From: Nitrospira sp.
GTDB lineage: Bacteria > Nitrospirota > Nitrospiria > Nitrospirales > Nitrospiraceae
NCBI GenBank assembly: GCA_029881435.1
Contig: JAOUMR010000022.1
Location: 1-37,338 of the forward strand
Direction: 5' to 3'
DNA: 37,338 nucleotides
The notes under the pieces were generated by a model. That model was not told the DNA's origin. It searched no databases and worked only from the letters and a program-made list of their open reading frames with translations. Both the position numbers and the translations under genes were made by a program. Positions 1-37,338 of the stretch are shown here, piece after piece (the first letter of the stretch is position 1; the number at the start of each line of letters is the position of its first letter).

Positions 1-169
1 CCCGGCGTGGGGTCGGCCCACGTGGTGAGGGTTAAACCTGGCCCAGCGGTGCTTTTGACGAGGGCTTGCATGCATACATTGTATACCAAGTTCCACAGTT
101 TGCCCCTACTGTTTCAGTGAAAGAAACGAGTTGCGCCGTGGTCTTAGCGATGGGTAGGATGCCCGAATC
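1..169. other. Leader region before the first gene, no gene seen
   Basis: No convincing coding frame lies here. The stretch holds a self-complementary TGCATGCA at 67-74 and a GTATAC at 81-86. A TTGACG hexamer at 55-60 could be a -35 element, but no -10 box sits at a proper distance from it, so I do not call a promoter. An AGGA at 156-159 is a plausible ribosome binding site for the gene starting at 170. Confidence 0.4.
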
Positions 170-1162
170 ATGTTCCATCCAGCTGTGACACGTCTGATTG
201 TCGTTGCCGGGTTGCTGAGTGTGGCGCCGTATCAAGCCCCTGCTCACGCAAACGGGCAAGCAGAGGCTCACCCTGTACCGTCTCAAACCTTGTCTTCTGA
301 GCACCAATGGGTGACGTTTGATTTTGCGGGTTCGAATGGCTCGGGAAATCTCCAACTCGGTCAACCACTTGAGTTGACGATGACCCTCGGTGGAATTTCC
401 CCGGACCCCATGCCGTTTGTGGCCATTTGTGAGTCGGCCAACTTTGAATCACAGATCGTGACCTTGAAACCCGATCCGGCGTCACCGGTAATGAAGGCGA
501 CCACCACCCTTGCGCCCGTCGCGCAAGCTCAGCTCTCTCCTGGCCGAAGAGTTTTTCGACTCCACGTGACGTTCGCCAGGTCAACCGAAACGAAATTCGA
601 ACGCCTGATGACTCGGATTGTGTATCTCACGGTAGACCACCCCGAGCCTGTTGGCGGTGCCCATGCATCCTCCACAGCCAATCAAGACCAACCGAGCGAG
701 AGGGATCTAGCCACTGACCAAGCCGAGCCTGTGCTTGATGCCATCCCCCTGGGCAACGATCAGCTGGTGGAGGAAGACCTCCTGCCTCCTCGTTCCCCCC
801 AACCGACACCAGCCTATTGGCACCAGGTCCGTGACCTCTTGAACCGGAGCTGGAACCGCACCACCCTGAGCATGCCACACTCCTCACCCCACCAAGCCGT
901 GCACGTGCAATTTCGGCTCTATCCCGGTGGACGAGCCCAGATGATGCAGATTGCAGAGGGATCCGGCGCCTCTGAGATCGACCAAGCCGGCATCCAGGCG
1001 ATCGCCGATGCGCAACCATTCCCACCGTTCCCTCTGGGCGTCGGAAGCAAGCCGATCGAGATCCACGTGCGCTTACAGACGGGCTCACAATCCGGAGTAC
1101 GGAACTTCCGAACCGGCACCGCCCAGGAGCCTGGACGAACAATCAGCGCGCCGAAGCAATGA
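170..1162 (+). CDS. Exported protein with TonB-type C-terminal domain
   Basis: This 330-residue protein has an N-terminal hydrophobic stretch ending in an Ala-His-Ala site near residue 28, which looks like a cleavable signal peptide or a membrane anchor. Residues about 40-165 are a beta-rich domain I do not recognise. A Pro/Asp/Glu-rich linker follows, then about 215-310 resembles the TonB/TolA C-terminal fold: an even run of polar strands with HVQFRLYPGGRAQMMQIAEG, a helix reading DQAGIQAIADAQPFPPFP and a closing strand. That pattern is typical of energy-coupling proteins that touch outer-membrane receptors. No exbB or exbD lies nearby. The ATG at 170 is preceded by AGGA at 10-nt spacing. 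The stop overlaps an ATG of the next frame, but the next gene probably starts further on. The domain call is by pattern; the precise role is unknown. Confidence 0.75.
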   Translation: MFHPAVTRLIVVAGLLSVAPYQAPAHANGQAEAHPVPSQTLSSEHQWVTFDFAGSNGSGNLQLGQPLELTMTLGGISPDPMPFVAICESANFESQIVTLKPDPASPVMKATTTLAPVAQAQLSPGRRVFRLHVTFARSTETKFERLMTRIVYLTVDHPEPVGGAHASSTANQDQPSERDLATDQAEPVLDAIPLGNDQLVEEDLLPPRSPQPTPAYWHQVRDLLNRSWNRTTLSMPHSSPHQAVHVQFRLYPGGRAQMMQIAEGSGASEIDQAGIQAIADAQPFPPFPLGVGSKPIEIHVRLQTGSQSGVRNFRTGTAQEPGRTISAPKQ

Positions 1163-1185
1163 GCTGGCCGCTCATGGAGGAGTTC

Positions 1186-1824
1186 ATGAAAGAATCACAT
1201 CGCACAAGTACGCAACTCAGATCGAGCTGGACGTTAGGCTTGGTGATGGTGAGCCTCTTCACACTCTTCCCCATCAGCGCCGAAGCGGAAACCGCTCGTT
1301 GGGACATCGATCCGGATCACTCAGCGATTGAGTTTCGCGTCGCGCACATGGTGGTGTCGAAAACGTCGGGGCGATTCACGGAGTACCGCGGATTTATCGA
1401 GATGGACGCGGACGCGAAAATCTTGAAGACGATTGAGGCCACGATCAATGCCGAAGCGATCAACACCAACCACGAAAAGCGCGACGCACATCTCCGTAAT
1501 CCCGATTTCTTGGACGTCAAACAGTTTCCAACGATCACGTACAAGATGAAATCCTCGCAAAAAGCGGGAGAGACCTACACGTTTGTTGGGAACCTCACCT
1601 TGCATGGCGTGACCAAAGAGGTCTCGCTCCATGGAACGTTCAACGGGGTCACCCAGGATCCTTGGGGCAACACCAGAGCCGGATTCAGTGCCGATGGCAA
1701 ACTGAATCGCAAGGACTTCGGCATGGTTTGGAACAAAGTCCTCGATAGCGGTGGGCTTGTCGTGGGAGATGAGGTACAGATCCACTTGGACATCGAGTGT
1801 ATCAAGGCCAGAAACCCCTCATAG
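1186..1824 (+). CDS. YceI family periplasmic protein
   Basis: This is a YceI-family lipocalin-like protein. The family forms a periplasmic beta-barrel that binds isoprenoid or other amphipathic ligands. The mature part begins TARWDIDPDHSAIEFRVAHM, the classic YceI opening, and continues with the NTNHEKRDAHLRNPDFLD segment and the LTLHGVTKEV strand. A signal peptide with a hydrophobic core ends at an Ala-Glu-Ala site. An upstream in-frame ATG at 1159 overlaps the previous stop, but a GGAGG at 1176-1180 sits 5 nt before the ATG at 1186, so I place the start there (212 residues). Spacing to the preceding exported protein is small, so the two are probably cotranscribed. The ligand cannot be read from the sequence. 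Confidence 0.93.
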   Translation: MKESHRTSTQLRSSWTLGLVMVSLFTLFPISAEAETARWDIDPDHSAIEFRVAHMVVSKTSGRFTEYRGFIEMDADAKILKTIEATINAEAINTNHEKRDAHLRNPDFLDVKQFPTITYKMKSSQKAGETYTFVGNLTLHGVTKEVSLHGTFNGVTQDPWGNTRAGFSADGKLNRKDFGMVWNKVLDSGGLVVGDEVQIHLDIECIKARNPS

Positions 1825-1876
1825 CTCCACTTGGCGGCGCCACGAGGGACACGCCCGTCACATGAGGCGATGACTG

Positions 1877-2875
1877 ATGAAGGCGATGGTGCTCGACTAT
1901 ATCGGCGATGTCTCCGGCCATCCCTTACAGCTTCGAGATCAGCCTACCCCTACTCCGCAGTCTGGTCAGGTCCTTGTCAAAATCCGCGTCTGCGGTGTCT
2001 GCCGCACAGATCTCCATGTGGTGGAGGGTGAACTGCCCAACCCGACATTGCCGTTGATCCCAGGCCATCAAGCTGTCGGCACAGTGGCGCAAATCGGCGC
2101 CGATGTCTCAGAAGTCAAGGAAGGGGACCGCGTGGGGATTGCCTGGCTGCAAGACACATGTGGACGATGCGAGTTTTGCACAAGCGGGCGTGAGAATCTC
2201 TGCTTACAGGCAACATTCACCGGCTATCAGGCCAACGGCGGGTATGCCGAGTACGCGGTCGTCCCTGCACGATTTGCCTATCCCATCCCACCGATCTTTT
2301 CGGATGATGAAGCCGCACCCTTGCTCTGCGCCGGAATTATCGGCTATCGAGCCCTACGGCTCAGTGGGATCAAACGAGGTCAGCGCCTCGGACTCTATGG
2401 CTTTGGGGCATCAGCCCACATCGCCATCCAGATTGCACGCCATTGGGGTTGCCAGGTCTATGTCAGTTCGCTCAAACGGGAGCACCAGGAATTGGCCAAA
2501 CAATTGGGAGCGGTCTGGGTGGGTGGGGCGACGGACACGCCACCCGATAAACTACATGGGTCGATCATCTTTGCCCCAGCTGGAGATCTCGTCCCCCCGG
2601 CCTTGAGAGCGCTTGACCGAGGCGGCACGTTAGCTTTGGCTGGCATCCACATGTCACCGATTCCCTCACTGGACTACGATCGTGACGTCTTCGGAGAGCG
2701 AGTCATCCGTAGCGTCACAGCCAACACCAGACAGGACGGCATCGATCTCTTGCGTGAAGCAGCAGCCATTCCCATCAAGCCACACACAGTCCGTTTTCCG
2801 CTTGAACAGGCAAATCGCGCCCTGCAAGAGTTGAAGGCCGGAAGCTTTCAAGGAGCGGCAGTCCTAACAATGTAA
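1877..2875 (+). CDS. Zinc-dependent alcohol dehydrogenase family protein
   Basis: This is a medium-chain dehydrogenase/reductase of 332 residues. The catalytic zinc region shows CGVCRTDLH followed by the GHQAVG glycine-histidine motif. The structural zinc lobe has the CGRCEFCTSGRENLC cluster of four cysteines. The third catalytic ligand is in LLCAGIIGYRAL. The nucleotide-binding turn reads YGFGASAH rather than the usual GxGxxG, a variant I associate with the AdhA-like, substrate-promiscuous branch of the family. It would oxidise alcohols or reduce aldehydes with NAD(P). GAGG at 1864-1867 lies 9 nt upstream of the ATG. It follows yceI by about 50 nt and could be in the same transcript. The substrate is not predictable. 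Confidence 0.93.
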   Translation: MKAMVLDYIGDVSGHPLQLRDQPTPTPQSGQVLVKIRVCGVCRTDLHVVEGELPNPTLPLIPGHQAVGTVAQIGADVSEVKEGDRVGIAWLQDTCGRCEFCTSGRENLCLQATFTGYQANGGYAEYAVVPARFAYPIPPIFSDDEAAPLLCAGIIGYRALRLSGIKRGQRLGLYGFGASAHIAIQIARHWGCQVYVSSLKREHQELAKQLGAVWVGGATDTPPDKLHGSIIFAPAGDLVPPALRALDRGGTLALAGIHMSPIPSLDYDRDVFGERVIRSVTANTRQDGIDLLREAAAIPIKPHTVRFPLEQANRALQELKAGSFQGAAVLTM

Positions 2876-2883
2876 ATGTGAAT

Positions 2884-2945
2884 CTGCAATGACCAACGGG
2901 TGATTGCAGGGAGCCGAATGACGCCGCCGGATGGCCGGAGGCGTC
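2884..2945. terminator. Two hairpins between convergent genes
   Basis: Two stem-loops fill the gap between the alcohol dehydrogenase and the convergent membrane-protein gene. The first pairs 2884-2894 with 2899-2909 (11 bp, one mismatch, AACG loop). The second pairs GACGCC at 2920-2925 with GGCGTC at 2940-2945, with an inner CCGG pair. Neither is followed by a T-run, so a role in ending or stabilising transcripts is only an inference from position. Confidence 0.35.
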
Positions 2946-3006
2946 CAAGAAAGCACTCAGGTCATTCGTGAGGAAAGGCTAAGGTCGACTGCGCGCTGAT
3001 GCTGAG

Positions 3007-3621
3007 TCATTTTGGATGAGAGTTTCCCGTTTGGTTCATGAGTTTGAGTGTCTTGGTGGCAAACCACGCCCTCCAGTCCAGTTTCGCGAAAACAACGACC
3101 AACGCAAGCAGGAAAGCTTGCGTCAAGACAAAATATGCCCCGAGATAGGCAAAGACCGATCCATCATCGAGAACGACCTGATGCGCAACCTCCATGGCCA
3201 TGATTACCCAAAAACTATAAGTCAGAAACCGGCCTATGAATGATGCAGCAGCCACCGGTGCCAGTGGCAAAGACGTGAGCCCATAGGCGATAAACAGCGA
3301 GTTCGATGGCAAGGGGCTGCAGGTGTAGGCGAGGAAGGCCCCAAAAGTCATCGCGCGTTGTGTTCCCAGACGGTCTTTCACAAGATCAATGTTCTCTTTG
3401 GTGCGCGCGCTCAACCAGTGTTGCCTGACAATGATAAACGCCAACTTCGCGAGCACAAGTCTCCCGGCGGTGGCTGCTAATGCAGCCACGAACGCGGTCA
3501 GCCAGGGATTCGCATCCGGTCTGGATAGTCCAATCGCAGACAACACGATCCATGTCGGTGGCGCGAATGCAGGCAGGCTATTCAGCACAAAGATGATGGC
3601 AAAGAGAGACAGGATGTTCAT
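3007..3621 (-). CDS. Polytopic inner-membrane protein, possibly SNARE-associated/DedA-like
   Basis: About 204 residues with four to five hydrophobic segments: the N-terminus, about residues 45-65, 100-135, 150-165 and 170-190. A cytoplasmic loop rich in charged residues (TKENIDLVKDRLG) is followed by a glycine- and serine-rich re-entrant-looking stretch with PLPSNSLF and FIGRF. This arrangement resembles VTT/DedA-type transport proteins, but the signature is incomplete, so family assignment is tentative. A GTG at 3639 gives six extra residues and an ATG at 3621 starts a typical membrane-insertion sequence; neither has a well-placed ribosome binding site. The gene stands alone, convergent with the dehydrogenase, with a possible promoter just upstream. 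Confidence 0.7.
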   Translation of the reverse strand: MNILSLFAIIFVLNSLPAFAPPTWIVLSAIGLSRPDANPWLTAFVAALAATAGRLVLAKLAFIIVRQHWLSARTKENIDLVKDRLGTQRAMTFGAFLAYTCSPLPSNSLFIAYGLTSLPLAPVAAASFIGRFLTYSFWVIMAMEVAHQVVLDDGSVFAYLGAYFVLTQAFLLALVVVFAKLDWRAWFATKTLKLMNQTGNSHPK

Positions 3622-3659
3622 CGTTGCATGAAAGCGCACAACCTTCCGGTGCTTGCCGC

Positions 3660-3689
3660 ATTATGGCATTGCAGTGAACGCGTCACCAA
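3660..3689 (-). promoter_or_regulatory. Candidate sigma-70 promoter of the membrane-protein gene
   Basis: Read on the minus strand, TTGGTG (3684-3689) and CATAAT (3660-3665) are separated by 18 nt, just upstream of the membrane-protein gene. The -35 box matches the consensus weakly, so this is a suggestion by motif and position only. Confidence 0.3.
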
Positions 3690-4056
3690 TGAAACAGCCA
3701 TGGCTCTTCCAAGAACATCACAGATGTCTCCGTCTACAGAGCGGTGGGATTCCACATTTTCAATCGTTGGATTGTCGATCGTCAAATAATTTATGGACAG
3801 GGTGTATGACGACTTACGGTATTATTGACAGGCCGGGAGCGCTGTCTCGCCTTCCGTGTGAGTCCTCAGCTCTTGAGCTAAAAGGATCGTGGATCGGGTG
3901 GCTGACCCTGAGCGATGGGCAACGACCGGACGGTCATTGCATAATCAGGTTCTAGGCATCCAACACGTTCGAAATACCCGCTCGTGGGACACTCCAACCA
4001 TTCTCAGCCAGGCTTTGGAATGTCTCGCGGCATCTTGCTGAAACAGCCAACGGCCT
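3690..4056. other. Intergenic stretch without a supported gene
   Basis: About 370 nt separate the membrane-protein promoter from the end of the hemD-like gene. The open frames here have composition unlike the neighbours, no ribosome binding site and no recognisable domain. I see no tRNA, strong hairpin or repeat. Confidence 0.5.
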
Positions 4057-4884
4057 CTATCTCTTTTGGTCGAGCATGCTCGAAGCTTGCGCAGACACTT
4101 CTTTCACCAAGACTCCCATCTTCGGATGTGATGGCTCGAAATCGACCGGCCAGTTATGGTGGCGCAACCGTTCACTTGTGGTGGGACCGATCGAAGCCAC
4201 GACCATCTTCTTCAATGCCGCGCACAGCGCCTCCACTTTGCCCTCCTGCTCCAACACCCGCATGACATGATCGACTTGAATAGCGTTGGTGATCAGTACC
4301 ACATGCACACGCCCGGCCATGACTTCATCGAGCGCATGGCGAATAGGACTACGATCTTCCGGCAGAGCCCATTTATAGATTGGAACCGGGAACACTGCTG
4401 CCCCTCGCTGCTCCAATGCATTGAGCAAATCAGGGTTGGAGACTCCATACTCCTGCACGGCAACCCGCAGGCCTCTCACAGGCCGATGCTGATCCAGGAC
4501 CGAAATTAGATCAGCCCAGGTATTGGGCTCCGGTACGGTCAGCGTCGCGTTCAGACCAGTAGCCTTGAGGGCTGCAAGCGGCTTTGGTCCTCTCGCAATC
4601 ACTGCCATGCGCTGGAGGGCCGTTACAATTGATGACCAGGGATATCGCGACTTGAGCGCATCGAACAGCGCAGTGGTACCGACACCGGTGAGGAGCACAA
4701 GCAGGTCGACGTGACCAGCCATGAGCCGAACCCCAAACTCCTGCGCCGCCGGATTATCCTCCAGTGGAACTTCGCGCAAAGCAGGGGTGACAAGCGGTCG
4801 CCCCCCGTAACGCTCAATCAGACGGGTGATCTCCGTGGCCATCCGGCTTTCAAAGGCAGCGACTGTTAAACCATTCAGCGACAT
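4057..4884 (-). CDS. hemD: Uroporphyrinogen-III synthase
   Basis: This 275-residue protein matches the HemD family, which closes hydroxymethylbilane into uroporphyrinogen III with inversion of ring D, the branch point to haem, sirohaem and cobamides. Visible family features are the opening GLTVAAFESRMATEITRLIE, the LLVLLTGVGTTALFDAL segment of the first lobe, VIARGPKPLAALKATGL, the hinge with VAVQEYG, and the second-lobe VASIGPTTSERLRHHNWPVD stretch. Sequence conservation in HemD is always low, but the order of these elements fits. It stands apart from other haem genes and is divergent from the VOC-MBL-epimerase operon. The 144-nt gap between the two starts must hold both promoters. Confidence 0.92.
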   Translation of the reverse strand: MSLNGLTVAAFESRMATEITRLIERYGGRPLVTPALREVPLEDNPAAQEFGVRLMAGHVDLLVLLTGVGTTALFDALKSRYPWSSIVTALQRMAVIARGPKPLAALKATGLNATLTVPEPNTWADLISVLDQHRPVRGLRVAVQEYGVSNPDLLNALEQRGAAVFPVPIYKWALPEDRSPIRHALDEVMAGRVHVVLITNAIQVDHVMRVLEQEGKVEALCAALKKMVVASIGPTTSERLRHHNWPVDFEPSHPKMGVLVKEVSAQASSMLDQKR

Positions 4885-4960
4885 CGTCGTGATTAAATCG
4901 ACCCCATCACCCGTGAGGGTATCAGAACCATCTGCCCCTCGGGCAGTATGGGTTTTGCCA

Positions 4961-4990
4961 TTGACGCCCTGCCATCAGTCTCCCTACTAT
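4961..4990 (+). promoter_or_regulatory. Candidate promoter of the VOC-MBL-epimerase operon
   Basis: TTGACG at 4961-4966 and TACTAT at 4985-4990 are separated by 18 nt, in the gap between divergent hemD and the VOC gene. The predicted transcript start would lie about 30 nt before the VOC start codon. Confidence 0.5.
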
Positions 4991-5028
4991 ACAACTTTTA
5001 ACTTGATCGACGACCGAGTCACGCCCAT

Positions 5029-5466
5029 ATGACGGCTCCACTTCATAGAGGTCTTCGGCATTTGGCGCTGCGTGTGACGGATCTTCCACGATCGCGTCGA
5101 TTCTACGAACAACTTCTTGGCTTCCAGGCCATCTGGGAGCCCGACCCACAGAACATCTACTTCAGCTCCGGAATCGACAACCTAGCCCTCCACCAGATCT
5201 CGAAGACAGAATTAGCCTCCTACGACTCTTCGAACACCCAACTCCTCGATCACATGGGGGTGATTCTCGACAGCCCACAGGCTGTCGATCAGCTGTACCA
5301 AGCCATCGCGCCTAAAATCGAATCGATGGGCGGACGCATTGTCAAAGAGCCGAAGCAACACCGTGATGACAGCTACTCATTTTATTTCTCAGATCCTGAT
5401 GGTAACGCGATCCAAGCGCTCTATGAACCGACGATCAGTAAACTGCGGTTCAGTACCAACCCCTAA
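5029..5466 (+). CDS. VOC family protein (glyoxalase/dioxygenase fold)
   Basis: A 145-residue vicinal-oxygen-chelate protein. It begins with the typical strand-helix unit HLALRVTDLPRSRRFYEQLL and an FQAIWEPD strand, then LLDHMGVILDSPQAVDQLYQ, and ends with YSFYFSDPDGNAIQALYEP, where the DPDGN turn and the final Glu are the usual metal-site region. His in HLALRV, His in LLDHMGV and Glu in ALYEP are the expected metal ligands. Family members are lyases, isomerases or ring-cleaving dioxygenases; the substrate is unknown. It is the first gene of a tight operon, 5 nt before the MBL-fold gene. No strong ribosome binding site precedes the ATG. Confidence 0.88.
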   Translation: MTAPLHRGLRHLALRVTDLPRSRRFYEQLLGFQAIWEPDPQNIYFSSGIDNLALHQISKTELASYDSSNTQLLDHMGVILDSPQAVDQLYQAIAPKIESMGGRIVKEPKQHRDDSYSFYFSDPDGNAIQALYEPTISKLRFSTNP

Positions 5467-5471
5467 ACCCC

Positions 5472-7094
5472 ATGTGGACCGGCATTCCTAACAACCACTA
5501 TGTGAGCCTGGTCCCCTGGTGCTGGGTGCAACTGGAAAGTGCGGAACCGCCAGGGCCATTCCCGTTCGTGAGTGGTGTGGCCCCTGAAGTCATCGCCAGC
5601 CTCCAGGAAGCCTATAGCCTCATGTCCAGCGCAATCGACACGGCGATCAGCGACGTCTTTTCCAAACGGGCGCCGCTCGACGACGCCGATCGGCAACATC
5701 GACTGGAAGATGCCTATGCCGAACTGGTCAACGCGCGACCATACCTTCAGCAACATATTCGCTGCGGTCGTGGCCCGGATGGGATATTCTATTGGGATTT
5801 CCCGATCGATCCGATCAAGTCCCCAACATCGGCGAATGGTGGTTTGCGCATTTTTCATGCAGTCAACCGTCAAACGCTCCCAATGGGATTCAATGACCGC
5901 CCGCTCGGCCCCTCCGTGGGGAAATTACTCGGCCTACTCGATGGAACACATACGGCTGATGAGCTGCGATCCGCCGTCACCGCCATGCCTCGCGATGCAC
6001 AAGGTCTGCTCGTGAAATTGCTCGAGTCGCTGCAACTGCATGGATGCGTGGCCGCTTCGCCCACTGATTCGATCCGTCGGCATTGGTTCGATATCGTCCG
6101 TGATCAGGACACGGTCCATCTGGGACATGCAGCCTTGCTCTATCGGCAACGTGAGACCGTGTTCTTGTTCGACCCATGGCTGCTCCCTTGGTTTGCCGAA
6201 TCGCCATTGCCATCGCTCTGGGGTGGACTTTTACCTAAGCCTGCTGCGGTGTTTTTGACTCATGATCACGATGATCATGTCGACCCCCGTACCTTGCTCC
6301 ATGTGCCTAAAGATATACCGATCATCGTCCCCAGTCGCCGGAACCGAAAGCAGCTGTTCTTCAATTATCACGCGCTGCTCACAGAGTTGGGATTTGATCA
6401 AATCGTTGAGCTGGCTCATGGTGAAAGTTGGGCGTTTGAAGGTGGGGCGGTCATCTCTGTCCCCTTCTACGGGGAAGATCCCTGCGACCTAGGCATGCCG
6501 AGGAATTGCTATCTGATCTCCGACCGTGGGTACAATATCCTGATTCATGCAGACAGCGGTCCGACCAACGATGGACGGTCGGCGCTTAAGGGTGATCTCA
6601 TTCAACAACTCGTCGGAAAGTACGGATCGATTCCCCTGGTGCTGGCTTCGCAACAACAGCTGCTTGAAATTCGGAGTCATGCCGCCCACGCTGCACTATC
6701 TCACCCCGGGAAATGGTTGGATATCGGCGAGAACGGGTATCTCACAAACGCGTATCTCGCCGACGTCTGCGCCGCCGCCCATGCACGATTGTTTGTTTCC
6801 TATGCAACCGGAGGGGCTGATTGGTATCCGGACCACCTGTCCTTTATGTTTAGTCGTCGCAATCCAGCTAGGACAGCCTTCTTGACGGCTCACTGGGAAT
6901 CTCCAGAGAAATTGAAAGCCCTTCTTATTTCACAGGAATGTCGCTATCATCGTGCCCATGCTCTCGATCTCTATCGAGCAACGGACCGAGGCGAGATCCA
7001 AGTCATATCGGCTGCAGATGCTCTCGCCCCGCTAAATTTATATGGCCTCGATCACGGCAACCCACCATTCATGAAGTCGGAAAAACAAGGATAG
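5472..7094 (+). CDS. MBL-fold metallo-hydrolase with PqqD-like middle region
   Basis: This 540-residue protein has three parts. Residues 1-140 are an N-terminal region I do not recognise, rich in Trp and Pro at the start and helical afterwards. Residues about 143-200 (RPLGPSVGKLLGLLDGTHTA and following) look like a PqqD/RRE-type winged helix, with the family's xxLLDGxxTxxEL pattern. From about 205 on is a metallo-beta-lactamase domain with the metal motif HDHDDH at residues 264-269, and a later HADSG that may give another ligand. The enzyme is likely a Zn- or Fe-dependent hydrolase or oxidoreductase of the UlaG/PqqB type. It is sandwiched between a VOC gene (5 nt) and an epimerase (12 nt), which suggests one pathway modifying a carbohydrate- or peptide-linked substrate. 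That pathway is not identified. Confidence 0.85.
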   Translation: MWTGIPNNHYVSLVPWCWVQLESAEPPGPFPFVSGVAPEVIASLQEAYSLMSSAIDTAISDVFSKRAPLDDADRQHRLEDAYAELVNARPYLQQHIRCGRGPDGIFYWDFPIDPIKSPTSANGGLRIFHAVNRQTLPMGFNDRPLGPSVGKLLGLLDGTHTADELRSAVTAMPRDAQGLLVKLLESLQLHGCVAASPTDSIRRHWFDIVRDQDTVHLGHAALLYRQRETVFLFDPWLLPWFAESPLPSLWGGLLPKPAAVFLTHDHDDHVDPRTLLHVPKDIPIIVPSRRNRKQLFFNYHALLTELGFDQIVELAHGESWAFEGGAVISVPFYGEDPCDLGMPRNCYLISDRGYNILIHADSGPTNDGRSALKGDLIQQLVGKYGSIPLVLASQQQLLEIRSHAAHAALSHPGKWLDIGENGYLTNAYLADVCAAAHARLFVSYATGGADWYPDHLSFMFSRRNPARTAFLTAHWESPEKLKALLISQECRYHRAHALDLYRATDRGEIQVISAADALAPLNLYGLDHGNPPFMKSEKQG

Positions 7095-7106
7095 GAGTTC
7101 CCTTTC

Positions 7107-8144
7107 GTGGAAGAACCAGGCATGAGCAAGCAACCGTCAACCACTCTTGTCACGGGCGCCGCCGGATTTATCGGATTTCACGTGGCCAATCGTCTGCTGG
7201 ACAGAGGGGACTCCGTGGTCGGCCTCGATAACATCAACGATTACTACGACGTCCGATTAAAAGACACGCGCCTCGCACAACTGAAACCGCGTCAGGGATT
7301 CAGCTTCGTCAAGCTCGATCTGGCCAACCGACAAGGCATACGTGACCTCTTCGCCGACAAATCGATACGGCGCGTCGTTCATCTCGCAGCTCAAGCCGGC
7401 GTCCGCTATTCCCTCGTGAACCCTCATGCCTATACCGAAAGTAACATCGAAGGATTCATGAACATTCTGGAAGGCTGTCGGCATGGTGACGTCGAGCATC
7501 TCGTCTACGCGTCCTCCAGCTCCGTTTATGGTGGTAATACCCAGATGCCGTTTTCTATTCACGATAATGTCGATCATCCGGTCTCACTCTATGCCGCCAG
7601 CAAGAAAGCCAATGAATTGATGGCTCACTGCTATGCGCATTTGTATCGACTGCCCTGCACAGGCCTTCGGTTTTTTACCGTCTATGGGCCCTGGGGCCGG
7701 CCCGATATGGCTCTCTTCATCTTTACGAAGGCCATCCTAGAAGGCAAACCCATCGAAGTCTTCAATCAAGGGAAGATGAAACGCGATTTCACGTATGTGG
7801 ACGACATCGTCGATGGCATTATTCGGACACTTGATCATCCAGCGACGGCTAATCCATCGTGGTCAGGGGAGAAACCAGATCCGGGAACCAGCTCAGCTCC
7901 GGCAAGAATCTATAATATCGGCAACCACCAGCCAGTTGAACTGCTACGCTTCATCGAAGTCCTGGAGGACGCACTAGGGAAGAAAGCGGAGAAGAAGCTG
8001 ATGCCGATGCAACCAGGCGACGTTCCAGCCACCTACGCAGACATCGAGGATCTCACCAATGATGTGGGGTTTAAGCCGACCACACCAATTGAAGTAGGCA
8101 TTCCTCGCTTTGTGAAGTGGTATCGCGAGTTCTATAGAATATGA
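7107..8144 (+). CDS. NAD-dependent sugar epimerase, UDP-glucuronate 4-epimerase-like
   Basis: A 345-residue extended short-chain dehydrogenase. The N-terminal Rossmann turn is GAAGFIGFH (glycines 17, 20 and 23), the catalytic pair is Tyr162-Lys166 in [10 protein letters not shown], and the active-site SSSSVYGG strand is present. The segment [20 protein letters not shown] is a hallmark of UDP-glucuronate 4-epimerases, which convert UDP-GlcA to UDP-GalA for surface polysaccharide. The GTG at 7107 is chosen because AGGAG at 7093-7097 is 9 nt upstream; an in-frame ATG lies at 7122 without such a site. It is the last gene of the VOC-MBL-epimerase operon. Substrate specificity within this subfamily (GlcA or a related sugar) is inferred. 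Confidence 0.92.
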
Positions 8145-8170
8145 ACATGAGGGTTTTGGGCTAGGTCTCG

Positions 8171-8734
8171 TTAGAAACACCCTACCGGCACAAACCCCGT
8201 GCCGAAAAGCCTCGACAGAGCGATGTAGCGAGCGTTATCGTAAAATGAGTAGCTTGGCCCGCGTTGGTTACGCCCGGTAATGTCTCCCCCATAAGACGGA
8301 TCAGACCCAAAGTAAAAGCCTCCGCGGGTCTTCTGCACAAGATGCATCCATTCTGAGTAGAGTGAACAAGCTTCCTGCTGAACAGAGCCGGATGGTGCAA
8401 TGCCGGCATGCCAGTCGCGCGCCCAATCCTGCACAGTACGCCCTCCCATCCCAGATGAGTTGTCCTGGTAGGGAGGTATCTCATAGTGAGGTGCGCTGGC
8501 GGTCAGGGTTCGAGGAGCCGTCGGCATATGCTCCAAATCGGGCACAACCGAAATCGGCTTGAGCGCCAGGACAGAACAACCGTCTTTCTCTTTGTTTGTA
8601 TACAGGTGGGTACCGTCTGTTTGGTCACATTCCCAGGTCGTCGCGTTTGCGGATGACGAGTCATCGAAGGCTGAGGCTGCGGAGGCAACCGCGAGGATCG
8701 CTGCGGAAAGATAAAAAGTTTGGATCAATCGCAT
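8171..8734 (-). CDS. Exported hypothetical protein, DUF4124-like N-terminus
   Basis: A 187-residue protein with a clear signal peptide (MRLIQTFYLSAAILAVASAA and a following Ala-Phe site). Residues about 30-60 contain WECDQTDGTHLYTNKEKDGC, resembling the short DUF4124 beta unit seen in many exported proteins of Gram-negative bacteria. The C-terminal half is rich in aromatic and glycine residues (RGGFYFGSDPSYGGD, GPSYSFYDNARYIALSRLFG), with a Cys near the end. An upstream in-frame start adds eight residues, but GGAGG lies 5 nt before the ATG whose first base is 8734, so I place the start there. It is convergent with the epimerase and divergent from the antiporter. Its function is not recognised. 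Confidence 0.78.
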   Translation of the reverse strand: MRLIQTFYLSAAILAVASAASAFDDSSSANATTWECDQTDGTHLYTNKEKDGCSVLALKPISVVPDLEHMPTAPRTLTASAPHYEIPPYQDNSSGMGGRTVQDWARDWHAGIAPSGSVQQEACSLYSEWMHLVQKTRGGFYFGSDPSYGGDITGRNQRGPSYSFYDNARYIALSRLFGTGFVPVGCF

Positions 8735-9111
8735 GTGCACCTCCAGATCACGGAGCAAAAAACCGTGATGGCCCAGCCCGTGGTGCCCACACCCTACGCA
8801 ATACCCTCTTTTTTCGTCTATGCCTCTTTGGAGGGGGAAACCTGAGCTGGAGCGGCTTCAAGCGAACCGCTCCCACAAAGATACGATCTGCGTTGTTTGT
8901 TGCGTTTTCGCATCACAGGCCCTACTTTCCTCGTCAAACACGCAGAGTTGCGGTACGAGGAGATCGCTTCCTTCACGCACATTTCGCCTCAATATAGAGC
9001 TTTGCCTTGTCCCGCATGAAGAGCTCAGGTATCCTGCGGATCATTTCCGTGAAAGCCGGTCGATCGTGAAAATACTTTGGGTTGAGCACAATTCCGCAGA
9101 GCAACCAATGG
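8735..9111. other. Long upstream region between divergent genes, no gene seen
   Basis: About 375 nt between the exported protein (-) and the tandem repeats before the antiporter. One plus-strand frame stays open for over 100 codons, but its composition is unlike the neighbours and it runs out of frame into the antiporter, so I reject it. A GGAGGGGG at 8829-8836 is not followed by a sensible start. Nothing else was recognised. Confidence 0.5.
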
Positions 9112-9161
9112 CAGGATTGTTCATATACAGGATTGTTCATATATCAGGATTGTTCATATAT
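9112..9161 (+). repeat. Three-unit tandem repeat forming overlapping promoter boxes
   Basis: Units CAGGATTGTTCATATA(T) occur at 9112-9127 (16 nt), 9128-9144 (17 nt) and 9145-9161 (17 nt), followed by a partial CAGG. Each unit carries a TTGTTC hexamer (9117, 9134, 9151) and a TATA-type hexamer (TATATC at 9140 and 9157). The -35-like box of one unit stands exactly 17 nt from the -10-like box of the next, so the array makes two overlapping sigma-70-like promoters upstream of the antiporter gene at 9185. Confidence 0.85.
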
Positions 9162-9184
9162 CAGGGGTGGGATAGACAAACAAC

Positions 9185-11194
9185 ATGACCGACTATGGCG
9201 TCCTGGGGAATTTACTCTTTATTTACACGGTGTCTATCGCCGTCGTGTTTGTATTTCACCAATTTCGCCTGCCTTCGATCGCTGGATTTCTTGTTGCCGG
9301 AGCATTGATCGGTCCACATGGACTGAACCTTATTTCCGATATAGAGACCGTGCAGGTCTTGGCGGAAATCGGGATCGTCTTGCTGCTCTTCACGATCGGC
9401 ATCGAATTCTCGCTGAAACACCTGGCTTCGCTTCGCCGGCTACTCCTCATCGCCGCTCCCATCCAAGTTGGCGGCGTCGTCGCCATTGCTTTAGTGGGCG
9501 GGTTGTTGGCTGGTTTGCCGGTGCCACAAGCGATCTTCTGGGGGTTTCTCCTCTCACTCAGCAGCACCGCCATTGTGTTGAAAGCGTTGGCGGCCAGCGG
9601 TGATAACGATTCGCCTCACGGACGCGCCACAATCGGCATTCTCGTGTTTCAAGATTTGGCCGTAGTGCCCATGATCTTGCTCACGCCTATTCTAGCCAGC
9701 CCCAGCGAGGACGCCCTGGGCTCTGTGTTGTTCACATTGGGCAAGTCTATCCTGGTCGTCGGTTGCATCGTCGCTGGCGCATGGTTCGCTGTTCCGAAGC
9801 TCCTAGAGCATATCGTTCGCAGCAGAAGTCGCGAGCTCTTCCTCTTGACGGTCATCGTCTTGTGCCTCGGCATTGCCTGGCTCACATCACTTGGAGGGCT
9901 TTCTCTGGCCCTAGGCGCCTTCATCGCCGGGCTCGTGATTTCCGAGTCCGAGTACAGCCATCAAGCAATCGCCGAAGTGCTGCCCTTTCGAGATAGTTTC
10001 AATAGTCTCTTCTTCGTCTCCATCGGCATCCTGATGGATTGGCGCATCTTGCTGGAATACCCCATTGTGGTAGTCGGCCTCTTGATTCTCGTCCTTCTCG
10101 TAAAGTTCGTCGCCGGAGCCATAGCTGTGTTGGCCGCATCCTTACCGCCTCGCGCTGCCGTCATGACCGGCATCGCTCTGGCACAGGTGGGTGAATTCAG
10201 TTTTATCCTGGCTCAGGTAGGTCAGGATAACAACCTCCTGTCGGGAGCGCCCTACCAGATCTTCCTGGCCGTCTCGGTGTGCTCGATGATCATCACGCCG
10301 TTCCTCATGCAGCTGTCACCGCATCTCGGTCGTCGAGTCGAAGCCGTGCAACGACTCCTCCATTGGTTTCCTGGACAAACGACGGCGCATGTACTGGAAA
10401 CAGAAGGGCAGCATCTCCGGATCAAAGACCATGTGATTATCGTGGGGTATGGGTTGAACGGACGCAATCTGGCTCGGGTTTTGGGAGAGACGGAAGTCCC
10501 CTATATTGCGTTAGATCTAGATGGCGATACCGTGCGCCGAGAGGCTGCTCACGGCCTGCCTCTCTATTATGGAGATGCAACTAATCCGAATGTCTTGAGG
10601 CACGTGAAGATCGAGGACGCGCGGGTCCTGGTCGTCGCCATTTCCGATCCCTTCATGGCTCGCCGGGCGGTTCAGGTAGCCCGAAGCCTGAACCCCAATG
10701 TCCATATCGTCGTGCGAACCCGCTACCTGCGGGAATTGGAGGAACTGCACCAGCTGGGAGCCGACGATGTGGTGCCGGAAGAATTTGAAACATCGATCGA
10801 GATCTTTGCGCTCGTGTTACGCACCTACGACATGCCGCAAGATTTCGTCATGCGGAAGGCTGAGCAAGTGCGTCGGGAGGGGTACGCGCTCCTCCGCCGA
10901 AGCGAGCTTCCCGAACTGGCACACCACCTTCGCGGCGGCACGTTGACTGATGTCGAAGTGGAGACCTGCAGAATCGAGGAGCATTCCCCAGCCGTCGGCA
11001 AGACGCTCCTCCAACTCGCGTTGCGCCCGAGTACCGGCGCATCTATTATCGCTTTAACCAGAGGCGGCGTGACGGAATCCAATCCATCGGAAAAAACCAA
11101 ACTCCTTGTCGGCGATATCGTCGTCCTGCTCGGGTCGCGCGATGAGATCCAGCGAGCGATGGGGTTTATCCTTGCCAATGAACCGGAAAATTAG
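9185..11194 (+). CDS. CPA2 family monovalent cation:proton antiporter (KefB-like)
   Basis: 669 residues in three parts. The first 380 residues are a Na+/H+-exchanger-type membrane domain of about 12 hydrophobic segments, with the family stretches LPSIAGFLVAGALIGPHGL, LLLFTIGIEFSLKHL and FSFILAQVGQ. From about 415 comes a TrkA-N/RCK Rossmann domain with VIIVGYGLNGRNLARVLGE (GxGxxG), then a TrkA-C domain at about 585-665. This is the layout of Kef-type potassium or cation efflux systems, which exchange K+ or Na+ for protons, with the RCK module sensing nucleotide. The start at 9185 has no close ribosome binding site. The candidate promoters in the repeat would leave a leader of only about 15-30 nt. 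Confidence 0.93.
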   Translation: MTDYGVLGNLLFIYTVSIAVVFVFHQFRLPSIAGFLVAGALIGPHGLNLISDIETVQVLAEIGIVLLLFTIGIEFSLKHLASLRRLLLIAAPIQVGGVVAIALVGGLLAGLPVPQAIFWGFLLSLSSTAIVLKALAASGDNDSPHGRATIGILVFQDLAVVPMILLTPILASPSEDALGSVLFTLGKSILVVGCIVAGAWFAVPKLLEHIVRSRSRELFLLTVIVLCLGIAWLTSLGGLSLALGAFIAGLVISESEYSHQAIAEVLPFRDSFNSLFFVSIGILMDWRILLEYPIVVVGLLILVLLVKFVAGAIAVLAASLPPRAAVMTGIALAQVGEFSFILAQVGQDNNLLSGAPYQIFLAVSVCSMIITPFLMQLSPHLGRRVEAVQRLLHWFPGQTTAHVLETEGQHLRIKDHVIIVGYGLNGRNLARVLGETEVPYIALDLDGDTVRREAAHGLPLYYGDATNPNVLRHVKIEDARVLVVAISDPFMARRAVQVARSLNPNVHIVVRTRYLRELEELHQLGADDVVPEEFETSIEIFALVLRTYDMPQDFVMRKAEQVRREGYALLRRSELPELAHHLRGGTLTDVEVETCRIEEHSPAVGKTLLQLALRPSTGASIIALTRGGVTESNPSEKTKLLVGDIVVLLGSRDEIQRAMGFILANEPEN

Positions 11195-11232
11195 AGCACG
11201 ATTGCCGTGCCGAGCTTTTCTGAACGTATGGT

Positions 11233-12324
11233 TCAGCTACGCCACCGGAGCGTCACCCGTTCTTTGAGCGGATGCTCAAAAGGTCGTCCTGTCTGAACCG
11301 ACTCGAGATGGGCAGCCTTGAGTTTGTAGTACCATTTGGCCGGCATGTCGGCATCGCCGAGAAACATCGACGAGGGCTTGTGACGGAGCCCCACCGCCAG
11401 GTGCTTCATCGCTCGTTCGTCCTGACCCAGAAACATTTTGGTTAATGACCGGAAGATGAGATTCCCAAACGGCACCCAATGCAGACCGCGCCAATAGGCG
11501 GAAAAATCGATACGACATTCCATCTCGGACACAGGTGTGGCCATCAATCGGTTGGCAAGCCACGCCTTTCCACATTGCATGAGCTCCACCCGTTGATTCG
11601 GCAGTAAGAAGTCGATCGTGGTGGTCAACGGTCCACCGTACACCCGTTCCATCCAATGAAACGGGCCGCTGTTCTTCGACGGCCGGTGAGCGGTCATCCG
11701 AAAACCGTTCGGGATTGGCTCAAAGATTTTCGTTTTCTCGTGCATTTGCGCATCGCTGCGCCACCAGGAATGGACATAGGGGCCATGGACAGGGTCGATC
11801 AGACCGATGATGCCATCGTCGGCCGTACAGGTGTAGGTCAGCGAAATATGGAACGATTGTCGAGGTTCAGACGGAAGCGGCATGCGCGGAGTCGGTGGCA
11901 ACGGATCGATGTTCCCCCGTTCATCGGCGAGATATAACCAAATCATACCGTCGGTTTCTTCGGCCGGATAGGAAGCGACACCGATTTTGTCGGTCTTCAA
12001 AATGGGCTCATCTGGTAGAGCGGGAATGCGTTGACAGCGCCCCTTCGTATCGAACTGCCATCCATGATACGGACATTCTACTCGTTCGCCGTCGAATCGG
12101 CCGAACGACAACGGCATACCTCGATGCGGACAGATGTCACGCATGGCCGCCAGATTCCCTGCTCGATCACGGCACAACACAATCGGTAGCCCCAACATCT
12201 GAAGCCCCTTCATCGTCCCGGCACGCAAGGTATGGCTGGGTACGGCTGGGTACCAAAACCCAAAGAGTGGAGCACTCCTGGACGCGACGACTTCAGGTGA
12301 TGCCGGTGATGGGTATTGAATCAT
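11233..12324 (-). CDS. Rieske non-haem iron oxygenase, alpha subunit
   Basis: About 363 residues. The Rieske [2Fe-2S] site is complete: Cys65-His67 in DICPHRGMPLSFG and Cys84-His87 in VECPYHGWQFD. The mononuclear iron site follows the family rule D-x2-H-x4-H at Asp177, His180 and His185 (DPVHGPYVHSWW). It belongs with vanillate demethylase / pheophorbide-oxygenase-like single-component oxygenases that hydroxylate or demethylate ring compounds with an external reductase; none is encoded nearby. The substrate is unknown. The frame stays open to a TTG at 12366, but neither that nor the ATG at 12324 has a good ribosome binding site; I prefer the ATG because the conserved region starts soon after. 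It is divergent from the DsrE2-tusA pair. Confidence 0.9.
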   Translation of the reverse strand: MIQYPSPASPEVVASRSAPLFGFWYPAVPSHTLRAGTMKGLQMLGLPIVLCRDRAGNLAAMRDICPHRGMPLSFGRFDGERVECPYHGWQFDTKGRCQRIPALPDEPILKTDKIGVASYPAEETDGMIWLYLADERGNIDPLPPTPRMPLPSEPRQSFHISLTYTCTADDGIIGLIDPVHGPYVHSWWRSDAQMHEKTKIFEPIPNGFRMTAHRPSKNSGPFHWMERVYGGPLTTTIDFLLPNQRVELMQCGKAWLANRLMATPVSEMECRIDFSAYWRGLHWVPFGNLIFRSLTKMFLGQDERAMKHLAVGLRHKPSSMFLGDADMPAKWYYKLKAAHLESVQTGRPFEHPLKERVTLRWRS

Positions 12325-12407
12325 TTGATAGGCAGGGAACTCGCAAAAAGAGGGGCATTGGAACAATCAATTCGGACTATAACGGGGGGATAGGAATAGG
12401 TCAAGTA

Positions 12408-12424
12408 ATGTGCGAAGCGCACAT
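12408..12424. promoter_or_regulatory. Perfect inverted repeat in a divergent promoter region
   Basis: ATGTGCG (12408-12414) and CGCACAT (12418-12424) form a perfect 7-bp inverted repeat around AAG. It lies in the gap between the divergent Rieske gene and dsrE2, just upstream of the dsrE2 -35 box, which is a usual place for a dimeric regulator site. Confidence 0.45.
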
Positions 12425-12438
12425 GGTTCTCCAGTTCC

Positions 12439-12468
12439 TTGACACCCCAAAGGATCGCATACTATTCT
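12439..12468 (+). promoter_or_regulatory. Candidate sigma-70 promoter of dsrE2-tusA
   Basis: A consensus TTGACA at 12439-12444 and TATTCT at 12463-12468 are separated by 18 nt. An overlapping TACTAT at 12460 would give a 15-nt spacer. The predicted transcript start is about 40 nt before the dsrE2 start codon. Confidence 0.55.
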
Positions 12469-12516
12469 GTCCAGAGAAATGATGTCCGATATTTTCGAGT
12501 GGTATGAGGTGACTGA

Positions 12517-13047
12517 ATGATTGCCACGCAAATAGAACCAACGACGACGTTGGCACAGCTACAGGAATCCAAGCCGGAGAGAGTGACAATCGTGTTGCTG
12601 AGCGGTGATCTCGATCGCGCGATGGCGGCTTTTATTATCGCGACGGGTGCTGCCGCCATGGGCATGCAGGTAACCGTGTTCTTTACATTTTGGGGGTTGA
12701 ACGCCATCCGTAGGAGAGGCGCAACAAGCTCGGCAAAAGATTGGCTTCGACGGATGTTTGGCCTGCTCAACAAAGGCGGCGCCGACACCCTCCCGTTGTC
12801 CCGATTCCACTTCGGTGGGCTGGGCACGAAGATGATGCAGAAGGTGATGAAGCAAAATCGGATGCCGGGAGTACCTGAGTTGATGCAAACAGCCCTTGAT
12901 CTCGGTGTGCGGTTTATCGCCTGCACCACCACGATGGGCCTCATGGGCATCACCAAAGACACACTGATCGACGGGATCGATCAGTTCGCCGGCGTCACGA
13001 CATATCTGGCGGAAGCTAAGCAGGGCAGTGTCAACCTGTTCATCTGA
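12517..13047 (+). CDS. DsrE2-type DsrE/DsrF-like sulfur-carrier family protein
   Basis: 176 residues of the DsrE/DsrF/DrsH-like superfamily. The opening strand ERVTIVLLSGDLDRAMAAFI, the hydrophobic helix-strand AAAMGMQVTVFFTFWGL, a basic variable segment, and VRFIACTTTMGLMG with the conserved cysteine at 136 identify the DsrE2 branch. Known DsrE2 proteins are found beside TusA in sulfur-metabolising and many other bacteria and are proposed to take part in persulfide transfer. Here tusA follows 27 nt downstream, so the same partnership is likely. Cys136 would be the persulfide-bearing residue. A consensus-like promoter lies just upstream. Whether the system serves thiolation, cofactor assembly or sulfur storage cannot be told from this window. 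Confidence 0.9.
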   Translation: MIATQIEPTTTLAQLQESKPERVTIVLLSGDLDRAMAAFIIATGAAAMGMQVTVFFTFWGLNAIRRRGATSSAKDWLRRMFGLLNKGGADTLPLSRFHFGGLGTKMMQKVMKQNRMPGVPELMQTALDLGVRFIACTTTMGLMGITKDTLIDGIDQFAGVTTYLAEAKQGSVNLFI

Positions 13048-13074
13048 ACCGTCAACTGAAGCGAGGATACGTTG

Positions 13075-13320
13075 ATGATGCAAGCTGATGTCAAACTCGA
13101 TACCTTGGGATATTTCTGTCCAATGCCGATCATCCTGACGTCCAAAAAAATAAAAGAGCTCGCTTTAGGACAAGTGTTGGAAATCGTCTCCGATGATGAG
13201 GGCATTAAGAAAGACATGCCTGCTTGGTGTGAAACCACAGGTCATCAAATGGTGGGCCTTGAAGAGGAGCAGGCGAAGTCAGGCCGGATCTACAAGGCGT
13301 TCGTCAAAAAGACCAAATAG
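13075..13320 (+). CDS. tusA: TusA family sulfurtransferase
   Basis: 81 residues with the TusA core: LDTLGYFCPMPIILTSKKIK carries the persulfide cysteine (Cys15) in the CPMP motif, and VLEIVSDDEGIKKDMPAWCE is the second family block. TusA proteins shuttle sulfane sulfur for tRNA thiouridine, molybdenum cofactor and dissimilatory sulfur pathways. The start is the ATG at 13075, since GAGGA at 13063-13067 sits 7 nt upstream; a TTG three bases earlier is in frame. It is cotranscribed with dsrE2 and closed by a rho-independent terminator right after the stop. No tusBCD, tusE or rhodanese gene is in the window. Confidence 0.94.
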   Translation: MMQADVKLDTLGYFCPMPIILTSKKIKELALGQVLEIVSDDEGIKKDMPAWCETTGHQMVGLEEEQAKSGRIYKAFVKKTK

Positions 13321-13349
13321 TCGGACTTTTAAAACCGAACAAGGCACGA

Positions 13350-13384
13350 AGCCGGAAGGACCATCCTCAGTCCTCCGGCTTTTT
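13350..13384 (+). terminator. Rho-independent terminator after tusA
   Basis: An AGCCGGAAGGAC arm at 13350-13361 pairs with GTCCTCCGGCT at 13370-13380 (one bulged A, 8-nt loop), and a T-run follows directly. It closes the dsrE2-tusA unit before the formiminotransferase gene. Confidence 0.85.
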
Positions 13385-13406
13385 CATTTGGACTGGTACG
13401 GGTGGC

Positions 13407-14873
13407 ATGAACCGAATCGTCGCGTGCGTCCCCAACTTCAGCGAAGGTCGGGATCGAGGGACGATTCAGGCTCTGATTGATGCCGTGACTTCAACAGCTG
13501 GTGTGGCGCTGTTGGACCACACGATGGACCCGGACCACCATCGGGCGGTGTTGACGTTCTGCGGCACCCCTGAGGCAATCGTCGAAGCGGCCTTTCGTGC
13601 TATTCGAATCGCGACTGACCTCATTGATCTCCGCAAACATGTCGGCGTGCATCCCCGGGTAGGAGCAACCGACGTGGTGCCGTTTATCCCGATCAGCGGT
13701 ACAACCATGCAGGACTGCGTCCAGCTCGCCAAGCGACTCGGGGAAAAAGTTGGACGCGAGCTCGAGATCCCCGTCTTCTTATACGAGGGTGCAGCGGCTC
13801 ATGCCGACCATGCCCCGTTGGAAACGATCAGACGAGGAGGGCTTGAAGGTTTAGCCTTCCGCATGGCTTCCAACCCAGATTGGACACCGGATTTCGGTCC
13901 GACTCGACTCCATCTGAGCGCGGGCGCGGTTGCGATTGGCGCGCGCCCTCCCCTTATCGCCTACAATGTGAACCTTTACTCTAAGGATGTTGAGACCGTC
14001 CGGTCTATCGCTCGAACCATCCGACATTCAAGCGGAGGGTTGCCGCATCTAAAGGCAATCGGCGTAGAGTTAGCCAGCCGCGGCATGGTCCAGATTGCGA
14101 TGAATGTGACCGATTATCAGGTCACTTCGCTCCTCACCGCATTTCAGGCCGTCACGACCGAAGCCGGAAAGCGTGGCATAGAGGTGGCTGGGAGTGAACT
14201 GATCGGCTTGGTACCGCAGGCGGCGTTGGACCACGCAGCCGCCGCTTCCCTGAAGCTCGACCGATTCGATTCCAGTCAGATACTGGAAGCACGAATAGCG
14301 GAAACGATGCTGAAAAAAGACGAGATCAAACCAACCTTACCGGACTTTCTCGCCGCAGTAGCGGAAGCCAAGCCAACACCAGCTGGCGGCAGCGTAGCCG
14401 CGCTCGTCGGCGCGTTGGCCGCCTCATTGGGAGTGATGGGCGCCCGCCTGAGCCAGCAATCGGACAGCGCCGTCCGCCTCCTCGAGTTGAGTCACCAGCT
14501 CCATCGGCTCGTTCAGGAAGATAGCGACGCTTATAGTAAGCTGGGCGATGCTTATCTAATCCCCAAGGCTCGACCTGACCGGCCTCGCGCAGTTTCCATG
14601 GCGCTCCAACGTGCGACAGAGGTGCCTTTGGAAATCGCAGAGGCGGCTTGCGAAGTGGGATGGTATCTTCATGCGTTGCGCGAGAAGGTGAAGCCAGCCG
14701 TCCGTTCAGATCTCACCGTGGGTCTCACTATGGCCATTGCGGCCGCCCAGTCCGGTCTCTCCACAGCCAATACAAATATGAATTCACTTATAAATCATGA
14801 TCTTGTGAGCTTTCTCCAAGTCAGGATGGCAAAAGCCACCGCGAATCTTGATGAACTGAGGGGGTTATGCTAG
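13407..14873 (+). CDS. ftcD: Fused glutamate formimidoyltransferase / formimido-THF cyclodeaminase
   Basis: 488 residues joining two enzymes. Residues 1 to about 300 are a formiminotransferase: the VACVPNFSEGRD opening, a VALLDHTMDPDHHRAVLTF segment with the catalytic-region histidines, and HVGVHPRVGATDVVPFIPI. Residues about 310-488 are a cyclodeaminase of the FTCD-C/SerA-like helical fold, with PTLPDFLAAVAEAKPTPAGG and the closing NTNMNSLINH. Together they move the formimino group from formiminoglutamate to tetrahydrofolate and release ammonia to give methenyl-THF, a step best known from histidine breakdown. No other histidine-catabolic gene is in the window, and the gene stands alone between terminator and rpsU. 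The annotated start lies 22 nt after the terminator, so any promoter must overlap it. Confidence 0.94.
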   Translation: MNRIVACVPNFSEGRDRGTIQALIDAVTSTAGVALLDHTMDPDHHRAVLTFCGTPEAIVEAAFRAIRIATDLIDLRKHVGVHPRVGATDVVPFIPISGTTMQDCVQLAKRLGEKVGRELEIPVFLYEGAAAHADHAPLETIRRGGLEGLAFRMASNPDWTPDFGPTRLHLSAGAVAIGARPPLIAYNVNLYSKDVETVRSIARTIRHSSGGLPHLKAIGVELASRGMVQIAMNVTDYQVTSLLTAFQAVTTEAGKRGIEVAGSELIGLVPQAALDHAAAASLKLDRFDSSQILEARIAETMLKKDEIKPTLPDFLAAVAEAKPTPAGGSVAALVGALAASLGVMGARLSQQSDSAVRLLELSHQLHRLVQEDSDAYSKLGDAYLIPKARPDRPRAVSMALQRATEVPLEIAEAACEVGWYLHALREKVKPAVRSDLTVGLTMAIAAAQSGLSTANTNMNSLINHDLVSFLQVRMAKATANLDELRGLC

Positions 14874-14945
14874 ACTCCGACGCCGAATTCGTGAAAACCA
14901 TAAGCAGCAGGCTGACTTGGCCTGAGAAAGTCGAAAGCCAACCGA

Positions 14946-15140
14946 ATGGAAATCAAGGTTTTTAACAACAACGTTGAAAAAGCCCTCAAGGTCGCTAAAA
15001 AGAAATTGGCGGGAGAGGGACTGTTCCGCGAGCTCAAGCGCCGTCGTTTTTATGAGAAGCCCAGCGTCAGGAAGAAGGCCAAACAACGCGAAGCACAGAG
15101 ACGTCGACAAAAGTGGCTCTCCAAGCGGAGACCTGAATAA
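14946..15140 (+). CDS. rpsU: 30S ribosomal protein S21
   Basis: 64 residues of ribosomal protein bS21, which binds the 3' end region of 16S rRNA near the decoding platform. The family pattern is complete: VFNNNVEKALKVAKKKLAGE, then LFRELKRRRFYEKPSVRKKA and a basic tail. It sits between ftcD and nth, about 70 nt after ftcD. No strong ribosome binding site precedes the ATG, which is common for this gene in some lineages. Confidence 0.96.
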   Translation: MEIKVFNNNVEKALKVAKKKLAGEGLFRELKRRRFYEKPSVRKKAKQREAQRRRQKWLSKRRPE

Positions 15141-15206
15141 GCATATCCGTACAGTTTTCGTAATCCCTCTGGGTCTCATCCTCCCCCTCGCTCTCTTGCA
15201 AGCCTG

Positions 15207-15866
15207 ATGCGCCGGGATCAAATTCATGCGGCTATCCACCTGGTCAGGCAAGAGGTGGGCCGGTGGCAAGAACCGGTCCTTGGAGTCGTCGCCAAGCAAT
15301 CCGACCGAGATACTTTTCTGATCCTCATCTCCTGTCTCCTGAGCCTTCGCACCAAAGACAAAACTACCAGGGAAGCTAGTGATAGGCTGTTCGCCATGGC
15401 GCGCAACCCGGCATCGATGCTGAAACTGCCCCTAAACAAGATCGAACGGGCGATTTACCCAGTCGGATTCTACCGAACGAAGGCCAAATCGATTCATCAG
15501 ATTTGCCGCCGGTTGATAGATACGTACAGAGGAACGGTACCGAATTCCATTGATGAGCTCATGACCCTCCCGGGGGTTGGAAGAAAGACCGCAAATCTGG
15601 TTGTCACCGTCGGGTTTCAGAAGCCGGGCATCTGTGTCGATGTGCATGTCCATCGCATCAGCAACCGGTGGGGCTATATCAAGACGAAGACGCCGGAAGA
15701 ATCGGAACAGGCCCTCAGGCGCAAGCTGCCGAAACAATACTGGATTACCTACAACGACCTTCTCGTTCCCTATGGGCAGAATCTTTGCTTGCCGGTTTCT
15801 CCACTGTGTAGCCGATGTACGCTGACCGAGCTATGTGATCGCGTAGGAGTCACAAAAAGTCGTTAA
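15207..15866 (+). CDS. nth: Endonuclease III (base-excision repair)
   Basis: 219 residues of the HhH-GPD glycosylase/AP-lyase family, which removes oxidised pyrimidines. The helix-hairpin-helix LPGVGRKTANLV carries the catalytic Lys127, followed by VDVHVHRISNR with catalytic Asp145. The C-terminal [4Fe-4S] cluster has the expected spacing C-x6-C-x2-C-x5-C at Cys194, Cys201, Cys204 and Cys210. Length is normal for the family. It follows rpsU by 66 nt and is convergent with the second DsrE-family gene. Confidence 0.96.
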   Translation: MRRDQIHAAIHLVRQEVGRWQEPVLGVVAKQSDRDTFLILISCLLSLRTKDKTTREASDRLFAMARNPASMLKLPLNKIERAIYPVGFYRTKAKSIHQICRRLIDTYRGTVPNSIDELMTLPGVGRKTANLVVTVGFQKPGICVDVHVHRISNRWGYIKTKTPEESEQALRRKLPKQYWITYNDLLVPYGQNLCLPVSPLCSRCTLTELCDRVGVTKSR

Positions 15867-15880
15867 GCATGACGGGTATC

Positions 15881-15948
15881 TCGTGAAGCGTTGGAGCTGG
15901 AGGAGAAAAGCATCTATTCGAGATGCGAACGGCGTGATACGAACGACG
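15881..15948. repeat. Nitrospira-type intergenic repeat, degenerate copy
   Basis: TCGTGAAGCGT at 15881-15891 and ACGAACGACG at 15939-15948 bracket this gap between convergent nth and the DsrE gene. The same two words bracket the repeat at 32220-32296, so both are likely copies of one short dispersed element. The link is by eye and the middle parts differ. Confidence 0.45.
15905..15926 (-). terminator. Rho-independent terminator of the second DsrE gene
   Basis: On the minus strand GCATCT (15921-15926) and AGATGC (15910-15915) form a perfect stem around CGAAT, followed by TTTTCT. It lies 26 nt after the stop of the DsrE-family gene. Confidence 0.55.
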
Positions 15949-15951
15949 TGT

Positions 15952-16371
15952 TCAGATAAACAGCTTCGTTTCCGCCTCAGCAGTCAGGGAGAGGATGGCC
16001 GGCAGGCCCAGCACCTCATCGACATTCTTTTCGACCGCAGCCGCGTCCACACCCATATATTCCAATCCGGCGCTGCAGGCGATCAGCCGAAACTTCCCGA
16101 CATGCTTGGCGTCCTGAAGCATTTCTGAGATCTTCGGGACCTTCTTCTCTTTGAGCAACCGGGCAACCTCCTCGGCTGATCCGGCATATTCCGGTGGAAA
16201 ATCAATCTGATCGATCTTGCCTTCAGCAATTTTTTTGATCGTCCAGAATAACAAGACGACAATCACGTCTTTGCCCATGGCCGCGGCCGTCATACCAAGC
16301 GTCGCGACTTGGTGGAGCTTATCGTACGTGGCGTTGTGGGCAAAGATGACAAACTTCGGCGTTCTCGACAT
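15952..16371 (-). CDS. DsrE family protein
   Basis: 139 residues of the DsrE/DsrF superfamily: KFVIFAHNATYDKLHQVATL at the start, the MGKDVIVVLLFWTIK strand-helix, a charged middle, and FRLIACSAGLEYMGV with the conserved cysteine at position 99. Related proteins are persulfide carriers or small peroxiredoxin-like proteins of unknown role. It differs from the DsrE2 protein upstream, which makes two distinct DsrE-type proteins and one TusA within 4 kb. The ATG at 16371 has AGG close upstream. A terminator follows the gene, so it is a single-gene unit, divergent from the PGPGW membrane protein. Confidence 0.88.
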   Translation of the reverse strand: MSRTPKFVIFAHNATYDKLHQVATLGMTAAAMGKDVIVVLLFWTIKKIAEGKIDQIDFPPEYAGSAEEVARLLKEKKVPKISEMLQDAKHVGKFRLIACSAGLEYMGVDAAAVEKNVDEVLGLPAILSLTAEAETKLFI

Positions 16372-16647
16372 ACCTACTTCTTCTGTGCGCGGGATTTTTT
16401 GTCGTCACCTCGACTAAAGATCGTGCCAAACATCAGTGATGTGCTCTGTCTCGCCCGCAAGTGAAACATACCAGACCACCGAGGTCATCCCGAGCAGGAG
16501 CCATAAGGCCGCGGAAGACGGCTGGTAAAGACTCCTGTCGCGACTCCATGCCCGATGATTATAGCGACCGGGCTCAACGGCGTAAACACGAGACTTCAGC
16601 CTGCATCGCCTTGAGGGGCGCGAAAGCTCATGCTAGGATGCCGCCCG
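16372..16647. other. Divergent upstream region, nothing recognised
   Basis: 276 nt between the DsrE gene (-) and the PGPGW gene (+). I see no convincing promoter pair, repeat or small gene; the one plus-strand open frame here is out of frame with the next gene and has no ribosome binding site. Confidence 0.45.
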
Positions 16648-17079
16648 ATGGATTGGCTTCTTACGTATGTTCAGCAGTACGTCTCGACCGAAACCCTCGT
16701 AACCCTGACGGTGCTCTCGGTTGTCTTCTTTGTCGGGTCGTTGATTGCCATCCCGTTCATCCTCGTCCGGCTTCCGACCGATTTCTTTGACACGCGTGTC
16801 CCTCGTCGCTGGATGGAAAATCATCACCCGGTGCTTCGACTATTGGGCCACGTTGTGAAAAACGTGGTCGGAGCCATTTTCCTGTTCGCCGGTTTCTTGA
16901 TGTTGTTCTTGCCCGGCCAGGGCATTCTCACGATGTTAATCGGTGTAACCATGCTGGATTTTCCTGGCAAGCGAAAGTTAGAGGCACGGATGATCGGCCA
17001 ACCTGCCATCCTAAACACCATTAACAATATGCGCCAGAAGTTCGGGAAGCCGCCGCTCACGATTGCGCCCCAACCGTGA
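16648..17079 (+). CDS. PGPGW-type small membrane protein
   Basis: 143 residues with two clear membrane segments, LVTLTVLSVVFFVGSLIAIP and a second around AIFLFAGFLMLFL. The latter runs into LPGQGILTMLIGVTMLDFPG, the Pro-Gly-rich loop that defines the PGPGW family of uncharacterised membrane proteins. The tail is basic. The ATG at 16648 is preferred because AGGA at 16635-16638 lies 9 nt upstream; an in-frame ATG at 16630 adds six residues. It precedes polA by 93 nt and may be cotranscribed with it. Confidence 0.8.
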   Translation: MDWLLTYVQQYVSTETLVTLTVLSVVFFVGSLIAIPFILVRLPTDFFDTRVPRRWMENHHPVLRLLGHVVKNVVGAIFLFAGFLMLFLPGQGILTMLIGVTMLDFPGKRKLEARMIGQPAILNTINNMRQKFGKPPLTIAPQP

Positions 17080-17172
17080 ACGCGCACCCCACTCACTCTT
17101 CCCGATCGGCCGTCGAACGTTTTGAAAAGCCGACTTCTGATGACTCATTCGACCGAATGTTAGGCTCCATCT

Positions 17173-19830
17173 ATGTCTGACTCAACGAACGCGAACAAGA
17201 TACTCTACCTGATCGACGGCAGCGCCTACATCTATCGCGCCTTTTTTGCCCTGCCGGCATTGAACAATTCAAAAGGTCTCCAGACCAACGCGGTCTATGG
17301 ATTCATGACCACCCTGCTGAGAATTATCCGCGAGCACAAGCCGGACGGTCTTGCGGTAGCCTTCGATGAGAAGGGGCCGACCGCCCGACACGCGGAGTTC
17401 AAAGAATATAAGGCACAGCGGCCGCCGATGCCGGACGGGATGAAGGCGCAGATCCCATACATTCATCGGGTTGTGGAAGCGCTGAACATTCCCGCCGTCA
17501 AGCAGGTTGGATATGAAGCGGACGATCTGATCGGCACGCTGTCCCGGCAAGCAGAGCAAGCCGGGTACGACGTCGTGATCGTCACAGGCGACAAAGACAT
17601 GCTGCAGTTACTTACCCCACACGTGCGCATCTACGACCCGGTGAAGGATAAGTGGTCCGGCGATGCAGAATGTGTGGCAAAGTTCGGGGTCGAACCCGGA
17701 CGGGTGGTTGAAGTCATGGGACTGATGGGAGATACCAGCGACAACATTCCTGGGGTTAAAGGTATCGGCGAGAAAACCGCGATGAAGCTGATCGCGCAGT
17801 TCGGGACGATCGAAGAACTGCTACGCCGCCTCGATGAGGTCACCCCCACCCGCATCAAGGCCCTCATCACCGAACAGGCGGAGAAGGCGCGGCTCAGCCG
17901 GAAACTGGCGACCATCGATACACAGAGTCCAGTGGAATTTCATCCCGAGTCCTATCGGATCAAGCCACCGCACGACGAGCAATTGACAGACTTACTCCGC
18001 GAGTTGGAATTCACCTCCCTCCTCAAGAGCCTTCAGTCATCGCCGAAACAGCAGGAGATGAAAACTCAAGACATCACCACCATCGAAGACGAAGCAGCGG
18101 CGCAGCGATTCGTCGACAGTTTGCCGAAGAACGCACCCCTCGGCCTACAATGTTTGTTAGCCGGCCAACCGGGCGTCCGTACTGACATGCTCGGCATGGC
18201 CCTCTCCACCGGAAAGCACACGGCTTTCATTTCGATCGACGTGCACACATTCATGCGGCCGATCATGCCTATTCTGCACGACACGCAGAGGGTCAAAGTC
18301 GTACACGACCTCAAAGCCACCCTGCTGGCCTTTCACCAAATCGGTATCACTTTGGCTCCCCCATACGTGGATACGATGATAGCCGACTATTTGCTCAACC
18401 CGAACCGCCGAGACCATGGCCTCGAAACGATTACGTTGGAACGGTTAGGCAAACGACTGGGCTCGGGAACCCATGAGAAGGCACAACCCCAGTTGCTCTT
18501 CGAGGTCGACACTGGTTCGCGAGAAACTGCAACGGAAGCTGCCACCACCCTGGCGAAGCTCGAGCCGATCCTGAGAGACCGGTTGGTCGAACAAGGAAGC
18601 TCGAAACTGTTCGCCGATGTTGAGATGCCGCTCGTCCCTATCCTCGCCGAGATCGAGCGAAATGGGTTCCTGCTGGATGTCGAAGGGCTCCACGAGCTGA
18701 GTAAGGAACTCGAGCGCAAACTCGACCGCATGCTAGAAAGCATCACTCGGTCAGCAGGCGAAGAGTTCAATATCAATTCGCCGAAACAGTTGGCGACTGT
18801 CTTGTTCGAAAAGCTCGGCTTGAAGCCACTGCGCAAGACCAAGACCGGCTACTCCACCGACGAAGACACTTTGACACAGCTCGCGACGCAACACGAGCTG
18901 CCGGCCCAGATTCTCAACTACCGAAGCCTCAGCAAACTCAAATCGACCTATGTGGATGCCTTTCCCGAGCTGGTCAGACCGGAAACCAAACGGCTTCACA
19001 CCTCGCTGAACCAGACCGTCGCCGCCACCGGACGGCTCTCGTCCACCGACCCAAATCTCCAAAACATTCCCGTCAAAGGTGATTACGGCCTGCGTATTCG
19101 CGAAGCATTTATCGTTCCGAAAGGCCATGAACTCCTCTGCGCCGACTACAGCCAGATCGAGCCGCGCATCCTAGCCCATCTCTCGCAAGATCCTCGCCTC
19201 CTATCCGTTTTTACCCAGGGAGAAGACATCCACATGGCCACGGCCATGGAAATCTTCGGCCTGCCCTCCAGTCAAATCACGAGAGACATGCGCCGCGCCG
19301 CCAAAACCGTCGTCTTTGGTATCGTCTACGGCATCAGCCCGTTCGGCCTTTCACAAAACCTAGGCGTACCTCAAGCAGAAGCGAAGAAATATATCGATAC
19401 CTTCTTCGAACGATTCTCAGCTGTACGGGATTTGATGGATCGGAACATCGCCGAAGGACGAGAAAAAGGCTACACTACGACCATCCTCGGACGCCGCCGG
19501 CCTATTCCTGAGCTGCAAAGTGGCGATCCAGCCCAACGCGGATTCGGCGAACGTATGGCGGTCAACAGTCCCATCCAAGGTTCTGCTGCGGATTTAATCA
19601 AAGTGGCCATGATCAACGTCCACCAGAAACTCCATGATGAACTGCCGCACGTAAAGATGATCCTCCAAGTTCACGACGAACTGATCTTTGAAGTGCCGGA
19701 TCATGACCTAGCTGAAGCAAAGCGGCTGGTGAAACAGGAGATGGAAAGCGTCGGGAAACAATTGGGCATATCGGTGCCGCTCAAAGTAGACTTAGGCGTC
19801 GGCAAAAACTGGCGCGTGGCACACCCGTAA
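17173..19830 (+). CDS. polA: DNA polymerase I, proofreading site apparently inactive
   Basis: 885 residues in the usual three-domain order. Residues 1-290 are the 5' nuclease: LIDGSAYIYRAFFALP, YEADDLIGTL, VTGDKDMLQLL and GLMGDTSDNIPGVKGIGEKT supply the acidic metal ligands. Residues about 296-490 match the 3'-5' exonuclease fold, but the catalytic acids are absent: the exo I position reads LGLQC (323-327), exo II reads HDLKAT (378-383), and exo III reads EAATTL. Residues 500-885 are the polymerase: motif A DYSQIEPRILAHLS with Asp658, motif B RRAAKTVVFGIVYG from Arg707, and motif C VHDE with Asp835. The Pro in QIEPR replaces the usual Leu. It fills gaps after repair and Okazaki primer removal. 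Loss of proofreading in PolA is known in several lineages. Confidence 0.97.
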   Translation: MSDSTNANKILYLIDGSAYIYRAFFALPALNNSKGLQTNAVYGFMTTLLRIIREHKPDGLAVAFDEKGPTARHAEFKEYKAQRPPMPDGMKAQIPYIHRVVEALNIPAVKQVGYEADDLIGTLSRQAEQAGYDVVIVTGDKDMLQLLTPHVRIYDPVKDKWSGDAECVAKFGVEPGRVVEVMGLMGDTSDNIPGVKGIGEKTAMKLIAQFGTIEELLRRLDEVTPTRIKALITEQAEKARLSRKLATIDTQSPVEFHPESYRIKPPHDEQLTDLLRELEFTSLLKSLQSSPKQQEMKTQDITTIEDEAAAQRFVDSLPKNAPLGLQCLLAGQPGVRTDMLGMALSTGKHTAFISIDVHTFMRPIMPILHDTQRVKVVHDLKATLLAFHQIGITLAPPYVDTMIADYLLNPNRRDHGLETITLERLGKRLGSGTHEKAQPQLLFEVDTGSRETATEAATTLAKLEPILRDRLVEQGSSKLFADVEMPLVPILAEIERNGFLLDVEGLHELSKELERKLDRMLESITRSAGEEFNINSPKQLATVLFEKLGLKPLRKTKTGYSTDEDTLTQLATQHELPAQILNYRSLSKLKSTYVDAFPELVRPETKRLHTSLNQTVAATGRLSSTDPNLQNIPVKGDYGLRIREAFIVPKGHELLCADYSQIEPRILAHLSQDPRLLSVFTQGEDIHMATAMEIFGLPSSQITRDMRRAAKTVVFGIVYGISPFGLSQNLGVPQAEAKKYIDTFFERFSAVRDLMDRNIAEGREKGYTTTILGRRRPIPELQSGDPAQRGFGERMAVNSPIQGSAADLIKVAMINVHQKLHDELPHVKMILQVHDELIFEVPDHDLAEAKRLVKQEMESVGKQLGISVPLKVDLGVGKNWRVAHP

Positions 19831-19854
19831 CCCATAACCACTGCGAGGTGACAT

Positions 19855-20112
19855 ATGTTGACCATACGCATTTCGATGGCGTGGATAATAGCCACCCTTA
19901 GCCTTGGGGCCTTGGGGATTGTGCTTTTCCTTGGCCAACCGTTCACGGTCAAAGCGCAGGAGCCGAAACGGTTTCAGTACAGAATCGTCGAGGTGCTTCC
20001 TGACACCCAGAATATGCAAACCAAGCTGAATGAGTATGGCGCGAGTGGGTGGGAGCTGGTGGCGGTTCCGATGGGGAGCATGACCGAGCCGAGGCTGATC
20101 TTTAAGAAGTGA
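19855..20112 (+). CDS. Small exported protein, DUF4177-like
   Basis: 85 residues. A hydrophobic N-terminal stretch (residues about 8-28) ends near an Ala-Gln-Glu and is a signal peptide or anchor. The rest, FQYRIVEVLPDTQNMQTKLN and then YGASGWELVAVPMG, fits the DUF4177 pattern, whose hallmark is an NxYGxxGWELV block. GAGGTG at 19844-19849 is 5 nt before the ATG. It follows polA by 24 nt and may share its transcript. The function of DUF4177 proteins is unknown. Confidence 0.8.
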   Translation: MLTIRISMAWIIATLSLGALGIVLFLGQPFTVKAQEPKRFQYRIVEVLPDTQNMQTKLNEYGASGWELVAVPMGSMTEPRLIFKK

Positions 20113-20202
20113 TACCGCGGGGTGACCTCTCAATGCAATCGATAACCAGAACCTGGTTTCTCCGATTGCAGGAGACAAGAAACTCTGCAAATATTGGTCT
20201 CA

Positions 20203-20517
20203 ATGAAAAAAGTCTTCGTTTCTCAGAACTTGATAGACGTTGAGATGCGCAAGGAGTGGCTGGAGCAGGCCGGCATCCGATGTATGATTAAGAACCAGCG
20301 TTCTGCTGGCCTTGCTGGAGAGATTCCCTTTGTAGAGATTTTCCCGGAATTGTGGGTCATCCAGGATGAGGATGCCTATCGGGCACGCCAAGTACTGGAT
20401 GAAGGTCTAGACGTGCTGCCATCGAACCAAGAGACGTGGGCATGCGCTGCATGCGGCGAACATCACGAGAGTCAATTTGCGGAATGCTGGAAGTGTGGGC
20501 ACGTGCGGTCGCCGTGA
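20203..20517 (+). CDS. DUF2007-type protein with C-terminal zinc ribbon
   Basis: 104 residues. The N-terminal part (MKKVFVSQNLIDVEMRKEWL, then AGIRCMIKNQ and VEIFPELWVIQDEDAYRARQ) is a DUF2007/putative signal-transducing fold, similar to PII-like ferredoxin-fold domains. The tail has two CxxC pairs, CAACGEHHESQFAECWKCGH, a zinc ribbon that may bind metal or a partner. A TTG nine bases upstream is in frame, but the ATG at 20203 is the more likely start. It lies 90 nt after the previous gene. Role unknown. Confidence 0.85.
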   Translation: MKKVFVSQNLIDVEMRKEWLEQAGIRCMIKNQRSAGLAGEIPFVEIFPELWVIQDEDAYRARQVLDEGLDVLPSNQETWACAACGEHHESQFAECWKCGHVRSP

Positions 20518-20642
20518 TTCTCCAGACACTTCATCATCACTCATTGTTTCTTCCCACATACAAATTTCCAGACTGATTGCGCTAACGTTCCTCGCGAGAT
20601 AGTTACCCAGCCTGATACGGGTACGCGCTATGGAAAGACTTC

Positions 20643-20888
20643 TTATGGTTGCGTGGTATCACCCAAGTTCCTTGTCAAACAGTCATTGAACGCCATCCGC
20701 CGATGGTACGGCGACCGAAACCACTTGTACCTGTTCAACATCTCCAATTCATTTACGTATTCATTACAACGCTTCGTCTCCACCTCTCCGGCTTCCAGAG
20801 GCGCCGTCATAATCCAGGCCCCGATCCCAATAATAAGAAGAAAGAGCGTTACGCCGACAACAAACATCACGATTGTTTTTGTATCCAT
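20643..20888 (-). CDS. Small membrane protein, unknown
   Basis: 81 residues. Residues about 6-30 are one strong hydrophobic segment (IVMFVVGVTLFLLIIGIGAW); the rest is charged and contains two cysteines. I do not recognise the family. The ATG is supported by an AGGGGG a few bases upstream on the minus strand, and the codon use is ordinary, so it is probably a real gene despite its size. It lies just downstream of tRNA-Leu on the same strand. Confidence 0.7.
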   Translation of the reverse strand: MDTKTIVMFVVGVTLFLLIIGIGAWIMTAPLEAGEVETKRCNEYVNELEMLNRYKWFRSPYHRRMAFNDCLTRNLGDTTQP

Positions 20889-20937
20889 GAATCCCCCTGT
20901 AGGTTCGTCTGTGACTAATACCTGATTCTCATGTGAT

Positions 20938-21027
20938 TGGTGCCGGAGACCGGGATCGAACCGGTACGGGCCTTGTGAGCCCGAGGGATTTTAAGTCCCT
21001 TGCGTCTGCCTATTCCGCCACTCCGGC
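20938..21027 (-). tRNA. tRNA-Leu(UAA) with encoded CCA
   Basis: Read on the minus strand from 21027, the acceptor arm GCCGGAG (21021-21027) pairs with CTCCGGC (20942-20948) and A20941 is the discriminator, with CCA encoded at 20938-20940. The anticodon arm GGGA-loop-TCCC carries CTTAAAA, giving anticodon UAA. A long variable arm (GGGCTC/ACAAGGCCC region) marks a class II tRNA, and GGTTCGATCC is the T arm. An AT-rich TTAAAAT lies about 10 bases upstream of the 5' end and may be its -10 box. This reads UUA and possibly UUG leucine codons. Confidence 0.96.
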
Positions 21028-21185
21028 AAGAAGGCGGATTTTAACATAGCGCCTCCGGCCCCACAGCCACTTTTCTCATGGCCTTCATCTACCCGTGACC
21101 ATGCAAAAGATAACGAGAGTGGGCTACAATGCGAGAGCGGATGACAGGGTATCAGTAAAGGGGTGCCTGGTGGAGAGGTAAGCCG

Positions 21186-21791
21186 CTGCGGACGCACGTT
21201 TCACGTTTTTTGACTGCACTTTTCGCACTCACAATGGCGTTTCCGAGTGAGGCGGTGAGCCAAGAGGCAGTTCTCGATATCCTCCCGCTCCGCCCGTTTA
21301 GTTTCGACGTGTCATTCAATGATCGTACATTTGCGCCCGCTCGCAGAGTCATCTCCGTTCAAGCCGGAATCACTGCTCTTCGCTATGGCCCCCTTGAATT
21401 GAGAGGCATCTACCAATATTACAGTCACCATACCCCAACCTTTATCACCGACCAACATTCTTTGTATGCGAACCCGCGCTGGAATAATTTTATCGACTTA
21501 TTGGATTTCCCCAGCGGCAAACCAATCAGTCGCTTCCTGCGACACGCTCTTTTCGGACCGCTAGAGCACCGGGCAGTACCGTATGTCGGAGCGATCCTGG
21601 GAGGAACCATTCCGGGGCGAGGAGCGTTTTCCCCCGGCTACTTGTACGGAGGTCAGATCGGAGTACGATTTCCTGTCGCCCAGGGGTTTTCCGTCGATAT
21701 GGGACTTCAGTACACACGATTCGAAATCGATTTCCAGGGCAAGTCCGACTTGTCACGACAATGGCTCTTCACAGTCGGCGTTCGGTTTTGA
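21186..21791 (+). CDS. Probable outer-membrane beta-barrel protein, start uncertain
   Basis: About 201 residues if begun at CTG 21186, or 193 from TTG 21210. The N-terminus reads RTHVSRFLTALFALTMAFPS and ends near a Val-Ser-Gln site, a good signal peptide only if the start is upstream of the TTG. The mature part is beta-rich with alternating aromatic residues (LRGIYQYYSHHTPTF, VDMGLQYTRFEIDFQ) and finishes in the FTVGVRF C-terminal Phe signature of outer-membrane barrels. GGAGAGG at 21172-21178 sits 7 nt before CTG 21186, so either CTG is used or one base in an ATG is miscalled. It opens a three-gene row with the solute-binding and haem proteins. Confidence 0.7.
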   Translation: MRTHVSRFLTALFALTMAFPSEAVSQEAVLDILPLRPFSFDVSFNDRTFAPARRVISVQAGITALRYGPLELRGIYQYYSHHTPTFITDQHSLYANPRWNNFIDLLDFPSGKPISRFLRHALFGPLEHRAVPYVGAILGGTIPGRGAFSPGYLYGGQIGVRFPVAQGFSVDMGLQYTRFEIDFQGKSDLSRQWLFTVGVRF

Positions 21792-21843
21792 GTTGATGGC
21801 TATTGATCCGTGTGCCACATCAAGACCATGGAGGGCATAGAGC

Positions 21844-22875
21844 GTGAGCCTTTGCATCATCAAAAGACTCCTCGGTTCGCTTGTCCTGACGACGCTGGGC
21901 ATCCTTCTGCAAGGATGCGGTCTTGTGTATGATGCCGTTGAGCTCATACACCCGCTGAATCGCGATGAGCTGTCGTCCATTTGTACTCGCGAACGATTGC
22001 GCGTCGGTATCGCGGTTGAACCGTTTCGCCCGTTTGTCTTTCCCGCCGTGTACACCGACGAAGGCATTCGGGTCACAGGCTTGGATATTGAACTGATCCG
22101 GGAGGTCGCCGACGCACTCACCTTGTATTGTAAGGGACCAACTCCGATCGTTCCGACCTTGCACGTCACGCGCTTTCCCGATCTGTTCATCAAAATGAAC
22201 GAAGGGCAGCTCGATCTATTTGTATCGTCCGTTGGTGGAACCGTTCCCGGCACAAGGCCGACAGGCCTGTGGTTTTCGGCTCCCTATTTCCGAGACGACG
22301 GTATTGCCGCCATCATCCACAATCCAGAAGTAGCCGAACGTGTGTGGGCACAATTTCGAAAGCAGAACGGGAATCGAGATACGCTTGCAGCCGTTCAGGG
22401 AGGCTTCGCCGGCTTGACCATCGCGGTTCAGAAGGGGAGGCCCGCTCACCTGTACGCTCAAGCCAACCTCAAGCAGATCCGCTTAGTGATCTGCGACTCT
22501 ATTCCCGCCGCGATCGAAATGAAAGACCTCCCTATCGATGTCATCCTTTCCGAACATTCCATTCTTGAGTACGTGACAAAGCGGGTCTGGCAAGACTGGC
22601 ACCCTCTGACACACACAGACGGTACCCCCTTGATGTTGACCCATGCAGACCTGTCCATCGTCACCAGCGACGAGCACAGACAGTTACAATGGTTCCTGAA
22701 CAACCTGCTCTTTCGTTTGGAAGAATCAGGACGATTGATCCAGATGCGGAGACGCTGGATCGAGGCTGAATACGCACCCACTCGGCGGGCCACCGCAGAG
22801 GGGTTGCCGCTTGAAGTCACACAAGTGCCCGACCACTATGATCAGGGACAGTGCCGTTTGGCTGAGGGCCCATGA
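21844..22875 (+). CDS. Solute-binding lipoprotein (SBP family 3), orphan
   Basis: 343 residues. The signal peptide ends in LLQGC with lipid Cys25. The rest is a type 3 periplasmic binding protein: LRVGIAVEPFRPFVFP at the opening strand, GLDIELIREVADAL, LDLFVSSVGGTVP, and the closing SIVTSDEHRQLQWFLNNL. Such proteins normally capture amino acids or similar small solutes for an ABC importer, but no permease or ATPase gene is near, so it may act as a sensor or scavenger. GTG 21844 is chosen because GGAGGG at 21830-21835 is 8 nt upstream. It overlaps nothing and precedes the haem protein by 16 nt. Confidence 0.88.
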   Translation: MSLCIIKRLLGSLVLTTLGILLQGCGLVYDAVELIHPLNRDELSSICTRERLRVGIAVEPFRPFVFPAVYTDEGIRVTGLDIELIREVADALTLYCKGPTPIVPTLHVTRFPDLFIKMNEGQLDLFVSSVGGTVPGTRPTGLWFSAPYFRDDGIAAIIHNPEVAERVWAQFRKQNGNRDTLAAVQGGFAGLTIAVQKGRPAHLYAQANLKQIRLVICDSIPAAIEMKDLPIDVILSEHSILEYVTKRVWQDWHPLTHTDGTPLMLTHADLSIVTSDEHRQLQWFLNNLLFRLEESGRLIQMRRRWIEAEYAPTRRATAEGLPLEVTQVPDHYDQGQCRLAEGP

Positions 22876-22891
22876 CGAAACGGAGGTGTGC

Positions 22892-23638
22892 ATGCTCCTA
22901 GTCCCGAACATAATCCTCTCGCTCGGTTTAATGTTGATACTGCTCTGTGCCCAGAGCGGTTTGGCGCAAACCTCTCAGAAGGAGACTGAGCGGACAGCAG
23001 AGCTTCTGGCGACTCTCCTTGACGCCGGACGTGTCGTCGTCGAGCAAAACCAACCGTTGATCAATGATCCGCGAAGAGGAGACAAGGGCTTCTCACCCGA
23101 TGTCTTTGAGCGGCTAGTCCTCGATGAGTTCTTCCATCAGGCGCAGATCGACCTAAAAACGTCCTCTTCTTCTTTCCCTCCCCACGCGAAAGATCTGCTG
23201 ACGCGACTGCTCCTCGCGAGCAAAGAGGTCGTGGCAGATGCGCAGTTCGTAATCAATCAGCGAGGGATTGGGTACAAGAATTTCATCCCAGCCACCTTCG
23301 GCAGCCAGGCTGCACGGAAGTTTTCGAAGCAATCGAAGGTGACCATCAAACAGACAACCCTCGATCCACGAAACTTGCGCAATGCGCCAGACGCGTATGA
23401 AGAAACGGTCCTGAAGCGGCTTGCGCACCAACCAGCCTCGACCAGCCCTTTGGTCGAGTGGATCGACGATGGACGGCTACTCAGAGCCATGATGCCGATT
23501 TATTATTCGGAGGATTGCCTGACTTGTCACGGAAGCCCCAAAGGGATGCTCGACATCTCCGGCTATCCACGAGAAGGCGCTCAGGTAGGAGAACTCGCTG
23601 GTGCCATCAGCATTCAGATCCCCGTGGACCATCGGTAG
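22892..23638 (+). CDS. Tll0287-like c-type haem protein
   Basis: 248 residues with a signal peptide (LLVPNIILSLGLMLILLCAQ and then an Ala-Gln site). The mature part matches the DUF3365/Tll0287-like family, a PAS-related haem-binding fold; the single c-type haem site is CLTCH at residues 209-213, inside YYSEDCLTCHGSPKG near the C-terminus. Known members are periplasmic redox or gas sensors, or sit as the N-terminal sensory part of signal proteins; here it is free-standing. The start is ATG 22892, with GGAGG at 22882-22886 five bases upstream; the frame is open further 5' but overlaps the previous gene. It is the last gene of the barrel-SBP-haem row. Confidence 0.9.
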   Translation: MLLVPNIILSLGLMLILLCAQSGLAQTSQKETERTAELLATLLDAGRVVVEQNQPLINDPRRGDKGFSPDVFERLVLDEFFHQAQIDLKTSSSSFPPHAKDLLTRLLLASKEVVADAQFVINQRGIGYKNFIPATFGSQAARKFSKQSKVTIKQTTLDPRNLRNAPDAYEETVLKRLAHQPASTSPLVEWIDDGRLLRAMMPIYYSEDCLTCHGSPKGMLDISGYPREGAQVGELAGAISIQIPVDHR

Positions 23639-23639
23639 A

Positions 23640-23699
23640 AGATCCAGCCGCGACGGAAGGTACACTGCGGGTGGATCTGCCACCGATGATCTCCGGTGG
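23640..23699. terminator. Hairpins between convergent genes
   Basis: A 12-position stem with one mismatch pairs 23640-23651 with 23667-23678, and a second stem pairs CCACCG (23680-23685) with CGGTGG (23694-23699). No T-run follows. The gap separates the haem protein from the convergent YtxH gene, so a role in 3'-end formation is plausible but unproven. Confidence 0.35.
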
Positions 23700-23706
23700 G
23701 CCTCGT

Positions 23707-23973
23707 TCAACACACTGCGGTGAGCTGCGGGCTTTGCTCCTCGCAACTCCTCACAATCGGTGACTGTTGATCGAACGCGACTTTCATCCCAGACTTGACG
23801 GCGCGTCCCCAGCGATTGGTTTGGGCCTGTGCCTTCCGAGCATAGCGGCTAATGTTCCGGCGCGTTTCAATCCCGGTCTGTGGGGCAAAGAGGAGCCCTA
23901 GTCCCGCTCCGATGACGGCTCCACCAGCGATGAATGCAGCTGCCTTGGCGACGTGCTTCCCCTGCTCCGACAT
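23707..23973 (-). CDS. YtxH domain protein
   Basis: 88 residues. A glycine-rich hydrophobic stretch (AAAFIAGGAVIGAGLGLLFA) followed by PQTGIETRRNISRYARKAQA is the YtxH pattern, a small membrane-associated stress protein of unknown mechanism. A longer frame starts at 24021, but GAGGGAGG on the minus strand lies 6 nt before the ATG at 23973, so this start is preferred. It is convergent with the haem protein and divergent from lgt. Confidence 0.85.
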   Translation of the reverse strand: MSEQGKHVAKAAAFIAGGAVIGAGLGLLFAPQTGIETRRNISRYARKAQAQTNRWGRAVKSGMKVAFDQQSPIVRSCEEQSPQLTAVC

Positions 23974-24421
23974 GGCGAACCTCCCTCGTAATGGTTGTGA
24001 TGTTGCCGGAAGACTGCCCAATCGTTCTTCCTATGAGGGACGTATCAGCATGCTTTGTGCCAGCATGAGTGCGGCCGAACGGGGGACAATTTCCTCGGAA
24101 AATCAAGGGGACAATCGACGACGATGAGAAGTGACAAATATTGGGTCTCTTTTTCTCGACAGAAGGAGACACAGGCGTTTCAGAAATCCAACACTCGCTC
24201 ACCGTCCATTCCTGTAAAGCAGCTCTAGGAAACGGTTTCCAAGGACCCTGCTCTAATCATTCTTTAATCCTTGCTACGCTTGCATTGACAAGTAGGCCCC
24301 CGTATGATCCGTTGGAAAATCTGACCCATGGCTCCTAGGGGAAGGGCCTAGCAGCGAAATCTTGTTCGTCCGTTCAAAATACGAACGATGTCTCTCAAGG
24401 AACAAACCTGACAGAGGATAG
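23974..24421. other. Divergent upstream region of ytxH and lgt
   Basis: 448 nt with no supported gene. It holds the lgt promoter described separately and two direct copies of GGGGACAAT near 24082 and 24107, about 26 nt apart, which could be a regulator site or chance. No strong hairpin was seen. Confidence 0.45.
24280..24308 (+). promoter_or_regulatory. Candidate sigma-70 promoter of lgt
   Basis: TTGCAT at 24280-24285 and TATGAT at 24303-24308 are separated by exactly 17 nt. A consensus TTGACA at 24285 is too close to TATGAT to be its partner. The predicted leader is about 110 nt. Confidence 0.5.
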
Positions 24422-25234
24422 ATGGGTTCCCTAGCCGCGATTCCTTATCCAAACATTGACCCCGTCATTGTAGCTCTGGGCCCTATTCAGTTGCGCTGGT
24501 ATGGGCTGATGTATTTGATCGGCCTCACCGCGGCCTACTTCCTAATTCAGCACAAGGTTGCCCGCAAGGAGTTGGCAATTAGGAAGGACCAGATCTACGA
24601 CATGGTCGTCTACGCGGCCTTCGGCGTGTTCCTTGGTGGACGGATCGGTTACACGCTCTTCTACAACTTTTCCTACTACATTCAGAACCCACTGAAACTG
24701 CTTGCAGTATGGGAAGGAGGCATGTCCTTCCACGGCGGGCTCATCGGAACTATTATCGCGCTGATCTGGTTCAGCCGTAGGCACGGAATTCCTGCCTATA
24801 CGATTGCGGACTTGGCGGCTTCTGTGACACCGATCGGATTGGGGTTCGGTCGGATAGGAAATTTCATCAACGGAGAGCTCTTTGGCCGGTCAACCGACGT
24901 GGACTGGTGTATCGTCTTCCCGACCGGCGGCCCAGTGTGCCGCCACCCCTCGCAATTGTACGAGGCGACGTTGGAAGGCCTCGTGTTGTTCACAGCCTTA
25001 TGGTGGATCGATCGGCGCCCGACTCCACCCGGCACGATCTTTTGGACGTTCGTCACCGGCTACGGCATCAGCCGACTCATCGTCGAACTCTTCCGTGAAC
25101 CGGATCAACATCTTGGCTTCATTCTAGGCCCGATTACCATGGGCCAGATTCTCTCTCTGCCCATGGTGCTGCTCGGCATTGTTATGCTCGTCTTGGGCTA
25201 CCAACGAGCTGGCCAAAAGCCTGCCTACTCTTGA
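24422..25234 (+). CDS. lgt: Prolipoprotein diacylglyceryl transferase
   Basis: 270 residues, normal for Lgt, the inner-membrane enzyme that moves diacylglycerol from phosphatidylglycerol to the lipobox cysteine of prolipoproteins. The protein has about seven hydrophobic segments. The catalytic His in MSFHGGLIGT (about residue 104) and the signature GRIGNFINGELFGRSTD starting at Gly143 are present, as is the RHPSQLYE block. An AGGA lies 3 nt before the ATG. Its products would lipidate proteins such as the SBP lipoprotein upstream. It is convergent with the zincin gene. Confidence 0.97.
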   Translation: MGSLAAIPYPNIDPVIVALGPIQLRWYGLMYLIGLTAAYFLIQHKVARKELAIRKDQIYDMVVYAAFGVFLGGRIGYTLFYNFSYYIQNPLKLLAVWEGGMSFHGGLIGTIIALIWFSRRHGIPAYTIADLAASVTPIGLGFGRIGNFINGELFGRSTDVDWCIVFPTGGPVCRHPSQLYEATLEGLVLFTALWWIDRRPTPPGTIFWTFVTGYGISRLIVELFREPDQHLGFILGPITMGQILSLPMVLLGIVMLVLGYQRAGQKPAYS

Positions 25235-25311
25235 ATGTTCTGAGCGAAACGTGCTGAGTGATGGAGCTCACGGTGTTTTCAACGTCGCACTTCCTGCTCA
25301 GCACTCGTTCT

Positions 25312-25695
25312 TCAGTACGGCATCTCGTCATCGTCCAGGCCCACGTGGTGACCAAGTTCATGCACCACCGTGTCGTAGACTTCCTGCACGACTTCTTCAG
25401 GACTTTCACAAAGACGGAGGATCGGTCGGCGATAGATGGAAATCCGTGGAGGTGGCTCACCGCCCGGTCTGAAAAATGAATCGGCCGTCAGCGGCTGACC
25501 TTGATAGAGGCCAAGCAAGTCGTCCTTCTCATCCAGCTCCAAGTCTTGCAAGACATCCTCGGGTGGCTCCTCTTCTACGACCACGGCAATGGACTCTATG
25601 AGCGTGGCGTAGGGAGGAGGGAGGTCCGCAATGGCCTGCTGGACCAGCTCCGCAAAGGCTTCTGAGGAGATAGGTTCTCGCCCAGGTATGTCCAT
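25312..25695 (-). CDS. Zincin-type metallopeptidase (PF06262-like)
   Basis: 127 residues. The C-terminal VYDTVVHELGHHVGLDDDEM holds the zinc motif HExxH with His112, Glu113 and His116, and an acidic tail that may give the third ligand. PILRLCESPEEVVQEVYDTV and a preceding acidic region match the small stand-alone zincin family of unknown substrate. It follows the AddA-like gene by 10 nt and is the last gene of the minus-strand addBA operon. No signal peptide is seen, so it is cytoplasmic. Confidence 0.88.
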   Translation of the reverse strand: MDIPGREPISSEAFAELVQQAIADLPPPYATLIESIAVVVEEEPPEDVLQDLELDEKDDLLGLYQGQPLTADSFFRPGGEPPPRISIYRRPILRLCESPEEVVQEVYDTVVHELGHHVGLDDDEMPY

Positions 25696-25705
25696 ATCTC
25701 ACGAT

Positions 25706-28700
25706 TTACAATTCTATGGCGACGCCACACCGTAGAAAAAGGCAATGGAACCGTGGCTGGGTTCCCAGACTCTGTTTCACAGCAGCCTTGTAGATCTCGC
25801 CTTGCGTTCGGTACTGCTCGGCCCGCGCTGCCGCCTGATCGGCCGATACACCATCTGTCTTGTAGTCGACGATCCAGAGCTCTCCAGCAAGCCGGTATAT
25901 GAGGTCGATGACTCCTTCCATCACCTGCCGATCACCCCATGGGATGATGAACGGAACTTCACGACCAAGGATCTGAGATGATCGCAGGCGTGCATACGCT
26001 TCAGATCGACCAAAAGTCGCAAGAAGATCGTTCGCGGAACCCTCAACCGCTCCGGCGTAGGATTGTTCCTCAGGCCCTAAGGCGGACTGAAGAGCTGAGC
26101 CAACCTGAGCACATAACCCCGAGGGGTCCAGTGCAAAATCCCATCGCTCCAGCACACGATGCGCAATCACACCGACCAACCGTCCAATCGCCGCATCCTG
26201 CCGAACTGAGGTTGGTTCACTTCGGACCGACCCCACCCGTTTGCCCAACCCAGTTGGTGTCAGGTGGTGCAGGGTCTCACGAACCTCGCTCCATCGAGTA
26301 GTCCGTGCCTCCCACAATGCAGCCACCTCCTGTGGATTGATCGATGCCGCACTAGTTCCTCTGTCCTCCCGTCGCCGCGGCCGTTTTCGCTCCAGTGCCT
26401 GGACGACTCGCTGAGGAATCCTACTGGCTCCGATTGTCAACGCCTCCGTCGAGGCATCTCCGATCTCTCCAGCCCCGATATTCCGCAACAGCTCAAAAAC
26501 CGTTTCACCGACCGAGCGGGCGGTGATTCCGCCGGACAACAGTAGTAGCTCTTTGGCCCTGGTCATCCCCACATACAGCACTCGGCGCCGTTCCGCGTCT
26601 TCTCGCAGCCGCAGTTTGTGTTGGACCAGCAACGAGCCAAGCGATCGATGATGCTCCAAGGAGAGCCCATAGGTCCCGCTCGACCAATCGTAGGAGACCT
26701 GAGGCGCACTCCGTTCACGTCCACTCCCCTGATGGAGGCCCGGCAGCACAACAATGGGAAATTCCAACCCTTTGGCCTTATGGATCGTCAACACATGCAC
26801 GGCTTCGAGCGACTCCTCGGCAAGAAGACTCTCAGACTCATCGGGTTGTTCCTCAATCCTGGCGATCATGAGATCGACAAAGCCACTCAGAGTCATGTGG
26901 GGCCGGTCAGCCAAGGAAACAGTCGCTTGCTTCACCTTCATGAGATTGGCCACGGCCTGTTCGCCATGGAGCGATGCAGCGGCCACATCGAGGATCGGTA
27001 GTCGGTCAAAAATCAGCTCGAGAGCCTCGACCAACGGCAGAACAGGGATGGCTCGATGGAGCCATGCCAGATGCTCGTACAGCCGCCGTACAGCATAGGC
27101 CCGGACATGGGGCCACGTCCCGAGGTGCGATGCATGGAGATAATTGAAGTGCCCCGCCTGCTTGAGCTCATAGAGTTCTCGATCCGTGAGCCCTCCGAGC
27201 GACGAACGAAGAAGACCGGTTAAAGCGATCTCATCGTGAGGATGATCCAACACACGTAAGAGATTGACGAGATCGATGACTTCTTGGCGGCGATAGAAAT
27301 GCTTCTCGCCCTCGATGACATAGGGGATATCGTGTCGTCGCAACGCATCGAGGTACGCATCCGCCTGGGTGAGCTTTCTGAACAATAACGCCACGTGACC
27401 TGGCTTCACCGTGGGACGACTGAGAATATCCTCGCTCAGCCAACGAGCCAACACTTCACTTTCCGCTCTCGTTGCCCCAGCCGCATCGAACATTTCATCA
27501 TCGCCATCCGGCGTCGTCACGCAGAGACGAACCCCTGGCTCGATCGAAGGGGGCTTCCGTTGAGGACGGACTTCCAATCGCACATTCGCCGGTTGGACCA
27601 GCGGCCGCCGTTCAAAGAGTCGATCGAAGACCTCGTTGACCGACTCCAAGACCGCTCCATCGCTTCGAAAGTTTGTGGTCAACGTCTCCGCTCTCCCACC
27701 CTCATTCGTGACCTTCTCCACGACTCGATCGAAGGCTTCGATATCCGCACGCCGAAAGGCATAGATCGACTGTTTAGGATCTCCCACGATGAAAAGCTTT
27801 CCCGGCTCAAGGACCATCTCCTGCCACCGGACCGCCTGACTTCCCTGGCGCTCTGAGACGGCCAGGATGATTTCGTACTGCGTGGGGTCCGTATCCTGAA
27901 ACTCATCAACCAACAGAGCACGATACTCTCGTTTGATCCGTTCCCGGACAGACGGATGTTCAAAGAGCAGCGCCCGCGCCCGGGCCAGCAACCCATCAAA
28001 CGAAAGCCATCCTTGCCGAACAAACGTCTCACGAATATTCCGTACCAGCGGAATGAGGAGTTTCAATAGATCGTCCAGAAACGCATGGTCGATCATAAGA
28101 AGTTGTTGCGCGGCCTCGATGAGGGCACCAGCTTCTCTAAAATCATTTTTGTCCCATCCAGCCACAGCACTCCCCAGGTCTTTGCCGAGCCATTCTCGTT
28201 CATCCGTCGTCACATCTTGCCGGCCAACCAACCCCTTGTCTGCCACGAGGCGCAACACCGCCGCTGCAGCGGCGAGCATCTGCTCGACTTTACGGCGCTT
28301 CGGCCTGTCGTGCGCATTCAACAGCTGCTCAGCCCGCGCGTCCATGTGCAGCATCCAATTCGACATCGCCGGCGACACGGTCGTTGAAGCAAGTTGTTGC
28401 TGGAGAGCGTCGAGATCAACCAATTCACTGCATAATGACCAGGCCAACGATCTGACCGCCTCGAGCGTGACCGATGACAAGACCGATCGCCAGAAGGGAT
28501 GATGTTGGCCGACTCGACTCAACTCCTGATCGAGCCAACAATCCCACGCAGCCGTGAACTGTTCTTCAAAGCGCACGCCATCATCTTCCTTGAAATCAGG
28601 ATCGACGCCGCTTTCCAGCGGATGGAGTCGCAACAGATGCGCTGCGAAACCGTGCAGGGTGCCGATCTGAGCTTTTTCTAGCTCATGCAACGCAGTTTGA

Positions 28701-29053
28701 GCGCGGGCGACAATCGCATTGCTACTCAGTCCATACTGCGCTTGAAGATCGCTCCTTGAAACGGCCCCTCCGTCGCTCACTCGCAACGCATCAGCCTGCG
28801 GTTTGGCCAGGGTGGTCAGCCGCTCCCGAAGTCGCACTTTCATCTCGGTCGCCGCCTTGTTGGTAAACGTCAAGGCCACAACCTGCATAATCTGCACTGG
28901 ATTGGGTTCCTTCATCAGTAGATGCACGAGGCGGTTGACGAGCAACGTCGTCTTCCCTGTCCCTGCGCCGGCCACGACCACCACGTTGCGATCGAAGGTC
29001 GTCTCAGCCGACTGTCGTGCCACACGATCCGGTATCAAGAGCTCGTTACTCAT
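25706..29053 (-). CDS. addA: AddA-like UvrD-family helicase-nuclease
   Basis: About 1115 residues of superfamily 1. Walker A is AGAGTGKTTLLV (from residue 29), motif Ia ALTFTNKAATEMK, motif II LLVDEFQDTDPTQYE, motif III GDPKQSIYAFRRAD, motif IV LTTNFRSDGAVLES, motif V VLTIHKAKGLEFPIVVL, and motif VI YVGMTRAKELLLL. The C-terminal end carries a PD-(D/E)xK nuclease with VIDLIYRL and IVDYKTDG. This is the AddA design: an active 3'-5' helicase plus one nuclease for resecting double-strand breaks to load RecA. The frame is open to TTG 29059; ATG 29053 is preferred. It overlaps the end of the addB-like gene by 8 nt, so the two are translationally coupled. Confidence 0.94.
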   Translation of the reverse strand: MSNELLIPDRVARQSAETTFDRNVVVVAGAGTGKTTLLVNRLVHLLMKEPNPVQIMQVVALTFTNKAATEMKVRLRERLTTLAKPQADALRVSDGGAVSRSDLQAQYGLSSNAIVARAQTALHELEKAQIGTLHGFAAHLLRLHPLESGVDPDFKEDDGVRFEEQFTAAWDCWLDQELSRVGQHHPFWRSVLSSVTLEAVRSLAWSLCSELVDLDALQQQLASTTVSPAMSNWMLHMDARAEQLLNAHDRPKRRKVEQMLAAAAAVLRLVADKGLVGRQDVTTDEREWLGKDLGSAVAGWDKNDFREAGALIEAAQQLLMIDHAFLDDLLKLLIPLVRNIRETFVRQGWLSFDGLLARARALLFEHPSVRERIKREYRALLVDEFQDTDPTQYEIILAVSERQGSQAVRWQEMVLEPGKLFIVGDPKQSIYAFRRADIEAFDRVVEKVTNEGGRAETLTTNFRSDGAVLESVNEVFDRLFERRPLVQPANVRLEVRPQRKPPSIEPGVRLCVTTPDGDDEMFDAAGATRAESEVLARWLSEDILSRPTVKPGHVALLFRKLTQADAYLDALRRHDIPYVIEGEKHFYRRQEVIDLVNLLRVLDHPHDEIALTGLLRSSLGGLTDRELYELKQAGHFNYLHASHLGTWPHVRAYAVRRLYEHLAWLHRAIPVLPLVEALELIFDRLPILDVAAASLHGEQAVANLMKVKQATVSLADRPHMTLSGFVDLMIARIEEQPDESESLLAEESLEAVHVLTIHKAKGLEFPIVVLPGLHQGSGRERSAPQVSYDWSSGTYGLSLEHHRSLGSLLVQHKLRLREDAERRRVLYVGMTRAKELLLLSGGITARSVGETVFELLRNIGAGEIGDASTEALTIGASRIPQRVVQALERKRPRRREDRGTSAASINPQEVAALWEARTTRWSEVRETLHHLTPTGLGKRVGSVRSEPTSVRQDAAIGRLVGVIAHRVLERWDFALDPSGLCAQVGSALQSALGPEEQSYAGAVEGSANDLLATFGRSEAYARLRSSQILGREVPFIIPWGDRQVMEGVIDLIYRLAGELWIVDYKTDGVSADQAAARAEQYRTQGEIYKAAVKQSLGTQPRFHCLFLRCGVAIEL

Positions 29054-32000
29054 CGGCAATCTTCTGCGTGCGAAGTGCTCTCAGGACTTTCGGTTCATCC
29101 GCGCGATAGGCCCTCCACCACGTCGGAGCATGTTCTCTTCGGCAGATCACGCGAAATTCGCAATGGTCGCAATAACCATCTGGAATGATGAAAAACTGTC
29201 CTGCTTGAATTCCATCGATCAAGGTCTTGATCGTACGATGGATAAGGGCTCCTGTATTCGATGCCCACGACTTTGTATCAAACGACGAGCGATCGATCAT
29301 GGGGGACCACTGAGGAGCGAGAAACAGGAACTGCACCTGACTCGGTGTCGTCTGTCCGGGAACGGTAAGGCAACCATAGAGTGGCGGTTGCAGCCGATAC
29401 CCACGGACTGCGGACTGGGTTAGGTTACGGTCCTCAGGTTTGATACTCGAACCAAATTTATACTTGTAATCCACCACCCGTAATGCGCCGGAATCCTGAT
29501 TCCGATCGAGCCGATCGATCCGACCACGGATCTTCAACAATTCTCCGTCAAGGAGATCGGGAATCGTCCCTTCCCCATCCACTTCAAAAGCAATAGGCTG
29601 GTACGGATGCTCGGTCTGTTCCGCCTTCAACGCGGCCGTTATAAGGGTCACGACCTGTTCTTTCGCCAGCTCCCACAAGAGATAGTGGCCTGTCCGATGC
29701 TGCGATTCGAGATCTGCCGACGCCTGTTCGACGGACATTCCCATCGTCTGTTGCTTCACATGATCCGTCACATGTTCAGTCGGCCACCCGACCTGCACAA
29801 GTTGCTCATAGCACCGCCGTAATGCAGCGTGACAGAGCGTGCCCACCAGCGTCGCATCCGGTAGTTGCGACAGTGACACACGACTCGGTTCGAGTCGCAG
29901 CACGTCCGAGGCAAAGTATTGGAAGGGACAGCGCGCATACCGTTCGAGGGGGGTTGGAGCAACACCCCGTTTGATGAGACTCTCCCAATGGGACTCGACC
30001 GCTCCGGTCATCCCATCGAAAAGATTCAGCGTGCTGCCCTCCTCCTCGATGCGATCCAGCGCCATCGTCGCATGACGAATCGTATCGGCGTCGCGCCCGA
30101 GCGCCTGTACGAGTTCGATTGGGTCTTGCCCGTTCATAGCCAACCACTGAGTCAGATCACGAGGTGGTAGGAACTGTTTGATCGCCGGCCGTTGCACAAC
30201 TCGATCCGTCAGGCGGAGAGGCACCACATCGATCGGTTGTTCATTGGAACCAAACCGCCGGCGAGCCACATCAAGATACGGAGAGGCCGCTAGCATCCGT
30301 CCAGTTTCATCGGCCCGTTGATAGGAGAGATACAACCTTTGGGAGGCGGCTTGACAGAGCAGGGAGAAAAGCAAACTCTCCTCTCCATAGGCGGTCAATT
30401 TTTCGTCGATCTTGAATCCAAGCGTGGCGTCGAGCACGCGCCGATGATGATCCCTAAGAAAGGCATCTTCCCGGATATATCGCGGAAACACTTTTTCGTT
30501 CAGACCAAGGACAAACAGGGCCTTGAACGGCATCCCGCGAGCTGCCATCACGTCGCGCACCATCACCCCCTGAGATGAGCTGTCTTGAAGAGGTGTGCTT
30601 GTCCTCTCGAAGGTATGCGTCAGCAGCTCGACGAATTCAGCCCAGGTCATCTCCTCGGTGAGCGGCTCTAATTCCAGGAGTGTGATCCAAATACGCTCGA
30701 TAGCGTTCCATATCATCACTCGGTGGTCAGACTGAGCATCGTCAACGGTTGATTCTATTGCATCCGACCGCCGCAGGCGCCGCTCGACGAACGCCCGACA
30801 GGCTGCGACCATCTGCCCGATCGTGCCTCGCGAAGGAAGCGTTGAACAGTCTTCCATGAGTTGTGACACAACCTGCCAGAACAGGCTGATCACCTCCGGC
30901 CCAATCGCGAGTGAACCGCTCAGGCCCTCCTCCCCATCGAGTATCAATGCAGCCTGACTCGCCTGCTCCAGTCTCTTCCACTCCTCGACTCCACGGGTGA
31001 TGTGTAAGGCTTGAACCAGCAGTTTCCATTGCTCGGGGCGATATGACTCCGACTGGTCGTTGGTCAGATCCGTGCCATACAGCGGAGACGTCACGACGTC
31101 GAGAACTGACGCACGATAGAAATCGTTCGACGGTAAAGCGGCCAGCTGCAGCATGAGCTTGCAGATCGGTTCGTGAACTAGTGGTCGCGACGCGGTCGTA
31201 TGGAAGGGGATCCGATGGCGATCGAAGATTGACTGAAGAGAGGGGCTGTACGGATTGAGCACCCGCGCGGTAACACCGATCTCGTCGAATCGATAGCCGT
31301 TGGTTTCAACCAGATCAAGGATCGTGCGGCAAGCTGCCGCCAATTCCTCTTCCACGCCGATCACACTTCTGATAGTCAGCTGGACGGGATGCTCGGCGAC
31401 TTGAGATGACCCTCTTTCCAATCGGATCGTCGCCTCGTTTGGCATCACCAAGGGTTGTATATAGCGATCGAAAAAGCGCCGGGCGAATCCATAGGCCGGA
31501 TCATCCTCCAGCGGGAAAAACAAGGTTGTGTCCTTGACTCGGCTGATGGCTTCAAAGAAAGACAACTGTACCTGCGTTAGATCATAGAACCCGTAATAGA
31601 ACACTCGCGTCAGCGACTGGAGGAACAAAGTAGTCGGGATAAACGGGGTAAGCGCCTGAGCCAGATCGTCTTGCGTACCGACCTCCAGCGTCTTGCCTGC
31701 TTCCTTGACAGCGGCATAAAGCGAGGTCAGTGCACCAAGCCATTCGCGATCGTCTTCCTCGAAATACCCTTCACGGAGACCTTGCAGCGCCTGACTTGGA
31801 TCGACATCGGCATCCCTCAAGTCACGAATCGTGGCCCAGAGTGCCCCCCACGTCCCGGCAGATTGTCCAACTCGTTGTAACGGAGCCTGACTGGAGAGCT
31901 TGCTGCGAACAATGTGTTGAACCAATCGCTCGAAGAACAGCTCATCGACGACTCGCGGCAACGCGTGAGGGGCGGACACCTCTCCAGCCAACCGCAAGGC

Positions 32001-32207
32001 CAGTTGATGAAAGGTCACCACATGCAGATTCAGAAGCGGAATCCGCTGTTCAACGGCGAGAAGCGCACGAATATGGTCGGCTAGGGACTTGGACGGAACG
32101 AAGATCGCGAGTGGCGCAAGAGGATCGGGTGCTTTGGCACGCGTGAGATGCTCGACGAGTGCAGATTCAAGGGTAGGATGAAATCGACCGGTGACGATGC
32201 GGAGCAT
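29046..32207 (-). CDS. addB: AddB-like PD-(D/E)xK nuclease
   Basis: 1053 residues. The N-terminal helicase-like fold is present, but the opening MLRIVTGRFHPTLESALVEH lacks a Walker A GKT/S, so it probably does not hydrolyse ATP. The C-terminal nuclease has GRIDRLD and VVDYKYKFG. The four cysteines of an AddB iron-sulfur staple can be placed: one in RYARCPFQYFASDVLRLEP before the nuclease and three in GYCDHCEFRVICRRE after it (C-x2-C-x5-C). This is the AddB role: the partner that scans DNA and cuts the other strand. It starts 92 nt after the small zinc-ribbon gene, with the repeat element in between. Confidence 0.9.
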   Translation of the reverse strand: MLRIVTGRFHPTLESALVEHLTRAKAPDPLAPLAIFVPSKSLADHIRALLAVEQRIPLLNLHVVTFHQLALRLAGEVSAPHALPRVVDELFFERLVQHIVRSKLSSQAPLQRVGQSAGTWGALWATIRDLRDADVDPSQALQGLREGYFEEDDREWLGALTSLYAAVKEAGKTLEVGTQDDLAQALTPFIPTTLFLQSLTRVFYYGFYDLTQVQLSFFEAISRVKDTTLFFPLEDDPAYGFARRFFDRYIQPLVMPNEATIRLERGSSQVAEHPVQLTIRSVIGVEEELAAACRTILDLVETNGYRFDEIGVTARVLNPYSPSLQSIFDRHRIPFHTTASRPLVHEPICKLMLQLAALPSNDFYRASVLDVVTSPLYGTDLTNDQSESYRPEQWKLLVQALHITRGVEEWKRLEQASQAALILDGEEGLSGSLAIGPEVISLFWQVVSQLMEDCSTLPSRGTIGQMVAACRAFVERRLRRSDAIESTVDDAQSDHRVMIWNAIERIWITLLELEPLTEEMTWAEFVELLTHTFERTSTPLQDSSSQGVMVRDVMAARGMPFKALFVLGLNEKVFPRYIREDAFLRDHHRRVLDATLGFKIDEKLTAYGEESLLFSLLCQAASQRLYLSYQRADETGRMLAASPYLDVARRRFGSNEQPIDVVPLRLTDRVVQRPAIKQFLPPRDLTQWLAMNGQDPIELVQALGRDADTIRHATMALDRIEEEGSTLNLFDGMTGAVESHWESLIKRGVAPTPLERYARCPFQYFASDVLRLEPSRVSLSQLPDATLVGTLCHAALRRCYEQLVQVGWPTEHVTDHVKQQTMGMSVEQASADLESQHRTGHYLLWELAKEQVVTLITAALKAEQTEHPYQPIAFEVDGEGTIPDLLDGELLKIRGRIDRLDRNQDSGALRVVDYKYKFGSSIKPEDRNLTQSAVRGYRLQPPLYGCLTVPGQTTPSQVQFLFLAPQWSPMIDRSSFDTKSWASNTGALIHRTIKTLIDGIQAGQFFIIPDGYCDHCEFRVICRREHAPTWWRAYRADEPKVLRALRTQKIADE

Positions 32208-32218
32208 CTAACTCGGGT

Positions 32219-32296
32219 TTCGTGAAGCGTGAAACGTGAAGCGTACGAATATCGGCATGGTCTGATTCCTCTCGGAATTGCGCTTCACGAACGACG
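32219..32296. repeat. Intergenic repeat with 11-bp inverted ends
   Basis: TTCGTGAAGCG at 32219-32229 is repeated inverted as CGCTTCACGAA at 32281-32291, a perfect 11-bp match. Inside the left arm CGTGAAGCG, CGTGAAACG-like and CGTGAAGCG words follow one another (32221-32243). It lies between the zinc ribbon gene and addB. The outer words recur around 15881-15948, and a CGTTTCACG appears at 21197-21205, so this looks like a dispersed repeat of REP type. Confidence 0.65.
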
Positions 32297-32299
32297 CGA

Positions 32300-32464
32300 T
32301 TACCCGGTCTCAGGCCCCAAGAGCTCGCCGTTACAGTCGACGCAGGCCCAGTCGCCGTCGATGAACGACATGGGATCGGCGCAGATTGGACAATCCGGAG
32401 GAGGCCCCTTGGCAATGAGTGGAAGATCCGGAAGCTCGTTCTCGTTCTCGTCTTCGTCCATCAT
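32300..32464 (-). CDS. Small zinc-ribbon protein
   Basis: 54 residues, below the usual size cut-off. It starts with an acidic stretch (MMDEDENENELPDLPLIAKG) and then has CPIC and CVDC, two CxxC pairs 12 residues apart that make a compact zinc ribbon, ending in NGELLGPETG. The ATG lies 3 nt after the stop of the redoxin gene, so the two are coupled, with an AAGG about 8 nt upstream. Its position just before addB suggests the addAB operon, but its role is unknown. Confidence 0.75.
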   Translation of the reverse strand: MMDEDENENELPDLPLIAKGPPPDCPICADPMSFIDGDWACVDCNGELLGPETG

Positions 32465-32467
32465 CCC

Positions 32468-32734
32468 CTACCCTTCTCTCTGTTTGATCTTCAGTTGAAT
32501 GGCCTTTTCCGCGCTCTCCCGACTGGGAACGCCGACAAACGTCAACTTCCCATCGATAATCGTCGCAGGCACGGCACGGACTGCATGACGGTCGGCCAAC
32601 TCCTGACCATCCTTTGTGGTGATGTCCACTTCCCGATAGGAAAAGCTGTACTTTACACGCAACTGCTTCCACAGACTTTTCGCTGAAGGGCAGGCTCCGC
32701 AACTAGGCGATACGAGTAACGTAATGTTTGGCAT
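32468..32734 (-). CDS. Thioredoxin/glutaredoxin-fold protein
   Basis: 88 residues of the thioredoxin fold. The active site is CGAC at Cys12-Cys15 in LLVSPSCGACPSAKSLWKQL, the middle strand FSYREVDITTKDGQELADRH leads to the cis-proline loop VRAVPATIIDGKLTFVGVPS. It resembles the small MJ0307-type or glutaredoxin-like redoxins that reduce disulfides or carry metal. It begins the redoxin-zinc ribbon-addB-addA-zincin row on the minus strand. An inverted repeat (32741-32748 with 32767-32774) sits just upstream of its ATG. Electron donor and target are unknown. Confidence 0.88.
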   Translation of the reverse strand: MPNITLLVSPSCGACPSAKSLWKQLRVKYSFSYREVDITTKDGQELADRHAVRAVPATIIDGKLTFVGVPSRESAEKAIQLKIKQREG

Positions 32735-32740
32735 GATGCT

Positions 32741-32774
32741 TCCGAACAGGTCTTAAACTATTCTGATGTTCGGA
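32741..32774. promoter_or_regulatory. Inverted repeat upstream of the redoxin gene
   Basis: TCCGAACA (32741-32748) and TGTTCGGA (32767-32774) form a perfect 8-bp inverted repeat spaced 18 nt, 7 nt from the redoxin ATG on the minus strand. It could be an RNA hairpin in the leader, a plus-strand terminator (TTTTA follows), or an operator. Confidence 0.4.
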
Positions 32775-32822
32775 TTTTAGCACCCGTTGAAAAGATGGCG
32801 CAAGGCGCGGAACCAGGATCGG

Positions 32823-33977
32823 TCAGAGGTCCCGCCGCGCCCGCGATGCCACATGCTTCACGATGCGAAACCCTCGCGCTCGGGCATCGCGAAGGATCGC
32901 CCGGCGGATGTCGATCGAGAGCGATTCCGGCGGAATTACCCCGAACTGATCACAGGGGAAATGTTTGATGAACAGCGCGGCCATCCGGGCCGTGGCCCAC
33001 GCGATCGGAGAACACAGCAATCCCTGTCGTCGAAGCAGGAACAGACTGGGGACCGCCGCATCCCATCGCACTGTCGTCGGGCATTTGTCCGCAATCCCTT
33101 CGACGATGACGGAGGCCGCGAAGTGGGCATTGTGGAGGATCCGGCGACGCAACAGCTTGTGGATCGTTCTCGGCGTCGGCGTACGCATGAAGAGCGACGC
33201 GACAGGACCGCGGGACTTTCGCAGTCTTCCCTGCTTGTACCACTTCCGCAGCCGGTCGATGTCCGATCCGCCGGACTTAACATCCATGGACTTCATTGAA
33301 ATCGCATAGGGCACGGTGATCACTTCGTCCTGCGCGGCGAGGACAACGCTGACCGGACCGATGGGGGCAGGAAACCGGAACAGTTCCCGGTCGCCGAAGT
33401 GCCGGCCGAAGCGGAAGCGCCGATCCACATACACACGCGGGCGTGCAACGGCTTCATCGAAGGATGCCTCCGCCGACCACTGGGAAAACGGCGCATCGGT
33501 GTCCGTGGATTCGTAGAGGCGAACCCTCACCGACTCGACGGTATCGAGCAGATCAGCTCCCGCCGCAATGAGGAGATTCGTCAAACCCGGTGCAACGCCG
33601 GCTGTGATGACAGCGGCACGTCGTTTCTCCTCGAATCGGGATGCAAACTCGACCTGCTCGGCACGAAAGGGATGGCCCGTGTAGTGCGAGGCCAAATCGA
33701 GGTAGTGCGCCCGAAGACGAAGAGCGGCCCGCAAGACGATTCGATTTAACATCGGCGGACAGGCGTTGACCAACAGCTGAGCGCCCCGAGCCGCCTTGAC
33801 GATGTTCCAGACGTCACGGGCATTTACCCGTTCGACCGGAACGGGAAGCTTGGCACCCAGAAAGTACCGGGCCCGTTCCGGATCCCGATCGCCGCACGTA
33901 ACATGATGGCCCTGCCGAGTCAGGAGCTTGACGAGATAGGAACCAGTTGCTCCGACACCAAGAACGAAAATCCGCAT
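32823..33977 (-). CDS. Saccharopine dehydrogenase-like NAD(P)-binding protein
   Basis: 384 residues. An N-terminal Rossmann fold begins MRIFVLGVGATGSYLVKLL with GxGATG, then GHHVTCGDRDPERA and a conserved LLVNACPPMLN, and AHYLDLASHYTG. The middle contains AGVAPGLTNLLIAAGADLLD, as in the saccharopine dehydrogenase / carboxynorspermidine synthase superfamily. The C-terminal substrate domain is diverged, and I cannot name a substrate. It lies 88 nt before the redoxin gene on the same strand and may lead the same transcript. Confidence 0.85.
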   Translation of the reverse strand: MRIFVLGVGATGSYLVKLLTRQGHHVTCGDRDPERARYFLGAKLPVPVERVNARDVWNIVKAARGAQLLVNACPPMLNRIVLRAALRLRAHYLDLASHYTGHPFRAEQVEFASRFEEKRRAAVITAGVAPGLTNLLIAAGADLLDTVESVRVRLYESTDTDAPFSQWSAEASFDEAVARPRVYVDRRFRFGRHFGDRELFRFPAPIGPVSVVLAAQDEVITVPYAISMKSMDVKSGGSDIDRLRKWYKQGRLRKSRGPVASLFMRTPTPRTIHKLLRRRILHNAHFAASVIVEGIADKCPTTVRWDAAVPSLFLLRRQGLLCSPIAWATARMAALFIKHFPCDQFGVIPPESLSIDIRRAILRDARARGFRIVKHVASRARRDL

Positions 33978-34054
33978 GGGGTCAGGAGCTTATCACATCC
34001 GGCAGGCGCTGAAACCTAGTGTGCGGCTGAAGAACGGGGGGCGGGAAGCTTCTC

Positions 34055-34510
34055 TCAGGTTCCCTTCGGTCTCCCGCGCGGTCGTAACGTCGATTCCATC
34101 CCAAACCGCTTCGCCATGCACCGCGCCCACTGCTCCTCGCCAAGTGGGCGGCCTCGTTGTGCGCTGATCCGAAGCTCCTCCAATTCAGACGCCGTGTGGG
34201 ATCGATTTACCCACGCCACCCAGTCGCGGGGCCGCTCAATCGGCCAGTCACTGAGCCACGCCGTCAACTTCCGGTCCGCCTAATCTCGTCGCCAGAGGCT
34301 GGACCACTTCCAGTCTTCCGCCCGCCGGACTAACTTGGCCCGGAGCGCATTGCGCTCCACATAGCGCGCGACGGTCAGGAGGTGCTCGTCCGTCTGAACT
34401 GGAATCGATTTGAAGCGGCCTTGATAAACCGGCCCCGTCCCCGCTGTCTGATGGCGGGCATACCAGCGGTGCGTATGCCCATGCGATCGCTTTGATATTC
34501 CAGTTGTCAC
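34055..34510 (-). pseudogene. Decayed REP-associated tyrosine transposase
   Basis: A minus-strand frame contains RWYARHQTAGTGPVYQGRFK and then RYVERNALRAKLVRRAEDWK, WSSLWRR, followed by an in-frame TAG at 34280-34282, and continues in the same frame with WPIERPRDWVAWVN and the FGMESTLRPRGRPKG tail. This is the C-terminal two thirds of a RAYT/TnpA-REP protein. The N-terminal HUH part with its MPNHxH motif and start are missing; unrelated sequence stands in their place. One nonsense codon and a 5' truncation mark it as dead. Such proteins mobilise or maintain short palindromic repeats, which fits the repeats seen elsewhere in the window. Confidence 0.85.
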
Positions 34511-34592
34511 GAAACTTATCCAAGATGACTGCTGTGTTCGAGTAGTGGAAAAGCAACGGATGAAGGCGTATCGTGTACCCTAGTCAACTAGA

Positions 34593-35564
34593 ATGAACCG
34601 CGTATTCCCTATCCTCCTATGGCTCGCCTTTACACTGCTCTTTTGGAGTCCCACTGCATGGGCTGAATCTGGCAAGGAGGAATCGTCTCGGCTGCGAGTC
34701 CTCACATACAATCTGCTCCACGACGGGGCATGGTCGGGATTCTTCGAGAACGGGACTCATCTCGAAGAACGGCTCGACATGAGCATCCAAGAACTGCAGC
34801 GGTTACAACCTGACGTGATCGCCCTGCAGGAAGCATCGGACAGCCGAAAACATGGCAACGTTCCGCAACGGATTGCCGAGGCGCTCGGATATCAGATGGT
34901 ATTCGAGCCCGCCACCCAACACATCTCCGGGATCGGTTTCTTGGATCGGCTGATCACCTCGGCCATCGGCTTCAAAGAGGGACCGGCGATCTTAAGCCGC
35001 TATCCGATCGTCGCCTCGGAAGTCTACGACTTGCCTCGGTGCCAACGTCGCATGGATCCTCGCATTCTCTTGCGGGCTGAGATCAGCGCACCGGATGGAC
35101 CAATCCAGGTCTTTTCGGCCCATACCGCAAAAGGAGATGAATGCCAGCTCACACGAGTCGGAGAGGTGTTCCGCGAACATCGAGGAACGGGACGAGCGAT
35201 CCTGATGGGCGACTTGAATACCGGGGAGCAGTCTCCTGTCCTCACTGAATGGCAGAAAGAGCCAGGACTGATCGATGCCTTCCGGGTCGCGAATCCAGGA
35301 ATATCTGGAGGGACCGTCTGGCAAAACATCCACGTGGAATGGCCAACCGCCGATCGCCGTGTCGATTTTATTTTCTTGCTTGATGGAGGAACCGGCGACC
35401 GTCCGGTCGTGCGATCAAGCCGTCTGGCCTTTGACCAGCCCGGTCGCCTCCCCAACGGCGACGCACTCTGGCCATCGGACCATCGCAGCGTATTGGCAGA
35501 TATCGAGTTAGCACCTGTCGACAGGCCACGGATAAGCCGGCTATCCGACGCTAGCCCGCGTTAA
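34593..35564 (+). CDS. Exported endonuclease/exonuclease/phosphatase family protein
   Basis: 323 residues with a signal peptide (FPILLWLAFTLLFWSPTAWA and a following Glu-Ser). The mature part is an EEP-fold hydrolase: LRVLTYNLLHDG, PDVIALQEASDS with the metal-binding Glu, HTAKGDECQLTRVGEVF, ILMGDLNTG with the Asp-x-Asn pair, and LWPSDHRSVLADIEL with the catalytic SDH. The family includes DNases and sphingomyelinase-type phosphodiesterases; the export signal argues for a phospholipid or extracellular nucleic acid target, but this is not decidable here. The ATG has no strong ribosome binding site. It is a single-gene unit next to the dead transposase. Confidence 0.9.
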   Translation: MNRVFPILLWLAFTLLFWSPTAWAESGKEESSRLRVLTYNLLHDGAWSGFFENGTHLEERLDMSIQELQRLQPDVIALQEASDSRKHGNVPQRIAEALGYQMVFEPATQHISGIGFLDRLITSAIGFKEGPAILSRYPIVASEVYDLPRCQRRMDPRILLRAEISAPDGPIQVFSAHTAKGDECQLTRVGEVFREHRGTGRAILMGDLNTGEQSPVLTEWQKEPGLIDAFRVANPGISGGTVWQNIHVEWPTADRRVDFIFLLDGGTGDRPVVRSSRLAFDQPGRLPNGDALWPSDHRSVLADIELAPVDRPRISRLSDASPR

Positions 35565-35668
35565 AAAAGGTACCAAACCCACATACTCTTGCCATTGCAT
35601 GATTCAAGATCCGACCCCCACTCTGCTGACACTCACCGACATACACAACAGAAGGCCTGGACCCCATT

Positions 35669-35845
35669 TGTTCCTCTATTGCCAACGAAGCCACGATCAA
35701 TACCGGCGTGATTGGGGCCATTGAAATTGAAGAACGGTTTTCGATCGTGGATGTTCCGGTTGGGATGGCCAAGGGAATCCTGGAGGCGGTCAGCCGGTCC
35801 CATATCAAAGGACGGAAGGTCCCGGTACGTGTCTTCAGCAATTAA
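35669..35845 (+). pseudogene. Stranded C-terminal fragment of a DEAD-box RNA helicase
   Basis: An open reading frame ending at TAA 35843-35845 encodes SSIANEATINTGVIGAIEIE, RFSIVDVPVGMAKGILEAV and HIKGRKVPVRVFSN. This is the DbpA/DeaD-type RNA-binding domain, including its IGAIxI and IKGRxVxVR strands. No helicase core precedes it: the frame is cut by TGA at 35627-35629, and upstream sequence in other frames carries no helicase motif. It has no start or ribosome binding site. It is best read as a remnant left by deletion. Confidence 0.75.
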
Positions 35846-35977
35846 CGAGGTGTATGCTATCGCACGGTTGTGCGGTTTCATGTGCCATCGGTTCTTGGAC
35901 CCTCTGCCGCTTGCCTCGTTCGATTCGACAGGCGTAAGATCGGCTATCCTTCCTCACTTATAGCTATAGGAGGTGCT

Positions 35978-36745
35978 ATGGCTGTCCGCACTACTCCCCC
36001 GACACAGCGGGTTTCCCTTGATCGCAGCATCGAACGGATGCGGAAACAGCTCACCGAATTCGCCTCGTTCCTAGGCAGGGGCAAGCCGACGCGCAGCCTG
36101 GAAGAGTTCGACCTGGAGACCGAACGGCTGATCGGCGATCTGCTTGGACAGGCCTCCGACTTACTCCATGCCTATGAATATGCCGAGCTGGGCGAGGCGG
36201 CCGGATTGGTCAACATGACGGATGAGGCACCGGAAGGCAGCGGTCTGGATAGCCAGCGGCAGAGTCTCTTGCAGCGCAGCCGCGTGTTGGAGAGTTGCGT
36301 ATCGGAATTGGAGGCGCGCCGAACCGCCACGCCGAAGAAAACCAAAATCGGGCGGATACTCATCGGTCCGCAGATTGCCGAGCACATGTCCACTGAGATC
36401 CGGAGCGTGTCGCAGGACGCCAGTTTACGGGAGGCCGGGCAGTTGATGCAACAATGGAAGCTGGGCTCGCTGCTCGTGACAAATAGCCGAGCCTACGTCG
36501 GCGTCTTGACCGATTCCGCCCTGGCCCGCGATGTGGCTGCCAAAGGGCTTGATCCGCGTACCACAACCGTCAAGCTGTCCATGCGCACGCCGGTCGCTGC
36601 CATCGAAGGAGACCGCCCCATCATCGATGCTGTGCGCATGATGAAAGAACAGGCCACCCGGCATCTGGCGGTTACACAAGACGGACAAATCATCGGCGTG
36701 ATTTCAGTCTCCAATATTCTACGGTATTACTCTGGGGTGGTCTGA
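35978..36745 (+). CDS. CBS domain-pair protein
   Basis: 255 residues. Residues 1 to about 130 are helical and charged, unlike any domain I know. Two CBS repeats follow: EIRSVSQDASLREAGQLMQQ with LGSLLVTNSRAYVGVLTDSAL, and PVAAIEGDRPIIDAVRMMKE with RHLAVTQDGQIIGVISVSNI. A CBS pair binds adenine nucleotides and regulates an attached or partner protein. AGGAGG at 35968-35973 lies 4 nt before ATG 35978, which decides the start; the frame is open further 5'. It is followed 30 nt on by a zinc-ribbon protein, so they are likely one operon. Confidence 0.93.
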   Translation: MAVRTTPPTQRVSLDRSIERMRKQLTEFASFLGRGKPTRSLEEFDLETERLIGDLLGQASDLLHAYEYAELGEAAGLVNMTDEAPEGSGLDSQRQSLLQRSRVLESCVSELEARRTATPKKTKIGRILIGPQIAEHMSTEIRSVSQDASLREAGQLMQQWKLGSLLVTNSRAYVGVLTDSALARDVAAKGLDPRTTTVKLSMRTPVAAIEGDRPIIDAVRMMKEQATRHLAVTQDGQIIGVISVSNILRYYSGVV

Positions 36746-36775
36746 TCCGCCTCAATCCAACCGAGGAGGTGAGAC

Positions 36776-37135
36776 ATGGGTCCGACGAAAGCTATTGCGC
36801 ATGACAACGCACTGCATGAAGCCGTGAGCGGGAAGCTCATCAAGGACGGATTCGCGAGCCGGCTTGATCTTGAAGACTATGTGAATCATCACTATCTAGC
36901 CCTGCCGGTCGCCGACAATGCCGGCCGACTCTGGCTGCTCGATGGCAGCCCCATCTATTGTTTCCGCGGGACACAGTACGAAACCGTCGACGATCGGAAG
37001 GTCCACCTCGCGCGCTGTTCCGATTGCGGCGGCATGGGAATCCGATCGGATGAATTCACGGTCGAATCAGATTGCATCCGCTGCACGGCCTGCGGACACG
37101 AATTCGATCCTCGGCTCGAGATGATGGAAACGTGA
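36776..37135 (+). CDS. Hypothetical protein with C-terminal zinc ribbon
   Basis: 119 residues. The C-terminal part carries CSDCGG and, after a short strand, CIRCTACGHEFD, two metal-binding cysteine pairs of a zinc ribbon. The N-terminal half, with LDLEDYVNHHYLALPVADNA and LWLLDGSPIYCFRGTQYETV, is unknown. GAGGAGG lies about 6 nt before the ATG. It is cotranscribed with the CBS protein, and may be its partner or a DNA- or RNA-binding protein. Confidence 0.85.
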   Translation: MGPTKAIAHDNALHEAVSGKLIKDGFASRLDLEDYVNHHYLALPVADNAGRLWLLDGSPIYCFRGTQYETVDDRKVHLARCSDCGGMGIRSDEFTVESDCIRCTACGHEFDPRLEMMET

Positions 37136-37157
37136 CAAAAGTGGAAGGCATGACGCC

Positions 37158-37338
37158 ATGGCCAAAGGTCGATTGACTCCGGCGAAGATTCTGCGGAACA
37201 ATACGGGGCCAGACCCGAATGGCACTTACTTAAGCTTTGCGGGATGGCCATATTTACGGGCGTCCTCTCTGGCGATCGCGCGTGGTTTGGTGAGTAGCGA
37301 GTACGGTTTTGGTCGTCGCTTGATGGCCCTGGGTTCGA
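37158..37338 (+). CDS. Partial open frame at the window end, unknown
   Basis: From ATG 37158 the frame stays open for 60 codons to the end of the window (MAKGRLTPAKILRNN, then LSFAGWPYLRASSLAIARGL). A GGAAGG lies 9 nt upstream. It follows the zinc-ribbon gene by 22 nt, so it may be the third gene of the CBS operon. No domain is visible in this much sequence, and the gene may be spurious. Confidence 0.4.
   Translation, partial: MAKGRLTPAKILRNNTGPDPNGTYLSFAGWPYLRASSLAIARGLVSSEYGFGRRLMALGS

Follow-up and report, generated by a model that had tools for sequence, protein, structure and literature searches.

The locus lies in a 37,338-nucleotide stretch of DNA from Nitrospira sp. (contig JAOUMR010000022.1), which we refer to in its entirety as the window. 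Open reading frame calls confirmed five nearly contiguous genes on the minus strand, running from position 32734 down to 25312, as an earlier note on this DNA had described. They encode a redoxin (32468..32734; 88 aa), a zinc-ribbon-like protein (32300..32464; 54 aa), AddB (29046..32207; 1053 aa), AddA (25706..29053, with its ATG at 29053) and a zincin (25312..25695), and the spacings were as given there: 3 nt between the redoxin and zinc-ribbon genes, an overlap of 8 nt between addB and addA, and 10 nt between addA and the zincin gene. The widest gap in the block, 92 nt, separates the zinc-ribbon gene from addB and holds an 11-bp inverted repeat (window 32208-32302). Folding of this repeat showed a modest gain over shuffled sequences that was not significant (z -1.43), and a 16-mer taken from it occurs just twice in the genome, so we do not claim a regulatory role for it. 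A promoter and terminator scan from 24 to 34 kb returned no more sites than shuffles did. In the window, the redoxin and zinc-ribbon genes share one frame across the redoxin stop, an arrangement found in about one third of distinct loci, as expected by chance; fusion or read-through of the two was therefore rejected. Past the zincin gene, on the plus strand and convergent with it, lies lgt (24422..25234; TIGR00544, E 3.9e-77, bits above the cut-off), which stands outside the system and served us as a synteny control.

The two large genes encode a helicase-nuclease of AddAB type. AddB matches PDDEXK_1 (E 1.5e-31), the profile addB_Gpos (E 1.6e-40) and the AddB chain of Bacillus subtilis (3u44_B, E 1.2e-39), which identifies it as the PD-(D/E)XK nuclease subunit with a four-cysteine Fe-S staple, a feature of AddAB described previously (PMC3466216). 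The first staple cysteine, C760, sits in a CPF motif (29928..29930, minus strand), and the last three, C1013, C1016 and C1022, lie in CDHCEFRVIC (29142..29171, minus strand) with the spacing of 3u44_B. All four were invariant across 11 AddBs of the order, and the overall pattern, CPF...CxxCxxxxxC, agrees with that of B. subtilis, so that the cysteine set earlier suggested to fit a staple indeed does so. AddA combines a UvrD-type helicase (UvrD-helicase, E 2.1e-49; Walker A AGAGTGKT) with a PD-(D/E)XK nuclease (PDDEXK_1, E 6.4e-9; VDYKTD) and matches recB and addA models at E ~1e-80. Scores for both subunits fell far under the NCBIfam equivalog cut-offs (addB_Gpos 139 vs 904; addA_Gpos 266 vs 708; recB 275 vs 696), which indicates a divergent branch; since these models are clade-specific, their cut-offs act as naming thresholds and are no defining trait of AddAB. 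The defining traits themselves were found: a helicase with a C-terminal nuclease in AddA, a C-terminal RecB-type nuclease and staple in AddB, and adjacent, co-oriented genes, with one exception (L063) in which addA lies ~2.5 kb downstream of addB.

The redoxin belongs to the thioredoxin/glutaredoxin superfamily, as judged from its Thioredoxin_3 match (E 1.3e-11) and its CxxC motif (CGAC, C12-G-A-C15). Its nearest solved structures are the small archaeal thioredoxins 1fo5 and 1nho, and among phage families (PHROGs) it matches a generic thioredoxin-domain phrog. The 54-residue protein has an acidic tail, the pattern CxxC-x12-CxxCNG and a C-terminus reading GPETG, and would be predicted from its four cysteines to bind zinc. 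It reached the cut-off of no Pfam or NCBIfam family, and no PHROGs phage family matched it. In 24 diverse sequences, C25, C28, D36, C41, C44, N45, G46, G50, P51 and G54 were invariant, as was the terminal GPxxG. The structure model was confident in the ribbon only (pLDDT ~84-89 there; pTM 0.44), and a fold search with it gave no match at E < 0.001. Both open reading frames are genuine genes, given the low dN/dS and the excess of synonymous change: dN/dS of the redoxin was ~0.005-0.018 where computable, with synonymous sites near saturation, and ~0.01 within the genus, and the core of the zinc ribbon showed 0-4 nonsynonymous vs 8-18 synonymous changes. Searching DNA for the variant of the motif with a tyrosine before GP, a pattern that does not cover the window's own order, returned 30 matching stretches among 84,980 species, all labelled Nitrospirae, Nitrospiria or Leptospirillum. 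This variant was thus found only in Nitrospirota, and more divergent relatives may exist elsewhere. With its extreme constraint, its searched motif found only in this phylum and its lack of a Pfam or NCBIfam match, the small protein is the more interesting loose end of the locus. In family f9, its gene stands directly upstream of a lipoprotein-like gene (L105 6191-7849, L106 6020-7684, L107 2810-4466), which in L107 encodes an M48 peptidase with TPR repeats. Two paralogues of the protein, one of which ends in GPEEG, are present in several Leptospirillum-like genomes (L112/L111, L114/L113, L116/L115, L119/L120).

Four of the five genes keep their order across the order Nitrospirales. Of the sampled relatives, 50 genomes had redoxin and AddB on one contig; the distance from redoxin to addB was at most 0.8 kb in 48 of these, and 2.1-2.3 kb in the other two (genus g6, family f2). 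At the more than 30 loci mapped in families f1, f2 and f3, the order was redoxin, zinc ribbon, addB and then addA, the last usually overlapping. Family f2 has a wider gap between zinc ribbon and addB, reaching ~2 kb in genus g6 with open reading frames in between (L061, L062, L064, L152). The block is order-wide in the sampled genomes, so the outcome that the earlier note had named as fatal to its proposal of small AddAB partners, absence of the small genes beside addAB in close relatives, did not occur; the five-gene order whose conservation it proposed to check holds for redoxin, zinc ribbon, addB and addA, and breaks down at the zincin, which is inconstant. Synteny of this kind needs careful reading. 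In f1 and most f3 loci, lgt also lies just past addA, or past the zincin gene where one is present; it was not found there in the f2 loci mapped. We know of no link between lgt and DNA repair. As an unrelated, convergent gene is likewise syntenic, part of the synteny is passive, and neighbourhood alone is weak evidence of function.

The zincin itself is a clear member of Zincin_1 (E 1.8e-30; 105 vs a gathering threshold of 22 bits; HELGHH; 3e11, E 2.8e-20). A gap of 10 nt separates its gene from addA in the window, and many f1 genomes also have it close to addA; on this ground all five genes could be read as one AddAB system, with the zincin processing or removing a component. Its distribution already largely refutes that reading. 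Although present in all sampled f1 genomes, the gene adjoins addA in only part of them, so that its adjacency to addA is not conserved; in single-contig genomes of genera g12 and g21 it lies megabases from addB. None of 18 f3 genomes has it (0/18), and these retain redoxin and zinc ribbon, while many families without this AddAB possess it. A five-gene system with the zincin as processing partner is thus highly improbable.

Another reading takes the redoxin and zinc ribbon as true accessories of AddAB, the former keeping the Fe-S cysteines of AddB reduced or helping to insert the cluster, and the latter chaperoning metal or clusters or docking on AddAB. Their adjacency to addB is near-universal in the order and persists in f2, whose mapped loci lack lgt at this place; the staple cysteines that they might serve are absolutely conserved; and family f4, of the same order, keeps the zinc ribbon and yielded neither redoxin nor an AddB orthologue. 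Each side nevertheless exists without the other. The Leptospirillum-like family f21 has redoxin and zinc ribbon, each at a locus of its own, and its genomes gave no match to AddB. Conversely, AddBA of the same type occurs in families f5, f7 and f20 with neither small gene beside it, addB being present at all of these loci and addA at all but one. The small genes are therefore found neither only with AddAB nor always with it. Claims of absence are bounded by genome completeness, and those for f3, f21 and f7 rest on several genomes each. In f20, a flavodoxin/FMN-reductase-like gene, another redox protein by AddB, lies directly upstream of addB in 5/5 loci (L161 1530-2117, L162 1797-2390, L163 5820-6440, L164 9434-10033, L165 5631-6218).

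The history of the repair genes also weighs against accessories. Within the window's genus, AddBs are 74-87%, 54-62% or 44-46% identical to that of the window, and redoxins 87-99%. In the AddB tree, G108, G016 and G157 group with genera g14 and g19; in the lgt tree, by conflict, G108 falls inside the window's genus. Compared with G012, the flanks in G108 show about 81-88% nucleotide identity, and the interval between them (L219 5001-11205) only scattered stretches at 64-77%. The boundaries of this interval fall within the 3′ end of addA on one side and just within the start of addB on the other, and AddA moves together with AddB. At L130, in family f1, both subunits are closest to those of f3 and the zincin is of f1 type. 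In G276, redoxin and zinc ribbon come first, then a divergent AddAB encoded on the opposite strand, and then lgt (L149 8427-14685), the divergent AddB retaining its staple cysteines. Further loci with exchanged addBA alleles under stable flanks are L054 and L135; the breakpoints of the exchanges lie close to both gene ends. On these sequence comparisons, addBA is replaced as a cassette beneath stable neighbours, with the direction of replacement and the donors being what we infer. Large-scale horizontal transfer of AddAB is known (PMC1193525). Swapping between stable flanks suggests selection, for which phage inhibitors or a change of Chi would be speculative candidates.

Redoxin and zinc ribbon, in turn, do not co-vary with the AddBA alleles, and purifying selection on them is far above that on AddAB. 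Repeated replacement of addBA beside unchanged small genes counts against dedicated partners, although a hyperconserved partner could in principle serve any AddB with Fe-S cysteines, even the divergent one of G276, and the swap in G108 keeps the gene order, so that co-transcription may be preserved. Taken together with the separate occurrences in f21, f4, f5, f7 and f20, these replacements speak against the earlier idea of small AddAB system or cluster partners, and we regard true accessories as unlikely. A variant in which the pair is dedicated to the Fe-S AddB of Nitrospirales as a redox/metal chaperone module, yet generic enough to serve whichever allele arrives by cassette exchange, strikes us as quite improbable; if true, small partners of AddAB would be described here for the first time.

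A different possibility is that the redoxin belongs to nitrite-oxidiser physiology, in electron transport or in haem or metalloprotein maturation, and merely adjoins addBA. Within the class, it occurs in the families with a strong NxrB-like signature (f1, f2, f3); neither f4 nor any of f5-f12 showed it. The UBA2166 family has been reported as the sole Nitrospirales clade without NXR (PMC12342949), and f4 would match it by pattern, the correspondence of our label to that family being drawn from this pattern alone. Common ancestry, probably of a single branch, confounds the association and explains the redoxin distribution equally well. Moreover, f21 has a redoxin homologue without such an NXR signature, and the zinc ribbon is widespread in families lacking it. 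We therefore consider a role in nitrite oxidation rather unlikely.

The explanation that we favour, and hold to be probable, is that an ordinary, allele-swapping AddAB lies beside an independent, hyperconserved redoxin-zinc ribbon pair that acts apart from it. Because each side exists alone and the repair genes were swapped while the small genes were kept, the two small proteins probably serve a purpose of their own next to the repair machine and are not parts of it. Under this explanation, AddBA would be an ordinary helicase-nuclease resecting double-strand breaks, and the four cysteines of AddB would, by homology, form a structural Fe-S staple as in B. subtilis. The redoxin would be a thiol-disulfide reductase with a housekeeping role, maintaining client cysteines in the reduced state, most likely including those of the zinc-ribbon protein, and would act independently of AddAB; the zincin would be a third, unrelated neighbour. 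The locus thus offers an example of how a conserved operon can mislead, its neighbours being kept, yet separable, and the repair genes swapped underneath.

In the open-licence literature, we found no system combining AddAB with a thioredoxin and a zinc ribbon, and the components are best placed by comparison with known families. The zincin resembles Zincin_1 (PF06262; 3e11), a widespread family, in its HExxH motif and in matching the whole domain, and nothing notable sets it apart. With generic four-cysteine zinc ribbons, such as ribosomal eL43/L37Ae, the 54-residue protein shares two CxxC knuckles and weak profile similarity (E ~0.01); it differs in its invariant GPxxG end and in the absence of any significant sequence or fold match. 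The redoxin is like the small archaeal thioredoxins (MJ0307 family; 1fo5, 1nho) in size, in a CxxC towards the N-terminus and in its Thioredoxin_3 profile fold, and differs from them in its CGAC/CSAC active site, in a clade-specific signature and in a TIGR00411 score of 47 vs a cut-off of 93. Finally, with AddAB (RexAB) of the B. subtilis type the locus shares an AddB that aligns to 3u44_B over most of its length and carries the same staple, an AddA with UvrD helicase and PD-(D/E)XK nuclease, and the addB-addA order with overlap. It differs in an AddB N-terminal segment without a GKT Walker A (as seen on comparing the N-termini of 11 AddBs), in its sub-cut-off scores and in the two small genes upstream. 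Ordinary AddAB, for example that of B. subtilis, is not known to need a redoxin or zinc ribbon. The Nitrospira enzyme is ordinary in anatomy and should act as AddAB does elsewhere.
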